Shown: in pieces, positions 1 to 64,000 of the stretch | How the letters are laid out: every line of letters starts with the position of its first letter | Numbering within the stretch: position 1 is the first letter of the stretch | Source of the DNA: Thiohalobacter thiocyanaticus | GTDB taxonomy: Bacteria; Pseudomonadota; Gammaproteobacteria; Thiohalobacterales; Thiohalobacteraceae | NCBI RefSeq assembly: GCF_002356355.1 | Contig: NZ_AP018052.1 | Span: 496,001 to 560,000, forward strand | Length of the DNA stretch: 64,000 bases | Direction: 5' to 3' | Notes under the pieces: model-generated | What the model was told of the DNA's origin: nothing | The model's database searches: none | What the model saw: only the letters and a program-made list of their open reading frames with translations | Translations under genes and position numbers: made by a program

Positions 1-144
1 CTGGAAACCCACCAGCAGTTCGACCAGCTGGCGCTGGATGCCGAACAACTGGGCGATCCGGCCCACAGCCTGCAGCAGCTGGGCCGGTTGATGCAGAACT
101 GCGTCGCCTGCCATGCGACCTATCGGCTGGAGGTGGGGGAGTGA
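1..144 (+). CDS. C-terminal end of a cytochrome c'-type protein (partial)
   Basis: The reading frame is open from the first base and ends at TGA 142-144, giving the last 47 residues of a protein that starts outside the window. It contains a haem-attachment motif CVACH followed by ATYR close to the C-terminus. A single C-terminal CxxCH with this helical, Gln/Leu-rich run before it is typical of the cytochrome c' / cytochrome c-prime-like family, which are periplasmic four-helix haem proteins. The subfamily and partner cannot be judged from this fragment. It converges on the next gene, which lies on the other strand. Confidence 0.7.
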   Translation: METHQQFDQLALDAEQLGDPAHSLQQLGRLMQNCVACHATYRLEVGE

Positions 145-227
145 GTCCGGGGCGGATGCAATCAATCTGCGCAGTGTACATTAGCCGTCATGGCGATGCC
201 GGATGAATTCACAGCAGCCTGCTCGAT

Positions 228-1199
228 TCATTGCTGGATAATCCCTGGTCCGCATTCTTCCTGATCAGACTGATTATTCCTACCGATTTCCCTCCGCGTC
301 GTCTGCAATGCCTCGCGAATGCCGGGCGTGACGCCCTTCAGTCGCAGGCCTGTCTCAACCACCTGCCGGGCGGCATCCGCGCAGCCCTGCGCCAGCAGCG
401 CCCGGGCCAGATTGTTGTGGGCGGCGGCGTTGTCGGGATCGAGTTCCAGCGCCTGGCGATAGGCCGCTTCCGCAGCCTCATACTCGCCGGCGAGATAGTG
501 CGTATTGCCCAGGCCGTACCAGGCCGCGGGGCGCTGCGGCCAGTGCCGGCTGGCGGTGGCGTAGGCCCGACGGGCGGTGTCGATCCGGCCGGTGGACTCC
601 AGGTCGGCGGCGGCCTGGAGGTAGCGGTCCGGGTCGGGGTCGGCGGGCAGGCGCTCGGGCGGCAGGACGACCAGGGCCCAGTGCCCGGCGCGGCGCCAGG
701 TGCGCAGGAACAGGTCGCGGTCCACGAGTTTGCGCCGCTCGGTGCCGGAACGCAGGATGAAGCTGTCCCGTTCGCCGCTGTAGCCGACCACCACCGCATA
801 GTGCCAGCGCGGCAGTGCCGCGACCCCCAGGTTCTGCAGCACCAGTACCGGATGGCCGGCCTGCAGCTGCCGGATCAGCGCCTCGATGTCGGGGTCGGGC
901 TGATAGGGCAGGCGTTCGTGGCGCCGTACCGCGGCCACCAGTTCGGCCTGCAGACTGCCGTGCCGGCCCGGCAGGTAGACTTCCGGCGTCAATTCCCCCG
1001 GCCCGGTCTCCACCCCGGCGCTGTTGAGCACCGTGGCCAGTGCGGCGGGGCCGCATTGATAGGCCTGCTGGGGATGAAAGGGGACCGCGGCGAGTTCGAC
1101 CTCGACCGGAGTCGGCCCCGGCCGTTCAGTGAGGGACGGCTGGCCGGCGCAGCCCGCCAGCAGCAGGGCGGCGGCCAGCCAGACGGGGCGGCGCGGCAT
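228..1199 (-). CDS. PA2778-family C39-like cysteine peptidase lipoprotein with TPR repeats
   Basis: This 323-residue protein starts with a lipoprotein signal (lipobox LLLAGC, Cys17), so it is probably an envelope lipoprotein. Residues 35-175 resemble a C39-like papain-fold peptidase, with the nucleophile in QCGPAAL (Cys49) and the catalytic His in RWHYAVVVGY (His133). Residues 190-290 form tetratricopeptide repeats (AWYGLGNTHYLAGEYEAAEAAY and the next unit). Its start overlaps the stop of the upstream gene by one base, so the two are co-translated. The pairing matches the PA2778/PA2779 pair of Pseudomonas. The substrate is unknown. Confidence 0.8.
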   Translation of the reverse strand: MPRRPVWLAAALLLAGCAGQPSLTERPGPTPVEVELAAVPFHPQQAYQCGPAALATVLNSAGVETGPGELTPEVYLPGRHGSLQAELVAAVRRHERLPYQPDPDIEALIRQLQAGHPVLVLQNLGVAALPRWHYAVVVGYSGERDSFILRSGTERRKLVDRDLFLRTWRRAGHWALVVLPPERLPADPDPDRYLQAAADLESTGRIDTARRAYATASRHWPQRPAAWYGLGNTHYLAGEYEAAEAAYRQALELDPDNAAAHNNLARALLAQGCADAARQVVETGLRLKGVTPGIREALQTTRREIGRNNQSDQEECGPGIIQQ

Positions 1200-1582
1200 C
1201 AGATGCCGGTGAAGATGTCCGTGACATCGAGCAGTTCGAGGATGAGCAGGACCACGAATACGATACCGACCACTTCGATGACGCCGGCGCCGGCGGGCAG
1301 CTGCTTCATATTGGCTGCCAGCCGCTGCAACTCGGCAGCGGTCAGCCCGCCCAGCCGTTGCTCGACCTTGGCGGGATCGACCCCGAGTTCCAGCATCTGC
1401 TGGCGGACATCCGCGCGATTCAGTCCGGCCCGGACCTCGGCCAGGTGCAGGGCACGGGCCTCGGCCGCAAGCATCTCCCCGGTGCCCACCAGCCCGGTCT
1501 GAGCCGCAGCGGGAAAGGTGGCGAAAAGGAAATTCAGGATCAGGGCGAGAATGCCCGCACGTTTCCAGCGCGTCGTATCCAT
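1199..1582 (-). CDS. PA2779-family small membrane protein
   Basis: This 127-residue protein has an N-terminal hydrophobic segment (residues 10-28), an Ala/Leu/Glu-rich central helical part and a second hydrophobic segment (about 103-122). The layout, length and place directly before the PA2778-like peptidase match the PA2779 family. It overlaps the next gene by one base and is very likely the first gene of a two-gene operon. Its biochemical role is not known. An apparent Shine-Dalgarno GGAGGT lies just before the ATG at 1582. Confidence 0.75.
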   Translation of the reverse strand: MDTTRWKRAGILALILNFLFATFPAAAQTGLVGTGEMLAAEARALHLAEVRAGLNRADVRQQMLELGVDPAKVEQRLGGLTAAELQRLAANMKQLPAGAGVIEVVGIVFVVLLILELLDVTDIFTGI

Positions 1583-1702
1583 GGGGTACCTCCAGTCACT
1601 ATTGTTGGTTTGAGCCTATCCTATTGGCTGGCATGCGGGCGGTATGTGCGCGACTTCACGAAACCCGCATGGATCATCCGTAACTATAGACAAAGCGAAG
1701 GC

Positions 1703-2179
1703 TTATTGCCGGAAATTCCGCGGTTCAGGGGCGGGATTGAACATCTGCGGCAGACCGCGTCGCGCCAGCTCGAGCAGCCGCTGCAGGCTCGGGTCCGGCT
1801 CCCACCCGGCCAGGAAGTTCTTCACCTCCAGGCCCAGTTCGGTGTCGCCGCGCAGCCGCAAGCGGCGCTGGAAGAAGAGGGTGTCGGGGTCGGTCTCGCG
1901 CTGCAACAGCGTGACATAGGTCGCCAGGTCGGCCTCGATCAGCAGATCCGGCCGGCGCGGCGAGCCCGGGCTGACCAGTCGCCTCCGGTCACCGCTGAGT
2001 GCGAGCCGCAGCGGCGTTTCGGCCAGGGCAATGACCACCATCCGACCCTGCATGAAATCGAGTTCGCCCCGGTGCAATGCGTTGGCGAAGGCCAGGTTCA
2101 GGACGGCCAGGCTCGGCCGGGTCCACAGCGGCCGCGGCAGTCGGCTCAAGGCGATGACCGGCAGCGGGGGGCGGCTCAT
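1703..2179 (-). CDS. ubiT: SCP2 sterol-binding domain protein, UbiT-like ubiquinone accessory factor
   Basis: The 158-residue protein is a single SCP2-type lipid-binding domain: FANALHRGELDFMQGR in the first third, then VSPGSPRRPDLLIEADLATYVTLLQ and RGDTELGLEVKNFLAG. This is the UbiT (YhbT) arrangement. UbiT supports O2-independent ubiquinone synthesis together with UbiU and UbiV, neither of which is next to it here. Its ATG overlaps the pdxT stop as ATGA, so it is the third gene of a pdxS-pdxT-ubiT operon. Another SCP2 protein of unknown lipid preference is the main alternative. Confidence 0.75.
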   Translation of the reverse strand: MSRPPLPVIALSRLPRPLWTRPSLAVLNLAFANALHRGELDFMQGRMVVIALAETPLRLALSGDRRRLVSPGSPRRPDLLIEADLATYVTLLQRETDPDTLFFQRRLRLRGDTELGLEVKNFLAGWEPDPSLQRLLELARRGLPQMFNPAPEPRNFRQ

Positions 2180-2739
2180 GCCAGCCTCAGCCAGTATTCG
2201 TGCACCCGGGCGTCCCGCCCCAGTTCGGGATGGAAGGCGCAGCCCACGTGGCGCCCCTGGCGTACCGCCACCGGCCGTCCCGCATGCGTTGCCAGCACCT
2301 CCAGGGGCGCGCGGGCATGGATGGCCGGGGCGCGGATGAAAGCCGCGCGCATGCCGGAGAATTGCCCGCCTTCCAGACTGGCAATGAAGCTCTCGCGCTG
2401 GCGGCCGTAGTGATTGCGATCGACCTCGGCCGTCAGCAGTCTCAGTGGGCTGACGCGGGCGTCATTCGTATGGGTGCACATGAGGATGAGACCGGCGCAG
2501 GTGCCGAGCAGCGGGTGTCGCTGGGCGAAACAGGCAATGGCGCGGTCCAGGCCCGCGTGCTGCAGCAGCTGGCTGAGGGTGGTGGACTCGCCGCCGGGCA
2601 GGATCAGCCCGGCCAGGCCGTCCAGATCGGCGGGTCGGAACACCGGGCGGGCCGCACGGCCGAGTTGTGTCAGCATGCGGGCGTGCGCCTGCACATTGCC
2701 CTGCAGCGCGAGGACGCCGATGGGCGGGCTACCAGCCAC
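2176..2739 (-). CDS. pdxT: Pyridoxal 5'-phosphate synthase glutaminase subunit PdxT
   Basis: This 187-residue class I glutamine amidotransferase releases ammonia from glutamine for PdxS. Visible family signatures are [12 protein letters not shown] at the N-terminus, [10 protein letters not shown] (oxyanion region), the nucleophile in [10 protein letters not shown], and the catalytic His/Glu in CAFHPELG near the C-terminus. It starts 11 bases inside the end of pdxS and overlaps ubiT by four bases, so translation is tightly coupled. The start at 2739 keeps the canonical family N-terminus. Confidence 0.95.
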
Positions 2740-3634
2740 GCTTGGCCAGGCGCTGAGCGTCCGGCAGTCCGCCGAGCTCCAGCCCGGGCATGGCGCCCTT
2801 GAGGCCGCGGGAGACCGCCGCCAGCACGGCCGGATCCTGGTGGTGGGTGGTGGCGCGGACGATGGCCGCGGCCCGCGCGGCGGGATCCTCGGAGCGGAAG
2901 ATGCCGGAGCCGACGAAGACCGCTTCTGCCCCCAGTTGGCGGACCAGCGCGGCGTCGGCCGGCGTGGCCACGCCGCCGGCGGAGAAGTTGGGGACGGGCA
3001 GTGCGTCCTGTTCGGCCACCTGGCAGATCAGTTCGTAGGGCGCCCCCAGCGCCTTGGCCCGGCTCATCAGCTGGCCCGGGTCGAGTTGAGTGAGTTCACG
3101 TATCTGGGTCTGGATGCGACGCTGGTGACGTACCGCCTCGACGATGTTGCCGCTGCCGGCCTCGCCCTTGGTGCGGATCATGGCCGCACCCTCGCCGATG
3201 CGGCGCAACGCCTCGCCCAGGTCGGTGGCGCCGCAGACGAAGGGAATGGCGTAATCCCACTTGTGGATATGGTGTTCCTCATCGGCCGGCGTGAGCACTT
3301 CGCTTTCGTCGATGAAATCCACCGCCAGGGCCTGCAGTATCTGAGCCTCGGCGAAATGGCCGATGCGGCACTTGGCCATGACCGGGATGGACACCGCCGC
3401 CTGGATGGACTGGATCAGGGCTGGATCGGACATGCGCGCCACCCCGCCATCGCGACGGATGTCGGCCGGAATGCGCTCCAGCGCCATCACTGCCACCGCG
3501 CCGGCGGCCTCGGCGATACGCGCCTGTTCGGCATCGGTGACGTCCATGATCACGCCGCCGCGGAGCATCTCTGCCAGGCCGCGCTTGAGTTGAAAGTCAT
3601 CGGCCTCGAAGCGTGAGGCCAGGTTCCAGGTCAT
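2729..3634 (-). CDS. pdxS: Pyridoxal 5'-phosphate synthase subunit PdxS
   Basis: PdxS makes pyridoxal 5'-phosphate directly from ribose 5-phosphate, glyceraldehyde 3-phosphate and PdxT-derived ammonia. The 301-residue protein shows the conserved [16 protein letters not shown] start, [14 protein letters not shown], the lysine-containing [15 protein letters not shown] and the [15 protein letters not shown] barrel motif. The length is normal. This is the DXP-independent vitamin B6 route; most well-studied gammaproteobacteria use PdxA/PdxJ instead, so its presence here is a lineage marker. It is the first gene of the pdxS-pdxT-ubiT operon. Confidence 0.95.
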
Positions 3635-3739
3635 CGGATATACCCGTAAATGGACTGATTCAATCAGCCATTATCGGCGCTGCGGGCGGGAATGGTTTGA
3701 TATTGGTCAAGCGGGAGGGGGTGACGTTCGGCGCTGGGA

Positions 3740-3875
3740 ACGCAGAGGGCGCAGAGAAATACCAATATCGAAAAGAATGTTGAGATGGATGTCGTCAAGC
3801 CGGGTTGTTCAAGCAAAAGGTGTTTGAATAATTTATTCCCTTTGCGTCTCCGCGCCTCTGCGCCCTCTGCGTTAA
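3740..3875. repeat. Intergenic inverted repeat, family C (CGCAGAGGGCGCAGAG arms)
   Basis: The left arm near 3740 reads CGCAGAGGGCGCAGAG. The right arm ending near 3873 is its complement, with CTCTGCGCCCTCTGCG. About 100 bases of AT-richer sequence lie between. Similar elements occur at 21264-21424 and 22848-22952. It fills the gap between pdxS and moaA, which otherwise shows nothing coding. Confidence 0.75.
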
Positions 3876-3892
3876 TGTCGCCGTAATAAGGT

Positions 3893-4876
3893 TTATCCGC
3901 CGGTCATGGACATGAACCGGATCACCTGGTCGGGCTTTTCGCGGAATTCGTGCCGCTCGGGCTTGAGTTCGATGGCCGCGCGGATGGCGGCTTCGAGCTC
4001 CGCCTCGCCGGCGCCGTTGCGCAGCAGGGGCTTGAAGTCATAGCTGTGCTCCTGGCCCAGGCACATGTACAGGGTGCCGTCCACGGCCAGGCGCACGCGG
4101 TTGCAGGTTTCGCAGAAGTGCTGGGAGATGGGGGTGATGAAGCCGATACGCAGATCGGTGCCGGCGACCTGGACATAGCGGGCCGGGCCGCCGCCGGGCA
4201 TCACGCCGGGCAGCAGTTCGAAGCGCTCACTCAGGCGCGCCTTGACCTCCTGCAGGTCGACATACTGGCCACTGGCCTCGCGGCCGGTATCGCCCACCGG
4301 CATGGTCTCGATGAAGCGCAGGGTGAAATCGTGCTCGATGCAGAAGTCGACCATGTCCTCGACCTCGTCCTCGTTCACGCCCTTCATCACCACCATGTTG
4401 ATCTTGATGGGATGGTAGCCGGCGGCCTTCGCGGCCATCAGGCCGCCCATGACCTTCTCCAGCTTGCCGCCGGTGATCTGCTTGAACACCTCCGGTTTCA
4501 GGGTGTCCAGGCTGACATTGATCCGCGATACGCCGGCGGCGCGCAGCGCCTCGGCGTGTTTGTCCAGCCGGGTGGCATTGGTCGACATGGACAGGTCCTC
4601 AATGCCGGCGACCCGGGTCAGGCGCCCGGCCAGTTCCGGCAGGTTGCGCCGTACCAGCGGCTCGCCGCCGGTCAGGCGCACCCGGCGCGTGCCCAGACGG
4701 GCAAAGGCGCCGATCAGGCGCTCGATCTCATCGAAGGTGAGCCACTCCGCCGGCTCCTCGAAATCCCGGAAGCCCTTCGGCATGCAATAGAAACAGCGCA
4801 GGTCGCAGCGATCCGTCACCGACAGGCGGACGTACTCGATATTGCGGCCGAAGCGGTCTGTGAGCTGATTGGACAT
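3893..4876 (-). CDS. moaA: GTP 3',8-cyclase MoaA (molybdenum cofactor biosynthesis)
   Basis: MoaA is a radical SAM enzyme that converts GTP to the first intermediate of molybdenum cofactor synthesis. The N-terminal [4Fe-4S]-SAM cysteines are Cys24, Cys28 and Cys31 (CDLRCFYC). The second cluster is carried by CETCNRVRLAVDG and the later MCLG cysteine, and the protein ends in the required Gly-Gly. I chose the ATG at 4876 (MSNQLTDRFGRNIEY) rather than an ATG 12 codons upstream because it matches the family start. It lies downstream of soeABC, whose catalytic subunit needs this cofactor. No other moa/moe gene is visible. Confidence 0.93.
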   Translation of the reverse strand: MSNQLTDRFGRNIEYVRLSVTDRCDLRCFYCMPKGFRDFEEPAEWLTFDEIERLIGAFARLGTRRVRLTGGEPLVRRNLPELAGRLTRVAGIEDLSMSTNATRLDKHAEALRAAGVSRINVSLDTLKPEVFKQITGGKLEKVMGGLMAAKAAGYHPIKINMVVMKGVNEDEVEDMVDFCIEHDFTLRFIETMPVGDTGREASGQYVDLQEVKARLSERFELLPGVMPGGGPARYVQVAGTDLRIGFITPISQHFCETCNRVRLAVDGTLYMCLGQEHSYDFKPLLRNGAGEAELEAAIRAAIELKPERHEFREKPDQVIRFMSMTGG

Positions 4877-4942
4877 GGGAATGACTATAGAAGGAGTTGC
4901 GGCGGTCGGCAATGCCGCGGGATGTGGGGTTTTGGGTCACCC

Positions 4943-5029
4943 CGTCATTGCGAGCGAAGCGTGGCAATCTCGTAAAGCAACCGGATTTTGTCTGGAGATT
5001 GCCACGGCGCTTCGCGCCTCGCAATGACG
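4943..5029. repeat. Intergenic inverted repeat, family D (CGTCATTGCGAGCGAAGC)
   Basis: Left arm CGTCATTGCGAGCGAAGCG starts at 4943. The complementary right arm, ending GCAATGACG, closes at 5029. The unpaired middle is about 30 bases. The element sits in the 180-base gap between soeC and moaA and could form a long hairpin in the transcript. Repeats with this core are widespread in proteobacterial intergenic regions. Confidence 0.75.
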
Positions 5030-5057
5030 GATAACCCTTGTGTTAACGCCGCAGAAG

Positions 5058-6047
5058 TCAGATCGTCTGATAGTACAGGTTCTGCGGGTGGTTCGCCTGG
5101 GCGAAGAAGAACCAGCGCTCGGCGATCAGGCCGAGGTACTGCACCACGAAGGCGGCGGCCAGCAGACCCAGCGCGGCCGAGGACAGGCCCAGGGCCAGCA
5201 GCGCGACCGGGACCGGGAACACCAGCACCAGGAAGATCCACTTGATGCTCTTCATGAAGGCCGCGGTCTTGTGGTGGAAGAACTCGCGGGTGTTGAAGGA
5301 GCCGGCCATGAAGCCCTGCGATTTCTGCTGGATGTTGCTGTGGCGCACACCGATGGCGGTCTGCAGGGTGGACTTGTACTTGATGCGGGCGTTGCGGATC
5401 AGCGAGGCGCCGCGGGTGATCAGCGAGGCCACGGTCAGGATGATGGCCCAGGCACCGTAGAACTTGAGCAGGCCCGGAGCGCCCTGGTAGGCGGCATAAC
5501 CGGTCGCCAGGGTGAAGCCGGAGGCGCTGCCCAGCAGGGTGTAGTTGATCACGGTCAGCGGCGAGGCCCATTCCTGCAGGAACTTGATGCAGGCGTAGAT
5601 CATGCCGGTGGCGATGAACAGGGCAAAGGCGAACACGGTGGTGATCGCGCCCACGATCATGGACAGGTCGATGGCGATGTTGGCCTGCTGGCCGATCTCG
5701 AAGAAGACCGGATTCCAGCCGGTGTAGTGAACCAGGCCGTAGAGGAACACCAGACCCATGAAGGCCGGCAGGATGATGACCTCGCGCGACAGCCAGGAGG
5801 TGCGCCACTGGGCGATGGCGCGCCAGCCGCGTTCCGGGTGGCCCAGGTGGAAGAAGGAGGCGAGCAGGCCGGCGCCCAGGAACAGCAGGGCGATCAGGCT
5901 GCCCAAACCATAGAAGGCCGCGGTGTCGGCATGTCCCGGCAGTACCTTGGCCACGGCATAGACCTGGCCGGTGTACAGCGCCAGGAACAGCCCCTGGCCG
6001 ACGCCGCTCAGGGTGGTGAGGAAGATGACGGAAAATGCGGGATGCAT
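5058..6047 (-). CDS. soeC: Membrane anchor subunit SoeC of the cytoplasmic sulfite dehydrogenase (DmsC-like)
   Basis: This 329-residue protein has about eight hydrophobic segments and resembles the DmsC anchor family (HPAFSVIFLTTLSGVGQGLF, ASFFHLGHPERGWRAI, SWLSREV). It should anchor SoeAB to the inner membrane and pass sulfite electrons to the quinone pool. It follows soeB on the same strand, separated by a 322-base gap that contains a nested inverted repeat. The assignment to SoeC rather than a DMSO reductase anchor rests on SoeA lacking a Tat signal and on the autotrophic sulfur-oxidiser context. Confidence 0.85.
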   Translation of the reverse strand: MHPAFSVIFLTTLSGVGQGLFLALYTGQVYAVAKVLPGHADTAAFYGLGSLIALLFLGAGLLASFFHLGHPERGWRAIAQWRTSWLSREVIILPAFMGLVFLYGLVHYTGWNPVFFEIGQQANIAIDLSMIVGAITTVFAFALFIATGMIYACIKFLQEWASPLTVINYTLLGSASGFTLATGYAAYQGAPGLLKFYGAWAIILTVASLITRGASLIRNARIKYKSTLQTAIGVRHSNIQQKSQGFMAGSFNTREFFHHKTAAFMKSIKWIFLVLVFPVPVALLALGLSSAALGLLAAAFVVQYLGLIAERWFFFAQANHPQNLYYQTI

Positions 6048-6083
6048 GTATTTCGCTCCGATTTGTAACTACAAAATTCAAAT

Positions 6084-6247
6084 GCGCCACGGAATACACG
6101 GAAAACACGGAATGAATGTAGGTTGGGTTAGGCGCTTCGCGCCGTAACCCAACATGCCAGGGCAATGCCGGGTTACGCTGCGCCAACCCGGCCTGCTGGC
6201 TTTGTTCTCAATTTGTATTGTCCGTGCTTTCCGTGTATTCCGTGGCG
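6084..6247. repeat. Nested intergenic inverted repeat, family A with family B core
   Basis: The outer arms begin GCGCCACGGAATACACGG at 6084 and end CCGTGTATTCCGTGGCGC at 6247. Each arm is itself built from 9-base units of the type CACGGAAWA. Inside, 6118-6194 is a second inverted repeat with GTAGGTTGGGTTAGGCGC and CGCCAACCCGGCC. This composite occupies most of the soeB-soeC gap (6048-6369); nothing else is evident there. Related copies are at 17208-17392, 18049-18182 and 26848-27030. Confidence 0.85.
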
Positions 6248-6369
6248 CTCTTGACCTTGATCTTCAAAAATAAAGGTGCCGCCGGCTGCCGGGTGCGCAT
6301 TCGGTGCGTTGCGCGAACCCGGAGGGTTCCACCGGCAGCCCAGGTCCGGCAGTCGGCGGCAAACGGGGT

Positions 6370-7101
6370 TTACCAGCTGGTGACGTCATCCAGGGTCGGT
6401 TCGTCGATGACGCGGCCCTTGTGGATGCCTTCCTTCTTCAGCGGGTTGTCGACGCGCTCGAGCTCGTCCTCGTGGATCTGGATACGGGCCTTGCGGCGCG
6501 GCAGATAGTGGTTGGCCGGCTTGGTGCCCCACTCGGGCATCAGCTGGTAGCCGCCGCGCTCGCGGATGGCCACCGAGACCTCGGATTCGGCGTCATGCAC
6601 GTCGCCGAACAGTCGGGCGTTGGTCGGGCAGGCCATCACGCAGGCCGGCTGGCGTTCGGCCTCGGGCAGCGACTCGTCGTAGATACGGTCCACGCACAGG
6701 GTGCACTTCTTCATCACCTTCTGCTGCTCGTCGATCTCGCGCACGCCGTAGGGGCAGGCCCAGGAGCAGTACTTGCAGCCGATGCACTTGTCATAGTCCA
6801 CCAGCACGATGCCGTCGGAATCGCGCTTGTAGCTGGCCCCGGTCGGGCAGACCGGCACGCAGGGCGGATCCTCGCAGTGCAGGCAGCTCTTGGGGAAGTG
6901 CACCGTCTCGGTGTTCGGGTATACGCCCACCTCGAAGGTCTGCACCCGGTTGAAGAAGGTGCCGGTCGGGTCCTGTCCATAGGGGTTCTCGTCGGACATG
7001 TAGCCCGCCGTGCCGGAGGTGTTCCACTCCTTGCAGCTGGTCACGCAGGCATGGCAGCCCACGCAGACGTTCAGATCGATTACCAGTGCTAACTGTGTCA
7101 T
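6370..7101 (-). CDS. soeB: Iron-sulfur subunit SoeB of the cytoplasmic sulfite dehydrogenase
   Basis: This 243-residue ferredoxin-like electron-transfer subunit has four cysteine groups: CVGCHACVTSC, CLHCEDPPCVPVCPTGA, CIGCKYCSWACPYG, and CTLC with CVMACPTNAR. These should hold four [4Fe-4S] clusters and carry electrons from SoeA to the membrane subunit. There is no signal peptide, which fits a complex facing the cytoplasm. It lies between soeA and soeC on the same strand. Confidence 0.9.
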   Translation of the reverse strand: MTQLALVIDLNVCVGCHACVTSCKEWNTSGTAGYMSDENPYGQDPTGTFFNRVQTFEVGVYPNTETVHFPKSCLHCEDPPCVPVCPTGASYKRDSDGIVLVDYDKCIGCKYCSWACPYGVREIDEQQKVMKKCTLCVDRIYDESLPEAERQPACVMACPTNARLFGDVHDAESEVSVAIRERGGYQLMPEWGTKPANHYLPRRKARIQIHEDELERVDNPLKKEGIHKGRVIDEPTLDDVTSW

Positions 7102-7146
7102 TGCTATAACCTTAGTATTTCGTTGACCACCAAGACGCCAAGTGAT

Positions 7147-7223
7147 GTAGGTCGGGTTAGCCTGAAAGGTGTAACCCGACGCGGCCGTGGCATGTCGGGT
7201 TACGCTGCGCTAACCCGACCTAC
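7147..7223. repeat. Intergenic inverted repeat, family B (GTAGGTCGGGTTAG)
   Basis: The arms GTAGGTCGGGTTAG (7147) and CTAACCCGACCTAC (ending 7223) are perfect complements. Inner arms GTAACCCGAC and GTCGGGTTAC also pair, so two stems are possible. It lies in the 200-base gap between soeA and soeB. Just downstream, 7235-7290 carries a degenerate half of a family C-like repeat. Confidence 0.8.
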
Positions 7224-7301
7224 GGACTATTTATCCCTTTGCGTCCTCTGCGTTTCTGCACCCGAAGGGCATAAACGCCTTTGCGTTTAATCTCTCACGG
7301 C

Positions 7302-10244
7302 TCAGCCCGCCTTCTTGCCGCCGGCGAAGAATTTCAGCCACTTGCTCTTGCGCGAGGTGTCCTGCCCGGGCAGGGTCGGCATCGGGTCGAACTGCGGGTA
7401 GCTGATTTCGGGCTCGCCCTCGGCGGCCTTGTAGATGCGCACCCGCACGTCGTACCAGCCGGCCTGGCCGGTGACCGGGTCGGAGTTGGACAGGTGCTCG
7501 CCGTACTCGCTGGCCGGCAACTCCTCGCTGATGACGTGGTTGAGCAGGAAGCCCTTGCGCGACTCGTTGGCATCGGCGTCCAGGCCCCAGGCGCCGGAGG
7601 CCTTGCCGATGGCGTTCCAGGTCCAGACGGTGCCGGGTTCGACCGCCTCGGAGTAGCGGCACAGGCAGCGCACCCGGCCCCACTGGGACTCGACCCACAT
7701 CCAGTCCTCGTCCTCGATGCCCTGGGCGCGGGCGGTGACCGGATTCACGTACAGATAGTTGTAGGTGTGAATCTGGCGCAGCCAGGCGTTCTGCGAATCC
7801 CAGGAGTGGTACATCGCCATCGGACGCTGGGTGACCGCGTTGAGCGGATAGGTGTGCAGGTCGGTCTGCTGCGATTCCAGCGGCTCGTAATGGAAGGGCA
7901 GCGGATCGAAGTAGGTCTCGATGCGCTTGCGCAGGTGATCCGGCGGCTGCTTGCCGTCCCACTTGCCCTGGGCCGCGAGGCGGAACTTCTGCAGCACCTC
8001 GGAATAGATGTGAATCAGGATCGGCTCGGCATAGCGGGTCAGGCGGTTGTCCTGCGCCCACTCCAGATAGCCCTGGTTCCAGTTGCGCATGTACTGGTAC
8101 GACTTGGGCAGATGGTACTGGAAGACGCAGTTGTTCTTCTCGTACATCTCCCACTGTTTCGGATTGGGCTCGCCCTTGAGGAACTTCTCCCCGCCCTTGC
8201 CGCGCCAGCCGGACAGGAAGCCGATGCCGGAGCCGGGCTCGGTCTCGTAGTTGACCACGAAGTCGGGATAGTCGCGGAACTTGCGGCTGCCGTCCTCGCG
8301 TACGAAGGCGGGCAGCTTCAGGCGTGAACCCAGCTCCACGATGACCTCCTGGAACGGCTTGCACTCGCCCTTGGGCGGCACCACCGGGATACGCACCGAA
8401 TCCACCGGGCCGTCGAATTCGGAGATCGGGCGGTCCAGCATGGACATGCAGTCGTGGCGCTCCAGGTAGGTGGTGTCCGGCAGCACCAGGTCGGCATAGG
8501 CGACCATCTCGGACTCGAAGGCGTCGGCGACGATGAGAAACGGGATCTTGTACTCGCCGTTGTCGTCCTTGTCGTTGAGCATCTTGCGGACCTCGGCCGT
8601 GTTCATGGACGAGTTCCAGGCCATGTTGGCCATGAAGATGAGCAGGGTGTCGATCGGATACGGATCCTGGCGCCAGGCGTTGGTGATGGCATTGTGCATC
8701 AGGCCGTGCACGGCCAGCGGATGCTCCCAGGAAAACGCCTTGTCCAGGCGCACCGGCTTGCCCTGGTCGTCGACGAACAGGTCGTCCGGCTCGGCCGGCC
8801 AGCCGAGCGGCATGCCGCCCAGCGGGGTGTTGGGCTTGACGTCCCCGGGCCCCTTCGGGGTCTTGGCGCAGGGCGGGATGGGGCGCGGGAAAGGCGCCTT
8901 GTGACGGAAACCGCCGGGGCGGTCGATGGTGCCCAGGATGGACATCAGGATCGACATCGCACGGATGGTCTGGAAGCCGTTGGAATGCGCCGCCAGGCCG
9001 CGCATGGCGTGGAAGGCCACCGGGTTGCCGGTCACGGACTCGTGCTCGTTGCCCCAGGTGTCGGTCCAGGCGATGGGCAGCTCGATCTTCTGATCGCGCG
9101 CGGTCACGCCCATTTCATACGCCAGGCGTTTGATGGTTTCGACCGGGATGCCGGTGATCTCGGCGGCCCACTCGGGGGTGTAGTCCTTGACCCGGTCCAC
9201 CAGCAGCTGGAACGAGGGCTTCACGGGCGTACCGTCGTCGAGCTTGAACTCGCCCAGCAGGTAGGGGTCGGCGCCGGGGGTGTGGGTGGAGATGGGGCGG
9301 TTCAACTCCCGATCCCACCACAGCTTGTTCTGCGGATCGAAGCAGCCTTCCTCGGGCGGTACCTCGAAGCGTACCAGCATGCCGTACTCGGTGCTGTTCT
9401 CGTCCATGTTCACCAGCTGGGCGGCGTTGGTGTACTGGACCAGGAATTCGCGGTCGTACAGGCCCTGGTTGATGATCTCGTGGGTCAGCGCCAGCATCAG
9501 GGCGCCGTCGGTGCCGGGCTTGATCGGCACCCATTCGTCGGCGATGGCCGAGTAGCCGGTGCGCACCGGGTTGATGGAGATGAACTTGCCGCCCTGGCGC
9601 TTGAACTTGGAAATCGCCATCTTGAGCGGGTTGGAGTGATGGTCTTCGGCGGTGCCGATCATCACGAACAGTTTGGCCCGCTCCAGATCGGGGCCGCCGA
9701 ACTCCCAGAAGGAGCCGCCGATGGTGTAGATCATGCCTGCGGCCATGTTCACCGAACAGAAGCCGCCGTGAGCGGCATAGTTCGGGGTGCCGTACTGCTT
9801 GGCGAACAGACCGGTCAGGGCCTGCATCTGGTCACGGCCGGTGAACAGCGCGAATTTCTTCGGGTCGGTGGCGCGGATCTTCTTCAGGCGCTCCTCCATC
9901 ACGGCGAAGGCCTCGTCCCAGGAGATCTCCTCGAACTGGGCGTCGCCGCGGTCGGCACCTTCCTTGCGCTTCAGGGGCTTGGTCAGCCGGGCCGGGGAGT
10001 ACTGCTTCATGATGCCGGAGGCGCCCTTGGCGCAGATCACGCCCTTGTTCAGCGGATGGTCCGGATTACCCTGGATGTAGCGGACCTCACCGTCACGCAG
10101 GGTCACGCGGATGCCGCAGCGGCAGGCACACATGTAGCAGGTGGTGTTTTTGGTCTCGATGCGGGCGTTCTGGTCCGTGGACTTGTCCAGCGGATTGTGG
10201 ATAACGTTGTCTTCGCGCATGGTTGCTGGCCGTGGTTGATGCAT
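7302..10244 (-). CDS. soeA: Molybdopterin catalytic subunit SoeA, sulfite dehydrogenase (quinone)
   Basis: This 980-residue member of the DMSO-reductase superfamily has a [4Fe-4S] motif at Cys36, Cys39, Cys43 and Cys71 (CYMCACRC ... GVICAKG). Molybdopterin-binding stretches include WDEAFAVMEERLKK, MIGTAEDHHSNPLKMAI and LPDTTYLERHDCMS. No Tat signal is present, so the enzyme should be cytoplasmic, as described for SoeABC of Allochromatium, where it oxidises sulfite to sulfate. An alternative start eight codons downstream (MREDNVIHNP) cannot be excluded because neither ATG has a clear Shine-Dalgarno. A thiosulfate/polysulfide reductase is the main alternative reading. Confidence 0.88.
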   Translation of the reverse strand: MHQPRPATMREDNVIHNPLDKSTDQNARIETKNTTCYMCACRCGIRVTLRDGEVRYIQGNPDHPLNKGVICAKGASGIMKQYSPARLTKPLKRKEGADRGDAQFEEISWDEAFAVMEERLKKIRATDPKKFALFTGRDQMQALTGLFAKQYGTPNYAAHGGFCSVNMAAGMIYTIGGSFWEFGGPDLERAKLFVMIGTAEDHHSNPLKMAISKFKRQGGKFISINPVRTGYSAIADEWVPIKPGTDGALMLALTHEIINQGLYDREFLVQYTNAAQLVNMDENSTEYGMLVRFEVPPEEGCFDPQNKLWWDRELNRPISTHTPGADPYLLGEFKLDDGTPVKPSFQLLVDRVKDYTPEWAAEITGIPVETIKRLAYEMGVTARDQKIELPIAWTDTWGNEHESVTGNPVAFHAMRGLAAHSNGFQTIRAMSILMSILGTIDRPGGFRHKAPFPRPIPPCAKTPKGPGDVKPNTPLGGMPLGWPAEPDDLFVDDQGKPVRLDKAFSWEHPLAVHGLMHNAITNAWRQDPYPIDTLLIFMANMAWNSSMNTAEVRKMLNDKDDNGEYKIPFLIVADAFESEMVAYADLVLPDTTYLERHDCMSMLDRPISEFDGPVDSVRIPVVPPKGECKPFQEVIVELGSRLKLPAFVREDGSRKFRDYPDFVVNYETEPGSGIGFLSGWRGKGGEKFLKGEPNPKQWEMYEKNNCVFQYHLPKSYQYMRNWNQGYLEWAQDNRLTRYAEPILIHIYSEVLQKFRLAAQGKWDGKQPPDHLRKRIETYFDPLPFHYEPLESQQTDLHTYPLNAVTQRPMAMYHSWDSQNAWLRQIHTYNYLYVNPVTARAQGIEDEDWMWVESQWGRVRCLCRYSEAVEPGTVWTWNAIGKASGAWGLDADANESRKGFLLNHVISEELPASEYGEHLSNSDPVTGQAGWYDVRVRIYKAAEGEPEISYPQFDPMPTLPGQDTSRKSKWLKFFAGGKKAG

Positions 10245-10309
10245 GTCAATTCGGGGACGAGCGAATGTATTAGAATAGCCTGCTTTTTGCCAATTAGCTT
10301 TTCTGAAAT

Positions 10310-10355
10310 TGTCATAAAATATTATAATATTCTAATAATCATAAATTTTATGACA
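10310..10355. promoter_or_regulatory. AT-rich palindrome upstream of soeA
   Basis: The gap 10245-10523 upstream of soeA contains a strikingly AT-rich block (about 10306-10400). It includes a perfect 11-base inverted repeat, TGTCATAAAAT at 10310-10320 and ATTTTATGACA at 10345-10355, separated by 24 AT-rich bases that contain ATTATAAT. It is probably the soeA promoter region or a regulator site. The exact -35/-10 elements are not clear. Confidence 0.5.
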
Positions 10356-10434
10356 CTTGAAAATCAATGGGTTGGTTTTAAGAAAGATAATAAATTTATT
10401 TTATGGAGGCTGGCGGGTCAGGACTGGCGGGCGG

Positions 10435-10463
10435 CAGGGCCGGCGGCTCCAGCGCCGGCCCTG
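10435..10463. terminator. Strong GC hairpin between the PstS-like gene and soeA
   Basis: An 11-base-pair stem starting CAGGGCCGGCG closes on a 7-base loop GCTCCAG. It lies about 60 bases downstream of the PstS-like stop on the minus strand. No U-run follows on that strand, so it would act as a factor-assisted terminator or as an RNA-stabilising hairpin. Confidence 0.4.
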
Positions 10464-10523
10464 TCAATGGTTGGGCGAGGGGAATGCCCTGATCTGATGT
10501 CTGTATATTAAGGTAGGGCGGCC

Positions 10524-11423
10524 TCAGAGTCCCGCATTCTCCCGGGCCCGCTTCGACTGTTCCAGCTTCTTGCGTACCAGGTGAATCGCCTCCAGGTAGG
10601 GCACAGTGCCGTTGTGCCGCAGCACGGCCTGACCCTCGTGTCCGTGGACGAACTGGATGAACTTCTTGACCTCCTCGGCATTCTCGCCGTCCCGGTTGTA
10701 GGCCAGGTACAACGGCCGATACAGCAGATATTCGCCGTCGCGGATGTTTTCATAGGTCGGGTCCTTGCCCTCCAGTTGCATCAGCTTGACGTTGCGCTTG
10801 CGGGCGCTGCTGATGCCGCTGACCGCGATGGCATGGACGTCGGTCTCAACGGCCTGCTCCAGCGGGCCGGAAGAAGGGAAGACCTCGGTTGCCGCAAATG
10901 TCTGATCGGGATTGGCGAAGACCAGTTCGCGCAGCTTGTAGCCAACCCCGGAAAGGTTGCCCTGGCGGACATAGACATTGATCGGTGCGTCAGGGCCGCC
11001 GAGCGCATTCCAGTTGGTGAGTTTGCCGGTGTAGATCAGCCGCAGCTGATCCAGAGTGAGATCGCCGACAGGGTTGTCGGGATGGGTGATGATGACCAGG
11101 GCATCCCAGGCCACGGGTACCATCACGGCGTCGCTCTCGGCGCTGTTGTTCGGCAGCCGGAAGCGGCACGAGCCGCCGATGTCGACCTTGTTGGCGGAAA
11201 TTTCCCGGATCCCCTTGGTGGCGCCGCCGCCGGCGATATCAATATGAATTCCCGTCTTTTTCTCGTAAAGCGTGGCAATTTCCTGCATGTAGGCCTTCTT
11301 GCTGATGCCGCAGCCGACCCAATTCAGGCTGAGGCTCTGGCCGCCAGATGCGGCAAGGGCAGAGGCGGCAAACAGGCACAGACCAAGGGCCTGCCCCAAA
11401 GGGCGGTACAGTAATCGGATCAT
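10524..11423 (-). CDS. PstS-family phosphate-type periplasmic binding protein (solitary)
   Basis: This 299-residue protein has a signal peptide ending near LAASALAASG, then a type II periplasmic-binding fold. Family features are AGGGATKGIREI and KVDIGGSCR in the first lobe, the repeated DQLRLIYTGKLTNWNALGG segment, and IAVSGISSARKR. It resembles PstS-like proteins that bind phosphate or similar oxyanions. No pstCAB or phoU lies nearby. It is divergent from cbbL and shares the 388-base region between them. The ligand is inferred only from the family. Confidence 0.8.
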   Translation of the reverse strand: MIRLLYRPLGQALGLCLFAASALAASGGQSLSLNWVGCGISKKAYMQEIATLYEKKTGIHIDIAGGGATKGIREISANKVDIGGSCRFRLPNNSAESDAVMVPVAWDALVIITHPDNPVGDLTLDQLRLIYTGKLTNWNALGGPDAPINVYVRQGNLSGVGYKLRELVFANPDQTFAATEVFPSSGPLEQAVETDVHAIAVSGISSARKRNVKLMQLEGKDPTYENIRDGEYLLYRPLYLAYNRDGENAEEVKKFIQFVHGHEGQAVLRHNGTVPYLEAIHLVRKKLEQSKRARENAGL

Positions 11424-11811
11424 GGTATGGCTCCCTCGTTAAAAATCAGATAGTTGTCTCCGGCGACGCCGAAAGGCGGGCTGTTGTGATTGTGTATGCC
11501 CTGACTATAAGGATGTTGCTGGACTGCGAACTATTCCCCCGGTCACAGAAACCGACACAGATCCGAACTATATATATGAGTGATGGAAACGGTTTTATAA
11601 TAATCAAGACTTAGTCTAGTCATTGTGACGATAAGCGTTCCTTATTGTTCCCATCATAATTATTGAATTTTATCGATGGGTTGCCGGCGCTATATTGCCC
11701 GTCCGGATGGCTGATCCGGGTGCGTCGCACAGACGAATTTCGCTGTCCACGTCCATCAGGCGTGGCGGGGACGGCACAACGACTGGCAATTTTTCAAAGA
11801 GGAGTTAGGGC
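11424..11811. promoter_or_regulatory. cbbL promoter: Divergent control region between the PstS-like gene and cbbL
   Basis: This 388-base gap has no gene. Its middle (about 11560-11690) is AT-rich against a GC-rich background and contains several T-N-A-rich stretches of the kind bound by CbbR-type regulators, though I cannot define an operator. A possible -10 (TATATT) lies at 11691-11696 with TTATCG about 15 bases upstream. The cbbL Shine-Dalgarno GAGGAG is near 11796. The cbbR-like gene lies 8 kb away instead of in the usual divergent position. Confidence 0.45.
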
Positions 11812-13233
11812 ATGGCTGGAAAAACCTACAGCGCGGGCGTCAAGGACTACCGCGAGACTTACTGGGAACCGGATTACCCGATCAAGGACACCGATCTGCT
11901 GGCTTGCTTCAAGATCACTCCGCAGCCGGGCGTGCCGCGTGAAGAGGCCGCCGCCGCCGTGGCCGCCGAGTCCTCCACCGGGACCTGGACCACGGTCTGG
12001 ACCGATCTGCTGACCGATCTGGATCACTACAAGGGCCGTGCCTATGCCATCGAGGACGTGCCCGGTGACGACGAAGCCTTCTACGCCTTCATTGCCTACC
12101 CGATCGATCTGTTCGAGGAAGGCTCTGTGGTCAACGTCTTCACCTCCCTGGTGGGCAACGTGTTCGGCTTCAAGGCTGTACGCGCCCTGCGTCTGGAAGA
12201 CGTTCGCTTCCCGATCGCCTACGTCATGACCTGCAACGGTCCGCCGCACGGCATCCAGGTCGAGCGCGACATCATGAACAAGTACGGGCGTCCGCTGCTG
12301 GGCTGCACCATCAAGCCCAAGCTGGGCCTGTCCGCCAAGAATTACGGCCGCGCCTGCTACGAAGGTCTGCGCGGCGGTCTGGACTTCACCAAGGATGACG
12401 AGAACGTCAACTCCCAGCCCTTCATGCGCTGGCGTCAGCGGTTCGATTTCGTCATGGAGGCCATCCACAAGGCCGAGGCCGAAACCGGCGAGCGCAAGGG
12501 TCACTACCTGAACGTTACCGCCCCGACCCCGGACGAGATGTTCAAGCGCGCCGAATACGCCAAGGAAATCGGCGCACCGATCATCATGCACGACTACATC
12601 ACCGGCGGCTTCTGCGCCAACACCGGTCTGGCCCAGTGGTGTCGCGACAACGGTATGCTGCTGCACATCCACCGCGCCATGCACGCCGTGCTCGACCGCA
12701 ATCCGCGTCACGGAATCCATTTCCGCGTGCTGACCAAGATCCTGCGCCTGTCCGGCGGTGATCATCTGCACACCGGCACCGTCGTAGGCAAGCTGGAAGG
12801 CGACCGCGCCTCCACCCTGGGTTGGATTGACCTGCTGCGCGAATCCTACGTCAAGGAAGACCGCAGCCGCGGTATCTTCTTCGATCAGGACTGGGGCGCC
12901 ATGCCCGGCGCCTTCGCCGTGGCCTCCGGCGGCATCCATGTCTGGCACATGCCGGCACTGGTCACCATCTTCGGCGACGATGCCGTGCTGCAGTTCGGCG
13001 GCGGCACCCTGGGCCATCCGTGGGGCAACGCAGCCGGCGCGGCAGCCAATCGCGTGGCGGTGGAAGCCTGCGTCGAGGCCCGCAACGAGGGTCGCGAACT
13101 CGAGAAGGAAGGCAAGGAAATCCTTACCGCCGCCGCCAAGAGCAGCCCCGAGTTGAAGGCCGCGATGGAGACCTGGAAGGAAATCAAGTTCGAGTTCGAC
13201 ACCGTGGACAAGCTGGACGTGTCGCACAAGTAA
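11812..13233 (+). CDS. cbbL: RubisCO form I large subunit
   Basis: RubisCO large subunit carboxylates ribulose 1,5-bisphosphate in the Calvin cycle. The 473-residue protein shows [11 protein letters not shown] (catalytic Lys168), the carbamylation and metal site GLDFTKDDE (Lys194, Asp196, Glu197), HRAMHAV, the loop 6 [10 protein letters not shown] and [12 protein letters not shown]. All key residues are present and the length is normal. The gene order cbbL-cbbS-cbbQ-cbbO without carboxysome genes is that described for form IAq, non-carboxysomal enzymes. GAGGAG precedes the ATG. Confidence 0.98.
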
Positions 13234-13371
13234 CCGACCGAGGCGAGAAGCAGGGGCCCCATCGCCATTGCGGTGGGGATGCGGCCGCCGGCGGTCTGTT
13301 GCCGCGGTACGCGCCTTGTTTTCAGTCGCCAGCCGAACAAGTTCAAGTATTACGTTATCGAGGATTGAACA

Positions 13372-13731
13372 ATGAGCGAAATGCAAGATTACGAATCCAG
13401 CCTGAGCGATCCTTCAAGCCGGAAGTTCGAGACCTTCTCCTATCTGCCGGAAATGGAAAAGGACCGGATCCGCAAGCAGGTGGAGTACATTGTCAAGCAG
13501 GGCTGGAATCCGGCCATCGAGCATACCGAGACGGAGAACGCCTTCGGTCACTACTGGTACATGTGGAAGTTGCCGATGTTCGGCGAGACCGACGTCGATC
13601 GCATCCTGGGGGAGGCCGAGGCCTGCCACAAGGCGCATCCCGAGCATCACGTGCGCCTGGTCGGCTATGACAACTACGCCCAGTCGCAGGGTGCTTCAAT
13701 GGTCATCTTCCGCGGCCCGATCAAGGTCTGA
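13372..13731 (+). CDS. cbbS: RubisCO form I small subunit
   Basis: The 119-residue small subunit caps the L8S8 complex. It shows [11 protein letters not shown], the family motif [22 protein letters not shown] and [24 protein letters not shown] at the C-terminus. It follows cbbL after 138 bases, and a strong terminator lies 28 bases after its stop, so cbbLS can be expressed above cbbQO. Confidence 0.97.
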
Positions 13732-13759
13732 TTCAGGGCGGGTAGTGCCAGCAAGTCCG

Positions 13760-13797
13760 AGCCCCTGCCCGGTCCACCGGACAGGGGCTTTTTATTT
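13760..13797 (+). terminator. Intrinsic terminator after cbbS
   Basis: A GC-rich stem (AGCCCCTGTCCGG-like arms around a short CCGGTCCACCGG core) is followed by TTTTTATTTT. It is placed between cbbS and cbbQ and would attenuate read-through, keeping activase genes below RubisCO in expression. Confidence 0.85.
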
Positions 13798-13900
13798 TGC
13801 CCCGGGCACAAGGGGATTCCAGGAGCCGGAAGCCGGCCTGGACGCGGGTTTTGTGTTCTGGTGTTCCCGAGAGAACAGCAAATCAGGATGGTGTACGGAT

Positions 13901-14710
<810 letters not shown>

Positions 14711-14875
14711 GGGCCTGGGGCCGGGAATCGGTGACCAACCGATCTTCTCCTTCCCCTTGATGTGGGTGGCAGAGAGGGGGTGAGTAAGGCGGATTCGCCA
14801 TACATCACCCTCCCCTGCCCCCTCCATCGAGGGAGGGGAATCGAAGAATCCTCACACCCTCTCTGGCGAGCAATA

Positions 14876-17203
14876 ATGACCATCAATCTCGACGACTACA
14901 GCGACTGCTTTTCGAAGGCCGCCCCCGAGATCCGCGAGAACCTGGAAGCCACCTTCCAGGAGGCCGCCCGGGTCATGTCGCCGGCGGGCCTGCAGGAATA
15001 CATGGAAGGCGCCAGGGGGCTGTGCAGCCTGGGCCGCGGTCACGACCTGGTGTTGGCCTATCTGGACGAGATGCCGATGGTGGTCCGCGAGGTCGGCGAG
15101 GACGTGATCCGCGACGTGATCGGCGCGGCCATGAAGCTGTCTTCCATGACCTCGGGCGAGGTCATCGCGCTGTTGTTCTCCAGTCTGCCGACCGCGGCAC
15201 GCCGGCTCGGCGATGCCGAACTGGTGCGCGGTTACCTGCAGCTCATCCATCAGATGTCGGCCAAGGCGCCGCGTGGACTGCGGCCCATGCTGAGGCATGT
15301 CGACGAACTGCTGACCAAGCTGACACTGGGTGGGCTGCGGCGCTGGGTCAACTTCGGTGCCGACGCCTATCGTCGTGATCTGGTGAAGCAGGTTGAATAT
15401 TTCGATCTCAAGACCGCTGACAGCCTCAAGGTCATGCAGAAGGAACGGCGCGGCACCCTGTTCGTGGATGTTCAGCGCAAGCTGAATTTCTACCTGCGTG
15501 CCTTCTGGGGGCGGGACTTCTTCCTGCGCCCGGCCGAGGCGGATTCGCCCAGCTTCAAGCCCTACATCGATACCCATATCGTGCACCTGCCCGATGCCGT
15601 TGACGATGTGGGCGACATCAAGGGGCTGGAGGTCTATCGTGCCACTGCTGCCCATGCGGCTGCCCATCTGTGCTACACCACTCGCTCCATTTCCGCCGAG
15701 CAGTTGTCGCCGGCGCAGATGTTCTTCATCGGCCTGATCGAGGATGCGCGGGTCGAGTACTGTGCAGGAGAGGAATTCCCCGGCCTGAAGCGACTGTGGA
15801 AGTCACTGCTGCAGGCGGAAAAGCAGGGCGAGGTGGAGCATCCCACCGTGTTGCGCATGGAAGAGTTGGCCCTGATGCTGCTCGAGCCGGGCAATCGCTG
15901 CGACGACGAGCAGGTCAATGCCTTCGCCGAGAAGTTTCATGCCAATATCGAAGCCAATCGCGACAATGGCGGATTCTCCTGGGATATGGGGATGGAGTTG
16001 TTCAATATCTTTGCCGCGCGCAAGGATGTGCCCAGCCTGCGCATACTGGAAAGCACGCGTCTGCAGTATCGGGACGACAACCGCATTGTGTGGGAATTCG
16101 AGGAATTCTCCTGGGAGCAGGGGGCGGAATATGTGCCGGCCAGCCAGCGCCAGGTGCGCAAGACAGTATCGGTGATGGAGATGGTCAACGAGCTGGACTG
16201 TGAACTGGCCGGCGACGATGCCCAGGAGGTCTGGCGTCTGGAGACCCCCTTCTGGCTGGATCAGGAAGGCTGCACCATCAATGAACTGGAGGGCAAGGAG
16301 CCCATCTCCGATCCCTGCCATTATCACGAGTGGGATTACCAGGTGCAGCTGCACCGTCCCGACTGGGTGACCCTGCATGAGCGGCGCCAGTCCCGGGCCG
16401 ATCCCGGGATCATCGACGATATCCTGATCGAGCACCGGCCCATCGCCCATCGCATCCGCCAGATCATCGACATGCTGCAGCCGGAGGGCGTGCAGCGGGT
16501 GCGCAATATGGAGGATGGCGACGAGATCGACATCAATGCCGCCGTCGATGCGATGATCTCCATCCGCATGGGTGAGCATCCCAATCCGCGCATCACCATG
16601 CGCAACGTCATCAAGAACCGGGATCTGGCCGTAGTGGTGCTGCTGGACCTGTCCGAATCCACCAACGAGACGGTGGAAGGCTCCGACAAGACGGTGCTGG
16701 AGTTGACCCGCGAGGCCTGCGCCCTGGTGGCCACGGCCATCAACGGCATCGGCGACCCCTTCGCCATTCACGGTTTCGCCTCGGATGGCCGGCACGATGT
16801 GCAGTACTATCGCTTCAAGGATTTCAATGAGAAATTCGGCGACATGGTGAAGTCGCGCCTGGCCGGCATGCAGGGCGGTCTGTCTACGCGTATGGGCGCG
16901 GCCATGCGCCACGCCGCCCAGCACCTGCTCAAGCAGCCCGAACGGCGCAAGCTCCTGCTGCTGGTTACCGACGGTGAGCCGGCCGACATCGACGAGCGTG
17001 ATCCGCAGTACCTGCGCCATGACACCAAAAAGGCGGTCGAGGAGCTCTATACCCGGGGTGTCATGAGCTATTGCCTGACCCTGGATGCCAACGCCGACAG
17101 CTACGTCAAGCGCATCTTCGGCGCCAACAACTACACCATCATCGATCAGGTGGAGCGTCTGCCGGAGAAGTTGCCGGTGCTGTTCGCGACGCTGACTTCA
17201 TAG
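14876..17203 (+). CDS. cbbO: RubisCO activase adaptor CbbO with VWA domain
   Basis: CbbO is the adaptor that binds the CbbQ ring and RubisCO. The 775-residue protein has a long helical N-terminal part and a C-terminal von Willebrand factor A domain beginning around residue 585. Its metal-ion-dependent adhesion site is DLSES (Asp591, Ser593, Ser595), with later GGLSTRMG and LLLVTDGEPAD. The ATG at 14876 (MTINLDDYSDCF) fits the family start; the upstream 165 bases hold an imperfect inverted repeat of the CCCTCCCCTTGATG type and no coding signal. Confidence 0.94.
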   Translation: MTINLDDYSDCFSKAAPEIRENLEATFQEAARVMSPAGLQEYMEGARGLCSLGRGHDLVLAYLDEMPMVVREVGEDVIRDVIGAAMKLSSMTSGEVIALLFSSLPTAARRLGDAELVRGYLQLIHQMSAKAPRGLRPMLRHVDELLTKLTLGGLRRWVNFGADAYRRDLVKQVEYFDLKTADSLKVMQKERRGTLFVDVQRKLNFYLRAFWGRDFFLRPAEADSPSFKPYIDTHIVHLPDAVDDVGDIKGLEVYRATAAHAAAHLCYTTRSISAEQLSPAQMFFIGLIEDARVEYCAGEEFPGLKRLWKSLLQAEKQGEVEHPTVLRMEELALMLLEPGNRCDDEQVNAFAEKFHANIEANRDNGGFSWDMGMELFNIFAARKDVPSLRILESTRLQYRDDNRIVWEFEEFSWEQGAEYVPASQRQVRKTVSVMEMVNELDCELAGDDAQEVWRLETPFWLDQEGCTINELEGKEPISDPCHYHEWDYQVQLHRPDWVTLHERRQSRADPGIIDDILIEHRPIAHRIRQIIDMLQPEGVQRVRNMEDGDEIDINAAVDAMISIRMGEHPNPRITMRNVIKNRDLAVVVLLDLSESTNETVEGSDKTVLELTREACALVATAINGIGDPFAIHGFASDGRHDVQYYRFKDFNEKFGDMVKSRLAGMQGGLSTRMGAAMRHAAQHLLKQPERRKLLLLVTDGEPADIDERDPQYLRHDTKKAVEELYTRGVMSYCLTLDANADSYVKRIFGANNYTIIDQVERLPEKLPVLFATLTS

Positions 17204-17207
17204 AAGA

Positions 17208-17392
17208 GCGCCACGGAATACACGGAAAGCACGGAAAAAGATATATCTATACCCCTCTCCTCGGTGGATTGTGCAGCGCCGTAGGTCGGGTTAGCGTAGC
17301 GTAACCCGACACTGTCGCGGCATGTTGGGTTACGGCGCGAAGCGACGAACCCAACCTGCATTATTCCGTGCTTTCCGTGTATTCCGTGGCGC
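17208..17392. repeat. Nested inverted repeat, family A with family B core, after cbbO
   Basis: The outer arms GCGCCACGGAATACACGG and CCGTGTATTCCGTGGCGC enclose an inner family B repeat (GTAGGTCGGGTTAGCG to AACCCAACC, about 17281-17358). It begins five bases after the cbbO stop and ends before the promoter of the methyltransferase gene. It is the best-preserved composite copy. Confidence 0.87.
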
Positions 17393-17447
17393 TCTTGAAC
17401 CCGGTTCGGGTATACTCCCGGACGACTCATAGTTCACGCCTCACGCC

Positions 17448-18038
17448 ATGCCCGCCGACGACTATCTGCGCCGCATCCGCCAGGACATTGTCTTCACCGA
17501 ATCCCTGCGCGATCAGCAACTCAGCTTCCATACCACCTGGGGGCTGTTCTCACCGCGTGAGATCGATGAGGGCACCCGGCTGCTGCTCAGGCACATCGAG
17601 GTGAATGCCGGCGATGACTGCTTCGATCTGGGCTGCGGCTACGGCCCCATCGGGCTGACCCTGGCGCGGCTGGCGCCTGCAGGGCAGACCCTGATGGTGG
17701 ACAAGGATTTCATGGCTGTGGAATACGCCAACCGCAACGCCGAGGTCAACGGCATCAACAATGCACGGGCCATGCTGAGCAATGCCTTCCAGCATGTCGA
17801 TCCAAAGTTGAAGTTCGACCTCATCGCCTCCAATGTCCCGGCCAAGGTCGGCAAGGAACTGCTGGCCATCATTCTGCACGATGCCCATGCCCGGCTGCGG
17901 CCGGGCGGGCGGCTGTGGGTGGTGAGCATCACCGGCCTGCGGCGCCTGTTCGAGCGCGAGATGAAGGCCGTGTTCGGCAACTACGACAAGGTCAAGCAGG
18001 GGCGGCAGTACACCGTCGCTGTGGCGGTGCGCGAGTAA
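17448..18038 (+). CDS. Class I SAM-dependent methyltransferase (RsmC/MTS-like)
   Basis: This 196-residue protein shows the SAM-binding motif CFDLGCGYGPIGLTLA, the acidic motif II around LMVDKDFMAVEYA and FDLIASNVPAKVGKE at the catalytic loop. The fold matches the small-domain methyltransferases related to RsmC, but the usual NPPF substrate motif is NVPA here, so the target base or even nucleic acid substrate is uncertain. A TATACT box about 37 bases before the ATG suggests its own promoter. It is not part of the cbb operon, being separated by the nested repeat. Confidence 0.8.
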   Translation: MPADDYLRRIRQDIVFTESLRDQQLSFHTTWGLFSPREIDEGTRLLLRHIEVNAGDDCFDLGCGYGPIGLTLARLAPAGQTLMVDKDFMAVEYANRNAEVNGINNARAMLSNAFQHVDPKLKFDLIASNVPAKVGKELLAIILHDAHARLRPGGRLWVVSITGLRRLFEREMKAVFGNYDKVKQGRQYTVAVAVRE

Positions 18039-18048
18039 AAAATCAAAA

Positions 18049-18182
18049 GCGCCACGGAATACACGGAAAGCACGGACATATATTATTTATATCTCATTGC
18101 CATGGCGCTGCGCGCCCGGGCAATGGGAAGATAATACGCATATATTGTTTTTTTTCCGTGCTTTCCGTGTATTCCGTGGCGC
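18049..18182. repeat. Inverted repeat, family A, between methyltransferase and GGDEF/EAL gene
   Basis: The arms GCGCCACGGAATACACGG (18049) and CCGTGTATTCCGTGGCGC (ending 18182) are conserved. The core here is a degenerate family D-like segment (CATTGCCATGGCGCTGCGCG) rather than the family B core. The element fills the gap between two convergent genes and could terminate both. Confidence 0.85.
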
Positions 18183-18186
18183 TCTT

Positions 18187-20136
18187 TCAGCGCTTCAACA
18201 GCAGCGATGTCAGTTCCGCTGCCGGCAGCGGCTGGTGGAACAGAAAGCCCTGCGCCCGCTCGCAGCCCAGGCGCAGCAGCAGTTTCTTCTGGGCCTTGGT
18301 TTCCACGCCTTCGATGATCGTGTTCAGGCGCAGGTCGCGCGACAGTGACAGGATGGCGCGCAGGATGGCGACATCACGGGCGTCTTCACAGATGTCACGG
18401 GTGAAGGTGCGGTCGATTTTCAGCGTGTTGAAGGGCAGGCGTTTGAGATAGCTGAGCGACGAGTAGCCGATGCCGAAATCGTCGATGGCGATGGATACGC
18501 CCAGATCGCGCAGCTGCCACAGCTTGTCGGTGGCCTCGTCCATGTCCTCCAGGAATACCTGTTCCGTGATCTCCAGCTCCAGCTGTGCCGGGTTGATGCC
18601 GGATTCGCCGATGATGCCCTGGATCTGATCGACGAAGCCGGGTACGGCGAACTGGCGCCCCGATATATTCACCGACAGCGGCAGCCGGATGCCCGCGCGC
18701 TGCCACTCCAGGATCTGGCTGCAGGCCTGACTGAGGATGCTGCGACCGAGCTGATCGATCAGGCCGGTTTCTTCGGCCACCGGAATGAACTCGGCCGGTG
18801 ATATCAGCCCGCGGTCGTGCGACTGCCAGCGTGCCAGGGCCTCGGCGCCGACGATCCGGCCGCTGTGCATGTCCACCTGCGGCTGGTAGTGAGCAATGAA
18901 CTCGTTTTCCTTGAGCCCGCGACGGATGCGGTTCTCGGTGCTGACAAAGGCAGCGATGTTGTCGATCAACTCCTCGCTGTAGAGCGCGATGCGGGTGTGT
19001 CGCGACTGCTTGGCGCGATACATGGCGGCATCGGCGTTGCGGATCAGGGTGGCGGCGTCCTGTCCATCGTAGGGGTAGAGCGTCACGCCCACGCCGCCGC
19101 TGATGTAGAGTTCCTTGTCATCCAGGATGAAGGGGCGCTCGATGCTGTCGAGCAGGTGAGCGGCATAGTCGACCGCCGTTTTCGGGCTGTCCACGTCAGG
19201 TACCAGTACCACCAGTTCGTCGCCGCCGAAGCGGGAAATGGTGGCCCGGTTTTCACAGCAGCGCCGCAGGCGGTCGGCCAGTTTGACCAGCAGCTGGTCG
19301 CCCAACTCATGGCCGTAGCTGTCGTTGATGTGCTTGAACCGGTCCAGATCCAGGAACAGTACCGCGAAGCGGTTTTCGGCAGCCGGGTATTTGCGCATCA
19401 GCTGCTCGATCTCACCGTTCAGTGCGCGCCGGTTGGGCAGGTCGGTGAGCGGGTCGTAATAGGCCATGCGTTCGATCCGCGCTTCGAATTGCTTGCGTTC
19501 GGTGATGTCGATGTTGGTCGCGCGGATGCCGATCAGTCGGCCGGCGGCATCATGGACCGGGCCGCAGATGTGCTGAAACCAGACAGTGTGGCCATCCTTG
19601 TGGATCAGCCGCAGGTCGATGTTGTCGCTCTGCCTGTTCGTGCCGAGGTTGGCCAGGTGCTGCTGCCAGCGTTCCCGATCCTGGGGGTGGATCAGTTCCG
19701 ACATCAGTTCCGGCTTGGCGTAGAATTCATCCGGCCGGTAACCGGTCAGCTGCACACTCGAAGGCGAGGCATATTCATAGTGCCCGTCCCGGGAGCAGAA
19801 ATAGGTGAATTCCTGGCCCACATCGGCCACGGCGCGGAAGCGGGCGTTTTCGCGCTGCAACTGGGTCTTGAGCAGGCTGACCCGGGCCAGCAGGAAGGCG
19901 ATGACCAGGGCGACCAGTGCGGGAATGACGAACAGCTGCGGTTGGAAGGATTCGTAGACGACCGCCATCTGCAGCAGCGCGGCGCTGCCGACCAGCAGGA
20001 AGGCGATGCCGGCATTGCGCAGATACAGGCTCTGGGGCCTGCGGTTGGAGGCCGCGTCCAGGTAGATGGTGTCCTGGTCGGGGGCTGGGACGCGCGCGTA
20101 GGCGCCGCCGTCACCGGAGGTGTCGGTATCATTCAT
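18187..20136 (-). CDS. Membrane PAS-GGDEF-EAL cyclic di-GMP protein
   Basis: The 649-residue protein has two transmembrane segments (about 41-62 and 68-85), a PAS domain (100-215), a GGDEF domain with intact active site GGDEL (304-308) and an EAL domain with intact AEAL (431-434) plus later DDFGIGYSS and QGFLFHQPL. It could both make and degrade cyclic di-GMP. The PAS domain probably senses a cytoplasmic or membrane redox cue, but no cofactor residue can be assigned. It is a single-gene unit convergent with the methyltransferase. Confidence 0.93.
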   Translation of the reverse strand: MNDTDTSGDGGAYARVPAPDQDTIYLDAASNRRPQSLYLRNAGIAFLLVGSAALLQMAVVYESFQPQLFVIPALVALVIAFLLARVSLLKTQLQRENARFRAVADVGQEFTYFCSRDGHYEYASPSSVQLTGYRPDEFYAKPELMSELIHPQDRERWQQHLANLGTNRQSDNIDLRLIHKDGHTVWFQHICGPVHDAAGRLIGIRATNIDITERKQFEARIERMAYYDPLTDLPNRRALNGEIEQLMRKYPAAENRFAVLFLDLDRFKHINDSYGHELGDQLLVKLADRLRRCCENRATISRFGGDELVVLVPDVDSPKTAVDYAAHLLDSIERPFILDDKELYISGGVGVTLYPYDGQDAATLIRNADAAMYRAKQSRHTRIALYSEELIDNIAAFVSTENRIRRGLKENEFIAHYQPQVDMHSGRIVGAEALARWQSHDRGLISPAEFIPVAEETGLIDQLGRSILSQACSQILEWQRAGIRLPLSVNISGRQFAVPGFVDQIQGIIGESGINPAQLELEITEQVFLEDMDEATDKLWQLRDLGVSIAIDDFGIGYSSLSYLKRLPFNTLKIDRTFTRDICEDARDVAILRAILSLSRDLRLNTIIEGVETKAQKKLLLRLGCERAQGFLFHQPLPAAELTSLLLKR

Positions 20137-20197
20137 AAGCCTGGCAACTGCAACTCAAAAATAAAACAAAAACAAACCAAAGGCTTCCATGCCATGA

Positions 20198-20225
20198 CAG
20201 GCCTCCCCGTGGGGCAGGAGGCCTG
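20198..20225. other. Hairpin upstream of cbbR
   Basis: A 9-base-pair perfect stem, CAGGCCTCC pairing with GGAGGCCTG, lies in the 156-base gap between the divergent GGDEF/EAL and cbbR genes. No U-run follows it. It may be a leader hairpin or operator; I see no more in this gap than an A-rich stretch at 20155-20180. Confidence 0.35.
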
Positions 20226-20292
20226 CTCCGGCAGTGTAGCATAGAGTCGGTACGAGGTTTATGCTTCCCTACCGGACCACAAGGTATTGCTT

Positions 20293-21234
20293 ATGAATGT
20301 CACTCTGCGTCAGCTGCGCATCTTCGAGGCCGTGGCCCGTCACCTGAGCTTCACCCGCGCTTCGGAGGAGTTGCATCTGACCCAGCCGGCCGTGTCCATG
20401 CAGATCAAGCAGCTGGAACAGGCCGTGGGCCTGCCGCTGCTGGATCAGCAGGGCAAGAAGACCTACCTCACCGAGGCCGGCGAGGAGATGTACCGCTATG
20501 CCTGCGCCGTGACCGACAAGCTCGAGGAAGCCGCCCAGGTGTTCGAGGAGCTCAAGGGCATGCGGCGCGGCCATATGAGCATTGCCGTGGCCAGTACCGC
20601 CAACTACTTCGCCCCGCGGCTGCTGGCCACCTTCTTCCAGCGTTACCCGGACGTGACTGTCAGTCTGGACGTGACCAACCGCGAGGGTCTGCTCCGGGCC
20701 CTGGCCGAGAACGAGACCGACCTGGTGATCATGGGCAAGCCCCCGGAGGACATGGACCTGGTGGCGGAGAATTTCATGGACAACCCCCTGGTGGTCATCG
20801 CCCCGACCAATCACCCGCTGACGCGCAAGCGCAGCCGGATTCCCTTCGCGGCGCTGGCCAGCGAAACCTTTCTCATCCGCGAACGCGGATCGGGCACCCG
20901 CTCGGCCATGGAACGGCACTTCGCCCAGCACGGACTGGAACTCAGCAGCACTATGGAAATGGGTACCAGCGAGGCCATCAAGCAGGGCGTCGAGGCCGGC
21001 CTGGGGCTGGGGCTGCTGTCGCTGCACACCCTGGAGATGGAACTGGCGCTCAAGCGAGTGGCGATCCTGGATGTGGAGACCTTTCCCATCATGCGTCACT
21101 GGTATGTGGTGCACCGACGCGGCAAGCGCCTGTCCACCGCGGCCCAGGCCTTCAAGCACTTCCTGCTCAAGGAGGCCAGGAACCTGCTCAGTCTGCCCGA
21201 GGTGAGCCGTCCGCGGCACAAGGACGCGGGCTGA
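20293..21234 (+). CDS. cbbR: LysR-family regulator, CbbR-like
   Basis: The 313-residue protein has a LysR winged helix-turn-helix (MNVTLRQLRIFEAVARHLSFTRASEELHLTQPAVSMQIKQLE) and a periplasmic-binding-like effector domain with MRRGHMSIAVASTANYFAPRLLATF, typical of CbbR. CbbR activates cbb operons in response to metabolites. The ATG at 20293 is preferred over an in-frame TTG six bases upstream because AAGGT is well spaced before it. Unusually, it is not next to cbbL but 3 kb after cbbO. A cysteine-regulon LysR protein is less likely. Confidence 0.85.
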   Translation: MNVTLRQLRIFEAVARHLSFTRASEELHLTQPAVSMQIKQLEQAVGLPLLDQQGKKTYLTEAGEEMYRYACAVTDKLEEAAQVFEELKGMRRGHMSIAVASTANYFAPRLLATFFQRYPDVTVSLDVTNREGLLRALAENETDLVIMGKPPEDMDLVAENFMDNPLVVIAPTNHPLTRKRSRIPFAALASETFLIRERGSGTRSAMERHFAQHGLELSSTMEMGTSEAIKQGVEAGLGLGLLSLHTLEMELALKRVAILDVETFPIMRHWYVVHRRGKRLSTAAQAFKHFLLKEARNLLSLPEVSRPRHKDAG

Positions 21235-21263
21235 CCGGCGGTGTCTTCATGCCTTTGCGCGGG

Positions 21264-21424
21264 GAATGCAGAGGACGCAGAGGCGCGGAGACGCAAAGAC
21301 AATGAATAATGTTGGTATCTCCTCGCTGGCTTGTGAGTCTGTGCTTTCAGAGGAGGGGCAAGGATGAGCAATCTCGTATTTCAATAGTCTCCGTGTCTCC
21401 GCGACTCTGCGCCCTCTGCGTTAA
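21264..21424. repeat. Intergenic inverted repeat, family C
   Basis: The left arm (GCAGAGGACGCAGAGGCGCGGAGACGCAAAG) pairs with a right arm ending CTCTGCGCCCTCTGCG near 21420. It occupies the space between the convergent cbbR and glutathione reductase genes. Confidence 0.8.
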
Positions 21425-21436
21425 TCCCGCCCAGAC

Positions 21437-22819
21437 TCAGGCAACATCCGCCAACACACAGCCGCCAGGCCGTGACTGCTTCAGCGTCACCAGTTCCTCC
21501 GCACTGGTCGGGTGGATGGCGACGGTGCGGTCGAAGTCGGCCTTGGTAGCGCCCATGTTGATGGCCACGGCGAAGCCCTGCAGCATCTCGTCGACCCCGT
21601 CGCCGATCAGGTGGCAACCCACGATACGTTCCTCCGGGCCGGCGCAGACCAGCTTCATCGCTGTCGGCGTGCCGCCATTGCCGAGCGCGTGACGCATGGG
21701 CGTGAAGCGGGTCTCGTAGACTCTGACCGCATCACCGTATTCGGCACAGGCCGCCGGCTCGGTCAGGCCGAGGGCCCCGACCGACGGGTGGGCAAACACC
21801 ACGGTGGGGATGTTGGTGTAATCCATCGACGCGGTGGCAGTGCCGAACAGACGCGCGGCCAGCTGCCGGCCGGCGCGGATCGCCACCGGGGTGAGCGGCA
21901 TGCGGCCGGTGACGTCACCGATGGCGTATACGCCCGGCACATTGGTGGCATCGAAGGCATCCACCGGGATGACGCCGTTGCGATTGACCTCGACCCCGGC
22001 GCGGTCCAGCGCCAGGCCCTCGGTATTGGCGCGCCGGCCCACGGCCCAGATCACGGTGTCGAAACCGCCCAGGCGTTCGCCCCGGGCGGAGACGATATCG
22101 ATACCGTCGCTGCCCCGCGCCAGCCCGCTGACCTGAAAGCCCATGTGGGTCGCGATGCCCTGCTGCTGCATCGCTTCCATCAGGGTGTCGCTGATCAGGG
22201 GGTCGAATGCTTCAAGCACCCGGTCCTCCAGGGCGATGATCGACACCTCGGAGCCCAGTGCGCGCAATACACCGCTCAGCTCCACGCCGATATAGCCACC
22301 GCCGATCACAGCCGCGCGCCGCGGTTGCTGCCTGAGTTCGAAGAAGCCGTCGGAGGTGATGCCCAGCTCCGCTCCCGGCACCGGCGGGACGATCGGCTGT
22401 CCGCCGGTGGCAATGACGATGTGGTCACCCTGGTAGTGCTCGTCGCCGACCCGCAGGGTATGGGCGTCGATGAAGCGGGCCCGGCCGCGGATCCAGTCGA
22501 TGCGCTGGTCCTGCGCATAGCCGGACCAGTAATCGCGGATGCCGTCGATATAGGCGTTGCGACCGGCAACCAGGCGTTCCCAATCGAGACCCTTGTCCTG
22601 TACCCGGATGCCGAAGGCGCCGGCCTGATGCACGGCCTCGCGGGCCTGGGCGGCGTGCCACATGACCTTCTTGGGCACGCAGCCGGCATTCACGCAGGTG
22701 CCGCCGAGCGGCTGCGCATCGATCACGGCCACCCGCCGGCCGAGCTGGGCGGCGCGTTCGGCCACGGCGAGCCCGCCGCTGCCGCCGCCGATGGCGATGA
22801 GGTCATAGTGCTTGTTCAT
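21437..22819 (-). CDS. gorA: Glutathione-disulfide reductase
   Basis: This 460-residue flavoprotein reduces oxidised glutathione with NADPH. It shows an FAD motif [10 protein letters not shown], the redox pair [13 protein letters not shown] (Cys42, Cys47), a second nucleotide-binding motif [13 protein letters not shown], the flavin motif YAIGDVTGR and the C-terminal catalytic His in [10 protein letters not shown]. The ATG at 22819 has GGGAGATA before it; a longer frame upstream runs into repeat sequence. The next gene upstream encodes a glutathione-dependent peroxidase, so the pair forms a peroxide-defence unit. Confidence 0.93.
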
Positions 22820-22847
22820 TGGTATCTCCCTGGGTGTGGTGATAACA

Positions 22848-22952
22848 ACGCAGAGGGCGCAAAGGCGTTTATGCCCTATGGGTACAGAGGCGCAAAGTAA
22901 AATCAATTTATGAAATCTCTGCGTCTCCGCGCCTCCGCGTCCTCTGCGTTAA
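22848..22952. repeat. Intergenic inverted repeat, family C
   Basis: Arms CGCAGAGGGCGCAAAGGCG and CCGCGTCCTCTGCG flank about 70 bases. It lies between the peroxiredoxin-glutaredoxin gene and gorA and its presence may separate or stabilise their transcripts. Confidence 0.75.
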
Positions 22953-22965
22953 TGCCGCCGCCGTA

Positions 22966-23709
22966 TCAGGCAGCTTCCCGCCGCTGCATCCACTCGGCCA
23001 GCGCCTCGGAGTCGCCGATGTGCACGCCGTTGATCCAGACCTGCGGCACGGTGTCACTGCCGCTGGCGGCGCGCACCGCGCGCAGCGAGACCTGTTCGCC
23101 GACGCTGATTTCATCGAACTCCATGCCGGCCTCGGACAGCATGCCCTTGGCCCGGGCGCACCAGGGGCAGCCCGGCTTGGTGAACAGCACCACGTCGTGC
23201 GGCTTCACGGCCTGCGGGTTGATGTAGTCGAGCATGGTGTCGGCATCCGAGACCTCGTAGGGGTCGCCCGGCACCTCGGACTCGATGAACATCTTCTCGA
23301 TCACGCCGTCGCGCACCAGCATGGAGTAGCGCCAGCTGCGCTTGCCGAAGCCCAGGTCGTCCTTGTCCACCAGCATGCCCATGGCGGCGGTGAACTCGCC
23401 GTTGCCATCCGGGATGAAGCGGACGTTCTCGGCCTGCTGATCCTTCGCCCACTCGTTCATCACGAAGGTGTCGTTGACCGATACGCAGACGATCTCGTCG
23501 ATGCCGTTGTCGCGCAGCACCGGGGCCAGCTCGTTGAAGCGCGGCACGTGCGCCGAGGAGCAGGTCGGGGTGAAGGCGCCCGGCAGGGAGAAGACGACCA
23601 CGTTGCGACCCTTGAAGATCTCGTCCGTGGTGACGTCCGCCCACTCGTTGTTCTGACGGGTGTGGAAGGTGATGTTGGGAATGCGGCTTCCGGTCTTGTC
23701 CTGCAGCAT
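22966..23709 (-). CDS. Peroxiredoxin-glutaredoxin hybrid (Prx5-Grx)
   Basis: The 247-residue protein fuses a Prx5-type peroxiredoxin (residues 1-165) with a glutaredoxin (170-245). The peroxidatic site is [12 protein letters not shown] (Cys50). The glutaredoxin site is GCPWCARAK (Cys181, Cys184), followed by the cis-proline segment [10 protein letters not shown]. Such hybrids reduce peroxides with glutathione without needing a separate glutaredoxin. It lies upstream of glutathione reductase on the same strand, which would recycle the glutathione used. Confidence 0.95.
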
Positions 23710-23840
23710 GTCGGTGTCTCCTGTAGCTTGCGGTCGGAAATCATGGCCAGTGCTGTCTGGCTTGGAGACAAGAATAGGGGCGGGGTGGTTATTTGTGAAA
23801 TCGAAAGTAACTATTCAAACGATAGGTGTAGGCTATTATT

Positions 23841-23910
23841 GAGTGAGGAGTGAGGAGTGAGGAGTGAGGAGTGAGGAGTGAGGAGTGAGGAGTGAGGAGT
23901 GAGGAGTGAT
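23841..23910. repeat. Tandem heptamer repeat, ten copies of GAGTGAG
   Basis: The sequence reads GAGTGAG ten times in direct succession; the last unit ends in T. It is part of the 324-base gap 23710-24033 between the peroxiredoxin gene and purK, which holds no gene. A second heptamer, CTTAACG, is repeated three times at 24033-24053 and encodes the last residues of purK. Confidence 0.95.
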
Positions 23911-23946
23911 GGGCTTCGCTGCGTCAGCCCATCCTGCGCTATCCGG

Positions 23947-24028
23947 GTAGGATGGGTGGAGGCGCCTGCGCCGCAACCCATCATAATTGCCGGTATCGAT
24001 GGGTTGCGCTGCGCTCCACCCATCCTAC
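23947..24028. repeat. Intergenic inverted repeat, family E (GTAGGATGGGTGGAGGCGC)
   Basis: The arms GTAGGATGGGTGGA and TCCACCCATCCTAC are perfect complements, with inner arms CGCAACCCATC and GATGGGTTGCG also pairing. A half element precedes it at about 23909-23945. A second full copy is at 47004-47087. Confidence 0.85.
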
Positions 24029-24033
24029 GATAC

Positions 24034-25164
24034 TTAACGCTTAACGCTTAACGCTTCACGGATCCGTTCGACCTGGGCCAGGGCGTTGTCCAGCTCCGGC
24101 GCCAGGCAGTTGAAATGGCCCATCTTGCGCCCCGGGCGGGCCACGCGCTTGCCGTAGAGGTGCAGCTTGGCGGCGGGGTAGGCGAACAGCTTCTCCCAGG
24201 GCGGTTCGGGCTGCCACAGATCGCCCAGCAGATTGACCATCACGACCGGCGAGAGCAGCAGGGTGTCGCCGGGCGGCAGACCGCACAGGCAGCGCACCTG
24301 CTGTTCGAACTGGGAGGTGATGGTTGCATCCAGAGTGTAATGGCCGCTGTTGTGTGGGCGCGGGGCCAACTCGTTGATCAGCAGCTCACCCTGACGGGTA
24401 TGAAAGAATTCCACCGCCATGACGCCGACATAATCCATGGACTCGGCCAGGGTGCGGGCCATGTCCACGGCCTGGTCGGTGACCACCGCCGGCATCCGCG
24501 CCGGCACGATGGTGGTGTCCAGGATGCCGTCGACATGATGGTTCTCGCCCACCGGATAGACCGCGGTCTCGCCTTTCAGACTGCGGGCCAGGATGACCGA
24601 AAGCTCGCGCTCGAGTTCCACCCGGGCCTCCAGTACACAGGGCTGGCCGCCCAGTTCGGCAAAGGCGGCGCGGGCCTGCTCCAGGCTGTCGACGGGCGCC
24701 TGGCCCTTGCCGTCATAGCCCAGCGAGGCGGTCTTGAGCAGCAGCGGCGGGTCGAGTCGGGCGAAGGCCTCGTCCAGGTCCTCGGGCTCCTCGATCACGG
24801 CGAAGGGCGCGGTGGCCAGCCCCTGTTCCTGGATGTAGCGCTTTTCACGGATGCGGTCCTGGGCGATGGCGACGGCCGCGGGTGCGGGACGGACCGGGCA
24901 CAGCCGGGCCAGATAATCCAGGCTGGCGGCCGGCACGTTCTCGAATTCGGTGGTTACCGCCGAGCAGGTATCACCCAGCACCTGCAGCGCGGCATGGTCC
25001 TGGTAGTCGGCGCGCAGATGCTGCTCGGCGATGAGGCCGGCGGGACTGTGCGGATCGGGGTCGAGCACGATCACCCGGTAGCCCATGGCATGCGCGGCCA
25101 TGACGAACATGCGGCCGAGTTGGCCGCCGCCGAGAACTCCGAGGGTGGCGCCGGGCAGGATCAC
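24034..25164 (-). CDS. purK: N5-carboxyaminoimidazole ribonucleotide synthase
   Basis: PurK is an ATP-grasp enzyme that carboxylates aminoimidazole ribonucleotide in purine synthesis. The 376-residue protein begins [20 protein letters not shown], has the ATP-grasp segments [12 protein letters not shown] and [28 protein letters not shown] and a normal length. Its start overlaps the purE stop by four bases, so translation is coupled. The last residues (ALSVKR) are encoded by a CTTAACG tandem repeat, meaning the repeat supplies the C-terminus. Confidence 0.96.
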
Positions 25165-25661
25165 GACTGCGGCGGGAGCTGCATGGCGTCGACCATGGCC
25201 TTGAGCTCCTCGCGATAGGCGTCGAGGCGTGCGGCCAGATCGGTATTGCCGATGGCGAGCAGACTGAGGGCGTACAGGCCGGCATTGGCCGCCCCGGCCT
25301 CGCCGATGGCGAAGGTGGCGACCGGGATACCCTTGGGCATCTGCACGATGGACAGCAGCGAGTCCATGCCCTTGAGATAGCGCGAGGGTACCGGTACGCC
25401 GAGTACCGGAACGGTGGTCTTGGCGGCCAGCATGCCCGGCAGATGGGCCGCGCCGCCGGCGCCGGCGATGATGCAGGCCAGGCCGCGGTCGCGCGCCGTG
25501 GCGGCATAGTCGAACAGCCGGTCCGGGGTGCGATGGGCCGAGACGACCTTCGCCTCGTAGGGGATACCGAAGCGCTCCAGCATTTCGGCGGCCTTCTGCA
25601 TCACCGGCCAGTCACTGTCGGAGCCCATCACCAGGCCCACGCGGGGGCTGTCGTCATTCAT
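25161..25661 (-). CDS. purE: N5-carboxyaminoimidazole ribonucleotide mutase
   Basis: PurE rearranges the PurK product to carboxyaminoimidazole ribonucleotide. The 166-residue protein has [39 protein letters not shown] and the [13 protein letters not shown] active-site segments. The ATG at 25661 ([10 protein letters not shown]) gives the usual length; an in-frame ATG 14 codons upstream has no family support. It is the first gene of purE-purK. Confidence 0.96.
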
Positions 25662-25781
25662 CGTAGTGACCTGTTTCCGTTGGGAAACAAGTAATTCTAG
25701 CACTGCGGGCGGGGTTGGGGAACCGGCAATGCCGCGGACGCCGGAAACGGGCCGCCCGCCCCTGTTCCAGCCTGCAGTTAT

Positions 25782-25861
25782 CCGTCATTCCCGCGAAGGC
25801 GGGAATCCTGGACCCAGGGAGGTAAGACTGCGCTGGATCCCCGCTTTCGCGGGGATGACGG
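25782..25861. repeat. Intergenic inverted repeat, family F (CCGTCATTCCCGCGAAGGCGGG)
   Basis: Arms CCGTCATTCCCGCG and CGCGGGGATGACGG flank a segment with inner arms. Just outside, GTAAGTGCCATTC at 25869-25881 matches the outer arm of a second copy at 62892-63030. It lies in the 290-base gap between divergent purE and purC, together with their promoters, which I cannot place exactly. Confidence 0.82.
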
Positions 25862-25951
25862 GGCTGTAGTAAGTGCCATTCGTCTCATTCGCCTTTGTGG
25901 AAACTCCCCCCGACCGGCTAGAATCCCGCCTTTGCCCGACCGGAGCCGCCC

Positions 25952-26839
25952 ATGCGCGAGACCCTGTACGAATCCGATCTCAAGAGCCTGCCGCTGGTCG
26001 CGCGCGGCAAGGTGCGCGACATCTATGCCGTGGGCGAGGACCGGCTGCTGATCGTGACCACCGACCGCCTGTCGGCCTTCGACGTGGTGCTGCCCGAGCC
26101 CATCCCCGGCAAGGGGGCGGTGCTGACCGCGGTGTCCAACTTCTGGTTCGAGCACATGGCGGACATGGTGCCCAATCACCTGTGCGACACGCCCCTGGAG
26201 CAGGTGCTGCCGGATGCGGCCGAGCGGGAACAGGTCGAGGGCCGCGCCGTTGTGGTGCGCAAGCTCAAGGCGCTGCCGGTGGAGGCCATTGTGCGCGGCT
26301 ATCTCATCGGTTCGGGGTGGAAGGACTACCAGCAGACCGGTGCGGTGTGCGGTATCGACCTGCCCGACGGGCTGCAGCAGGCCGACAAGCTGCCCACGCC
26401 CATCTTCACCCCTTCCACCAAGGCGGAGGTGGGCGATCATGACGAGAACATCGACTTCGACCGCGCCGAGGCCCTGCTGGGCAAGGGACTGGCCGCCATG
26501 GTGCGCGATGTCAGCCTGGGCATCTACAGCGAGGCCGCCGCCTATGCCCGCGAGCGCGGCATCATCATCGCCGACACCAAATTCGAATTCGGTCTGGACG
26601 AGACCGGCCAGCTGTTCCTGATCGACGAGGTGCTCACCCCGGATTCCTCGCGCTTCTGGCCGGCGGATGAATATCAGGTCGGCACCAGCCCGCCCAGCTT
26701 CGACAAGCAGTATGTGCGCGACTACCTGGAGACCCTGGACTGGGACAAGACCGCGCCGGGGCCGCACCTGCCGCCGGAGGTGGTGGCGAAGACGGCTGAG
26801 AAGTACCGCGAGGCCCAGCGCCGGCTGACGGGCGATTGA
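25952..26839 (+). CDS. purC: Phosphoribosylaminoimidazole-succinocarboxamide synthase
   Basis: PurC joins aspartate to carboxyaminoimidazole ribonucleotide, the step after PurE. The 295-residue protein has [57 protein letters not shown] and [15 protein letters not shown] with [14 protein letters not shown]. The length matches the longer eukaryote-like and proteobacterial type. It is transcribed away from purE-purK, so three consecutive purine enzymes are encoded here. Confidence 0.96.
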
Positions 26840-26847
26840 TATCAAGA

Positions 26848-27030
26848 GCGCCACGGAATAGACGGAAAACACGGAATAGTGAATGTAGGTTGGGTTAGGC
26901 GCATTGCGCCGTAACCCAACATGCAGCGTCCGTGTCGGCTTCGCTGTACTAACCTGGCCCGCAGGACTGAACTGCCCCAACCTGCTGATTGATTTTCAAA
27001 TGTATTTTTTCCGTGTTTTCCGTGGGGCCC
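26848..27030. repeat. Inverted repeat, family A with family B core, right arm shortened
   Basis: The left arm (GCGCCACGGAATAGACGG) starts nine bases after the purC stop. The core is a family B repeat (GTAGGTTGGGTTAGGCGC at 26885). The right arm TCCGTGTTTTCCGTGGGGC lacks one 9-base unit present in the other copies, as if one CACGGAATA unit had been deleted. Confidence 0.8.
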
Positions 27031-27042
27031 TTTATCACCGGC

Positions 27043-27070
27043 TTGCCCTTTTGTGTCAGCGGGTTATATT
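27043..27070 (+). promoter_or_regulatory. Candidate sigma-70 promoter before the copper/silver operon
   Basis: TTGCCC (27043-27048) and TATATT (27065-27070) are separated by 16 bases, and the ATG of the small secreted protein follows at 27078. The very short distance to the ATG would give a nearly leaderless message, so a longer promoter-ATG arrangement may also exist. Confidence 0.4.
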
Positions 27071-27077
27071 TGGTGTC

Positions 27078-27473
27078 ATGCACAGGCAGCGGCATTCATC
27101 CATTCTGAGCCTGGTCGGCATACTGCTGGCCGGCTGGCTGTCGCTGGCCTGCGGTCACTGCTGGGCCGCGGCCGGCGCGGCGCCGCCGCCGGCCGATCAC
27201 TGCCAGCACATGCAGCCCGAGCCGCAGTCGCCGGAGTGCTGCGAGCACGAGCACCAGGGTGGCCTGTGCCCGGTGGCCGAGGTCGGCAGCGGCCCGATCA
27301 CCGAGCCGGCCGCGCTGATCCCGGCCGGGTTTCCCGATCAGCCGGCCCTGCAACCGGGGGGCGGCGCTGCCTGGCAGGCCTGGCGCGGGCCGCCGCCAAC
27401 CATCGCCGCAGTGCGTACCTGTCCGCCTGCTTCAGCGTCCCTGTATCTGCGGGACTGCGCCTTTCTGGAATAG
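27078..27473 (+). CDS. Small secreted Cys/His-rich protein at the head of the cus operon
   Basis: This 131-residue protein has an N-terminal hydrophobic signal (ILSLVGILLAGWLSLACGHCWA) and then a short Cys/His-rich part, DHCQHMQPEPQSPECCEHEHQGGLCP, and a Pro/Ala-rich tail. I recognise no named family. The Cys/His-rich patch and its place 49 bases before cusC suggest a periplasmic metal-binding accessory protein. The ATG at 27078 gives a proper signal peptide; longer versions extend into the upstream repeat. Confidence 0.6.
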   Translation: MHRQRHSSILSLVGILLAGWLSLACGHCWAAAGAAPPPADHCQHMQPEPQSPECCEHEHQGGLCPVAEVGSGPITEPAALIPAGFPDQPALQPGGGAAWQAWRGPPPTIAAVRTCPPASASLYLRDCAFLE

Positions 27474-27522
27474 CTATCCTCCTCGTATCCGCTACTGATC
27501 CGGTTCATTCGAGGAGCTTCCC

Positions 27523-28773
27523 ATGCGCGCACTACCCTGGATCCTGGCCGGGATCCTCATCCATCCGACTGGCCTTGTCGCGGCACACCTGTCTCTGGCA
27601 GAGGCCGAGGCGCTGGCGCTGATCCATGACCGCCGCGCCGCGGCGTTCGAGGCCGGGGCCCGGGCCCGGCACGAGCAGGCCGTGGCCGCGGCCCAGCTGC
27701 CCGACCCCACCCTGAAGCTGGGCGTGGGCAACCTGCCGGTGGAGTCCTTCGACCGTTCCGACACCCCCATGAGTCAGCTGCAGGTCGGTGTCCAGCAGCG
27801 GTTTCCGCCGGGACGCACCCTGGCCCTGGCCGGACAGCGTCAGGAGCGCCTGGCCGCCGGTATGAGTGCCCGGGCCGAGGCCCGGCGGCGCGAGGTGCTG
27901 CGCGAACTGCGGCAGACCTTCCTGGAAGTCTATTACCAGTCGCGGGCGGCCCGCATCCTGGACGAAACCTATCGTCTGTTCGAGGACCTGGTCGACATCA
28001 CCCGGGCCTACTACGGCGCCGGGCGCAAGAACCAGCAGGATGTGCTGCGTGCCGGGGTGGAGTTGTCCCTGCTGGATGACCGCCGCGAGCGGGTGCGCAC
28101 CCGGCTGGAAACGGCCCGGGCCGAGCTGGCCCGGCTGGTCGGCCCGGAGGCCGCGCAGCGGCCCCTGGCCGAGGACTTCCCCGAGCAGCCGGCCCTGTCC
28201 GTGCCGTCCGTCATGCATCAGGCCCTGGACCGCCATCCGCAGCTGCAGCAGGTAAACCGGGAGATCGAGGCCGGCCGGCTGGAGGTGGACGCGGCCCGCG
28301 AACGGTACAAGCCGGGCTGGAGTCTGGATGTCACCTACGGTGAGCGCAATGGCCGCGAGGCCGACGGCAGCGGCCGCAGCGACCTGCTTTCGGCCATGGT
28401 GATGGTGGATCTGCCGCTGTTCACCGACAAGCGCCAGGACCGGGCGCTGGCGGCGCGCCAGTATGAAGTCACGGCGGTGGAGCTCGAACGCGACGAACTG
28501 CGGCGGGAACTGCGCCAGCAACTCGATACCGCCCTGGCCGAGCGCGAACGGTTGCAGGCACGGCTGGCGCGCTACCGCCAGCGGCTGCTGCCCGAGGCCG
28601 GCCAGCACGCCGAGGCCTCGCTCAAGGCCTATCAGAGCGGGGTGTCGGATTTCACCGCCTTGATGCGGGCCCGGCTGATCGAACTGGACGCGCGGCTGAC
28701 CGCCCTGCGGCTGCGGACCGACCTGGCCCAGACCGCGGCCCGGCTGCGCTACCTGGTGGGAGAGGAATCATGA
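27523..28773 (+). CDS. cusC: TolC-family outer membrane factor CusC-like
   Basis: The 416-residue outer membrane efflux protein has a signal peptide ending near TGLVAAHLS and two repeats of the long coiled helices of the TolC family (AEALALIHDRRAAAFEAGARARHEQAVAAAQ and the C-terminal RLRTDLAQTAARLRYLVGEE). It should form the outer membrane exit of the CusBA pump. It overlaps the next gene by four bases (ATGA). RBS GAGGAG lies before the ATG. Confidence 0.9.
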   Translation: MRALPWILAGILIHPTGLVAAHLSLAEAEALALIHDRRAAAFEAGARARHEQAVAAAQLPDPTLKLGVGNLPVESFDRSDTPMSQLQVGVQQRFPPGRTLALAGQRQERLAAGMSARAEARRREVLRELRQTFLEVYYQSRAARILDETYRLFEDLVDITRAYYGAGRKNQQDVLRAGVELSLLDDRRERVRTRLETARAELARLVGPEAAQRPLAEDFPEQPALSVPSVMHQALDRHPQLQQVNREIEAGRLEVDAARERYKPGWSLDVTYGERNGREADGSGRSDLLSAMVMVDLPLFTDKRQDRALAARQYEVTAVELERDELRRELRQQLDTALAERERLQARLARYRQRLLPEAGQHAEASLKAYQSGVSDFTALMRARLIELDARLTALRLRTDLAQTAARLRYLVGEES

Positions 28774-30269
28774 CCCGGAAGATGCTGACAATAATCTGGA
28801 TGTCCTTGGCGCTCGGTCTCGGCGGCTGCGGCCAGGATCGGGAGTCCGGGGCGGCTGCGGCGGAGGCCGGCGCTGCAGCCGCGGCCGGCACGTCGGCAGG
28901 GAAAAACGGCGAACGCGAGATCCTCTACTGGGTTGCGCCCATGGACCCGAACTACCGCCGCGACCGGCCGGGCAAGTCGCCCATGGGCATGGATCTGGTG
29001 CCCGTCTATGCCGACGAGGCCGGCGACCGGCTCGAGATCGATCCCGTGATGGTGCAGAACCTGGGGGTGCGTACCGCCGAGGTCCAGCGCGAGCGTCTGT
29101 GGCGGCGCATCGATACGGTCGGCTATGTCGACTACAACGAAAACTACATCAGCCACATCCATCTGCGCACCGATGGCTGGATCGACCGGCTGTACGTGAA
29201 GTCCGACGGCGAACGCGTGCAGAAGGGGGATGTGCTGTTCGAGGTCTATTCGCGCGAACTGGTCAACGCCCAGGAGGAATACCTGCAGGCGCTGAATACG
29301 GGCAATGCGGGTCTCAAGCTGGCCTCGCACGAACGGCTGCAGGCGCTGGGCATGAGCCCGGCCCAGATCGATCGGCTGGGCCGTACCCGCAAGGTCGAGC
29401 AGCGCGTGGCCTACCATGCCCGTCAGGACGGCATCGTCGCCGCGCTCAATATCCGCGAAGGCATGTATGTGCAGCCGAAAACCGAGGTGATGACGCTGGC
29501 GGATCTGTCCAGCGTCTGGTTGATGGCGGACGTGTTCGAACGCCAGGCCGACTGGGTCGAGGTCGGCCAGCCGGCCGAGGTGCGCCTGCCCTATCTGCCG
29601 GGCGAGGTATGGGAGGGCGAGGTCGAGTTCGTCTATCCGACCCTGGATGCGAGGACCCATACCCTGAAGGTGAGACTGCGCTTCGATAATCTGCAGGAGC
29701 GGCTCAAGCCGGATATGTACGCGGATGTGCGCATCTTCGCCGGTGCCAGCGAGCCGGGGCTGGTCATCCCGCTCGAGGCGCTGATCCGCACCGGCGAGAA
29801 CGAGCGCGTCATCCTGGCCTTGGGCGAGGGCCGCTTCAGCGCCCGGGAGGTGGTTTCGGGCATCGAATCCGGCGACTGGGTGGAGATCCGACGCGGGCTG
29901 GCGGAGGGTGACCGTGTGGTTACATCCGGCCAGTTCCTGATCGACTCTGAGGCCAGCATCAGGGGGACGTTGAACCGGCTGGATGCGGCCGGGGACGAGT
30001 CGGACAGCGCGCGGCCAGCGATGGCGCAGGAACCCGTTGCCGGCATGGGCACGGTGCAGGAGGTCAAGGCCGACGCCGGCAGGCTCAATATCACCCATCA
30101 GCCGATCGAAGCCCTGGGCTGGCCCGGGATGACCATGGATTTTCGCGTGGCGGAGAGCGTTGATCTCGGCGCCGTGGAGGCCGGCGATGAGGTGCACTTC
30201 GTGCTGACACCGGACGGAGACGGCGGCTATCGTATCGGCGAACTGCATGTCATGGAGGCGCAGCAGTGA
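28770..30269 (+). CDS. cusB: Periplasmic adaptor CusB with fused C-terminal CusF domain
   Basis: The 499-residue adaptor has a lipoprotein-like start (LGLGGCGQ), an N-terminal metal-binding segment YWVAPMDPNYRRDRPGKSPMGMD with the Met residues used by CusB, then lipoyl/barrel-hybrid adaptor domains (to about 410). The last 75 residues form a CusF-type domain with the Cu(I)/Ag(I) ligands seen in ITHQPIEALGWPGMTMDF (His, Trp, Met, Met). In E. coli CusF is a separate chaperone, so here the chaperone is covalently tied to the adaptor. It overlaps cusA by four bases. Confidence 0.93.
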   Translation: MTRKMLTIIWMSLALGLGGCGQDRESGAAAAEAGAAAAAGTSAGKNGEREILYWVAPMDPNYRRDRPGKSPMGMDLVPVYADEAGDRLEIDPVMVQNLGVRTAEVQRERLWRRIDTVGYVDYNENYISHIHLRTDGWIDRLYVKSDGERVQKGDVLFEVYSRELVNAQEEYLQALNTGNAGLKLASHERLQALGMSPAQIDRLGRTRKVEQRVAYHARQDGIVAALNIREGMYVQPKTEVMTLADLSSVWLMADVFERQADWVEVGQPAEVRLPYLPGEVWEGEVEFVYPTLDARTHTLKVRLRFDNLQERLKPDMYADVRIFAGASEPGLVIPLEALIRTGENERVILALGEGRFSAREVVSGIESGDWVEIRRGLAEGDRVVTSGQFLIDSEASIRGTLNRLDAAGDESDSARPAMAQEPVAGMGTVQEVKADAGRLNITHQPIEALGWPGMTMDFRVAESVDLGAVEAGDEVHFVLTPDGDGGYRIGELHVMEAQQ

Positions 30270-33200
30270 TTGAGACGATCATCCGCTGGTCGATCCGCAA
30301 CCGCTTCCTGGTCCTGCTGCTGACCGTCATCCTGGCGGTGTGGGGCGGTTACTCGCTGAAGACCACGCCGCTGGATGCGATCCCGGACCTGTCCGATGTG
30401 CAGGTCATCATCAAGACCAGTTATCCGGGGCAGGCGCCGCAGGTGGTGGAGGACCAGGTGACCTATCCGCTGACCACCACCATGCTGTCGGTGCCGGGCG
30501 CGGTGACGGTGCGGGGATACTCATTCTTCGGCGACTCCTATGTCTATGTGCTGTTCGACGAGGGCACCGACCTGTACTGGGCCCGCTCGCGGGTGCTGGA
30601 ATATCTCTCCCAGGCGCAGGACCGGCTGCCGCCCGGGGTCACGCCGGCACTGGGGCCGGATGCCACCGGCGTGGGCTGGATCTTCCAGTACGCCCTGGTC
30701 GACCGCACGGGCAGACACGATCTGGCGCAGCTGCGCAGTCTGCAGGACTGGTTTCTCAAGTTCGAACTGCAGACCGTGGAGGGCGTGTCCGAGGTCGCCA
30801 CCGTGGGCGGCATGGTCAGACAGTATCAGGTGGTGGTGCATCCCAACCGGCTGCGCGCCTACGGCATCCCGCTGGCGCAGATCAAGCAGGCCATTCAACG
30901 CGGCAACCAGGAGGTCGGCGGCTCGGTCATCGAGATGGCCGAGGCCGAATACATGGTCCGCGCCAACGGCTACATCCAGAGCATCGACGATCTCGAGGGC
31001 ATCCCGGTGGGGGTGAATGCCAACGGCACCCCGGTGCTGCTGGGCGATATCGCCGACATCCGGCTGGGGCCGCAGATGCGCCGCGGCATCGCCGAGCTCG
31101 ACGGCGAGGGTGAGGTGGTCGGCGGTGTTGTCATCATGCGCTGGGGCGGCAATGCCCTGGCCACCATCCAGGCGGTGAAGGCGAAGCTCGATCAGCTCCG
31201 GCCCAGCCTGCCCGAGGGGGTGGAGATCGTCACCACCTATGACCGCTCCGGCCTGATCGAGCGCGCCGTGGCGACGCTCAAGCACAAGCTGGTACAGGAG
31301 TTCCTGATCGTGGCCCTGGTCTGTGCCCTGTTCCTGTTCCATCTGCGTTCGTCGCTGGTGATACTGATCAGCCTGCCGCTGGGGGTGCTGGCCGCCTTCA
31401 TCGTGATGAAGCACCAGGGCATCAACGCCAACATCATGTCGCTGGGCGGCATCGCCATTGCCATCGGCGCCATGGTGGATGCGGCGATCGTGATGATCGA
31501 GAACCTGCACAAGCATCTGGAGCAGGCAAAGGATGCGGCCGTTGACCGCTGGGAGACGGTGGCAAAGGCCGCCGGTGAGGTCGGTCCGCCCCTGTTCTTC
31601 TCGCTGCTGATCATCACCCTGAGCTTTCTGCCGGTGTTCACGCTGCAGGCACAGGAAGGACGGTTGTTCGCGCCGCTGGCCTTCACCAAGACCTATGCCA
31701 TGGCGGCCGCGGCCGGTCTGGCGATCACCCTGGTGCCGGTGCTGATGGGCTACTTCATCCGCGGCCGTATCCTGTCCGAGCAGCGCAACCCGGTGAACCG
31801 GGCGCTGGTGGCGGCCTACCGCCCGGTGATCAATGGCGTGCTGCGGTTTCCCCGTACCGTCCTGGCCGTCACCCTGCTGGTGGCCGTCTCCATGGCCTGG
31901 CCGCTGGCCGGCTGGTGGCCGCTGGACAAGCGTCTGGGTTCGGAATTCATGCCGCCCCTGGACGAGGGTGATCTGCTCTACATGCCGACCACCTTTCCGG
32001 CATTGTCCATCGGCAAGGCGCGCGAACTGCTGCAGCAGACCGACAAGCTGATCGCTTCGGTGCCCGAGGTCGAGCGGGTGTTCGGCAAGATCGGACGCGC
32101 CGAGACCGCGACCGATCCGGCACCGCTGACCATGATCGAGACCACCATCCTGCTCAAACCGCGCGAACAGTGGCGCGCGGGCATGACCCTGGAGGGGATC
32201 AAGCAGGAACTGAACCGGGTCGTGAAGATTCCGAGTCTGGCCAACAGCTGGACATTCCCCATCCAGACCCGCATCGACATGCTCGCCACCGGCATCAAGA
32301 CGCCGGTGGGTGTGAAGGTCGCCGGCCCGGACCTGGACGTGATCCAGGAGGTCGGTGCCGGGATCGAGGCAGTGCTCAAGCAGGTCCCGGGCACGGCCAG
32401 CGCCTTCTCCGAACGGGTGGCGGGGGGGCGCTATGTCACCATCGACATCGACCGCAGTGCGGCCTCGCGCTTCGGGCTGAATATCGCCGACGTGCAGGAC
32501 ATCGTGCGCACCGCCGTCGGCGGCATCAATCTCACCCAGAGCATCGAGGGGCTGGAGCGTTACCCGGTCAATCTGCGCTACCCGCGCGAACTGCGCGATT
32601 CCCTGAGCAGACTGCGCAATCTGCCCATCGTCGCAGCCAACGGCAAACAACTGGCGCTGGGCGATGTGGCCAGCATCAGGGTCGAGGAGGGGCCGGGTAT
32701 GATCAAGAGTGAGAACGCCCGCCCCAACGGCTGGATCTTCGTCGATATCGAGGGGCATGATCTGGGCGGCTACGTCGAGGCCGCGCAGGCCGCCGTGCGC
32801 GAACAGGTCTCACTGCCTCCGGGCTATTCGGTCAGCTGGTCGGGCCAGTACGAATACATGCAGCGGGCGCAGCAGCGTCTGGCCCTGGTGCTGCCGGTGA
32901 CGGCCGGGATCATTGTGCTGCTGCTCTACCTCAATTTCCGCCGCCTGACCGAGGTTGCCATCATCCTCGCCACCCTGCCGCTGGCACTGGTCGGTGGGGT
33001 CTGGCTGTTGTACGGGCTCGGCTACGATCTCAGCGTGGCCGTCGGTGTGGGCTTCATTGCCCTGGCGGGCGTGGCGGTCGAGATCGGGGTGGTGATGCTG
33101 GTCTATCTCAACCTGGCCTGGCGGCGGCGACGTGAACAGGCGCGCGGGGAGGGACGCTCTCCCAACCGCGAGGATCTGCATGCGGCGGTACTGGAAGGCG

Positions 33201-33409
33201 GCCTGATGCGGGTGCGGCCCATCCTGATGACCGTGGCGACCATCATCTTCGGCCTGCTGCCGGTGATGCTGGGCGGCGGCACCGGCGCCGAGGTGATGCA
33301 GCGCATCGCCGCGCCCATGGTCGGCGGCATGGTCAGCGCCACCGTGCTGACGCTGCTGGTGATACCGGCGGTGTTCCTGCTCTGGCGCGGGCGCGGGCTC
33401 GAGCGCTGA
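30266..33409 (+). CDS. cusA: Copper/silver RND efflux pump CusA
   Basis: The 1047-residue inner membrane pump belongs to the heavy-metal RND family. Residues Met573 (LLYMPTT), Met623 (PLTMIET) and Met672 (RIDMLATGIKTPVG) fall at the same numbers as the three-methionine Cu(I)/Ag(I) site of E. coli CusA. The fourth transmembrane segment carries IAIGAMVDAAIVMIENLHK, the monovalent-metal signature. Twelve membrane segments and two large periplasmic loops are evident. Together with cusC and cusB it forms a complete tripartite export system for Cu(I)/Ag(I) from the periplasm. Confidence 0.96.
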   Translation: MIETIIRWSIRNRFLVLLLTVILAVWGGYSLKTTPLDAIPDLSDVQVIIKTSYPGQAPQVVEDQVTYPLTTTMLSVPGAVTVRGYSFFGDSYVYVLFDEGTDLYWARSRVLEYLSQAQDRLPPGVTPALGPDATGVGWIFQYALVDRTGRHDLAQLRSLQDWFLKFELQTVEGVSEVATVGGMVRQYQVVVHPNRLRAYGIPLAQIKQAIQRGNQEVGGSVIEMAEAEYMVRANGYIQSIDDLEGIPVGVNANGTPVLLGDIADIRLGPQMRRGIAELDGEGEVVGGVVIMRWGGNALATIQAVKAKLDQLRPSLPEGVEIVTTYDRSGLIERAVATLKHKLVQEFLIVALVCALFLFHLRSSLVILISLPLGVLAAFIVMKHQGINANIMSLGGIAIAIGAMVDAAIVMIENLHKHLEQAKDAAVDRWETVAKAAGEVGPPLFFSLLIITLSFLPVFTLQAQEGRLFAPLAFTKTYAMAAAAGLAITLVPVLMGYFIRGRILSEQRNPVNRALVAAYRPVINGVLRFPRTVLAVTLLVAVSMAWPLAGWWPLDKRLGSEFMPPLDEGDLLYMPTTFPALSIGKARELLQQTDKLIASVPEVERVFGKIGRAETATDPAPLTMIETTILLKPREQWRAGMTLEGIKQELNRVVKIPSLANSWTFPIQTRIDMLATGIKTPVGVKVAGPDLDVIQEVGAGIEAVLKQVPGTASAFSERVAGGRYVTIDIDRSAASRFGLNIADVQDIVRTAVGGINLTQSIEGLERYPVNLRYPRELRDSLSRLRNLPIVAANGKQLALGDVASIRVEEGPGMIKSENARPNGWIFVDIEGHDLGGYVEAAQAAVREQVSLPPGYSVSWSGQYEYMQRAQQRLALVLPVTAGIIVLLLYLNFRRLTEVAIILATLPLALVGGVWLLYGLGYDLSVAVGVGFIALAGVAVEIGVVMLVYLNLAWRRRREQARGEGRSPNREDLHAAVLEGGLMRVRPILMTVATIIFGLLPVMLGGGTGAEVMQRIAAPMVGGMVSATVLTLLVIPAVFLLWRGRGLER

Positions 33410-33484
33410 TGCAGAGGCTGGTGATACCACCCGTTCTGGTCTGGCTGATGCGGCAGTTCGTCGCCTGTCATCGATTGGCCTGAC

Positions 33485-33515
33485 TTGATGCATGTCATGG
33501 TATGACAGCTATAAT
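33485..33515 (+). promoter_or_regulatory. MerR-type promoter: 19-base spacer with centred dyad
   Basis: TTGATG (33485-33490) and TATAAT (33510-33515) are separated by 19 bases. The perfect dyad TGTCATGGTATGACA (33493-33507) is centred exactly on the middle of the spacer. An over-long spacer with a centred dyad is the hallmark of promoters activated by MerR-family metal sensors such as CueR. The first gene downstream is the CopL-like protein at 33567. No merR-type gene lies in the window. Confidence 0.75.
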
Positions 33516-33566
33516 TGTGGAATGGTGTAAAAGCAATACTTGAACACACCGGGACGGGTAACCCTC

Positions 33567-33977
33567 ATGCCGGGCAAGCATCACAAAACCACAGCCTTTC
33601 TGGTGTATCTGCTGGTACTGGTTATCGCCCTGGTGCCCGCCCGCCTTGCCGTTGCCATTCCTGCCGCATTCGATCAGGGGCAGTCGCCGGACAGCGCCTT
33701 GACCGCAGCGCACTGCCAGCAAATGGCAATGCAGCGTGCCGGGAATGAACCTGAGGGACAGGAGCTTGCCGATCCTGATCGAGGGATGGACTGCTGTAAA
33801 ATGGTTTGCGACTGCCCTTCCTGCGATCAATGCCTGCATGCCTCCGGCAGTATCCTGACATTGCCGGGCGGAGTCGGTAATGCCAATCCTGACTTCCACC
33901 CCCTGATGTGCGCGCATACGGAGTCGGCGCTGCGCGGCATCGAACTCTCTCCACCCTATATCCCTCCGCAAATCTGA
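33567..33977 (+). CDS. CopL-like secreted Cys-rich metal-responsive protein
   Basis: The 136-residue protein has a signal segment (TAFLVYLLVLVIALVPARLAVA), an early HCQQM and a dense cysteine patch MDCCKMVCDCPSCDQCLH near residues 80-100. The layout matches small copper-associated CopL / DUF2946-like proteins found at the head of copper resistance loci. Its promoter has MerR-type geometry. The ATG at 33567 is chosen over an upstream TTG because the signal peptide then starts normally. A metal-binding role is inferred from composition. Confidence 0.65.
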   Translation: MPGKHHKTTAFLVYLLVLVIALVPARLAVAIPAAFDQGQSPDSALTAAHCQQMAMQRAGNEPEGQELADPDRGMDCCKMVCDCPSCDQCLHASGSILTLPGGVGNANPDFHPLMCAHTESALRGIELSPPYIPPQI

Positions 33978-34132
33978 TCCCGCACCGGGAGCCACGGTCT
34001 ACCTGACCGCGTTTGCACGTGCCCGCCCGGCGGGGCGGCGGCGAGACATGGCTATACATTCGGGCGCCGGCCGATTCCGGGCCCTTGCCATGAGAGGATT
34101 CTGTCCTAGCCTTCATCTTCCCGGAGACATCC

Positions 34133-34458
34133 ATGAAAGATCGCAAAGTGACGGCAATCGTTCGCAGCCGCTGTCTGGATGCGTGGAGACGGCGGTGATT
34201 GGTCAGGGGGCGCGCGGCATGAGCGTGACACCGATGCAGGGGTTCGGAGAGCACAAAGATTTCTTTCATGAAGATCCGCTGACCCGGCCCGTAAGAGTGG
34301 AGAGATTTACCGCGGATCATCGCAGCACCGCCCTGGTCGATGCCATCGTGCAAACCGCCCGTACAGGCGAAGCGAGCGATGGACCGGTCGCCGTCCTGCC
34401 GGTCACCGGGGTGTTCAGAATTCAGTCGAAGAAACCGGCTGGAGCAGCGGAACTCTGA
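34133..34458 (+). pseudogene. PII-like signalling protein, broken by an apparent one-base deletion
   Basis: The ATG frame reads MKDRKVTAIVRSRCLDA and then hits a stop after 21 codons. The next frame continues without gap as VETAVIGQGARGMSVTPMQGFGEHKDFFHEDP and on to FRIQSKKPAGAAEL, ending at 34458. Together they make a complete 108-residue PII-like protein including the T-loop region and C-terminal signature. The break is at about 34186-34190, where GATGCGTGGAG would be in frame as GATGCGGTGGAG. PII-like genes of this kind occur beside CusA-type pumps. It may be a real frameshift or a sequencing error. Confidence 0.75.
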
Positions 34459-34492
34459 TCGTGTCAAGTTGTGTTCCACAGGAGGGACTCAA

Positions 34493-34969
34493 ATGAAAGG
34501 CATTTCCCTGAAACGTATTCTGCCGCTGGCGCTGTTGCTGGCGACCATGGCGCATGCCGAGACGGATCATGCACCCATGCCACCGGTCTTTAACCTGGAA
34601 ACCAGCCCGGAACAGATACTGGAACGGTATCCGCTGGGGCAGATAGACAGGCAGGCAGCCTTTTCCCACCACGGCAAGGCCCACCGGACCGTGTCCCTGG
34701 TCAACGGTCTCACGGGATGGGTGTATGAGATACATAGAGGCGGGAAGCCGGAGACCTTCAGGCGGCCGAGCGGTGGGGAGATGACGATGCTGGACACGTA
34801 TGACCACCCTGCGGCCAGGAGCTATACGTTGATGTTTGACGGGGCCGGGCATGTGGTGGATGTCCTCTACCGGGATCTCCAGCATGGAGGTGCGAACAGC
34901 GCCTTGCTCGTGCAGCGGGAAGCGCAGGGTGATTCTCCCAGCGATGCCGAGTTTCCGCCGAAAAAATAG
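34493..34969 (+). CDS. Secreted protein of unknown function in the copper island
   Basis: The 158-residue protein has a clean signal peptide (KRILPLALLLATMAHAETDHA) and a mature part with AFSHHGKAHRTVSLVNGLTGWVYEI and ARSYTLMFDGAGHVVDVLYRD. The last segment resembles outer membrane assembly-type lipoprotein domains (a beta-strand followed by VxxxxY), but I cannot name a family. GGAGGG lies before the ATG. It sits between the PII-like and YHS genes on the same strand and is likely co-transcribed. Confidence 0.65.
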   Translation: MKGISLKRILPLALLLATMAHAETDHAPMPPVFNLETSPEQILERYPLGQIDRQAAFSHHGKAHRTVSLVNGLTGWVYEIHRGGKPETFRRPSGGEMTMLDTYDHPAARSYTLMFDGAGHVVDVLYRDLQHGGANSALLVQREAQGDSPSDAEFPPKK

Positions 34970-34984
34970 CGCAGGAGCCACAGT

Positions 34985-35497
34985 ATGCAGCATGTGGAGG
35001 ATCAGATACGGGATGTTGTATGCGGCATGTGGGTGAGCCCTGCCTCTTACCCCTTGAAATTCCGCGGTATGCATTTCGCGTTCTGCTCCGAGGAATGCCG
35101 GGAGCGTTTCCAGGACAACCCCGGTCTGTTTATCGGCAAACCCGGTGAACCAGCGGCAAAGCGCTCGGATGAGGCCTGGCGAAAATCACGCCGGATCCAT
35201 CTGGGAAAGCCGCTCGATCAACACCAGGCCGAACAGGTCATAAACCGGCTGAACGGACTGATGAGCGTTACAGCCAGGTGGCCGAAGACGGATGTGCTGG
35301 AAGTCGATTACGACCTGATGCAGATCACGGCCCGTCAGATAGAAGGGGCATTGGAAGCGGTGGGTGTGGACCTGGGCGGAGGCTGGGGCGAGCGCTTGAA
35401 GCGCTCCTTCGTGCATCTGCTTGAGGAGACTGAATCCGCGTCGCGGGAAGTCGAGCCCATGGGCGGTTCAGGACATTCCGGTCATGGCCATCACTGA
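34985..35497 (+). CDS. YHS-domain protein with His-rich tail
   Basis: The 170-residue cytoplasmic protein begins with a YHS domain: DVVCGMWVSPASYPLKFRGMHFAFCSEECRERF (residues 10-42), whose cysteines can bind a metal. Residues 80-140 resemble a divergent heavy-metal-associated fold (VINRLNGLMSVTARWPKTDVLEVDYD), lacking the usual CxxC. The tail ends GGSGHSGHGHH. YHS domains are often fused to or encoded next to copper ATPases, and such an ATPase follows 300 bases downstream. A copper-carrying role is inferred. Confidence 0.75.
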   Translation: MQHVEDQIRDVVCGMWVSPASYPLKFRGMHFAFCSEECRERFQDNPGLFIGKPGEPAAKRSDEAWRKSRRIHLGKPLDQHQAEQVINRLNGLMSVTARWPKTDVLEVDYDLMQITARQIEGALEAVGVDLGGGWGERLKRSFVHLLEETESASREVEPMGGSGHSGHGHH

Positions 35498-35549
35498 AAC
35501 GATGCTCGTGTCCGAATATCCATTCATTCAGTGAACATGGAGATCAAGC

Positions 35550-35789
35550 ATGAACGTCAAGATCATGGCAACCCGGGAATGCACCCATCGCCCCAATCTG
35601 GAACGGGAGTTGAATGAGCTCGGTGTGCCTTATGAACTGCTGTTCGTGGAGGAGAACCCGGAGGCGGTGGCGCGTTATGTGGTACGGCATTCGCCCACCC
35701 TTATTGTCGATGACAGGGTTGTGTTCCACGGGCAGCCGAGCGAGCACGAACTGCGCGCCTTCTTCGAGAATGCCGGCGCCAAGGGCTGA
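35550..35789 (+). CDS. Small thioredoxin/glutaredoxin-fold protein
   Basis: The 79-residue protein has a thioredoxin-like order: a first strand KIMATRECTHRPNLERELNELG with one cysteine where a CxxC would be, the cis-proline strand VRHSPTLIVDDRVVFHG and a final helix. With only a single cysteine (CTHR) it would have to work by a monothiol mechanism or serve as a binding fold. It is six bases before the copper ATPase gene and probably co-translated. Confidence 0.7.
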   Translation: MNVKIMATRECTHRPNLERELNELGVPYELLFVEENPEAVARYVVRHSPTLIVDDRVVFHGQPSEHELRAFFENAGAKG

Positions 35790-35795
35790 TGTCTG

Positions 35796-37861
<2,066 letters not shown>

Positions 37862-37865
<4 letters not shown>

Positions 37866-38818
37866 ACAGAGATATCACGCAAAGCCGCTCGGCACTGTCG
37901 CCGGGCACCGTGGCGCTGCTGGTGTTGCTGGCCTTTCTCTGGGCGCTGTGTTTTCCCCTGATCAATATCGGACTGGCCGCATCACCGCCGCTGATGTTTG
38001 CCGGACTCAGGGCGCTGCTGGCCGGTGTTGTGCTGTTGGGAGTCGGATTGCTGCTCGGTCGGCCGGTTCCTCGCGGCCTGCGGGTGTGGGCGATGCTGGC
38101 CATGGTCGGACTGAGTGCGACCAGCCTGGGGTTCTTCGGCATGTTCATCGGCGGCGGCTGGGTGGCGCCTGGCCTGGCGACCGTCATCGAAAACACCCAG
38201 CCTCTGCTGACCGCCGTCCTGGCCTGGCTGCTGCTGGGCGAGGCATTGGGCCCGCGGCGCAGACTCGGGCTCGGCCTGGGCTTTGCGGGCATCCTGGTGA
38301 TAAGCCTCCCGCGTTTGCTGGATCTCGAGGGTACCGGTTCGCCCATCGGCATAGGGTATCTGCTGGCCGGGGCGGCGGGGGTGGCGCTCGCCAACGTCGT
38401 CCTGAAATGTCTGGTCGGCCGCGCCGATCCCCTGATGGTCGTGGGATCGCAGCTTCTGATCGGCAGTACGCCCCTGCTGGCGGCCGGCTATCTTGGCGAG
38501 GGCGGGATCTCCGCCATCAACTGGAGCCGGGACTTTCTGTTCGCATGGCTCACACTCAGTCTGGTGGGCACAGCACTGGCCTCCCTGTTGTGGTTCGTGC
38601 TGCTGCGCCGGGCAGCACTCGGCCGTCTGACCACATTCAGCTTCCTGACCCCCATCTTCGGTCTGATCATGGGGCTGACACTGTTTGGTGAAAGGATCGG
38701 GGGATACGAGTCGATGGGGATATTCGTGGCACTGCTGGGGGTCTGGTTCGTGACCCGTGGCGATGTGCGCACGGAGACCCAGCAGGCTGCTTGCCGGCTG
38801 GCGCGCGAGCATGAATGA
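37862..38818 (+). CDS. EamA-family (DMT superfamily) membrane transporter
   Basis: The 318-residue protein has ten predicted membrane segments in two five-helix halves, each with the EamA signature (LLAFLWALCFPLINIGL ... PPLMFAGLRALLAG; second half ending SFLTPIFGLIMGLTLFGERI). It is a drug/metabolite-type exporter of unknown substrate. Its ATG overlaps the copper ATPase stop, so it is translated with it. It has no obvious metal-binding residues, and its place in a copper island is unexplained. Confidence 0.88.
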
Positions 38819-38887
38819 CTGTGTTGGATATCGATGCGTCGAGGCAATGGATGCATGAGCGGATTTCAAATCCGGTTTCACTATTGA

Positions 38888-38905
38888 GCTTATCGGGAGA
38901 TAAGC
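38888..38905. promoter_or_regulatory. Perfect dyad upstream of the Met-rich protein
   Basis: GCTTATC and GATAAGC form a perfect inverted repeat around GGGA in the 143-base gap before the Met-rich gene. It could be an operator or a short RNA hairpin. No U-run follows. Confidence 0.4.
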
Positions 38906-38961
38906 CGGCTCCCGGAAATGCTCAGCAAGTACCCTGTTCCGGCAATGAAAGGAGGAATGTC

Positions 38962-39474
38962 ATGAAGTCCATGATTAGCGCAATGTTGATTACTCTGAGT
39001 GTTTCCGCGCCTGCAGCGATTGCTGCTGATAATGGCGGCATGATGAACATGCAGAAGCGGATGCAGGACATGGATCACACCATGGAACAGGCCCGCAACG
39101 CCAAGAACGAAAGTCATCGCCATGACATGATGGAAAAGCACATGAAGCAGATGCGCGAAACCATGAAGGAAATGCATCAGATGTCCGGTGGCCGCGGCAG
39201 CATGATGGAGAACATGGGCGGCGGCATGGGCATGATGGGCGGCTCGAAACAGGGCGGCGGCATGATGGATGGCTCAGGAAAGAGCGGTGGAATGATGGGT
39301 GGCCAGAAGGGCATGCATGATGACGGAATGAAAGGAAAGTCGGACTCACGCATGTCGGACGGCATGATGAGCGAGAAGGTTCAGCACATGGATCGTCGCA
39401 TGGACATGATGCAGATGATGATGGACCAGATGATGGAGCATCAGCAGGAGCACGAAAGGATGCACAACCGTTAG
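38962..39474 (+). CDS. Secreted methionine-rich protein, probable periplasmic Cu(I) binder
   Basis: The 170-residue protein has a signal peptide (MKSMISAMLITLSVSAPAAIAA) and a low-complexity mature part full of MM, GGMM and HMD motifs (for example GGGMGMMGGSKQGGGMMD and MDRRMDMMQMMMDQMM), with many His. Clustered methionines of this kind bind Cu(I) or Ag(I) in the oxidising periplasm. AAAGGAGG lies 6 bases before the ATG. It is not homologous to a named family that I can recognise; the function is inferred from composition and neighbours. Confidence 0.75.
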   Translation: MKSMISAMLITLSVSAPAAIAADNGGMMNMQKRMQDMDHTMEQARNAKNESHRHDMMEKHMKQMRETMKEMHQMSGGRGSMMENMGGGMGMMGGSKQGGGMMDGSGKSGGMMGGQKGMHDDGMKGKSDSRMSDGMMSEKVQHMDRRMDMMQMMMDQMMEHQQEHERMHNR

Positions 39475-39550
39475 TGGATCCGGGGAGGGCGGTTTTGCGC
39501 TCTCCCCGCCGCTAGTACCAATATGATTGATTACTACATGAGGAAGAATC

Positions 39551-39781
39551 ATGCATTCTGATGACTGGGGCTGGGGCTTCTTCGGACACGGCTTCGGCCT
39601 GATATTCTGGATTGTGGCGATCGTGCTCGTCGTCGGCCTGGTCGTGGGGCTGAGCGGCAGGGGCGGAGGGGACGGGGGGCGCAGCACACCCAGTGCCCGC
39701 GAGATCCTGAAGGAGCGCTATGCCAGAGGCGAAATCGATAAAGAAGAATATGAACGCAAAATGAAGGATCTGGATCGTTGA
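39551..39781 (+). CDS. Small membrane protein with SHOCT domain
   Basis: The 76-residue protein has a single transmembrane helix (residues 15-33: GLIFWIVAIVLVVGLVVGL), a glycine linker and a C-terminal SHOCT motif (AREILKERYARGEIDKEEYERKMKDL). SHOCT domains occur at the ends of many membrane proteins and probably mediate oligomerisation. Such proteins are common next to copper resistance genes. The role is unknown. Confidence 0.85.
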   Translation: MHSDDWGWGFFGHGFGLIFWIVAIVLVVGLVVGLSGRGGGDGGRSTPSAREILKERYARGEIDKEEYERKMKDLDR

Positions 39782-39833
39782 GGGGCGGTGCCGCTCCAGC
39801 ACGGTCCGGGCGGAAATTTACCCGGGAATACAA

Positions 39834-40538
39834 ATGAAAGAGCCTCGAGTCAAAATCGATTATTTTTCGGATCTGTTGTGTGTATGGGCCTACGGCGCGC
39901 AGATCAAGCTGGATGAGCTGCGGCGCGCGTTCGGTGACAAAGTCCTTGTTCGGCACCATTACATCCCACTGTTCGGGGACACGGCGAGCCGCATAGGCGA
40001 GGGCTGGCGGGACCGCGGCGGGTTCGAAGGCTTCGGCAGGCATGTGCGTGAGACTGCCGGCACATGGGATCATGTCGAGATCAACCCTGAGATCTGGCAG
40101 CGCAACGTGCCGGCCTCATCCGTACCGGCCCATGTCTTTGTCAAGGCGGCCCAGCTGCTGGAATCCGACGGGGAACTGGATACTGCAGTGCCTGGAGATT
40201 CAGTGCGCTCAGGCGCCGAGGAGCTCGCCTGGCGGTTGCGGGAAAGGTTCTTCCGGGATGCCGGGAATATCGCTGATCGAGCCGTGCAGGACGATACCGC
40301 TGCGTCCCTGGGCCTGCCCATGGAGAAGCTGAGCGAGCGCATCGATTCCGGCCGGGCCCATGCCGCCGCCCACCTGGACCTGCAGGCAAAGGAGCTGCAT
40401 CAGGTGCCGGGCAGCCCCTGCCTGGTGCTGAACGAGGGCCGGCAGCGGCTGTACGGCAATGTGGGTTACCGTGTGATCGAGGCCAATGTCATGCAGTTGC
40501 TCAGTGATCCGCTGTACGGTCAGGCCAGCTGGTGCTGA
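39834..40538 (+). CDS. DsbA-family oxidoreductase with only one active-site cysteine
   Basis: The 234-residue protein has a DsbA/2-hydroxychromene isomerase-like thioredoxin fold with a large helical insertion. The N-terminal motif is FSDLLCVWAYG, so the CxxC position reads CVWA and the second cysteine is missing; the cis-proline region is VPGSPCLVLNEG. There is no signal peptide, so it is cytoplasmic. It is likely an isomerase or glutathione-transferase-like enzyme rather than a disulfide oxidase. It precedes the CDF transporter by 13 bases. Confidence 0.75.
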   Translation: MKEPRVKIDYFSDLLCVWAYGAQIKLDELRRAFGDKVLVRHHYIPLFGDTASRIGEGWRDRGGFEGFGRHVRETAGTWDHVEINPEIWQRNVPASSVPAHVFVKAAQLLESDGELDTAVPGDSVRSGAEELAWRLRERFFRDAGNIADRAVQDDTAASLGLPMEKLSERIDSGRAHAAAHLDLQAKELHQVPGSPCLVLNEGRQRLYGNVGYRVIEANVMQLLSDPLYGQASWC

Positions 40539-40551
40539 GGGTGCGGCAGCC

Positions 40552-41496
40552 ATGAACGAGCATGCGCATGCAACGGGCCACGCCGGGCACATGCCGTCGA
40601 GCGGGCGCGGAATGGCGATATCGGCCTGGCTGACCGGGATCTATTTCATCATTGAGATGGGCATCGGTATCTGGACCGGTTCCATCGCCGTGATCTCGGA
40701 TGCCTTTCACACCTTCTCCGCCGTGGGCGGGGTGCTCGTGGCCATCATCGCCGCGCGGCTGGCCCGCCGGCCCGCCGACGAGGATCGCAGTTTCGGCTGG
40801 TACCGGGCGGAGATCATCGGCGCCCTGGTCAATGGCGGCTTTCTGCTCGGCATGGCCCTGGTGGTCATCGTTATGGGCGCGATGCGCCTGGCCGACCCGA
40901 TTGAACTGCCCACAGGCCCGATGCTGCTGGCCGCGGCCGGCGGCCTGGTGACCGAGTTCATCTCCCTCGGTCTTATCTGGAAGGAGAGTCGCAGCGACCT
41001 CAACGTCAAGGGTGCGCTGTGGCATATCATCCAGACCTTCGTCGGCAGCCTGCTCATCATCGTCACCGCAGTGGTGATCCGTTACACCGGGTTCCTGTTG
41101 ATCGATCCCATCCTGGGCATGGCCTTCGGATTCGTGCTGCTGTGGGCGAGCTGGGGCATCCTGCGGGATGCCGCGCATCTGCTGATGGAGGGCACGCCGG
41201 CGGACGTGAGCCTGGCGGAGGTGGTCGAGGCCCTGGAGAAACAGGATGGCGTCGAGGATGCGCATCATGTTCATGCCTGGGCGCTGACCAGCGGACGCTA
41301 TGTGTTTTCCGGGCATATCCGTGCCGCCGACGGGGCGGATCCCCAACAGGTGCTGTCCGCAGCCGTCGCCATGCTAAAGGAGCGGTTCCGCTTCTTCTTT
41401 GTCACCCTGCAGGTCGAAACCGAACGCCTGGATGAATCGGGTGCGGAGGCGATCGACGTGGCGCATGGGCGAGGGGGTGCCGGATCCAGATCATGA
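40552..41496 (+). CDS. CDF-family cation transporter with altered metal site
   Basis: The 314-residue cation diffusion facilitator has a His-rich start (MNEHAHATGHAGH), six membrane segments and a C-terminal cytoplasmic domain with DAHHVHAWAL. In the ZitB/CzcD-type transport site, His and Asp pairs (HxxxD) normally lie in helices 2 and 5. Here helix 2 reads Asp50-Ala-Phe-His53-Thr-Phe-Ser-Ala57 and helix 5 reads His158-Ile-Ile-Gln-Thr162. Both aspartates are replaced, so two of the four zinc ligands are lost. It may carry a different ion or act in sensing. Confidence 0.85.
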   Translation: MNEHAHATGHAGHMPSSGRGMAISAWLTGIYFIIEMGIGIWTGSIAVISDAFHTFSAVGGVLVAIIAARLARRPADEDRSFGWYRAEIIGALVNGGFLLGMALVVIVMGAMRLADPIELPTGPMLLAAAGGLVTEFISLGLIWKESRSDLNVKGALWHIIQTFVGSLLIIVTAVVIRYTGFLLIDPILGMAFGFVLLWASWGILRDAAHLLMEGTPADVSLAEVVEALEKQDGVEDAHHVHAWALTSGRYVFSGHIRAADGADPQQVLSAAVAMLKERFRFFFVTLQVETERLDESGAEAIDVAHGRGGAGSRS

Positions 41497-41537
41497 ATCC
41501 CGTCCCGCTGTTGTTGCGCGTTACCCTTTGCCCTGCT

Positions 41538-41557
41538 ATGCACATGGTTTCGTGCAT
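41538..41557. promoter_or_regulatory. Dyad upstream of the multicopper oxidase gene
   Basis: ATGCAC (41538-41543) and GTGCAT (41552-41557) form an inverted repeat around eight bases in the 180-base gap before the multicopper oxidase gene. It is a candidate operator. I cannot match it to a known copper box. Confidence 0.35.
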
Positions 41558-41676
41558 TGGGTCGGAAATGATGTGCTAGGGTGTGAATCCGGGTTGCATA
41601 GGGCCAATCGTCCCGGGTAATCAATCCGGAACACAATCCGTGGTTGTAACTCCGGAATGTCTTTCAGCAGGTGAGT

Positions 41677-43521
41677 ATGATGGAAAGCAAAACGAAGCCC
41701 CCCGGGCTTGGGGTTCTCTCCCGACGACAATTCATACAGGCGGCCTCGCTGGCTTCGCTGGGCCTGTACTTTCCAGGGGTGCTCACCGCTAAACCTTCGG
41801 GCGTGCCTGGTCATGCCGGAGAATTCGGCGAACTGAATGCCACCGACCCCGGCGGTATCGATCTCTATCTCGAATACCGTGACCTGCTCGTCGGCGGCAA
41901 GCCCGGGCGGGCCATTGCCATCAACGGCTCCATCCCCGGCCCTGTCATCCGCATGCAGGAAGGCAGGGAGGCGCTCATTCGCGTCCACAACCGCCTGAAT
42001 GAATCGACCTCGATCCACTGGCACGGCATTCTGCTGCCGTTCAACATGGACGGGGTGCCGGGCATCAGTTTCCCCGGCATTCCTGCCAACGAGACGTTCA
42101 CCTATCGCTACCCGGTCCGCCAGAACGGCACTTACTGGTATCACAGTCATACCGGTCTGCAGGAGCAGCTGGGGCATTACGGCCAGCTCATTGTCGAGCC
42201 GGCCGGGCCGGATCCGGTGGAATACGATATTGAGTATTCCATTGTTCTGTCCGACTGGACCTTCGAGGATCCGCATCGGGTGCTCTGGAAGCTCAAGACC
42301 ATGGAGGGCTACTACAATTTCCAGCGGCCCACCCTGGCCAATATCGACGAACAGATGCGGGCGACCGGCATGTCCATGTCCGAGGTGCTGCAAAAGCGCC
42401 TGGCCTGGGACCGGATGCGCATGGACCCGACCGATATCGCGGATATCACGGGCGCGACCTATACCTACCTGATGAACGGCAAGGCGGCGCATGAGAATCC
42501 GACCTTTATCGCCAGGCCCGGCCAACGGGTGCGCCTGCGCATCGCCAATGCCTCCACCATGACCTTCTATGATGTCCGCATTCCGGGGCTGCCGATGACG
42601 GTGGTGCAGGCCGACGGTCAGAATGTCAAACCCGTTGAGACCGACGAACTGAGGATCGCGGTGGCGGAAACCTATGATGTGGTGGTGACACTGCCGGATG
42701 ACCGGGCTTACACACTGTTTGCCGAGACCATGGACCGCAGCGGTTACGCCCGCGGTACGCTTGCTCCTCGTCAGGGCATGGCCGCCGCAGTGCCTGAACA
42801 GAGACGGCGACCGATGCTGACTATGGCGGATATGGGCATGATGCACGACGGCGGGCATGGGGGTGATCAGGCAATGCACGATGGGATGCATGCGGCCGGT
42901 GTGTCTGAGCCCATGTCACATCAGGACGATGGGGAATTGCCGGTCACCAACCTCCCGGACCGCATCAGGCACGGCCCGGATGAACATGGCCCGGCCAGTA
43001 TCACCATGGCCGCTACCGCCTACCGTCGCCTCGACTACCCGGGGGCGGGATTGGGCGAAGACGGCTGGCGGGTCCTGACCTACAGCCAGCTGCGTGCCCT
43101 GGAGCGGCCGTACGGACGTCGTCCCCCGACGCGCGAGTTCGATCTGCACCTGACCGGCAACATGCACAAGTACATCTGGGGCTTCGACGGCAGGAAGTGG
43201 TCGGAATCGGACATGATCCGCTTCCAGTACGGCGAACGGCTCCGTATCAACATGATCAATGACACCATGATGAGTCACCCCATCCACCTGCATGGCATGT
43301 GGATGGACCTGTATGCAGGTGCCGACGATTACGGTGACAATCCACGCAAGCATACGGTGATCGTCCAGCCGGCCGAGTTGCTGACCGTGGACATTCTGGT
43401 CGACGCCCCAGGACAGTGGGCTTTCCACTGTCACCTGCTGTATCACATGGAGGCCGGCATGTTCCGCACTGTCGCAGTGGTCAGGTCGCTGGAAGGAGGG
43501 CCGATCGATGTCGGCGCCTGA
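41677..43521 (+). CDS. pcoA: Multicopper oxidase CopA/PcoA (Tat-exported)
   Basis: The 614-residue protein has a Tat signal (SRRQFIQAA, Arg16-Arg17), three cupredoxin domains and all copper ligand motifs: SIHWHG, WYHSHTG, HPIHLHGMW and HCHLLYHMEAGM. A Met/His-rich insertion around residues 385-425 (MADMGMMHDGGHGGDQAMHDGMH) is typical of copper-resistance oxidases, which oxidise Cu(I) to Cu(II) in the periplasm. The ATG at 41677 follows AGGTGA well; a GTG two codons earlier is less likely. It overlaps the next gene by 14 bases. Confidence 0.95.
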   Translation: MMESKTKPPGLGVLSRRQFIQAASLASLGLYFPGVLTAKPSGVPGHAGEFGELNATDPGGIDLYLEYRDLLVGGKPGRAIAINGSIPGPVIRMQEGREALIRVHNRLNESTSIHWHGILLPFNMDGVPGISFPGIPANETFTYRYPVRQNGTYWYHSHTGLQEQLGHYGQLIVEPAGPDPVEYDIEYSIVLSDWTFEDPHRVLWKLKTMEGYYNFQRPTLANIDEQMRATGMSMSEVLQKRLAWDRMRMDPTDIADITGATYTYLMNGKAAHENPTFIARPGQRVRLRIANASTMTFYDVRIPGLPMTVVQADGQNVKPVETDELRIAVAETYDVVVTLPDDRAYTLFAETMDRSGYARGTLAPRQGMAAAVPEQRRRPMLTMADMGMMHDGGHGGDQAMHDGMHAAGVSEPMSHQDDGELPVTNLPDRIRHGPDEHGPASITMAATAYRRLDYPGAGLGEDGWRVLTYSQLRALERPYGRRPPTREFDLHLTGNMHKYIWGFDGRKWSESDMIRFQYGERLRINMINDTMMSHPIHLHGMWMDLYAGADDYGDNPRKHTVIVQPAELLTVDILVDAPGQWAFHCHLLYHMEAGMFRTVAVVRSLEGGPIDVGA

Positions 43522-44434
43522 AGTGAGCACTCCCGTGATTCCTGTCCCTCTCTTCCTGCTGGCGGCGACCGCACTCATGCCCTGCGGCGCCCTGGCTCAG
43601 GATCGCGGTGACATGCCGGAGACCTCGGACCGCCCCATGCACTATGAGTCGGCCCGGCAGCATGAGGGAGAGCCGCCGTCAGTGGAAAATCCGCCCGTAC
43701 CCGAGGGCATGACGCTGGAGGAGGCGTTCAAGTACGCCGAGACCCCGCCACCGTCTGATTATCCCCGGACGGTCCCGGATGACCGTGTCTACGTCTTTAC
43801 CTTCATCGAACAGCTTGAATACCGGCTGGAGGCGGATGACGCGTCCGATCACCTCGGTTGGGAGGCGCAGGGCTGGGTCGGTAAGGACTTCCACAAGTTC
43901 TGGTGGAAGCAGGAAGGCGAGGCGGTGTTCGAGGGCACGGACGAGGGGGAGTCGGAAACCGACCTGCTCTATTCGCGACTCATCACGCCCTTCTGGAATC
44001 TTCAGGCCGGCGTCCAGTACGCCAATGGCTGGGAGGGCGGCAGCTACGAGGACCGGTGGTCCGCCGTGGCCGGGGTCCAGGGGCTGGCGCCCTACAAGTT
44101 CGAACTCGACAATGCCCTGTACCTGTCGGAAGACGGGGATGTGACCGTCGAGTTTGAGGGTGAATACGACCTCCGGATCACCCAGCGGCTGGTATTGCAG
44201 CCGCGCGCCGAACTGGCCGTCGCAGCACAGGATATCTCTGAACGCAGTCTTGGTGCGGGCCTGACGGATGTCAGTCTGGATCTGCGGCTGCGCTATGAAA
44301 TCAGGCGCGAATTCGCCCCTTATGTCGGCATCCGCTACCGGACGCTGACCGGCGAGACAGAAGATATTGCTGACGCGGCCGGGCAGGAATCCGACTTCCT
44401 CTACTTCATGGGTGGATTGCGCTTCGCTTTCTAG
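43508..44434 (+). CDS. pcoB: Outer membrane copper resistance protein CopB/PcoB
   Basis: The 308-residue protein has a signal peptide ending near GALAQ, an acidic N-terminal segment and then the CopB/PcoB beta-barrel signatures (DDRVYVFTFIEQLEYRLE, LLYSRLITPFWNLQAGVQY and a C-terminal GGLRFAF ending in Phe, typical of outer membrane insertion). Unlike many CopB proteins it lacks a long Met-rich repeat region. It is translationally coupled to the oxidase. It is an outer membrane partner for copper efflux or sequestration. Confidence 0.93.
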   Translation: MSAPEVSTPVIPVPLFLLAATALMPCGALAQDRGDMPETSDRPMHYESARQHEGEPPSVENPPVPEGMTLEEAFKYAETPPPSDYPRTVPDDRVYVFTFIEQLEYRLEADDASDHLGWEAQGWVGKDFHKFWWKQEGEAVFEGTDEGESETDLLYSRLITPFWNLQAGVQYANGWEGGSYEDRWSAVAGVQGLAPYKFELDNALYLSEDGDVTVEFEGEYDLRITQRLVLQPRAELAVAAQDISERSLGAGLTDVSLDLRLRYEIRREFAPYVGIRYRTLTGETEDIADAAGQESDFLYFMGGLRFAF

Positions 44435-44543
44435 ATCAATCTGTGCGGCGATGCGGCGTCGACGCAGTCCTTATCTGTTTTCTAGCCACAGGGCAGGCTT
44501 GTTATACTCCCGGACAGCGATGTTCAACCGATTGGAGGTATCC

Positions 44544-44933
44544 ATGTACGGATTCAATGTGAAGTTCAATGGTGATTTCGATACGGCCATCGACAAGGTG
44601 ACCGAAGAACTGGGCAAGGAAGGCTTCGGGGTGCTGACCGAGATCGACGTCAGCGCCACGCTGAAGAAGAAACTCGACATCGATCGCGCGCCCTACAGGA
44701 TCCTGGGGGCCTGCAACCCGAAGCTGGCCAACCAGGCGCTGGAGGCCGATCCCGATATCGGCCTGCTGCTGCCCTGCAATGTCGTGGTGCGGCAGGAGGA
44801 CGACGGCAGCGTGACGGTCGGATTCATGGATCCCTCGGCCGTGCTCAAACTGGTGGAAAAAGAAGGTGTTGAAGCCCTGGCCGCTGAGGTGCGCACACGC
44901 CTTGAGCGGGTCCGCGACGCCCTGGCGGCCTGA
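44544..44933 (+). CDS. DUF302 protein (cytoplasmic)
   Basis: The 129-residue protein is a single DUF302 domain: FDTAIDKVTEELGKEGFGVLTEIDVSATLKKKLD, then YRILGACNPKLANQAL and GLLLPCNVVVRQ. It has no signal peptide, so it is cytoplasmic. DUF302 proteins have a fold resembling a small alpha/beta dimer of unknown biochemical function and are common in copper/redox loci. A TATACT box at 44503-44508 suggests its own promoter. A secreted DUF302 protein with different control is encoded at 50919. Confidence 0.9.
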   Translation: MYGFNVKFNGDFDTAIDKVTEELGKEGFGVLTEIDVSATLKKKLDIDRAPYRILGACNPKLANQALEADPDIGLLLPCNVVVRQEDDGSVTVGFMDPSAVLKLVEKEGVEALAAEVRTRLERVRDALAA

Positions 44934-45013
44934 GGCCCGGCGGCGGGCCGCTAAGGCCTGTGGCAATCCGGGCCGCTTTTGTTATAGTCAGATCAGACAC
45001 GCCGGGACCTGCC

Positions 45014-45349
45014 ATGAACCTGCCCAGACATGCCGTCTTTCCCCTGCTGGAGGCCAACGAGCCGCTGTTCAAGCGCGCGCCGAGCGTGGACGGCGACGGC
45101 CAGATCCTCAGCGATTTCATGATGCTGATCCCGGGGCTGCGGGAAAAGCCGCGCCAGCTGCTGCAGCGCACCCTGGACGACATCCAGGCCGTCCTGGCCT
45201 GTTTCCAGGAAGTCGTGGTCTTTGCCGAACTCAACCTCAAGCTCAACCTGCTCTGGATCAGCATGCGTCCGGTGACCGGCATGCGCAACGAGATCGCCTG
45301 GGCGGTGCAGAACCGGGTGCCCGAGGCCAAGCTCATCAGCCACATCTGA
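45014..45349 (+). CDS. Conserved hypothetical protein, 111 residues
   Basis: The protein has no signal peptide or membrane segment. It is rich in hydrophobic helices with a conserved-looking block LKLNLLWISMRPVTGMRNEIAWAVQNRVPEAKLISHI. I do not recognise a family. It is separated from the DUF302 gene by 80 bases and has a TATAGT box (about 44984-44989) before it. The ATG at 45014 gives the most natural start; an earlier in-frame ATG adds an unlikely extension. Confidence 0.65.
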   Translation: MNLPRHAVFPLLEANEPLFKRAPSVDGDGQILSDFMMLIPGLREKPRQLLQRTLDDIQAVLACFQEVVVFAELNLKLNLLWISMRPVTGMRNEIAWAVQNRVPEAKLISHI

Positions 45350-45483
45350 ACCACGCCCCTCCTGAACGGCCCCCGGTGTGAGCCCGGTCACATAACGGCG
45401 CAGTGACAGGCCGTGACAGGGACGCGGCCACGCCGGCCCGCTAACATGACTTCTGCTTGAACCAACGACACACAGGAGCAGTC

Positions 45484-45762
45484 ATGAAACGGACGACTAT
45501 TGCAGCATCTGTACTGGGTATGATCCTCTCCGGCAGCGCCTTGGTTGCCAGCGCCGACCACAACAGCCCCTGGGGCGAAGGTTGGGCCACGGACATGATG
45601 GATGTCCATGACGCCCGCCTGGATACCATGGACGACGATACTGTCACCGGCAACGAGTTCCTGGCCGATTCCCTGGTTTCCGCCGGCGGCGGTTCGCGGC
45701 CGGACACAGCCGGCGGCGGCATGGGCGCCGGTATGGGTGGCGGCATGCAGGGCGGTCGTTGA
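45484..45762 (+). CDS. Small secreted Gly/Met-rich protein
   Basis: The 92-residue protein has a signal peptide (KRTTIAASVLGMILSGSALVASA) and a mature part DHNSPWGEGWATDMMDVHDARLDTMDDD followed by a GGGMGAGMGGGMQGG tail. An AGGAG site precedes the ATG. No family is recognised. Its Met/Gly tail resembles the larger Met-rich protein of the island, so a periplasmic copper-related role is plausible. Confidence 0.65.
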   Translation: MKRTTIAASVLGMILSGSALVASADHNSPWGEGWATDMMDVHDARLDTMDDDTVTGNEFLADSLVSAGGGSRPDTAGGGMGAGMGGGMQGGR

Positions 45763-45785
45763 TCCCGACAGCCCGGTGGCTGTAC

Positions 45786-45824
45786 AAAGGAACGGGCGGG
45801 GTTGCACCCCCGCCCGTTCCTTTT
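45786..45824. terminator. Bidirectional intrinsic terminator
   Basis: A 16-base-pair perfect stem beginning AAAGGAACGGGCGGGG pairs around TTGCAC and runs into TTTT on the plus strand and AAA on the minus strand. It lies between two convergent genes, the Gly/Met-rich protein (plus) and the CBS protein (minus), and would stop both. Confidence 0.92.
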
Positions 45825-45841
45825 GCGTTCTCATCCCGGAC

Positions 45842-46261
45842 TCACACTTGCTGCAGCATCACGTGGGCGCTGAGCAGATCGCGCCAGCTCACGATGCCGA
45901 CCGGGTGGCCCCGATCGTTGACCACCGGCAGGCAGGACACACGCTGCTCCAGCATCAGGTTGCCGGCATAGGTGATGGCGGTATCCGGAGTGACCGTGAC
46001 CGGTTTGCGCGTCATCAATTGATGGACCGGTCGGCGCATGCGCTCGAGATCTGCCCGCGTTTCCGCGGGCGTGTCCAGATGCGGCCCGATCCAGCGCAGT
46101 ATGTCCCGGTCCGAGAGCACCCCCATGAGTCTGCGCTCCTCGACCACCAGCAGATGATGGAACCCGAGCTGCTTGAACAGGGTGTGCGCCGTGAGCAGGG
46201 TATCGTCCATGCGGATGGCCATCACCTCCTCGGTCATGATGTCCCCGATATTCATGGGCAT
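45842..46261 (-). CDS. CBS-domain protein
   Basis: The 139-residue protein consists of two CBS domains (IGDIMTEEVMAIRMDDTLLTA ... LLVVEERRLMGVLSDRDIL; then HQLMTRKPVTVTPDTAITYA ... CLPVVNDRGHPVGIVSWRDLLS), a Bateman module that would bind adenine nucleotides and act as a sensor. The start MPMNIGDIM at 46261 is preceded by GGAGGAGG at good spacing. It starts three bases after the stop of the glutamine-amidotransferase-like gene, so the two form an operon. Confidence 0.9.
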   Translation of the reverse strand: MPMNIGDIMTEEVMAIRMDDTLLTAHTLFKQLGFHHLLVVEERRLMGVLSDRDILRWIGPHLDTPAETRADLERMRRPVHQLMTRKPVTVTPDTAITYAGNLMLEQRVSCLPVVNDRGHPVGIVSWRDLLSAHVMLQQV

Positions 46262-46263
46262 GT

Positions 46264-46971
46264 TCAGACCTCCTCCGGGTTCGTCGCGGTGAACGCATCC
46301 ATCAGCTGCGCCATGAGGCGGTTGGCTCCGTTGAAGTGCGCCTCTGCAGCCAGCAGCTGCGTCTCGGTCTGACTGAACGGGCCGCAACCGAGCTGATCCC
46401 GGTGGCAGTCGATCAGAGCCTGCGCCCCGGCCGGGGTCATCTCCAGGTGGTACTGCAGCCCGAGTATCCGTCCTTCGTGCAGAAACCCCTGGTTGGGGCA
46501 GGCCTCGCTGCGGCCCAGGTGCACGGCCCCGGCCGGCAGTTCGAAGCTGTCGCCGTGCCAGTGAAAGGCCATGAATGTCTCGGGCAGGGCCGCGGCCAGC
46601 GCTGTGTCGGCGGCGGCCGGGCTGCGCTGGACCGGGAACCAGCCGATCTCCTTCTCGCCGCCGGTCAGCACCCGGGCCCCGAGCCGCTCGGCCAGCAGCT
46701 GGGCGCCCAGGCAGATGCCGAGCATCCGCGCCCTGCCGGCAAGCACGGCATCGAGGAAACGCTTCTCGGCAATCAGCCAGGGATGGTCGGCCTCGTCGTA
46801 TACCCCCATGGGTCCGCCCATGACGATGAGCAGGTCCAGTGCATCCGGCCGCGGCAGACCGTCGCCGGCATACAGGCGCGTGGCCGTGACCTGATGGTCG
46901 CCCCGCTGCAGCCAGTCCTGCAGGCTGCCCAGGCCCTCGTAGGGAACGTGTTGGAGAAAATGGACCCGCAA
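46264..46971 (-). CDS. Class I glutamine amidotransferase-like protein
   Basis: The 235-residue protein belongs to the GATase1/GuaA-N-like family. The nucleophile elbow is GICLGAQLL (Cys87) and the His/Glu pair is in LGLQYHLEMT. An oxyanion segment LLIVMGGPMGVYDE is present. No ammonia-accepting synthase is fused or adjacent, so it may hydrolyse gamma-glutamyl compounds or act as a peptidase. It is the first gene of the pair with the CBS protein. Confidence 0.88.
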   Translation of the reverse strand: MRVHFLQHVPYEGLGSLQDWLQRGDHQVTATRLYAGDGLPRPDALDLLIVMGGPMGVYDEADHPWLIAEKRFLDAVLAGRARMLGICLGAQLLAERLGARVLTGGEKEIGWFPVQRSPAAADTALAAALPETFMAFHWHGDSFELPAGAVHLGRSEACPNQGFLHEGRILGLQYHLEMTPAGAQALIDCHRDQLGCGPFSQTETQLLAAEAHFNGANRLMAQLMDAFTATNPEEV

Positions 46972-47003
46972 GTGCGTGCTCCTGTGTCGGAATGACCGAG
47001 TGC

Positions 47004-47087
47004 GTAGGATGGGTGAAGGCGCCCGCGCCGCAACCCATCACCGATGCGGGATCAATGATGGGTTGCGCTGCGCTCCACCCATCCTAC
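47004..47087. repeat. Intergenic inverted repeat, family E, overlapping a gene end
   Basis: Arms GTAGGATGGGTGAAGGCGC and its complement ending CCACCCATCCTAC mirror the copy at 23947-24028. The right end lies inside the last codons of the MOSC-domain gene, whose stop TAG (47084-47086) is supplied by the repeat. Confidence 0.85.
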
Positions 47088-47791
47088 TCCCCGCCGGTCA
47101 GGCGCTGTGCGCTGCGCATATCGGCCCGGCCTGCCAGCCGCCGCCGCGCCTTGTCGCGCCAGTTGGGCGCCAGGGCGGTGCAGTCGGCCAGACGCCGCCA
47201 GAGTTCGCGCTCCTCCGTGTCGCCGTAGATGGCCTGCATCGCTGCCGCAATGCTCAGGCTGTCGGGCAGGCGTTCGAGCAGATCGATACCGTCACCGACC
47301 CGCAGCGTACCCGCTTCCAGCACCCGGTAGAACCAGCCGCACCGGGCGCTGTCCTGGACCTGCCGGGCCATGCCGGCGATGTCGAAGCGTACATCCAGCT
47401 TCCAGCAGGGGCTGCGCGGCTGACTGACCTGCAGCCGGCAGCCGCCGATGCGCCCGATACGCCCGATACGATAGACATCGCCGATGTGGACATTCCGTTC
47501 ATCCATCCCGGTGCTGGAGAGGTTTTCGCCGAACCCGGGCGGGCAGAATGCGGCCGCGCGTTCCGGATACTGCGCCTGCCACCAGCGATAGTTGTCCAGG
47601 CTGTAATGCAGCAGGGCGCGTTCCGGACCGCCGTGATTGACCGGGTCGGCCTGTTCATCCCCGGCGATGCCGTCTGCGCCGATCCGGACCTCGCCGTCCA
47701 GCGGCTGCTTGGCGATGGCGCTGGCGCGGCCCCGGCCATAGTCGGGATCGATCCGGCCGGCATAAATACCCCTCAGGATGTGTATGGTCAT
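47084..47791 (-). CDS. MOSC-domain protein, YiiM-like
   Basis: The 235-residue protein carries a MOSC domain with the conserved [21 protein letters not shown] and the cysteine segment [15 protein letters not shown] proteins transfer sulfur or use molybdenum cofactor for reductase reactions such as N-hydroxylated base reduction (YiiM). The start [12 protein letters not shown] at 47791 fits the family; frame upstream of it lies in the promoter of the divergent copA gene. It could share cofactor supply with the soeA-moaA genes. Confidence 0.88.
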
Positions 47792-47861
47792 GGTCCGGAT
47801 GCCCGGGCAGGTTGTGGTATCCTCAATCTTCGCAAAACCCATCCGTCCGCGCGAGTCCCCC

Positions 47862-50096
47862 ATGAGTGATGAATCCATACGATTGTCCGTTGCCGGCATG
47901 AGTTGCGCCGGTTGTGTGGCCGCCGTCGAGGAGGCCCTGCGCCGGGTCGAGGGCGTGCAGGAAGCAACGGTGAATTTCGTCGAGCACACCGCCCGGGTCA
48001 CCGGCACGGCGCCGCCGGAGCGCCTGGTCGAAGCGGTGCGCCAGGCCGGCTACGAGGCCGCCGAGCTGCGCGGCCTGGCCGATGAGGCGGACAAGGAGGC
48101 CATGGAGATGGCCCATTACCGCAAGCGCCTGCGCATGACCGGCGTGGCCGCGCTGCTGGCCGTGCCGCTGATGCTGGGCGAGATGGTGTTCCATGTACTG
48201 CCGCCCATCGACACGCCGGCCGGACAGGTGTTCTGGCTCATCACCGGCCTGCTCACACTCGGCGTGCTGATCTACTCCGGCGGGCATTTCTTCCGCGGCG
48301 CCTGGTCGGCCTTCCGCCACCACCAGGCCAACATGGATACCCTGATCGCGCTGGGCACGGGCAGCGCCTGGCTCTATTCCATGGTGGTGGCCCTGTTTCC
48401 CGACAGTGTGCCGGTGCTGGCGCGCCATGCCTATTTCGAGGCCGCCGTGGTCATCCTGGCGCTGATCAACCTGGGCGGGGCGCTGGAGATGCGCGCCCGC
48501 GGCAAGACCTCGGAGGCGATCAAGCGCCTGCTGGGGCTGCAGCCCAAGACCGCGCGGGTGGTGCGCGAGGGTAAGGAGATCGACGTGCCGATCGAGGAGG
48601 TCGGGCTGGAGGAGACGCTGCGGGTACGGCCCGGCGACCGCATCCCGGTCGACGGGAAGGTGATCGAGGGCGAGTCGGCGGTGGACGAGTCCATGCTCAC
48701 CGGCGAGCCGATCCCGGTGGCTAAGCAGGCCGGCGACGAGGTCATCGGCGGTACCATCAACCAGTCCGGCACCCTGCTGTTCCAGGCCAGCCGCATCGGC
48801 CGTGACATGGCGCTGGCGCGCATCATCGAACTGGTGCGCCAGGCCCAGGCCTCCAAACCGGCCATCGGCCGCCTGGCCGACCGGGTCAGCGGGGTGTTCG
48901 TGCCGGTGGTGATGATCATCGCCGTGCTCACCTTCCTGGTCTGGTACAACCTGGGCCCGTCGCCGCAGCTCAGCTATGCCCTGGTCACCGGCATCACGGT
49001 GCTGGTCATCGCCTGTCCCTGCGCGCTGGGGCTGGCCACGCCCATCTCCATCATGGTCGGCATCGGCAAGGCGGCCGAGCACGGCATCCTCATCCGCAGC
49101 GGCGACGCCCTGCAGCAGGCCGGACGCCTGACCACCCTGGTGCTGGACAAGACCGGCACGGTCACTGAGGGCCGACCGACAGTGACCGCGGTCGAGGCCG
49201 CATCCGGGAGGAATGAAAATGAGGTGCTGCGCTTGGCCGCCGCCCTGGAGGCAGGCTCCAACCATCCGCTGGCCGCCGCCATCCTGGCCGCCGCCGAGGC
49301 GCGCACGCTGGAACTGCCGAAGGCTGAAGGGTTCGAGAACCTGACCGGGAAGGGGCTGCGCGGACGAATCGGCGAGCGGGAGGTCCTGGTCGGGCAGGCC
49401 GCCTTCATGCGGGAACAGGGTGTGTCGGAAGCGGCCTGGGCCGCGCGCATCGAGGCGCTGGCCGGGCGCGGCGCTACACCCGTCTGCGTGGCCGCGGACG
49501 GCGAGTTGATCGGTCTGGTCGCTATCGAAGACCCGATCCGACCCGGCATGACCGACATCATCCGCGCCATGCACGGAATGGGATTGAAGGTGGCGCTGGT
49601 CACTGGCGACCACCGCATCACTGCGCAGGCCGTGGCCGGGCAGATCGGCATCGACGAGGTCCGGGCCGAGGTGCTGCCCGAGGGCAAGATCGACTATGTG
49701 CAGCAGCTGCAGGCGAAAGGCGAGGTGGTGGCGATGGTGGGAGACGGCATCAACGACGCCCCGGCCCTGTCCCAGGCCGACGTCGGCTTTGCCATCGGCG
49801 CCGGTACCGATGTCGCGATAGAGAGCGCCGATGTCACTCTGATGCGCGCCTCGCTTCAGGGTGTGCTCACAGCGATCCAGCTGTCGCGCGCCACGGTGCG
49901 CAACATCTGGCAGAATCTGTTCGGCGCCTTCATCTACAACAGTCTCGGTATCCCCGTCGCCGCCGGCGTGCTCTATCCGGCGCTGGGCATGCTGCTCAAT
50001 CCCATGATCGGCGGCGCGGCCATGGCGTTTTCCTCGGTCACGGTGGTGACCAACGCCAATCGGCTGCGCAGGTTCACGCCGGACAGGGTGCAATGA
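47862..50096 (+). CDS. copA: Copper-exporting P-type ATPase, CopA (CPC) type
   Basis: The 744-residue P1B-1 ATPase has one N-terminal metal domain with GMSCAGC (Cys15, Cys18), the membrane CPC site (Cys385-Pro-Cys387), the phosphorylated Asp429 in [13 protein letters not shown] and [12 protein letters not shown]. It exports cytoplasmic Cu(I). It is divergent from the MOSC gene and its stop overlaps the next small reading frame. No CueR-like operator was evident in the 70-base upstream gap. Confidence 0.96.
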
Positions 50097-50179
50097 TGGT
50101 CGATCTGATCGTGAATCTGGCGGGGCTCGGGCTGGTTGTGTTCATTGTCCGCTGGTTCTGGAGAAAACCGCAGGGTTGA
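50093..50179 (+). CDS. Small single-helix membrane peptide coupled to copA
   Basis: A 28-residue frame, starting ATGATGGTCGATC with the ATG overlapping the copA stop codon, encodes [20 protein letters not shown] and ends FWRKPQG. It is one transmembrane helix with a Trp/Phe-rich end. A very similar peptide is encoded at 51837 (VNLAG-GL-VF--WFW in common). The sequence looks like the N-terminal anchor of membrane-bound cupredoxins that occur beside copper ATPases, but here it stands alone. Translation is likely coupled to copA. Confidence 0.6.
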
Positions 50180-50241
50180 GACCGGACCCGTGGCGGGCAG
50201 CATGTTGCCACTCGACCCGCCAGCCGGCGTCGGCCCAGGTA

Positions 50242-50853
50242 TTACGGTTGGCTCGAACGCCGCGGCTGAGCAGTCGGGTCTGAGTTGCGCGCGCTTCCGC
50301 ACTGCGCCGGACTGCTGCTGCACCAGCAGTCAGTGCAGCGGGCCTGTTGCGATATCTCTGGCGCCAGCATGCCGAGTAGCCTGAGACGGGCCTGGTTCAG
50401 GCTGTGAATCACCGCGCTTTTCGGCATTTCCAGGACCTGCGCTGTCTGTTCATAGGACAGTTGTTCGATATTGACCAGGGTCAAAACCTGGCATTCGACA
50501 ACAGGCAGCCGGCCGATTGCGGCCCGGGTGCTGGCGGACGTGTCCTCGTGCGTCTGCACCGGCAGCGGGTGCACAGCCGGTTCGAACCCGCATTCAGGTT
50601 CGCCAGGCGCCATGAGTTGTCTGTGCTCATGCCAGCACCTGGACAGGGAGCCGAACAGCTGCAACAGGAGTTGGCCGGGTTCATGCTGTGCCTGCCCGCT
50701 CCGGAGTTCGCGCTCGATGACCTTATCTGTCAGCCTGGTCGCCAATACCGGGTTCCGGGACCAGGCCAGGGCCATTCGATAGAGCCGGTCACGGCTGTCA
50801 TCGAGTGCCCTGCGCAGCCGCCGGTTCCTGGCGAAGCGGTTCAAGATATCCAT
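50242..50853 (-). CDS. Divergent ECF-type sigma factor with Cys-rich tail
   Basis: The 203-residue protein has the region 4 helix-turn-helix of extracytoplasmic sigma factors: RLPVVECQVLTLVNIEQLSYEQTAQVLEMPKSAVIHSLNQARLRLLGML (about residues 115-165). The N-terminal half (DSRDRLYRMALAWSRNPVLATRLTDKVI) is consistent with region 2 but poorly conserved. The C-terminus carries CTDCWCSSSPAQC, a possible metal- or redox-sensing patch. It follows a secreted DUF302 gene on the same strand after 65 bases and may be part of its transcript. Target promoters are unknown. Confidence 0.75.
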   Translation of the reverse strand: MDILNRFARNRRLRRALDDSRDRLYRMALAWSRNPVLATRLTDKVIERELRSGQAQHEPGQLLLQLFGSLSRCWHEHRQLMAPGEPECGFEPAVHPLPVQTHEDTSASTRAAIGRLPVVECQVLTLVNIEQLSYEQTAQVLEMPKSAVIHSLNQARLRLLGMLAPEISQQARCTDCWCSSSPAQCGSARNSDPTAQPRRSSQP

Positions 50854-50918
50854 TGTGCTGAGTCGCCGTGCTTCAGGGGCAGTGTCGGCAGATGCCGTGA
50901 ATCCCCTGTGAACGAAGG

Positions 50919-51437
50919 TCAGAATCCTCCGTTCCGGACCGTTTCGGCCACATCGCGCAGATCCCGGTCGAACTCTTTCAATACTGCGCGCGCGGGATCG
51001 GAGAGATGCTCTTGGCCAAGCGTATCGCCGATGAACTTCGGACGCAGGATGAGCAGCCTTACCCCGTCCTGCTCCCCGAATATGGCCGCGCGCAGCGGTG
51101 CGAACAGCTCGAAGCGTTTGTCCGATGTTGTGACCAGGTAGGCCTTGGAAAGGTTGATGAATTCAACGAGCACAATTGGTTCGGCCTCAATGCCGCGGTT
51201 TTCGAGTGCCCGCTGAACGTCAAGGATATTGACGATGGTGTAGTTGCGTCCCTCCAGGGCGGAGACGAAACTGTCCTTAACGGAGGTGATATCATCGTCC
51301 ATCGTGGCGCTGTATGCCAGCTGTGTGACCTGAATGCCTGTGCCGGGCGTTTCCTGGGCGACAGCAGTGGTGACTGTAGTTGCACCCAGCAGTGTCGCCC
51401 AAAGCAGTCGTGCCGCAGAGTCATGAATATCACGCAT
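50919..51437 (-). CDS. Secreted DUF302 protein under a sigma-54 promoter
   Basis: The 172-residue protein has a signal peptide (RLLWATLLGATTVTTAVA) and a DUF302-like core (VKDSFVSALEGRNYTIVNILDVQRALENRG, then PIVLVEFINLSKAYLVTTSDKRFELFAPLRAAIFGE). It is therefore a periplasmic relative of the cytoplasmic DUF302 protein at 44544. The ATG at 51437 gives the best signal peptide. A near-perfect sigma-54 promoter lies at 51540-51555 upstream. The gene heads a possible two-gene transcript with the sigma-factor-like gene. Confidence 0.8.
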   Translation of the reverse strand: MRDIHDSAARLLWATLLGATTVTTAVAQETPGTGIQVTQLAYSATMDDDITSVKDSFVSALEGRNYTIVNILDVQRALENRGIEAEPIVLVEFINLSKAYLVTTSDKRFELFAPLRAAIFGEQDGVRLLILRPKFIGDTLGQEHLSDPARAVLKEFDRDLRDVAETVRNGGF

Positions 51438-51539
51438 CGCTCGGCGCAATATGCGTCCACTCCTGTGGAGGGATGTCGGAAATGAGCCGGCTTCTGTCTG
51501 CACTGCGGTATGCCTCCTTCTGCGAAGTGTTTGGCTAAT

Positions 51540-51555
51540 AGCAACATCTGTGCCA
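51540..51555 (-). promoter_or_regulatory. Sigma-54 promoter of the secreted DUF302 gene
   Basis: On the minus strand the site reads TGGCACAGATGTTGCT, which fits the sigma-54 consensus TGGCAYR-N4-TTGCW completely. The distance from the -12 element to the DUF302 ATG at 51437 gives a leader of about 90 bases. The GNTTC-N5-GNAAC dyad lies upstream at 51610-51624. Confidence 0.8.
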
Positions 51556-51609
51556 GTGATGAGTGGTGCACGAATAACCCGGCTGTTCCGCCATACCGGC
51601 ACCGATCCT

Positions 51610-51624
51610 GTTTCCAGATGGAAC
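51610..51624. promoter_or_regulatory. Enhancer-like dyad GTTTC-N5-GGAAC
   Basis: GTTTCCAGATGGAAC is an inverted repeat of the GNTTC-N5-GNAAC type seen before the other sigma-54 promoters of this cluster (53528, 63054, 63089). It lies about 60-80 bases upstream of the -12/-24 element, a normal place for an NtrC-type activator site. Confidence 0.6.
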
Positions 51625-51836
51625 ATCTGCAGGCGTATGTATGTTGGTTCGGAACAGGTGAGCGGGCTTGCGGCTTCAGGTATAACGGAAGCTGACAGTT
51701 GATATGGCTGTTCTCCCTGCTTTTGAGCAACCACCATGGCTGTGACGCCAACCTTCAGGATCTGTACAAAGTCAAATCGATCACGCGCGTGTGACCGGAG
51801 TGAGGCGGTTGCGGCGGCGGGGGGGGGGGTGAAGGC

Positions 51837-51917
51837 ATGACCGACCTGCTGGTGAACCTGGCCGGTGCCGGGCTGATCGTCTTCTTCATCTGGTGGTTCT
51901 GGCTGGGCCGGGGATAG
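51837..51917 (+). CDS. Second small single-helix membrane peptide, preceded by an 11-G run
   Basis: The 26-residue frame encodes MTDLLVNLAGAGLIVFFIWW and FWLGRG. It is one transmembrane helix and is clearly related to the peptide at 50093. The frame starts seven bases after a run of eleven G (51819-51829), and GGTGAAGGC just before the ATG may serve as ribosome binding site. Slippage in the G-run could alter promoter spacing or binding-site strength. No annotated family is known to me for the free peptide. Confidence 0.5.
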   Translation: MTDLLVNLAGAGLIVFFIWWFWLGRG

Positions 51918-51954
51918 GCGGAGGCCCGGATCCTGCGTGGCCGTCAGAGGCGCA

Positions 51955-51988
51955 CAAAAAAATCCCCTTCCGGAGGACGGGAGGGGAT
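51955..51988 (-). terminator. Intrinsic terminator of the porin gene
   Basis: On the minus strand a stem (ATCCCCTCCC pairing with GGAAGGGGAT, one G-T wobble) is followed by TTTTTTT. It lies about 115 bases after the porin stop, so it ends the porin transcript. A second perfect 11-base-pair hairpin (52061-52086) lies between the porin stop and this terminator. Confidence 0.8.
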
Positions 51989-52101
51989 AAGGCAGGGAGA
52001 GGGAGGTTCGGGGTCCCACCCTGCAGAGAGCCCCACTGAGGGGCGAGGGGGTGCGGTTGCCTCCGGAACTGCAGCCAGTTCCGGAGCGCCTTGTCCGGTT
52101 C

Positions 52102-53384
52102 TCAGAAACTGAAGTCGGCCATGACCCAGAACTTGCGCGTGTCGGTGCTCTGCACCGGGTTGCGTGCGCTGTTGGTGGCGTTGTCGTCGGCCGAGTAGTC
52201 CGCGTACTTGGCGACCACCTTCAACTGCTTGCTGATCGGCTTGACCGCCAGCAGGTTCCACTCCGTGCCGTAATCATAGTCGTCGTTGTCGCTGGAGTAG
52301 TCGTGATACCTGGCGACCAGCTTGATCCCGGCGAGTTTCCCGCTGATATGCACCCGGGTGTCGACCAGGCCGTCGGGCAGGCCGTTGGGAGACAGGGCGC
52401 TGGCCAGGAACTGGTCGGCCCAGCCGTTGTGTGCATGCACCGTGGCCAGCGGCGTGGTGAGGCTGTAGGTGCCGTTGCCGCTCAACTGCTCCTGGCTTAC
52501 CTTGACCGTGATTCCGTTGAATTTCACGCCCGCGCTCAGCCAGTAGTAGTCGGCATCACGCGCCCGGCCGTCGGCGTAGTCGTCCTGTTCGGCGTATTCG
52601 GCGGTATACAGCAGCTTCAGGTCATCGTTCAGCGGATAGCCGCCGCTCAGGCGCGCGCCCAGGGTGCGGGTGGACAGGGCCTGGCTGGCCTGGTCCTCGA
52701 ATTCCAGGAAGTAGCCGTAGCCCGCCAGGTTGACGTGCGGCAGGCCGCTGTAGGCGAGGTGAACGATGTGGCTGTCCATGTCCCAGTCGTCCAGGGTCGG
52801 GTGTTCCTCGCCGAACAGCCGGTTGACATTGTCCACGTACGCATAGAACACCTCCAGCCCGGTCAGTGACTGGTTGGTCAGGCTGAACGCGTCCATGGTC
52901 ACCGAGTTCTGGCGCCAGCCGACCGGGCCCACCCAGCGTTCGTTATCGAGACTGATGTACTGACGGCCGAGTTGCAGCCGGGTGTCGGCGATGCCGGTAT
53001 AGGCCAGGATGGCCTGGTTGAGCTCGGTGGATTCCGGGTCGGGCACCAGGGGATAGCGTGCCTTGCCGTTGGTGGTGCTGTTGAACTTCTCGCTGCCCAG
53101 GCTTCTGACGTCCTCGAATTCAAGCTGACCCTCGAAACCGTTCAGATTGGCGGTGCGGTAACCCAGCCGGGTGCGCAGAGTGAAGGCGTTGGCCTCCTTG
53201 CCCAGACTCTGTTCATCGACATATTCATAACGCGGGCGAATCTACCATAGACGCTGCCGTGGGTGATTGCCTCTGTCAGGCTTGCGGCCTGCGGCTGCGG
53301 TCCGGCTGCGGCGGTGCCGGCGGCCATGAGGATGCCCGTTCCGGCCAGGGATAGCAGTCGGTGGATGTTGTTGTTATCGGCCAT
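52102..53384 (-). pseudogene. Outer membrane beta-barrel porin, broken by an apparent one-base deletion
   Basis: The frame from 52102 up to about 53241 encodes a barrel: RYEYVDEQSLGKEANAFTLRTRLGYRTANLNGFEGQLEFEDV, LQLGRQYISLDNERWVG and a C-terminal KFWVMADFSF with terminal Phe. Its N-terminal end stops at an in-frame TAG at 53242. The signal peptide and SLTEAITHGSVYGRF are in another frame starting at the ATG 53384. Restoring one base near 53234-53240 (TTCGCCCGC to TTCCGCCCGC) joins them into one about 425-residue porin of the alginate-export/OprD-like kind. It may be a real frameshift or an assembly error. A sigma-54 promoter lies upstream. Confidence 0.8.
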
Positions 53385-53448
53385 ATTGTCCATTCCTCTC
53401 GATTCGGTGTTTTCCGGTGGGGTGGTAATCGCAATCGTGACGGGCATG

Positions 53449-53464
53449 AGCAATGCCTGTGCCA
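53449..53464 (-). promoter_or_regulatory. Sigma-54 promoter of the porin gene
   Basis: On the minus strand the site reads TGGCACAGGCATTGCT, a full match to TGGCAYR-N4-TTGCW. The expected leader to the porin ATG at 53384 is about 50 bases. Confidence 0.82.
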
Positions 53465-53527
53465 GTGTGCCCAGTGGGTGAAAATGCGCGGGCCTGTGCG
53501 TGTATCGGCGGACGGCTGCAGTTCAGC

Positions 53528-53542
53528 GTTTCAGAACGAAAC
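53528..53542. promoter_or_regulatory. Enhancer-like dyad between divergent sigma-54 promoters
   Basis: GTTTCAGAACGAAAC is a perfect GTTTC/GAAAC inverted repeat about 65-80 bases from each of the two flanking sigma-54 promoters. The same pattern occurs at 51610, 63054 and 63089. Confidence 0.65.
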
Positions 53543-53608
53543 GAAAAGTTGAAACGCTCTGCTGCGGTGAAACAGGTATTTCCCGCAGTCGCGCCGTTTC
53601 ATCCCGTG

Positions 53609-53624
53609 GCATGCATGTTGCTAT
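53609..53624 (+). promoter_or_regulatory. Sigma-54 promoter of the RND efflux operon
   Basis: TGGCATGCATGTTGCT matches the sigma-54 consensus TGGCAYR-N4-TTGCW fully. The leader to the first ATG at 53678 is about 40 bases. Confidence 0.85.
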
Positions 53625-53677
53625 CGCCTGAATAGAGGTTAAGGCGTGCAACTGGGAACACGGGTCCGGGAGCGAAT

Positions 53678-54547
53678 ATGTCTGCAACAGGCTTTGTCAC
53701 ACGGGTATTGCTGCTGTTCTGGTGGATGGCGGCAGGTGTGTATGCGCACAGCGACGCCAGCGGCTTCGCCGACGAGATGTCGCGCTTCGGCGCCGGCGCT
53801 GAGGCGCAGGGACCGCGGCGCTATGCAGCACAGGTGCGGATCGACCCGCGCGAGATCGCGGGCGTGGTGCTCAAGGTCAATGCCCGCATCGTGGATTTGA
53901 ACGATCTCTACATCGGTCGACCCGTGCGCGCGGGCGAGGTGCTGGCCGAATATGAAAGCGCCGAGCTGGAAACGGTGCAGCGTTCCTACGCCGAGACCTA
54001 CGCCAACATGGAGTACATCCGCGAGATCAGCGTCACCGCCGAGGAGAAGCTGATCGAGGGCCGGATGAACCTGCAGTGGCGCGGCCTGTATCCCGAGGAC
54101 ATCGAGCGGCTCGAACAGGAGCGTGAACCGGTCAAGCGGCTGCGAGTGAAGGCGCCGCGTGACGGCTACCTGCTGGACGTCAACGTCACCGAGGGCCAGG
54201 TGGTCAATCCCGGCGCCCAGGCCGGCCTGTTCAATCTCAGCGGCACCACCCTGATGCGCATCGCCAGCGACCAGGCGGTGACGATCGACGTCGAACTGCC
54301 CCTGGAGGTCGCCGCGCGGCTCTCGACCGGCGATGCCGCCTGGCTGTATCCGTCGCCATCGTCGCCGCCGCTGGAGGCCAGTGTCTCCGAGGTGGTGCCC
54401 CTGGTGGGCGGCACGGGGTTGCGGCGCACCGTGCGGCTGGAGCCGCTGGCCAGCGCGCGCCTGCTGGGCCTGCGTGACGGCCAGCGGCTCAGCGTGTCCC
54501 TGCAGCCCGAACAGACGCAGCAGGAGGAGGCCGGACATGCGCATTGA
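53678..54547 (+). CDS. First RND periplasmic adaptor (short form)
   Basis: The 289-residue protein has a signal peptide ending near GVYAHSDASGFAD, an adaptor-type barrel-sandwich/lipoyl region (ARIVDLNDLYIGRPVRAGEVLAEYESAELETVQRSYAETYANM and VKAPRDGYLLDVNVTEGQVV) and a beta-barrel part. It ends in a His residue (GHAH). It shares the mature start AHSDASGFA with the adaptor encoded next to it (AHSDATGFA), so the two are paralogues. Its stop overlaps the second adaptor gene by 11 bases. Confidence 0.8.
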   Translation: MSATGFVTRVLLLFWWMAAGVYAHSDASGFADEMSRFGAGAEAQGPRRYAAQVRIDPREIAGVVLKVNARIVDLNDLYIGRPVRAGEVLAEYESAELETVQRSYAETYANMEYIREISVTAEEKLIEGRMNLQWRGLYPEDIERLEQEREPVKRLRVKAPRDGYLLDVNVTEGQVVNPGAQAGLFNLSGTTLMRIASDQAVTIDVELPLEVAARLSTGDAAWLYPSPSSPPLEASVSEVVPLVGGTGLRRTVRLEPLASARLLGLRDGQRLSVSLQPEQTQQEEAGHAH

Positions 54548-55676
54548 AGCCCTGATATTCGCCGTCGCCCTGACACTGCCGGGCCTGGTTCAGGCGCATT
54601 CGGACGCCACCGGCTTTGCCGAACAGGATGAGCATGAACACGCCGATCAACCGGCCGCGCCCGGCGCCATCGAGGTCGACAGCAGCCTGATCCGCGTTGC
54701 CGAGGTCGAGCGGCGCGAACTGCAGGACCGGCGCGCCGGCATCGGCACGGTGGTCACCCCGGCCAATTCCACCCACGACATCAATTCCTTCATCAGCGGC
54801 CAGGTGATCGAGATCCATGTGCGTCCGGGCAGCCGGGTGAGCGAGGGCGATCCCATCGCCCTGATCCAGAGTCCGGAGTTCGTGCTCACCCAGAAGGCCT
54901 ATGTCGCCCTGCTGGGCAACGACGAGAAGCTCGCGATCCTGGAGGGCGAGGGCCGGCTTGGCAACTACATGGAGGATGCGCGCGAGAACCTGCGCTGGTG
55001 GGGGCTGACCGAGGAGGAGATCTTCGCCCTGGAACAGACCGGCATCCCGTTGGAAGGGATCGCGGTGCGGGCGCCGAGTGACGGCCTGATCACCGAGATA
55101 CTGGTCCAGCCGGGCGAACTGCTCAACGCCGGCGACCGCAATATGGCCAACTTCGTGGTGATGGGACAGGCGCTGGCCCGCATCGTGCCGGACGCCCGCT
55201 CCCTGTGGCTGGAAACCCTGATCTTCCCCGACGCGGCCGCCGGCGTGCGGCCCGGCGACGCCCGGCTGCAGGTGCAGCTGCCGGACGGCAGCCTGATCGA
55301 GGAGGCAGTGGAGGCGGTCTCACCCTCGCTGGATCCCCAGCGCCAGCTGGTGCGGCTCATGACCCGGCTCGAGACGCGCACGGGGCTGTTTCCCGGGCAA
55401 CCGCTGCAGGTCGAACTGCTGGTGCCGCGCTGGGAAGAGACCTGGCTGCCGCGCGCGGCGCTGATGCGCCAGGGCTTCGAGTCGGTCGTATTCGTGGAAC
55501 TGGAACCCGGCCGTTATGAGCGCCGCAGCGTGGAACCGGGGCCGGCGGTGGGCGACTGGGTCCCGGTGGACGGCCTGGAGACGGGCGCCCGGGTCGTGAC
55601 CCACGGCAAGATGGCGCTGGAAGGCGCCTATCGACTGCAGCGCGCCGGTGTCCCGGCCGACGACCACCATCACTGA
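54537..55676 (+). CDS. Second RND periplasmic adaptor, heavy-metal-efflux type
   Basis: The 379-residue protein has a signal peptide (RIEALIFAVALTLPGLVQA), a His-rich acidic linker (EQDEHEHADQ), then a membrane-fusion-protein fold with ISGQVIEIHVRPGSRVSEGDPIALIQSPEF and APSDGLITEILVQPGELLNAGD, and ends DDHHH. The His patches suggest divalent metal contact. It directly follows the first adaptor and precedes the RND pump by 13 bases, so all three are one operon. Confidence 0.88.
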   Translation: MRIEALIFAVALTLPGLVQAHSDATGFAEQDEHEHADQPAAPGAIEVDSSLIRVAEVERRELQDRRAGIGTVVTPANSTHDINSFISGQVIEIHVRPGSRVSEGDPIALIQSPEFVLTQKAYVALLGNDEKLAILEGEGRLGNYMEDARENLRWWGLTEEEIFALEQTGIPLEGIAVRAPSDGLITEILVQPGELLNAGDRNMANFVVMGQALARIVPDARSLWLETLIFPDAAAGVRPGDARLQVQLPDGSLIEEAVEAVSPSLDPQRQLVRLMTRLETRTGLFPGQPLQVELLVPRWEETWLPRAALMRQGFESVVFVELEPGRYERRSVEPGPAVGDWVPVDGLETGARVVTHGKMALEGAYRLQRAGVPADDHHH

Positions 55677-55689
55677 GCGAGGAGGCAAG

Positions 55690-58600
55690 ATGTTCGACTG
55701 GATCATTTCCGGGGCGCTGCGTAATCGGGTCGTCGTCGTCCTGCTGTATATCGTGCTGGCGGTGGCCTCGCTGTTCGCGCTGAGCCGCATGGTGGTGGAC
55801 GTGTTCCCGGAATTCGCGCCGCCGCAGGTGCAGATTCAGACCGAGGCCCCGGGCTTTGCCGCGCAGGACGTGGAGTTGCTGGTCACCCGGCCGCTGGAGG
55901 TGGCGCTGCAGGGTATGCCCAATGTCGACCAGATCCGTTCCAACTCCTCCATCGGACTGTCGCGCATCACCATCGTGTTCGACCCCGACGTCGACATCTA
56001 CAACGCCCGGGTGCTGGCCCAGGAGCGGCTGCAGCTGGCGCGCGGCACCCTGCCGGCGAATGTGCAGGAACCGGAACTGATGCCGGTGACCTCCGCCATC
56101 AGCTGGCTGCTCAAGTTCGCTCTGATCGACTGGTCCGACCGGGATCGCAGCTACGAGCTGCGCAGCCTGGTCGATTGGGAATTCCGCAACCGGCTGCTGG
56201 CGCAGGAGGGCGTGGCCTCGGTGGTCGCGGTCGGCGGCGAGGTCAAGCAGTACCAGGTGCAGGTCGACCCCGCGGCCCTGATGCGGCTGGGCCTGCCCTT
56301 CAGTCTGGTGGTCGACGCCGCGCGCGCGGCCAACACAGTCGCCCCCGGCGCCTTCCTGTATCCCACCCCGGAGGAGGAATACTTCCTGCGCAGCGAGGGC
56401 CGGGTGCGCTCACTGCAGGATATCGCCCGCAGCAGCCTGGGTCTGCCGGGCAACAGCCCGCTGACCCTGGGCGACGTGGCCGAGGTGCGCTTCGGCGGCG
56501 AGATCAAACGCGGCGACGGCCAGATGTACGGCGGCCCGGCCGTGATCGGCACCGTGTCCAAGCTCTGGGGCAGCGATACCCTGGCCACCACCGGGCGGGT
56601 GGAGCAGACCCTGGACGAACTGGCGGCGACCCTGCCGGAAGGCGTGGAGCTGGTCCCCGACGTATTCCGCCAGGCCAGTTTCATCGAACGCTCCATCGAC
56701 AACCTGGAGGAGGCGCTGCTGCATGCGGCCATCATCGTCGCCCTGGTGTTGTTCCTGTTCCTGGTGCGCTGGCGCCCGACCGTCATCAGCCTGATCGCCA
56801 TCCCCACCTCGCTGATGATGGGCATCCTGGTGCTGTGGCTGCTGGACGTCGGCCTCAACGCCCTCACCCTGGGCGGGCTGGTGTTCGCCATCGGCGAGGT
56901 GGTCGACGACGCCATCATCGACGTGGAGAACATCCTGCGGCGGCTGCGCGAGAACCGCCAGGCACGGCAGCCGCGGCCGTTGCTGGAGATCGTGTTCGAA
57001 GGCTCCAGCGAGATCCGCAACTCGGTGGTCTTCGCCACCTTCATCATCGTGATCGCCTTCATGCCGGTGTTCTTCCTCAGCGATATCGAGGGCCGGGTGT
57101 TCGCGCCGCTGGCCATCGCCTACCTGGCCGCCGTGGCCGGCTCGCTGCTGGTGGCGCTGACCCTGGTGCCGGTGCTGTGCTCCTGGTTCTTCGGTGGCCG
57201 TCAGGCCGAGCAGCAGGCCAGGCTGGGCGGTTTTGCCCGCTGGCTGCAGAACCGCTACCAGGGACTGCTGGAGCGCACCCTGGCCGTGCCGCGGCTGATG
57301 TTCGGCGGCGCGATCGTCGCCTTCGGCCTCAGCCTGGTGCTGATCCTGTCGCTCGGACGTTCCTTCATCCCCGGCTTTCACGAGGGCAATATCGTCATCG
57401 CCATGACCCTGATGCCGGGCACCTCGCTGGAGGAGAGCCTGCGCATCGGCCGCCAGGTGAACAACCTGGTCGGCGCCATGCCCGAGGTGAAGAGCATTGC
57501 CCAGCGCGCCGGCCGCTCGCGTCTGGACGAGGATGCCCAGCCGGTCAACTTCAGCGAGTTCGACGTCACCCTCAAACCGGAGGTGGAGGACGTGCCGGCG
57601 GTGATGGACGCGATCCGCGAACAACTCCGGACCATTCCCGGCGCCTCGATGAACGTGTCCCAGTTCATCACCCACCGCATGCAGGAGATCATGTCCGGCG
57701 TGCGCGCCCAGATGGTGGTCAAGATCTTCGGTCCGGATCTGGACATGCTCGCCCATCTGCAGCAGGAACTGCACGGCGCGGTCGAGGGCGTGAACGGCGT
57801 GGTCGACCTGCAGTCCGAGCCGATGGTGACCGTGCCCGGTGTGGACCTGCGCGTGGACCGGGACGCGGCCGCCGCCTACGGTCTCACGCCGGACGAGGTG
57901 GTGCGTCAGGTCGGCGAGGCGCTCAACGGTGTGGCGGTCTCGCAGGTGCAGGAGCATGACCGCACCTATGATCTGTTCGTGCGCATCGAGGCCGATGCCC
58001 GTGACAGCATTGAGGACCTGGGCCGGCTGCCGCTGCAGGCATCGAGTGATGCCGTGGTGCCGCTGGACACCGTGGCCGAGGTGGTGCCGGTGCGCGAGCC
58101 CTACATGATCAACCGCGACGGCGGCGCCCGCCGGGCGGTGGTGCAGTGGAATGTCGACGGGCGTGATCTGAGCGCGGTGGTCCGGGAGGTGCGCGAGCAA
58201 ATCGCGGAGCAGATGGTGCTGCCGCCGGGTTACTCCATCGAGTACGGCGGCGACTGGGAAGGTCAGCAGCGCGCCACCCGCGACCTGCTGATCTCCGGGG
58301 CCGTGGCGGTGGTGCTGGTGATCGCGGTGCTGCTGCGCGCCTTCCGCAACACCACCCTGGTCGGCCTGATCCTGACCAATCTGCCGTTTGCCCTGATCGG
58401 CGGCGTGTTCGCCCTGGTCATCACCGGCGAGAATCTCAACGTCTCCTCGCTGCTGGGGCTGATCGCCCTGCTCGGCATCGCCACCCGCAACAGCATCCTG
58501 CTGGTGACGCGCTACCAGCGCATCGCCCGCGAGCAGAATGGCTCGACGCCGGAGGCCCTGGCCATGCAGGGGGCGCTGGATCGCATGCTGCCGATCCTGA

Positions 58601-58803
58601 TGACCGCACTGACCACGGCACTGGCGGTGATCCCCTTCCTGGTCGGCGATCCCACCGGCAAGGAACTGCAGCGGCCATTGGCGATTGTCCTGCTGGGCGG
58701 CATGATCAGTTCCACCTTGTTGAATCTGCTGGTTTTACCGTCCGTTTATGCCTGGGCGCTGCGGCGCTGGCCGGGGCGCCTGGCTTACGCCGGCAGGGAC
58801 TGA
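55690..58803 (+). CDS. RND-family inner membrane efflux pump, HME-like
   Basis: The 1037-residue protein has the RND architecture of twelve membrane segments and two periplasmic loops. The fourth membrane segment reads LVFAIGEVVDDAIIDVENILRR, which keeps acidic residues as in heavy-metal pumps but differs from both the CusA (GAMVDAAIVMIEN) and the CzcA patterns. It lacks the CusA three-Met set in the corresponding loop. The substrate is therefore unknown, though the His-rich adaptor suggests a divalent metal or oxyanion. It has no TolC-type gene next to it; the divergent porin could take that role only in theory. Confidence 0.9.
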   Translation: MFDWIISGALRNRVVVVLLYIVLAVASLFALSRMVVDVFPEFAPPQVQIQTEAPGFAAQDVELLVTRPLEVALQGMPNVDQIRSNSSIGLSRITIVFDPDVDIYNARVLAQERLQLARGTLPANVQEPELMPVTSAISWLLKFALIDWSDRDRSYELRSLVDWEFRNRLLAQEGVASVVAVGGEVKQYQVQVDPAALMRLGLPFSLVVDAARAANTVAPGAFLYPTPEEEYFLRSEGRVRSLQDIARSSLGLPGNSPLTLGDVAEVRFGGEIKRGDGQMYGGPAVIGTVSKLWGSDTLATTGRVEQTLDELAATLPEGVELVPDVFRQASFIERSIDNLEEALLHAAIIVALVLFLFLVRWRPTVISLIAIPTSLMMGILVLWLLDVGLNALTLGGLVFAIGEVVDDAIIDVENILRRLRENRQARQPRPLLEIVFEGSSEIRNSVVFATFIIVIAFMPVFFLSDIEGRVFAPLAIAYLAAVAGSLLVALTLVPVLCSWFFGGRQAEQQARLGGFARWLQNRYQGLLERTLAVPRLMFGGAIVAFGLSLVLILSLGRSFIPGFHEGNIVIAMTLMPGTSLEESLRIGRQVNNLVGAMPEVKSIAQRAGRSRLDEDAQPVNFSEFDVTLKPEVEDVPAVMDAIREQLRTIPGASMNVSQFITHRMQEIMSGVRAQMVVKIFGPDLDMLAHLQQELHGAVEGVNGVVDLQSEPMVTVPGVDLRVDRDAAAAYGLTPDEVVRQVGEALNGVAVSQVQEHDRTYDLFVRIEADARDSIEDLGRLPLQASSDAVVPLDTVAEVVPVREPYMINRDGGARRAVVQWNVDGRDLSAVVREVREQIAEQMVLPPGYSIEYGGDWEGQQRATRDLLISGAVAVVLVIAVLLRAFRNTTLVGLILTNLPFALIGGVFALVITGENLNVSSLLGLIALLGIATRNSILLVTRYQRIAREQNGSTPEALAMQGALDRMLPILMTALTTALAVIPFLVGDPTGKELQRPLAIVLLGGMISSTLLNLLVLPSVYAWALRRWPGRLAYAGRD

Positions 58804-58842
58804 GGGTGTATGCTGGAAGGCTGAACATACCCTCAGAGCCCC

Positions 58843-61502
58843 ATGCAGACGAATCCACAGACTGGTATGAACCTCCTGCCGACAGTCGGTGCCGCCGACC
58901 CGCGCGCGGCCTGCGCCGCGCGCTGGCAGCAGTGGCTGCTCTATGCCTGGGTGGTGGCCCTGGTGGCCATGCCGCTGCTGCTCCACGGGGTGGACAGCGG
59001 TACCCTGCTGGTGCCGGAGTACCTGATCGATGTCCGCATGCATGCGGTCATCGAGTTGTTCTGCGGCATCATGGCGTTGCTGATCGCCGGGCTGATCCTG
59101 GCCCTGTCGCGGCACAAGCAGGAACGGACCCTGCTGCTGTTCGCGCTGGGCTTTCTGGTGATGGGCCTGCTGGACGTGGTGCATGCGATCACGCCTCCGG
59201 ATGTGTACCCGGGGCTGTTCGTTTCCGCCCACACCCTGTCCACCCTGTTCGGCGGCGTCCTGTTCTGTGCGGGCACTGTCCTGCACTATCGCCGCCATCG
59301 CCTGCCGGGATTGCCGCTGTGGCTGTCGCGCGAGGCGGCCTTCACCCTGATGCTGCTGATCGGCCTGGTACTGGCCTATCACATCATCCTGCCTGTGGGC
59401 TCGCTGGAGAATCTCTATACCTTTTCCATCTGGGCCTATCGGGCGCATGAGTTCTCTGGAGTTCTGTATGCCTTCGCCGCGCTGCTGGCCTTTCTCTATT
59501 ACCGGGGGACGGGACAGCGGCTGATCCTGGTCATCGGCGCCATCCTGATGCTGTTCGCCGAGAGCGCCTACCTGTTCCGCTTCTCCCAGATGTGGGACTC
59601 GGCCTGGTGGACCTGGCATTTCGTCAAGGTCGGGTTGTACCTGGGCAGCCTGGTAGTGATCGCTGCCGGCCTGGTGTTGTCGCTGCGCGCCGTGCAGCGC
59701 GCACGCGTGGTGCAGGACAATATCAACCGCCAGCTGCGGGTCGCGCACGACAGGCTCGACGACATGAACCGGGAACTGCAGCTGCGCAACACCATGGTCA
59801 ACGCCAGCATCGGTGCGCGCAGCCTGGATCAGACCCTGGAGGTGATCGAGAACACCCTGGCCGAATTCGTGGGCGAGTGCCGCTACTCGCTGGTGCTGCG
59901 CGTGGCCGAGGACGAGGTCGAGGAATTCCAGCGCGGCCTGCAGCGTCAGACCCTGCGCTGGAACGTGCGCGTCCGGGCCGAGCACATGCCCTGTGTGCGG
60001 CTGGTGCAGGCGGTCGGCGGCGATGACGAGCATACCGTCTACAGCTGCAGCCGCGGCGCCAATGGCCGCGCCTGCATGTGCCTGACGCTGCGCGCCCATG
60101 ACGAGGTGTTCGGCTATCTGCGCCTGGAGATCGCCGGCGGCCATCCCGAACCGGGACGGGTGGAGCAGCTCAACGTGGTCGCCGCCGAGATCGGCCCGAT
60201 TCTGTACAACGCCCTGCTGCATTACCGCTGGACCCAGGCCATCGGATTCCGCGCCGCGCTGCTGCGGGTCACGGCCATGCTGGGCTCGACCCTGGAACTG
60301 CCCCGGGTGCTGGAGGCGGTATGCGGGGAAAGCGCGCACATGCTGGCCAGCGAGGCCTCCGGCATCCTGCTCGCCGACGCTGACGGCGACAGCGGGGAGA
60401 TGCGCCTGGTCAGCTGCTGCATGCCGGACACGGCCGCGGGCGCTGCGGTGGCGCAGCCGGAGTGGATTGCCAGCGCTGCGGGACGTGAGTTGTTCCGTCA
60501 ATTGCGTGAGTCCGGCCGCCCGGTGGCCCTGGTCAAACCGGAGACGGCAGACGCGCCGGCGCCCTTCCCCCTGGGCACCAGCGGCTGCATCTGGGGCGCG
60601 GTGGCCCTGTTCCCCATGCTGGAAGGGGAACAGCTCATCGCGGTCATGCTGATCATGCGCACGGAACGGATCCCGTTCAGCGCGGCCACCCTGGAGCAGG
60701 GCGAACTGCTCGCCGAACAGGTGCGGGTCGCACTGGTCAACGCCCGCGCCTACGAGGCGCTGCGGGACGCCAATGAGCAGCTGCGGCGTTCCGAGCAGGA
60801 ACGCATCCGTGCCGAGCGGCTGGCGGTGCTCGGCCAGATGGCGGCCAGTGTGGCGCACGAGGTGCGCAATCCGCTCAGCGCCATCAACAACTGCCTCGCG
60901 GTGCTGCGCCGCAACATCCACGACAGCAGCGACAGCGTCGGGCCTGCCATCGAGATCATCGACGACGAGGTGCGGCGCCTGGACCGGCTGACGCACAATT
61001 TCATGAGTTTCGGGCGCTCGCCGCGCACGGCGGCGGCACGGGTGCATCTCGGCGGCCTGGTGGCGCGCGTGTGCGAACGCATCGATCAGCATATCCAGCA
61101 CGAGGGGCTGTCGGTCGGGGTGGAGCAGGAAGTCATAGGCGGCTATACGCCGGTGATGTTCGATGCCGACGGTTTTCAGGAAGTGCTGTGGAACCTGATG
61201 CTCAACGCCGTGCAGGCGATGCACGGCAGTGGCCGGCTGCGGGTGCGTCTGAATCAGAATGGCCGCCATGCCTTCCTGGCCGTCGCCGACGACGGCCCCG
61301 GCATCCCGCCAGAGAAGCGGACGCAGATCTTCGAGCCCTTCTTCAGTCAGCGCTCCGAGGGTGCCGGTCTGGGGCTGGCGATCGTACTGCAGCACGTGGA
61401 GGCATGGGGCGGCCGGCTGCGCATCTGGGGACCGCCCGGGGCCTGCTTCGCCATGCGTTTCCCCGTGGCTGAAGCGCAGGTCGCTGACCGGGGAGTGGCG
61501 TC

Positions 61503-61506
<4 letters not shown>
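58843..61506 (+). CDS. Membrane histidine kinase with MASE3-like sensor and GAF domains
   Basis: The 887-residue kinase has an N-terminal array of about seven membrane helices resembling the MASE3 sensor (MHAVIELFCGIMALLIAGLILAL and following helices), a coiled linker, two GAF-like regions (about 340-460 and 470-620) and a kinase core. The phospho-acceptor is His672 in SVAHEVRNPLSAINNC, with N-box LWNLMLNAVQAM and ATP-lid motifs DDGPGIPPEK and GAGLGLAIV. The GAF part holds several cysteines (CSRGANGRACMC). Its stop overlaps the regulator start, forming a classic two-component pair. Confidence 0.9.
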
Positions 61507-62876
<1,370 letters not shown>

Positions 62877-62912
62877 AATCTCCCTCTGCACCGAATGGCA
62901 CTTACTTCAGCC

Positions 62913-62991
62913 GCGTCATCCCCGCGCAGGCGGGGATCCAGTGCCTGGCAGAACCCGCAAATGCTGGATTCCCGCCTGCGCGGGAATGACG
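62913..62991. repeat. Intergenic inverted repeat, family F
   Basis: Arms CGTCATCCCCGCGCAGGCGGGG and CCCGCCTGCGCGGGAATGACG flank about 30 bases. It resembles the copy at 25782-25861, and both carry the extra outer arm GTAAGT-CCATTC on their right side. Confidence 0.82.
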
Positions 62992-63053
62992 GATAGACTG
63001 AAGTCCGGCTTATGTAAGTTCCATTCCCCTCTGCACCCGCTTCCCCGGCGGGT

Positions 63054-63103
63054 GTTTCTTACTGAAACCCGTAGTGCGTTTTCACCTCGGTTCAATCTGA
63101 AAC
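63054..63103. promoter_or_regulatory. Pair of enhancer-like dyads upstream of the redoxin gene
   Basis: GTTTCTTACTGAAAC (63054-63068) and GGTTCAATCTGAAAC (63089-63103) share the GNTTC-N5-GAAAC pattern and are 35 bases apart. They lie 75-125 bases upstream of the sigma-54 promoter at 63177, an ideal spacing for paired NtrC-type dimers. Confidence 0.7.
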
Positions 63104-63176
63104 GAGGGTATGGGTGATATCCCGCGTGGTTTATGACATTCCTGTTAAATCATTCAGATAGCGTTGTGACAAAGTC

Positions 63177-63192
63177 TGGCATGGAACTTGAG
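63177..63192 (+). promoter_or_regulatory. Sigma-54 promoter of the redoxin gene
   Basis: TGGCATGGAACTTGAG matches TGGCAYR-N4-TTG with GA in place of the -12 GC. The leader to the ATG at 63309 is about 105 bases. It is weaker than the other local sigma-54 sites but has two upstream dyads. Confidence 0.65.
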
Positions 63193-63308
63193 TGTAGGGA
63201 TTGGCGGCAGGTGCGCCGGGTCGTTCCAGTTCTCGCTTTGCAGACGGACAGCACGCAGCTTCCTGCCAACTCAAGTGAGTACACATCGAAACTGAAGGAG
63301 GAATCAAC

Positions 63309-63932
63309 ATGAAAACATCCAGACATCCGGCCCGGGGCGGTCGGCTGACTGTCGGGTGTTCGGCTGCGGCCGGTGCACTTATGCTCGCACTCGCTGCTCC
63401 GGGCACTGCAGTGGCCGATAGCATCGACGGAAACTTCCCCACGGCCGACGAAGTCGGCGGCGAAGTGTTCCCCAGAGGCGTGCAGGCCGGAGACCGGTTC
63501 CCCACCGACTGGGACATCTACGATGCCAACGGCAACAAGACCGATGTCAGCAAGCTGATCAAGGGCAAGCGCACTGTGCTGGCATTCTTCATCTCCGCGG
63601 TTCCGGTTTCCGTGGATGAGTTGACGAAGCTGCAGAACGCCTTTACCGGCAAGGGTGACACCCAGCTGCTGTTCGTGAATTCCGACCAGGTGGGCGGCAA
63701 GCTGCTGGGCGTGGACCCGATCCAGGAGACGGCCCGCACCGTGCGTGTGATCAAGCGTGAGGAGAACATCAAGCATCCGATGTTCGTCGCGCCCAACGAC
63801 GCCCTGAGCCCGACCGGCCTGTCCAACAAGCTCGGTTTCCGCGGTCTGCCGACGGTGTTCGTCATCGACAAGAACGGCAAGGTGGAAAAAGTCTATGTCG
63901 GACCGCAGGACTGGTCTGATACCAAGGTCTGA
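63309..63932 (+). CDS. Secreted thioredoxin-fold protein lacking the redox cysteines
   Basis: The 207-residue protein has a signal peptide ending near GTAVADSID and a TlpA/redoxin-like fold (KLIKGKRTVLAFFISAVPVSVDELTKLQ ... GLPTVFVIDKNGKVEKVYVG). In the place of WCPPC it has AVPVS (Ala97 to Ser101), so no CxxC exists; the only cysteine (Cys17) is in the signal. It keeps the cis-Pro (GLPTVF). It is therefore a binding fold rather than a disulfide enzyme. GGAGG lies before the ATG. A Tat-signal gene follows 30 bases downstream. Confidence 0.8.
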   Translation: MKTSRHPARGGRLTVGCSAAAGALMLALAAPGTAVADSIDGNFPTADEVGGEVFPRGVQAGDRFPTDWDIYDANGNKTDVSKLIKGKRTVLAFFISAVPVSVDELTKLQNAFTGKGDTQLLFVNSDQVGGKLLGVDPIQETARTVRVIKREENIKHPMFVAPNDALSPTGLSNKLGFRGLPTVFVIDKNGKVEKVYVGPQDWSDTKV

Positions 63933-63962
63933 GACAGTCAGCGAATCGTAGGAGAATTTTCA

Positions 63963-64000
63963 ATGAGTATTTCCCGACGCAATTTCATGAAGGGCGCCAT
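63963..64000 (+). CDS. Start of a Tat-exported protein (partial)
   Basis: The frame begins MSISRRNFMKGA and runs off the end of the window. The twin-arginine motif SRRNFMKG is a strong Tat signal, so the product is likely folded with a cofactor in the cytoplasm and exported. TAGGAGAA lies before the ATG. It follows the redoxin gene after 30 bases and is probably in the same sigma-54 operon. The identity cannot be told from 12 residues. Confidence 0.7.
   Translation, partial: MSISRRNFMKGA

Follow-up and report, generated by a model that had tools for sequence, protein, structure and literature searches.

A putative operator ahead of a candidate copper leader gene

The dyad TGTCATGGTATGACA (TGTCAT-GGT-ATGACA) looks, judged from its sequence and its relatives, like a real control site in the window, i.e. 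the whole 64,000-nucleotide stretch analysed here (contig positions 496001-560000). We tentatively interpret it as an operator for a dimeric regulator, placed before a leader gene of CruR/CutF-like layout whose product may itself sense copper, and we give this interpretation chances a little short of even. The first-pass annotation had described TTGATG and TATAAT separated by 19 bp with an exactly centred dyad, and this arrangement was confirmed at 33485-33515, where the dyad occupies the middle of the spacer with 2 bp on each side.

The genome is a single contig of 3,233,441 bases that was scored 100% complete. The dyad is located between the genes of an RND permease (30266-33409) and a small protein (33567-33977). 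Among selected ORFs in the surroundings, Pfam and NCBIfam identified copper P-type ATPases, CopB, a CopA-type multicopper oxidase and a CusB-type adaptor that carries a CusF domain, and the dyad stands ahead of a predicted metal-resistance operon. The features are given below, where L010 denotes the contig of the congener (G001) that carries the leader orthologue and L009 the leader paralogue of the same congener.

28770-30269, + strand: CusB-type adaptor with C-terminal CusF domain (annotation)
30266-33409, + strand: CusA/CzcA-family RND permease, ahead of the dyad (annotation)
33406-33483, + strand: 3' remnant of a membrane-protein gene, intact (155 aa) at L010 4531-4998
33485-33490, + strand: -35-like hexamer TTGATG (sequence), identical at L010 5002-5007
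33493-33507, + strand: candidate operator dyad (sequence), 14/15 bases in L010, related dyad 5' of paralogue L009
33510-33515, + strand: -10-like hexamer TATAAT (sequence), matching L010 at 2/6 bases
33567-33977, + strand: small Cys-rich leader-type ORF, predicted exported, 136 aa, CxxC 83-86, PP 133-134 (CruR/CutF-like layout)
34048-34458, + strand: P-II-like gene, next downstream; a porin-like and a cytochrome-c-like gene stand there in L010
35796-37865, + strand: copper-type P-type ATPase of the same island (annotation)

The order in L010 is permease, intact 155-aa membrane-protein gene, dyad and small-gene orthologue. Relative to this order, the window has lost most of the membrane-protein gene and retains only its 3' end. 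The GC-rich stretch 3' of the leader (33978-34047) is well conserved with L010 although the downstream genes differ.

Conservation and chance level of the dyad

The block 33484-33509, which comprises the -35 hexamer and the dyad, is identical to L010 at 25 of 26 columns. Within it the dyad shares 14 of its 15 bases, the A to T substitution falling in one L010 arm, and the L010 site reads as a direct repeat TGTCA-N5-TGTCA. Identity elsewhere amounted to 2/6 in the -10 hexamer, 35/57 in the remaining 5' region, 67/80 in the upstream remnant and 314/414 in the coding region. As several other 26-column alignment windows, all of them coding or remnant sequence, also score 25-26, the conserved block is exceptional only by comparison with the leader region, and it is kept only somewhat better than the adjoining coding remnant. 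Since the -10 hexamer agrees at only two positions, the 19-bp geometry of a MerR promoter is not conserved.

Upstream of the paralogue L009, TGTCATGAATTGACA was found about 75 bp ahead of the gene with one mismatch to the window dyad, and when the 141 bp upstream of L009 were shuffled 20,000 times, a match as good arose 18 times. Its flanks, inspected by eye, carry no -35/-10 boxes at 19-bp spacing. The distance from the dyad centre to the ATG is 67 bp in both the window and L010 and approximately 75 bp in L009. No dyad was present upstream of the distant homologues L012 and L013. The dyad is thereby found ahead of 3/5 homologues, all from one genus, and the MerR geometry ahead of 1/5. Given the related dyad ahead of the paralogue, the window dyad nevertheless resembles a genuine operator.

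Exact copies of the dyad are limited to a single occurrence in the 3.23-Mb genome, and at up to one mismatch there are four places, namely the window site, one inside a CDS start (L004) and two upstream of a FisR-like gene (L005), separated by 49 bp. At up to two mismatches, the window holds three places against 1.72 expected. A further pattern match (L014) was discarded, as it sits within a purF-like gene. A second dyad and conservation were among the points on which the first-pass annotation had let its proposal depend; the exact dyad is solitary in this genome, is largely conserved in L010 and has a relative at L009. An RNA hairpin at the dyad was unsupported (z 0.17). A literature search with the exact motif strings found no paper, which does not by itself prove their absence from print.

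The strongest rival, which we consider somewhat unlikely, is that a chance dyad fell into an ordinary or weak promoter served by no regulator, so that the similarity with L010 would reflect shared descent only. Sites as good as the one observed appeared in 1/300 dinucleotide shuffles of the window under strict settings, which required matches of 4/6 or better to the -35 and of 5/6 or better to the -10, a spacer of 19 and a perfect, centred dyad whose arms span 6 or more. This figure is optimistic because these settings were fixed after the site was seen. With loose settings (3/6, 4/6 and spacer 15-21), 90/300 shuffles matched, which together with the well-kept coding remnant, the other high-scoring alignment windows and the single exact copy in the genome speaks for coincidence. 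A chance dyad is, however, harder to reconcile with the related dyad that precedes the paralogue at a comparable distance and with the far lower conservation of the bases just downstream. For the operator interpretation we counted this same contrast (25/26 for the -35 and dyad, 35/57 in the remaining 5' region) in favour, together with the related dyad of L009, the similar dyad-to-ATG distances, the leader layout with its CxxC and terminal PP, DUF2946 as the sole Pfam match of L009 and L012, and the lack of a recognisable copper sensor in the tested families; counted against it were the substitution in the L010 arm, the equally well-kept alignment windows elsewhere, the missing dyad ahead of L012 and L013, the lack of any DUF2946 match over the cut-off in G000-G002, the differing downstream genes in the window and L010, the lack of any Pfam match for the window protein and the non-significant window hairpin 3' of its gene (z -0.34).

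MerR-type regulation as a rival explanation

Promoters of the MerR family are defined by spacers of 19-20 bp with a centred palindrome (PMC1526738). Under a MerR-type assignment of this site, a MerR-family regulator would bind the dyad, untwist the 19-bp spacer and activate on metal, its gene being elsewhere or lost. The family hallmark and the exact geometry, rare in the strict shuffles, favour it, and the site shares the 19-bp spacer and the centred palindrome with the CueR/HmrR-type promoters described in PMC1526738. It differs from them in the palindrome itself, in having no cognate gene and in a geometry that is not kept in the congener. By eye, the dyad agrees with none of the MerR, ZntR, CueR or HmrR signals published in passages of PMC1526738; the first-pass annotation had likewise noted a difference from the CueR consensus.

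The earlier statement that no MerR gene lies nearby also held, as none was found in the neighbourhood and the two in the genome are about 1.3 and 1.7 Mb distant. Both were detected by PF13411, and PF00376 identified the same two. Of the NCBIfam models, CarH is the nearest to one of them, and the other shows weak similarity to MlrA, CarH and HspR, all below the cut-off; the short MerR-type gene adjoins ihfA. The complete genome contains no CueR, ZntR or MerR by PF13411/PF00376 and NCBIfam. The MerR assignment was not supported, the only MerR proteins of this genome being the CarH/LitR-like and the short ihfA-linked one. MerR genes are more numerous in the congener, where some at least lie beside mercury-type genes, and the -10 is absent at the congener's dyad locus.

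CarH was rejected as a binder of the dyad. The CarH operator consists of 11-bp direct repeats (PMC8156234), and the dyad does not match it. The CarH/LitR-like gene is itself preceded by tandem 11-bp repeats (L002 1745-1785), which fit this published operator.

The gene content of a genome scored as complete, the unconserved -10 in L010, the palindrome sequence, unlike the signals in those passages of PMC1526738, and the direct repeats ahead of the CarH-like gene all weigh against MerR control of the dyad, which we regard as improbable; the dyad is probably not a site of this kind. The first-pass annotation is thus supported in part: the 19-bp spacer with its centred palindrome is present, the dyad behaves as a conserved operator ahead of a predicted metal-resistance operon and no MerR gene is near it, but the assignment to MerR is not supported.

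Other candidate regulators

The CusR box has ATGACA and TGTCAT halves as in the dyad, in the opposite order. Binding of TGTCA half-sites at the dyad by a CusR/CopR-type two-component regulator would be consistent with these shared halves and with the direct repeat in L010. However, no protein of this genome (G000) passed the CusR/CopR-type model TIGR01387, the best (the response regulator at contig positions 409522-410172) reaching 206.3 bits where 279.2 are required, while two proteins of the congener lie above it, and such a regulator has little probability here. CsoR had no match among the G000 proteins. None of the families tested (MerR, heavy-metal response regulator and CsoR) includes a protein of this genome that is recognisable as a copper sensor.

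Sites with one mismatch to the dyad occur beside SQR/FisR-like genes in G000, G001 and relatives, and a FisR-like sigma-54 activator, whose genes adjoin similar palindromes in this family, could be proposed to bind the dyad. However, the core of these sites is a different 10-bp sequence, TGTCATGACA, which is degenerate in G000 and G001 and lacking from the window dyad, and inspection by eye showed no -24/-12 element in the stretch from the dyad to the ATG. This candidate was rejected as very improbable. In five family genomes (G000, G001, G004, G009 and G003), the palindromes based on TGTCATGACA adjoin a PAS/sigma-54 activator (FisR-like) gene or separate it from a sulfide:quinone-reductase-like gene; they lie at L005 1501-1569 and around 1501 in L036, L034, L043 and L035, and are probably the site of the FisR-like activator.

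The dyad resembles a Zur box. Zur and other Fur-type regulators were rejected, the genome having two Fur-family genes only, and the one whose surroundings were read has no adjoining znu genes. A half-degenerate FNR/ANR-type site, which CTTGATGCATGTCAT looks like, was likewise rejected, as the paralogue has no such sequence upstream.

Anatomy of the leader-type gene

The window protein (136 aa) has an N-terminus that appears hydrophobic by eye, CPSC at 83-86 and PP at 129-130 and 133-134, with copper genes around. The last PP follows the CxxC after 46 residues and lies 2 residues from the C-terminus, as also in L010 and L009, the distance being 4 residues in L012. In 4/5 homologues (window, L010, L009 and L012), about 45 residues lie between a CxxC and a proline motif at the C-terminus; L013 has the PP and no CxxC. 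All five have a tail rich in proline, in which PP comes 2 to 4 residues before the C-terminus, and none of them has a RAPP motif, their ends being PPYIPPQI, PPDIPPQA, PPFEPPPIR, PPLFHPPRVST and ESPPPIV. Pfam gave no match for the window protein, DUF2946 (PF11162) included; this domain was the sole Pfam match of L009 (E 0.31) and L012 (E 5.9), and nothing passed its cut-off in G000-G002. A hairpin 3' of the gene was significant in L010 (z -2.41) and not in the window. A wider search found homologues in 2/56 relatives and 3/369 class genomes, each count including the genome itself, with one in genome contigs and none in plasmids.

CruR of Bordetella pertussis, a DUF2946 leader ORF, has CXXC at 90-93, followed after 45 residues by RAPP at 139-142, and regulates its own operon as copper relieves translation arrest (PMC9426467). 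The window leader shares with it a length of about 140 aa and 45-46 residues between CxxC and the C-terminal proline motif. Its hydrophobic N-terminus and the copper genes around it suggest that, like CruR, it may carry an export signal and head a copper-related operon. It differs in its PP-x-PPQ end instead of RAPP, in staying under the Pfam DUF2946 cut-off and in heading a predicted copper-resistance operon instead of one for a TonB-dependent importer. CutF of Rhodobacter capsulatus, with CxxxC and a proline-rich C-terminus, and CzcI of Cupriavidus belong to the same broad group as CruR (PMC9973294). Like the window leader, which is predicted to be exported, they are small exported proteins before copper or RND efflux genes and have a Cys motif, the proline-rich C-terminus being common to it and CutF, whereas the window has no significant stem-loop 3' of the gene and different downstream genes. 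The likeness to CruR/CutF is thus one of predicted layout, and not of Pfam DUF2946 membership.

Proposed mode of control

In the operator interpretation, the dyad would be a genus-restricted operator for a dimeric DNA-binding regulator, situated about 67 bp ahead of a predicted exported Cys-rich leader, which within a copper-resistance island would head the second copper operon. As the dyad in this genome overlaps a weak promoter with a 19-bp spacer, the regulator would most simply act by blocking it. The copper response as such would most likely come from the leader. In its nascent chain, a CxxC that may bind copper is spaced from the C-terminal proline motif as in CruR and CutF, so copper binding would be expected to alter translation arrest, and with it the expression of the genes behind the leader.

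More broadly, a large copper island without CueR, CusR and CsoR may be run by divergent CruR/CutF-like nascent-chain sensors, themselves transcribed under an undescribed regulator that binds TGTCAT-N3-ATGACA; as a whole we deem this unlikely. If true, the few known copper-sensing leader proteins would gain a divergent branch, found via layout and not by a Pfam model; the case would illustrate a way for a heavy copper island to work without textbook copper sensors and would offer a concrete candidate operator as bait for the regulator. A second small Cys-containing ORF with an internal RGPPP was observed at 27078-27473, ahead of a CusC-like gene and the cusCBA-like genes, and is possibly another leader.

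Follow-up and report, generated by a model that had tools for sequence, protein, structure and literature searches.

Divergent sigma-54 promoters around a conserved central dyad in the thiocyanate dehydrogenase cluster of Thiohalobacter thiocyanaticus

Introduction

In enterobacteria, zraP and zraSR (hydHG) form divergent sigma-54-dependent units controlled by ZraR (PMC8743547, PMC3844500). The locus described here resembles that system in having oppositely oriented units, sigma-54 promoters within one spacer and, as we infer, a single NtrC-type two-component regulator. It differs in that zraSR, the kinase and regulator genes themselves, make up one of the divergent units of a system with a zinc response function, whereas the units at this locus comprise a porin-like gene and the RND pump operon of a thiocyanate cluster, and the dyad is a different one.

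The oxidation of thiocyanate by thiocyanate dehydrogenase (TcDH) is relevant to waste clean-up, and in the literature consulted its switch is described only as a nearby sigma-54 regulator. The TcDH clusters of T. thiocyanaticus HRh1 and Guyparkeria SCN-R1 have been published, including a sigma-54 activator, and have the same order of genes as found here: two cusB-like genes, a cusA-like gene, a kinase, the sigma-54 activator, a redoxin and TcDH (PMC6504805). That report takes the pump for Cus and reads a putative copper transport protein in the kinase; its accessible part mentions neither a porin nor promoters or an enhancer motif. Growth on thiocyanate induces the TcDH cluster of Thioalkalivibrio thiocyanoxidans, whose genes include those for a GAF kinase and a sigma-54 regulator (PMC5744179); in the Thioalkalivibrio cluster copCD, fccAB and ABC-transporter genes replace the pump, and the accessible portions of the two reports give no cis elements (PMC5744179, PMC5328954). 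Among the listed results of literature searches on thiocyanate and sigma-54, which covered openly available papers, none described the cis elements.

The present analysis concerns a window of 64,000 nucleotides of the T. thiocyanaticus genome (GCF_002356355.1, contig NZ_AP018052.1, positions 496,001 to 560,000), to which all positions refer unless another locus is named. What it adds is a map of the cis elements of the TcDH regulon, together with the porin-like gene as a member; the type of mechanism is already known from zraP/zraSR. The promoters and their specific enhancer motif give a testable regulon across several genera, and the question of what the TcDH kinase/regulator pair controls and senses becomes experimentally addressable at named sites.

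Two divergent promoters in the gap

The 293-base gap (53385-53677) has the minus-strand porin-like gene on one side and a plus-strand adaptor gene on the other, and carries two -24/-12 elements that both fit TGGCAYR-N4-TTGCW, with GG and GC ten bases apart (Table 1). The minus-strand element lies where the original prediction had placed it, and the plus-strand element is also real, although it is situated two bases to the left of the 53609-53624 that had been given. The two promoters had been described as face to face, but this convergent orientation is ruled out: they point away from each other, back to back, with predicted starts near 53438 (minus) for the porin-like gene and near 53633 (plus) for the pump operon. 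Outward-pointing promoters with candidate activator sites between them are the arrangement of divergent sigma-54 units with a common enhancer of the zraP/zraSR kind.

Perfect matches to TGGCAYRN4TTGCW number 10 in the 3,233,441-base genome, compared with 1 for the reversed control, and three of the 10 lie within about 2 kb at this locus, namely both gap elements and the one preceding the DUF302 gene. At this genomic density, only about 0.001 outward-pointing perfect pairs within 200 bp are expected. Allowing one mismatch, the window holds 4 elements against 2.6 expected from shuffles; this count alone is not significant, and the case therefore leans on the perfect matches and on conservation. 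The gene rpoN is present in the genome (Sigma54_DBD, 2.7e-71).

Table 1. Features of the gap and the surrounding TcDH cluster, with positions in the window
Feature	Position	Strand	Details
DUF302 protein gene	50919-51441	-	PF03625 4e-05; 83% identical in HRh1; probable start near 51441
Sigma-54 element TGGCACAGATGTTGCT before DUF302 gene	51540-51555	-	Perfect match; TGGCACAGATGTTGCC in HRh1
Enhancer dyad before DUF302 gene	51610-51624		Centre -88
Porin-like (Alginate_exp-like) gene	52102-53393	-	Frame broken, one base missing at 53244/53245 relative to HRh1
Sigma-54 -24/-12 element TGGCACAGGCATTGCT of porin-like gene	53449-53464	-	Perfect consensus; kept in three species
Central enhancer dyad GTTTC-AGAAC-GAAAC	53528-53542		Same place in three species
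TGAAAC half-site	53550-53555		22 bases from dyad start; conserved; right arm of the wider dyad
TGAAAC half-site	53568-53573		18 bases beyond the 53550 half-site; TGGAAC in HRh1
Sigma-54 -24/-12 element TGGCATGCATGTTGCT of pump operon	53607-53622	+	Perfect consensus; kept in three species
Adaptor 1 (HlyD/CusB-like)	53678-54547	+	PF16576 1e-19
Adaptor 2 (HlyD/CusB-like)	54531-55676	+	PF16576 1e-23
HME-type RND permease (CusA/CzcA family)	55648-58803	+	TIGR00914, 780.4 bits (cut-off 701.45)
Membrane GAF histidine kinase	58843-61506	+	HATPase_c, HisKA, GAF, weak MASE3
NtrC-type response regulator, likely activator	61503-62876	+	Response_reg PF00072, Sigma54_activat PF00158, HTH_8 PF02954
Enhancer dyad before redoxin-TcDH	63054-63068		Centre -142; same spacing in three species
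Second dyad before redoxin-TcDH	63089-63103		Centre -107; one mismatch
Near-consensus sigma-54 element TGGCATGGAACTTGAG before redoxin-TcDH	63177-63192	+	TTGA in place of TTGC
Redoxin gene	63309-63932	+	PF08534
Thiocyanate dehydrogenase (TcDH) gene	63963, extends past window	+	Matches solved TcDH structures

The central dyad and its conservation

Between the promoters, GTTTC-N5-GAAAC is present as had been claimed, at the exact midpoint between the two predicted starts (-97/-98 from both), and the two additional conserved half-sites are both on the pump side of it. The wider dyad GCGTTTCA/TGAAACGC that had also been proposed does exist (53526-53533/53550-53557), but its outer GC is not kept in relatives, and significance for these bases was ruled out by the three-species alignment.

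The pattern GTTYC-N5-GRAAC is found four times in the window, compared with 0.09 expected in shuffles, and at 20 places genome-wide, compared with 2 for the control, and a dyad lies within 150 bp of three of the 10 perfect sigma-54 elements (p ~1e-6). All of the 11 dyads inspected among the 16 outside the cluster fall inside open frames of at least 215 codons, with no good sigma-54 element nearby, and no dyad lies close to five other perfect genomic sigma-54 sites (L004-L008). Looping assisted by IHF found no support in the gap, which holds only two-mismatch IHF-like sites. Helical phasing of the dyad distances was weak (p ~0.007, for a hand-picked set and post hoc).

The gap was aligned in three species: the window, T. 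thiocyanaticus HRh1 (L020), which is the closest named genome, and a second genus of the same family (L019/L028). All three retain both sigma-54 elements, the dyad and both half-sites with unchanged spacing, and the remaining gap sequence drifts. The dyad reads GTTCC-N5-GGAAC in the third species, and in each species its centre is at -96 to -98 relative to either predicted start. Alignment of orthologous gaps had been named in advance as the check on the promoter pair, and both -24/-12 elements are retained in the two relatives, as is the dyad.

Gene content of the cluster

The pump genes run into those of the kinase and regulator, followed by the redoxin and TcDH. From residue 36 to residue 487, the TcDH product matches thiocyanate dehydrogenases of solved structure (1.6e-81), which covers the whole propeller; it has a TAT_signal and is 97% identical to its HRh1 orthologue over its first 197 residues. 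The active-site residues of the HRh1 enzyme are reported as complete (PMC6504805).

The porin-like protein has a weak match to the Alginate_exp porin-like family and no meaningful match to solved structures. The frameshift in its gene is either a sequencing or assembly error or a recent real inactivation. A porin paralogue with an intact frame, 47% identical, is encoded elsewhere (G000:C1:978450-979640), and a run of about ten G occurs at 51819-51829, in the spacer that separates the porin-like gene from the DUF302 promoter.

Between the regulator and redoxin genes (62910-63000) there is a repeat-like inverted sequence, CATCCCCGCGCAGGCGGGGATCC ... GGATTCCCGCCTGCGCGGGAATGACG, and HRh1 carries a different inverted repeat-like element at the equivalent place (L020, ~19237-19320).

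Recurrence across TcDH clusters

The same dyad lies upstream of four sigma-54 promoters at this locus. Across six TcDH-positive genomes, 28 dyads were found at 19 promoters, with centres from -85 to -163 and a pooled consensus of GTTYCA-N3-TGRAAC, and both their distance, within the range of roughly 80-160 bases from the start that is usual for upstream enhancers of NtrC-type activators, and their recurrence at presumably co-regulated promoters are those of such an enhancer. Dyad promoters are present for the pump, for redoxin-TcDH and, where these are present, for the porin-like genes; in G245, none was seen for a pump operon within the stretch examined. At the redoxin-TcDH promoter, the Thiohalobacter family retains the near-consensus TTGA, and a draft genome of the same genus (G001) likewise has both dyads and the TTGA element before these genes; three other genera have TTGC at the equivalent promoter. 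Recurrence of the shared site before TcDH genes and in related bacteria makes it very probably part of the on-switch for thiocyanate breakdown.

In G181 and G245, a separate promoter with dyads of its own precedes the porin-like gene, apart from the pump, and this speaks for genuine membership. A physical link between porin and pump across the envelope gained no support, the Alginate_exp match being weak and the porin promoter lying apart from the pump in these two lineages.

A pattern search for the dyad-plus-promoter module recovered 5 of 369 Gammaproteobacteria, with none for the reversed control. Four of the five are among the six TcDH-positive genomes (overlap p ~1e-7), a value that indicates specificity and is not independent, as the pattern was derived from the same four genomes; for this reason, the informative outcome is that just one of the ~363 others matched. 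This sole match without TcDH (G054) is a single one in AT-rich sequence and is probably due to chance. The TcDH-positive G004 was missed because its dyads begin with GTTCC. A hold-out search for further TcDH genomes, made in the G181 family and the G245 order, yielded none that was new.

In G167 (L029, 14592-14906), a second copy of the dyad-plus-sigma-54 promoter precedes a 58-codon TcDH fragment and the hypothetical and pentapeptide-repeat genes after it. Its resemblance to the promoter before the first adaptor gene suggests promoter duplication.

Regulation of the cluster

NtrC-type activators are phosphorylated in response to a kinase signal, assemble on an enhancer and, by looping, drive ATP-dependent promoter opening. 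The regulator encoded in the cluster has the features of this class, with a receiver, an AAA+ domain with a GAFTGA-type loop (GSFTGA) and a Fis-type helix-turn-helix, and its DNA-recognition region is nearly identical across TcDH clusters. The helix itself, GIGRTTLWRK, is similar to that of numerous other members of the class, so that motif specificity is not proved by it.

The gap is likely to be a divergent control region of a thiocyanate-oxidation regulon, in which the adjacent regulator would co-activate the porin-like gene, the pump, the DUF302 gene and redoxin-TcDH. Sigma-54 RNA polymerase would rest closed at both outward -24/-12 promoters until the kinase senses thiocyanate or an effect that follows from it, copper demand for example, and phosphorylates the regulator. 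The regulator would then assemble on GTTYCA-N3-TGRAAC at the central dyad, probably aided by the half-sites at 53550 and 53568, and looping with ATP hydrolysis would open both promoters, leading to production of the porin-like protein and of the RND pump. This regulator would also act on the dyads upstream of DUF302 and of redoxin-TcDH. The idea that one enhancer set could drive porin and pump together is consistent with conserved and suitably placed sites, but the co-regulation appears to be wider, including DUF302 and redoxin-TcDH.

It is conceivable, if rather improbable, that the sigma-54 promoters are real and the dyads are bound by an activator encoded elsewhere, for instance a copper- or sulfur-responsive one, with the adjacent pair controlling something else. 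Binding of the dyad by the adjacent regulator is deduced from sequence, and sulfur oxidisers have several NtrC-type regulators, 11 being listed for T. thiocyanoxidans (PMC5744179). However, the dyad tracks the adjacent regulator: it is found in all six genomes whose TcDH cluster contains this gene, and the module is absent at TcDH loci with no kinase/regulator pair found near the gene (G255, G545 and Methylocella). Separate control of the two gap promoters, with the dyad serving mainly the pump and the porin-like gene under another activator or driven incidentally, would explain why both extra half-sites are on the pump side, but is less probable still, given a dyad equidistant from both promoters in three species and the copies of the same dyad that the porin-like gene has for itself in G181 and G245. 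Chance matches in a G+C-rich gap, with which the one-mismatch count no higher than in shuffles would agree, are effectively excluded by the perfect matches and the rarity of divergent pairs, by conservation across two genera and by recurrence at functionally linked genes.

Sensor and pump

The membrane part of the kinase (58843-59800) has invariant His67, Cys74, Met107, His114, His130, Glu240 and His259 in six TcDH-linked kinases, which may form a candidate metal or anion sensor site; given these invariant His, Cys and Met residues, copper and thiocyanate are both candidate signals. A more specific proposal, made only tentatively and doubtful as a whole, is that a sigma-54 regulon with an enhancer code of its own (GTTYCA-N3-TGRAAC) is dedicated to the thiocyanate response; its symmetric midpoint enhancer would fire an outer-membrane porin for thiocyanate entry together with a non-copper RND pump, and the kinase would sense thiocyanate itself through its conserved membrane-embedded His, Cys and Met residues.

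The Cu(I)/Ag(I) site of CusA consists of M573, M623 and M672, a numbering that agrees with our alignment. The permease encoded here has Ala, Phe and Glu at the aligned positions, and copper-site methionines are found in none of the five TcDH-cluster permeases compared. The absence of this triad, which sets the permease apart from the Cus copper pump, means that 'Cus' may be a misnomer; the permease could be a distinct, perhaps non-copper, HME pump, and a copper role for this neighbour of the porin-like gene is put in question. The canonical CusA also encoded in G245 retains all three methionines, and the TcDH-cluster permease has the helix GEVVDDAIIDVEN where CusA has GAMVDAAIVMIEN.
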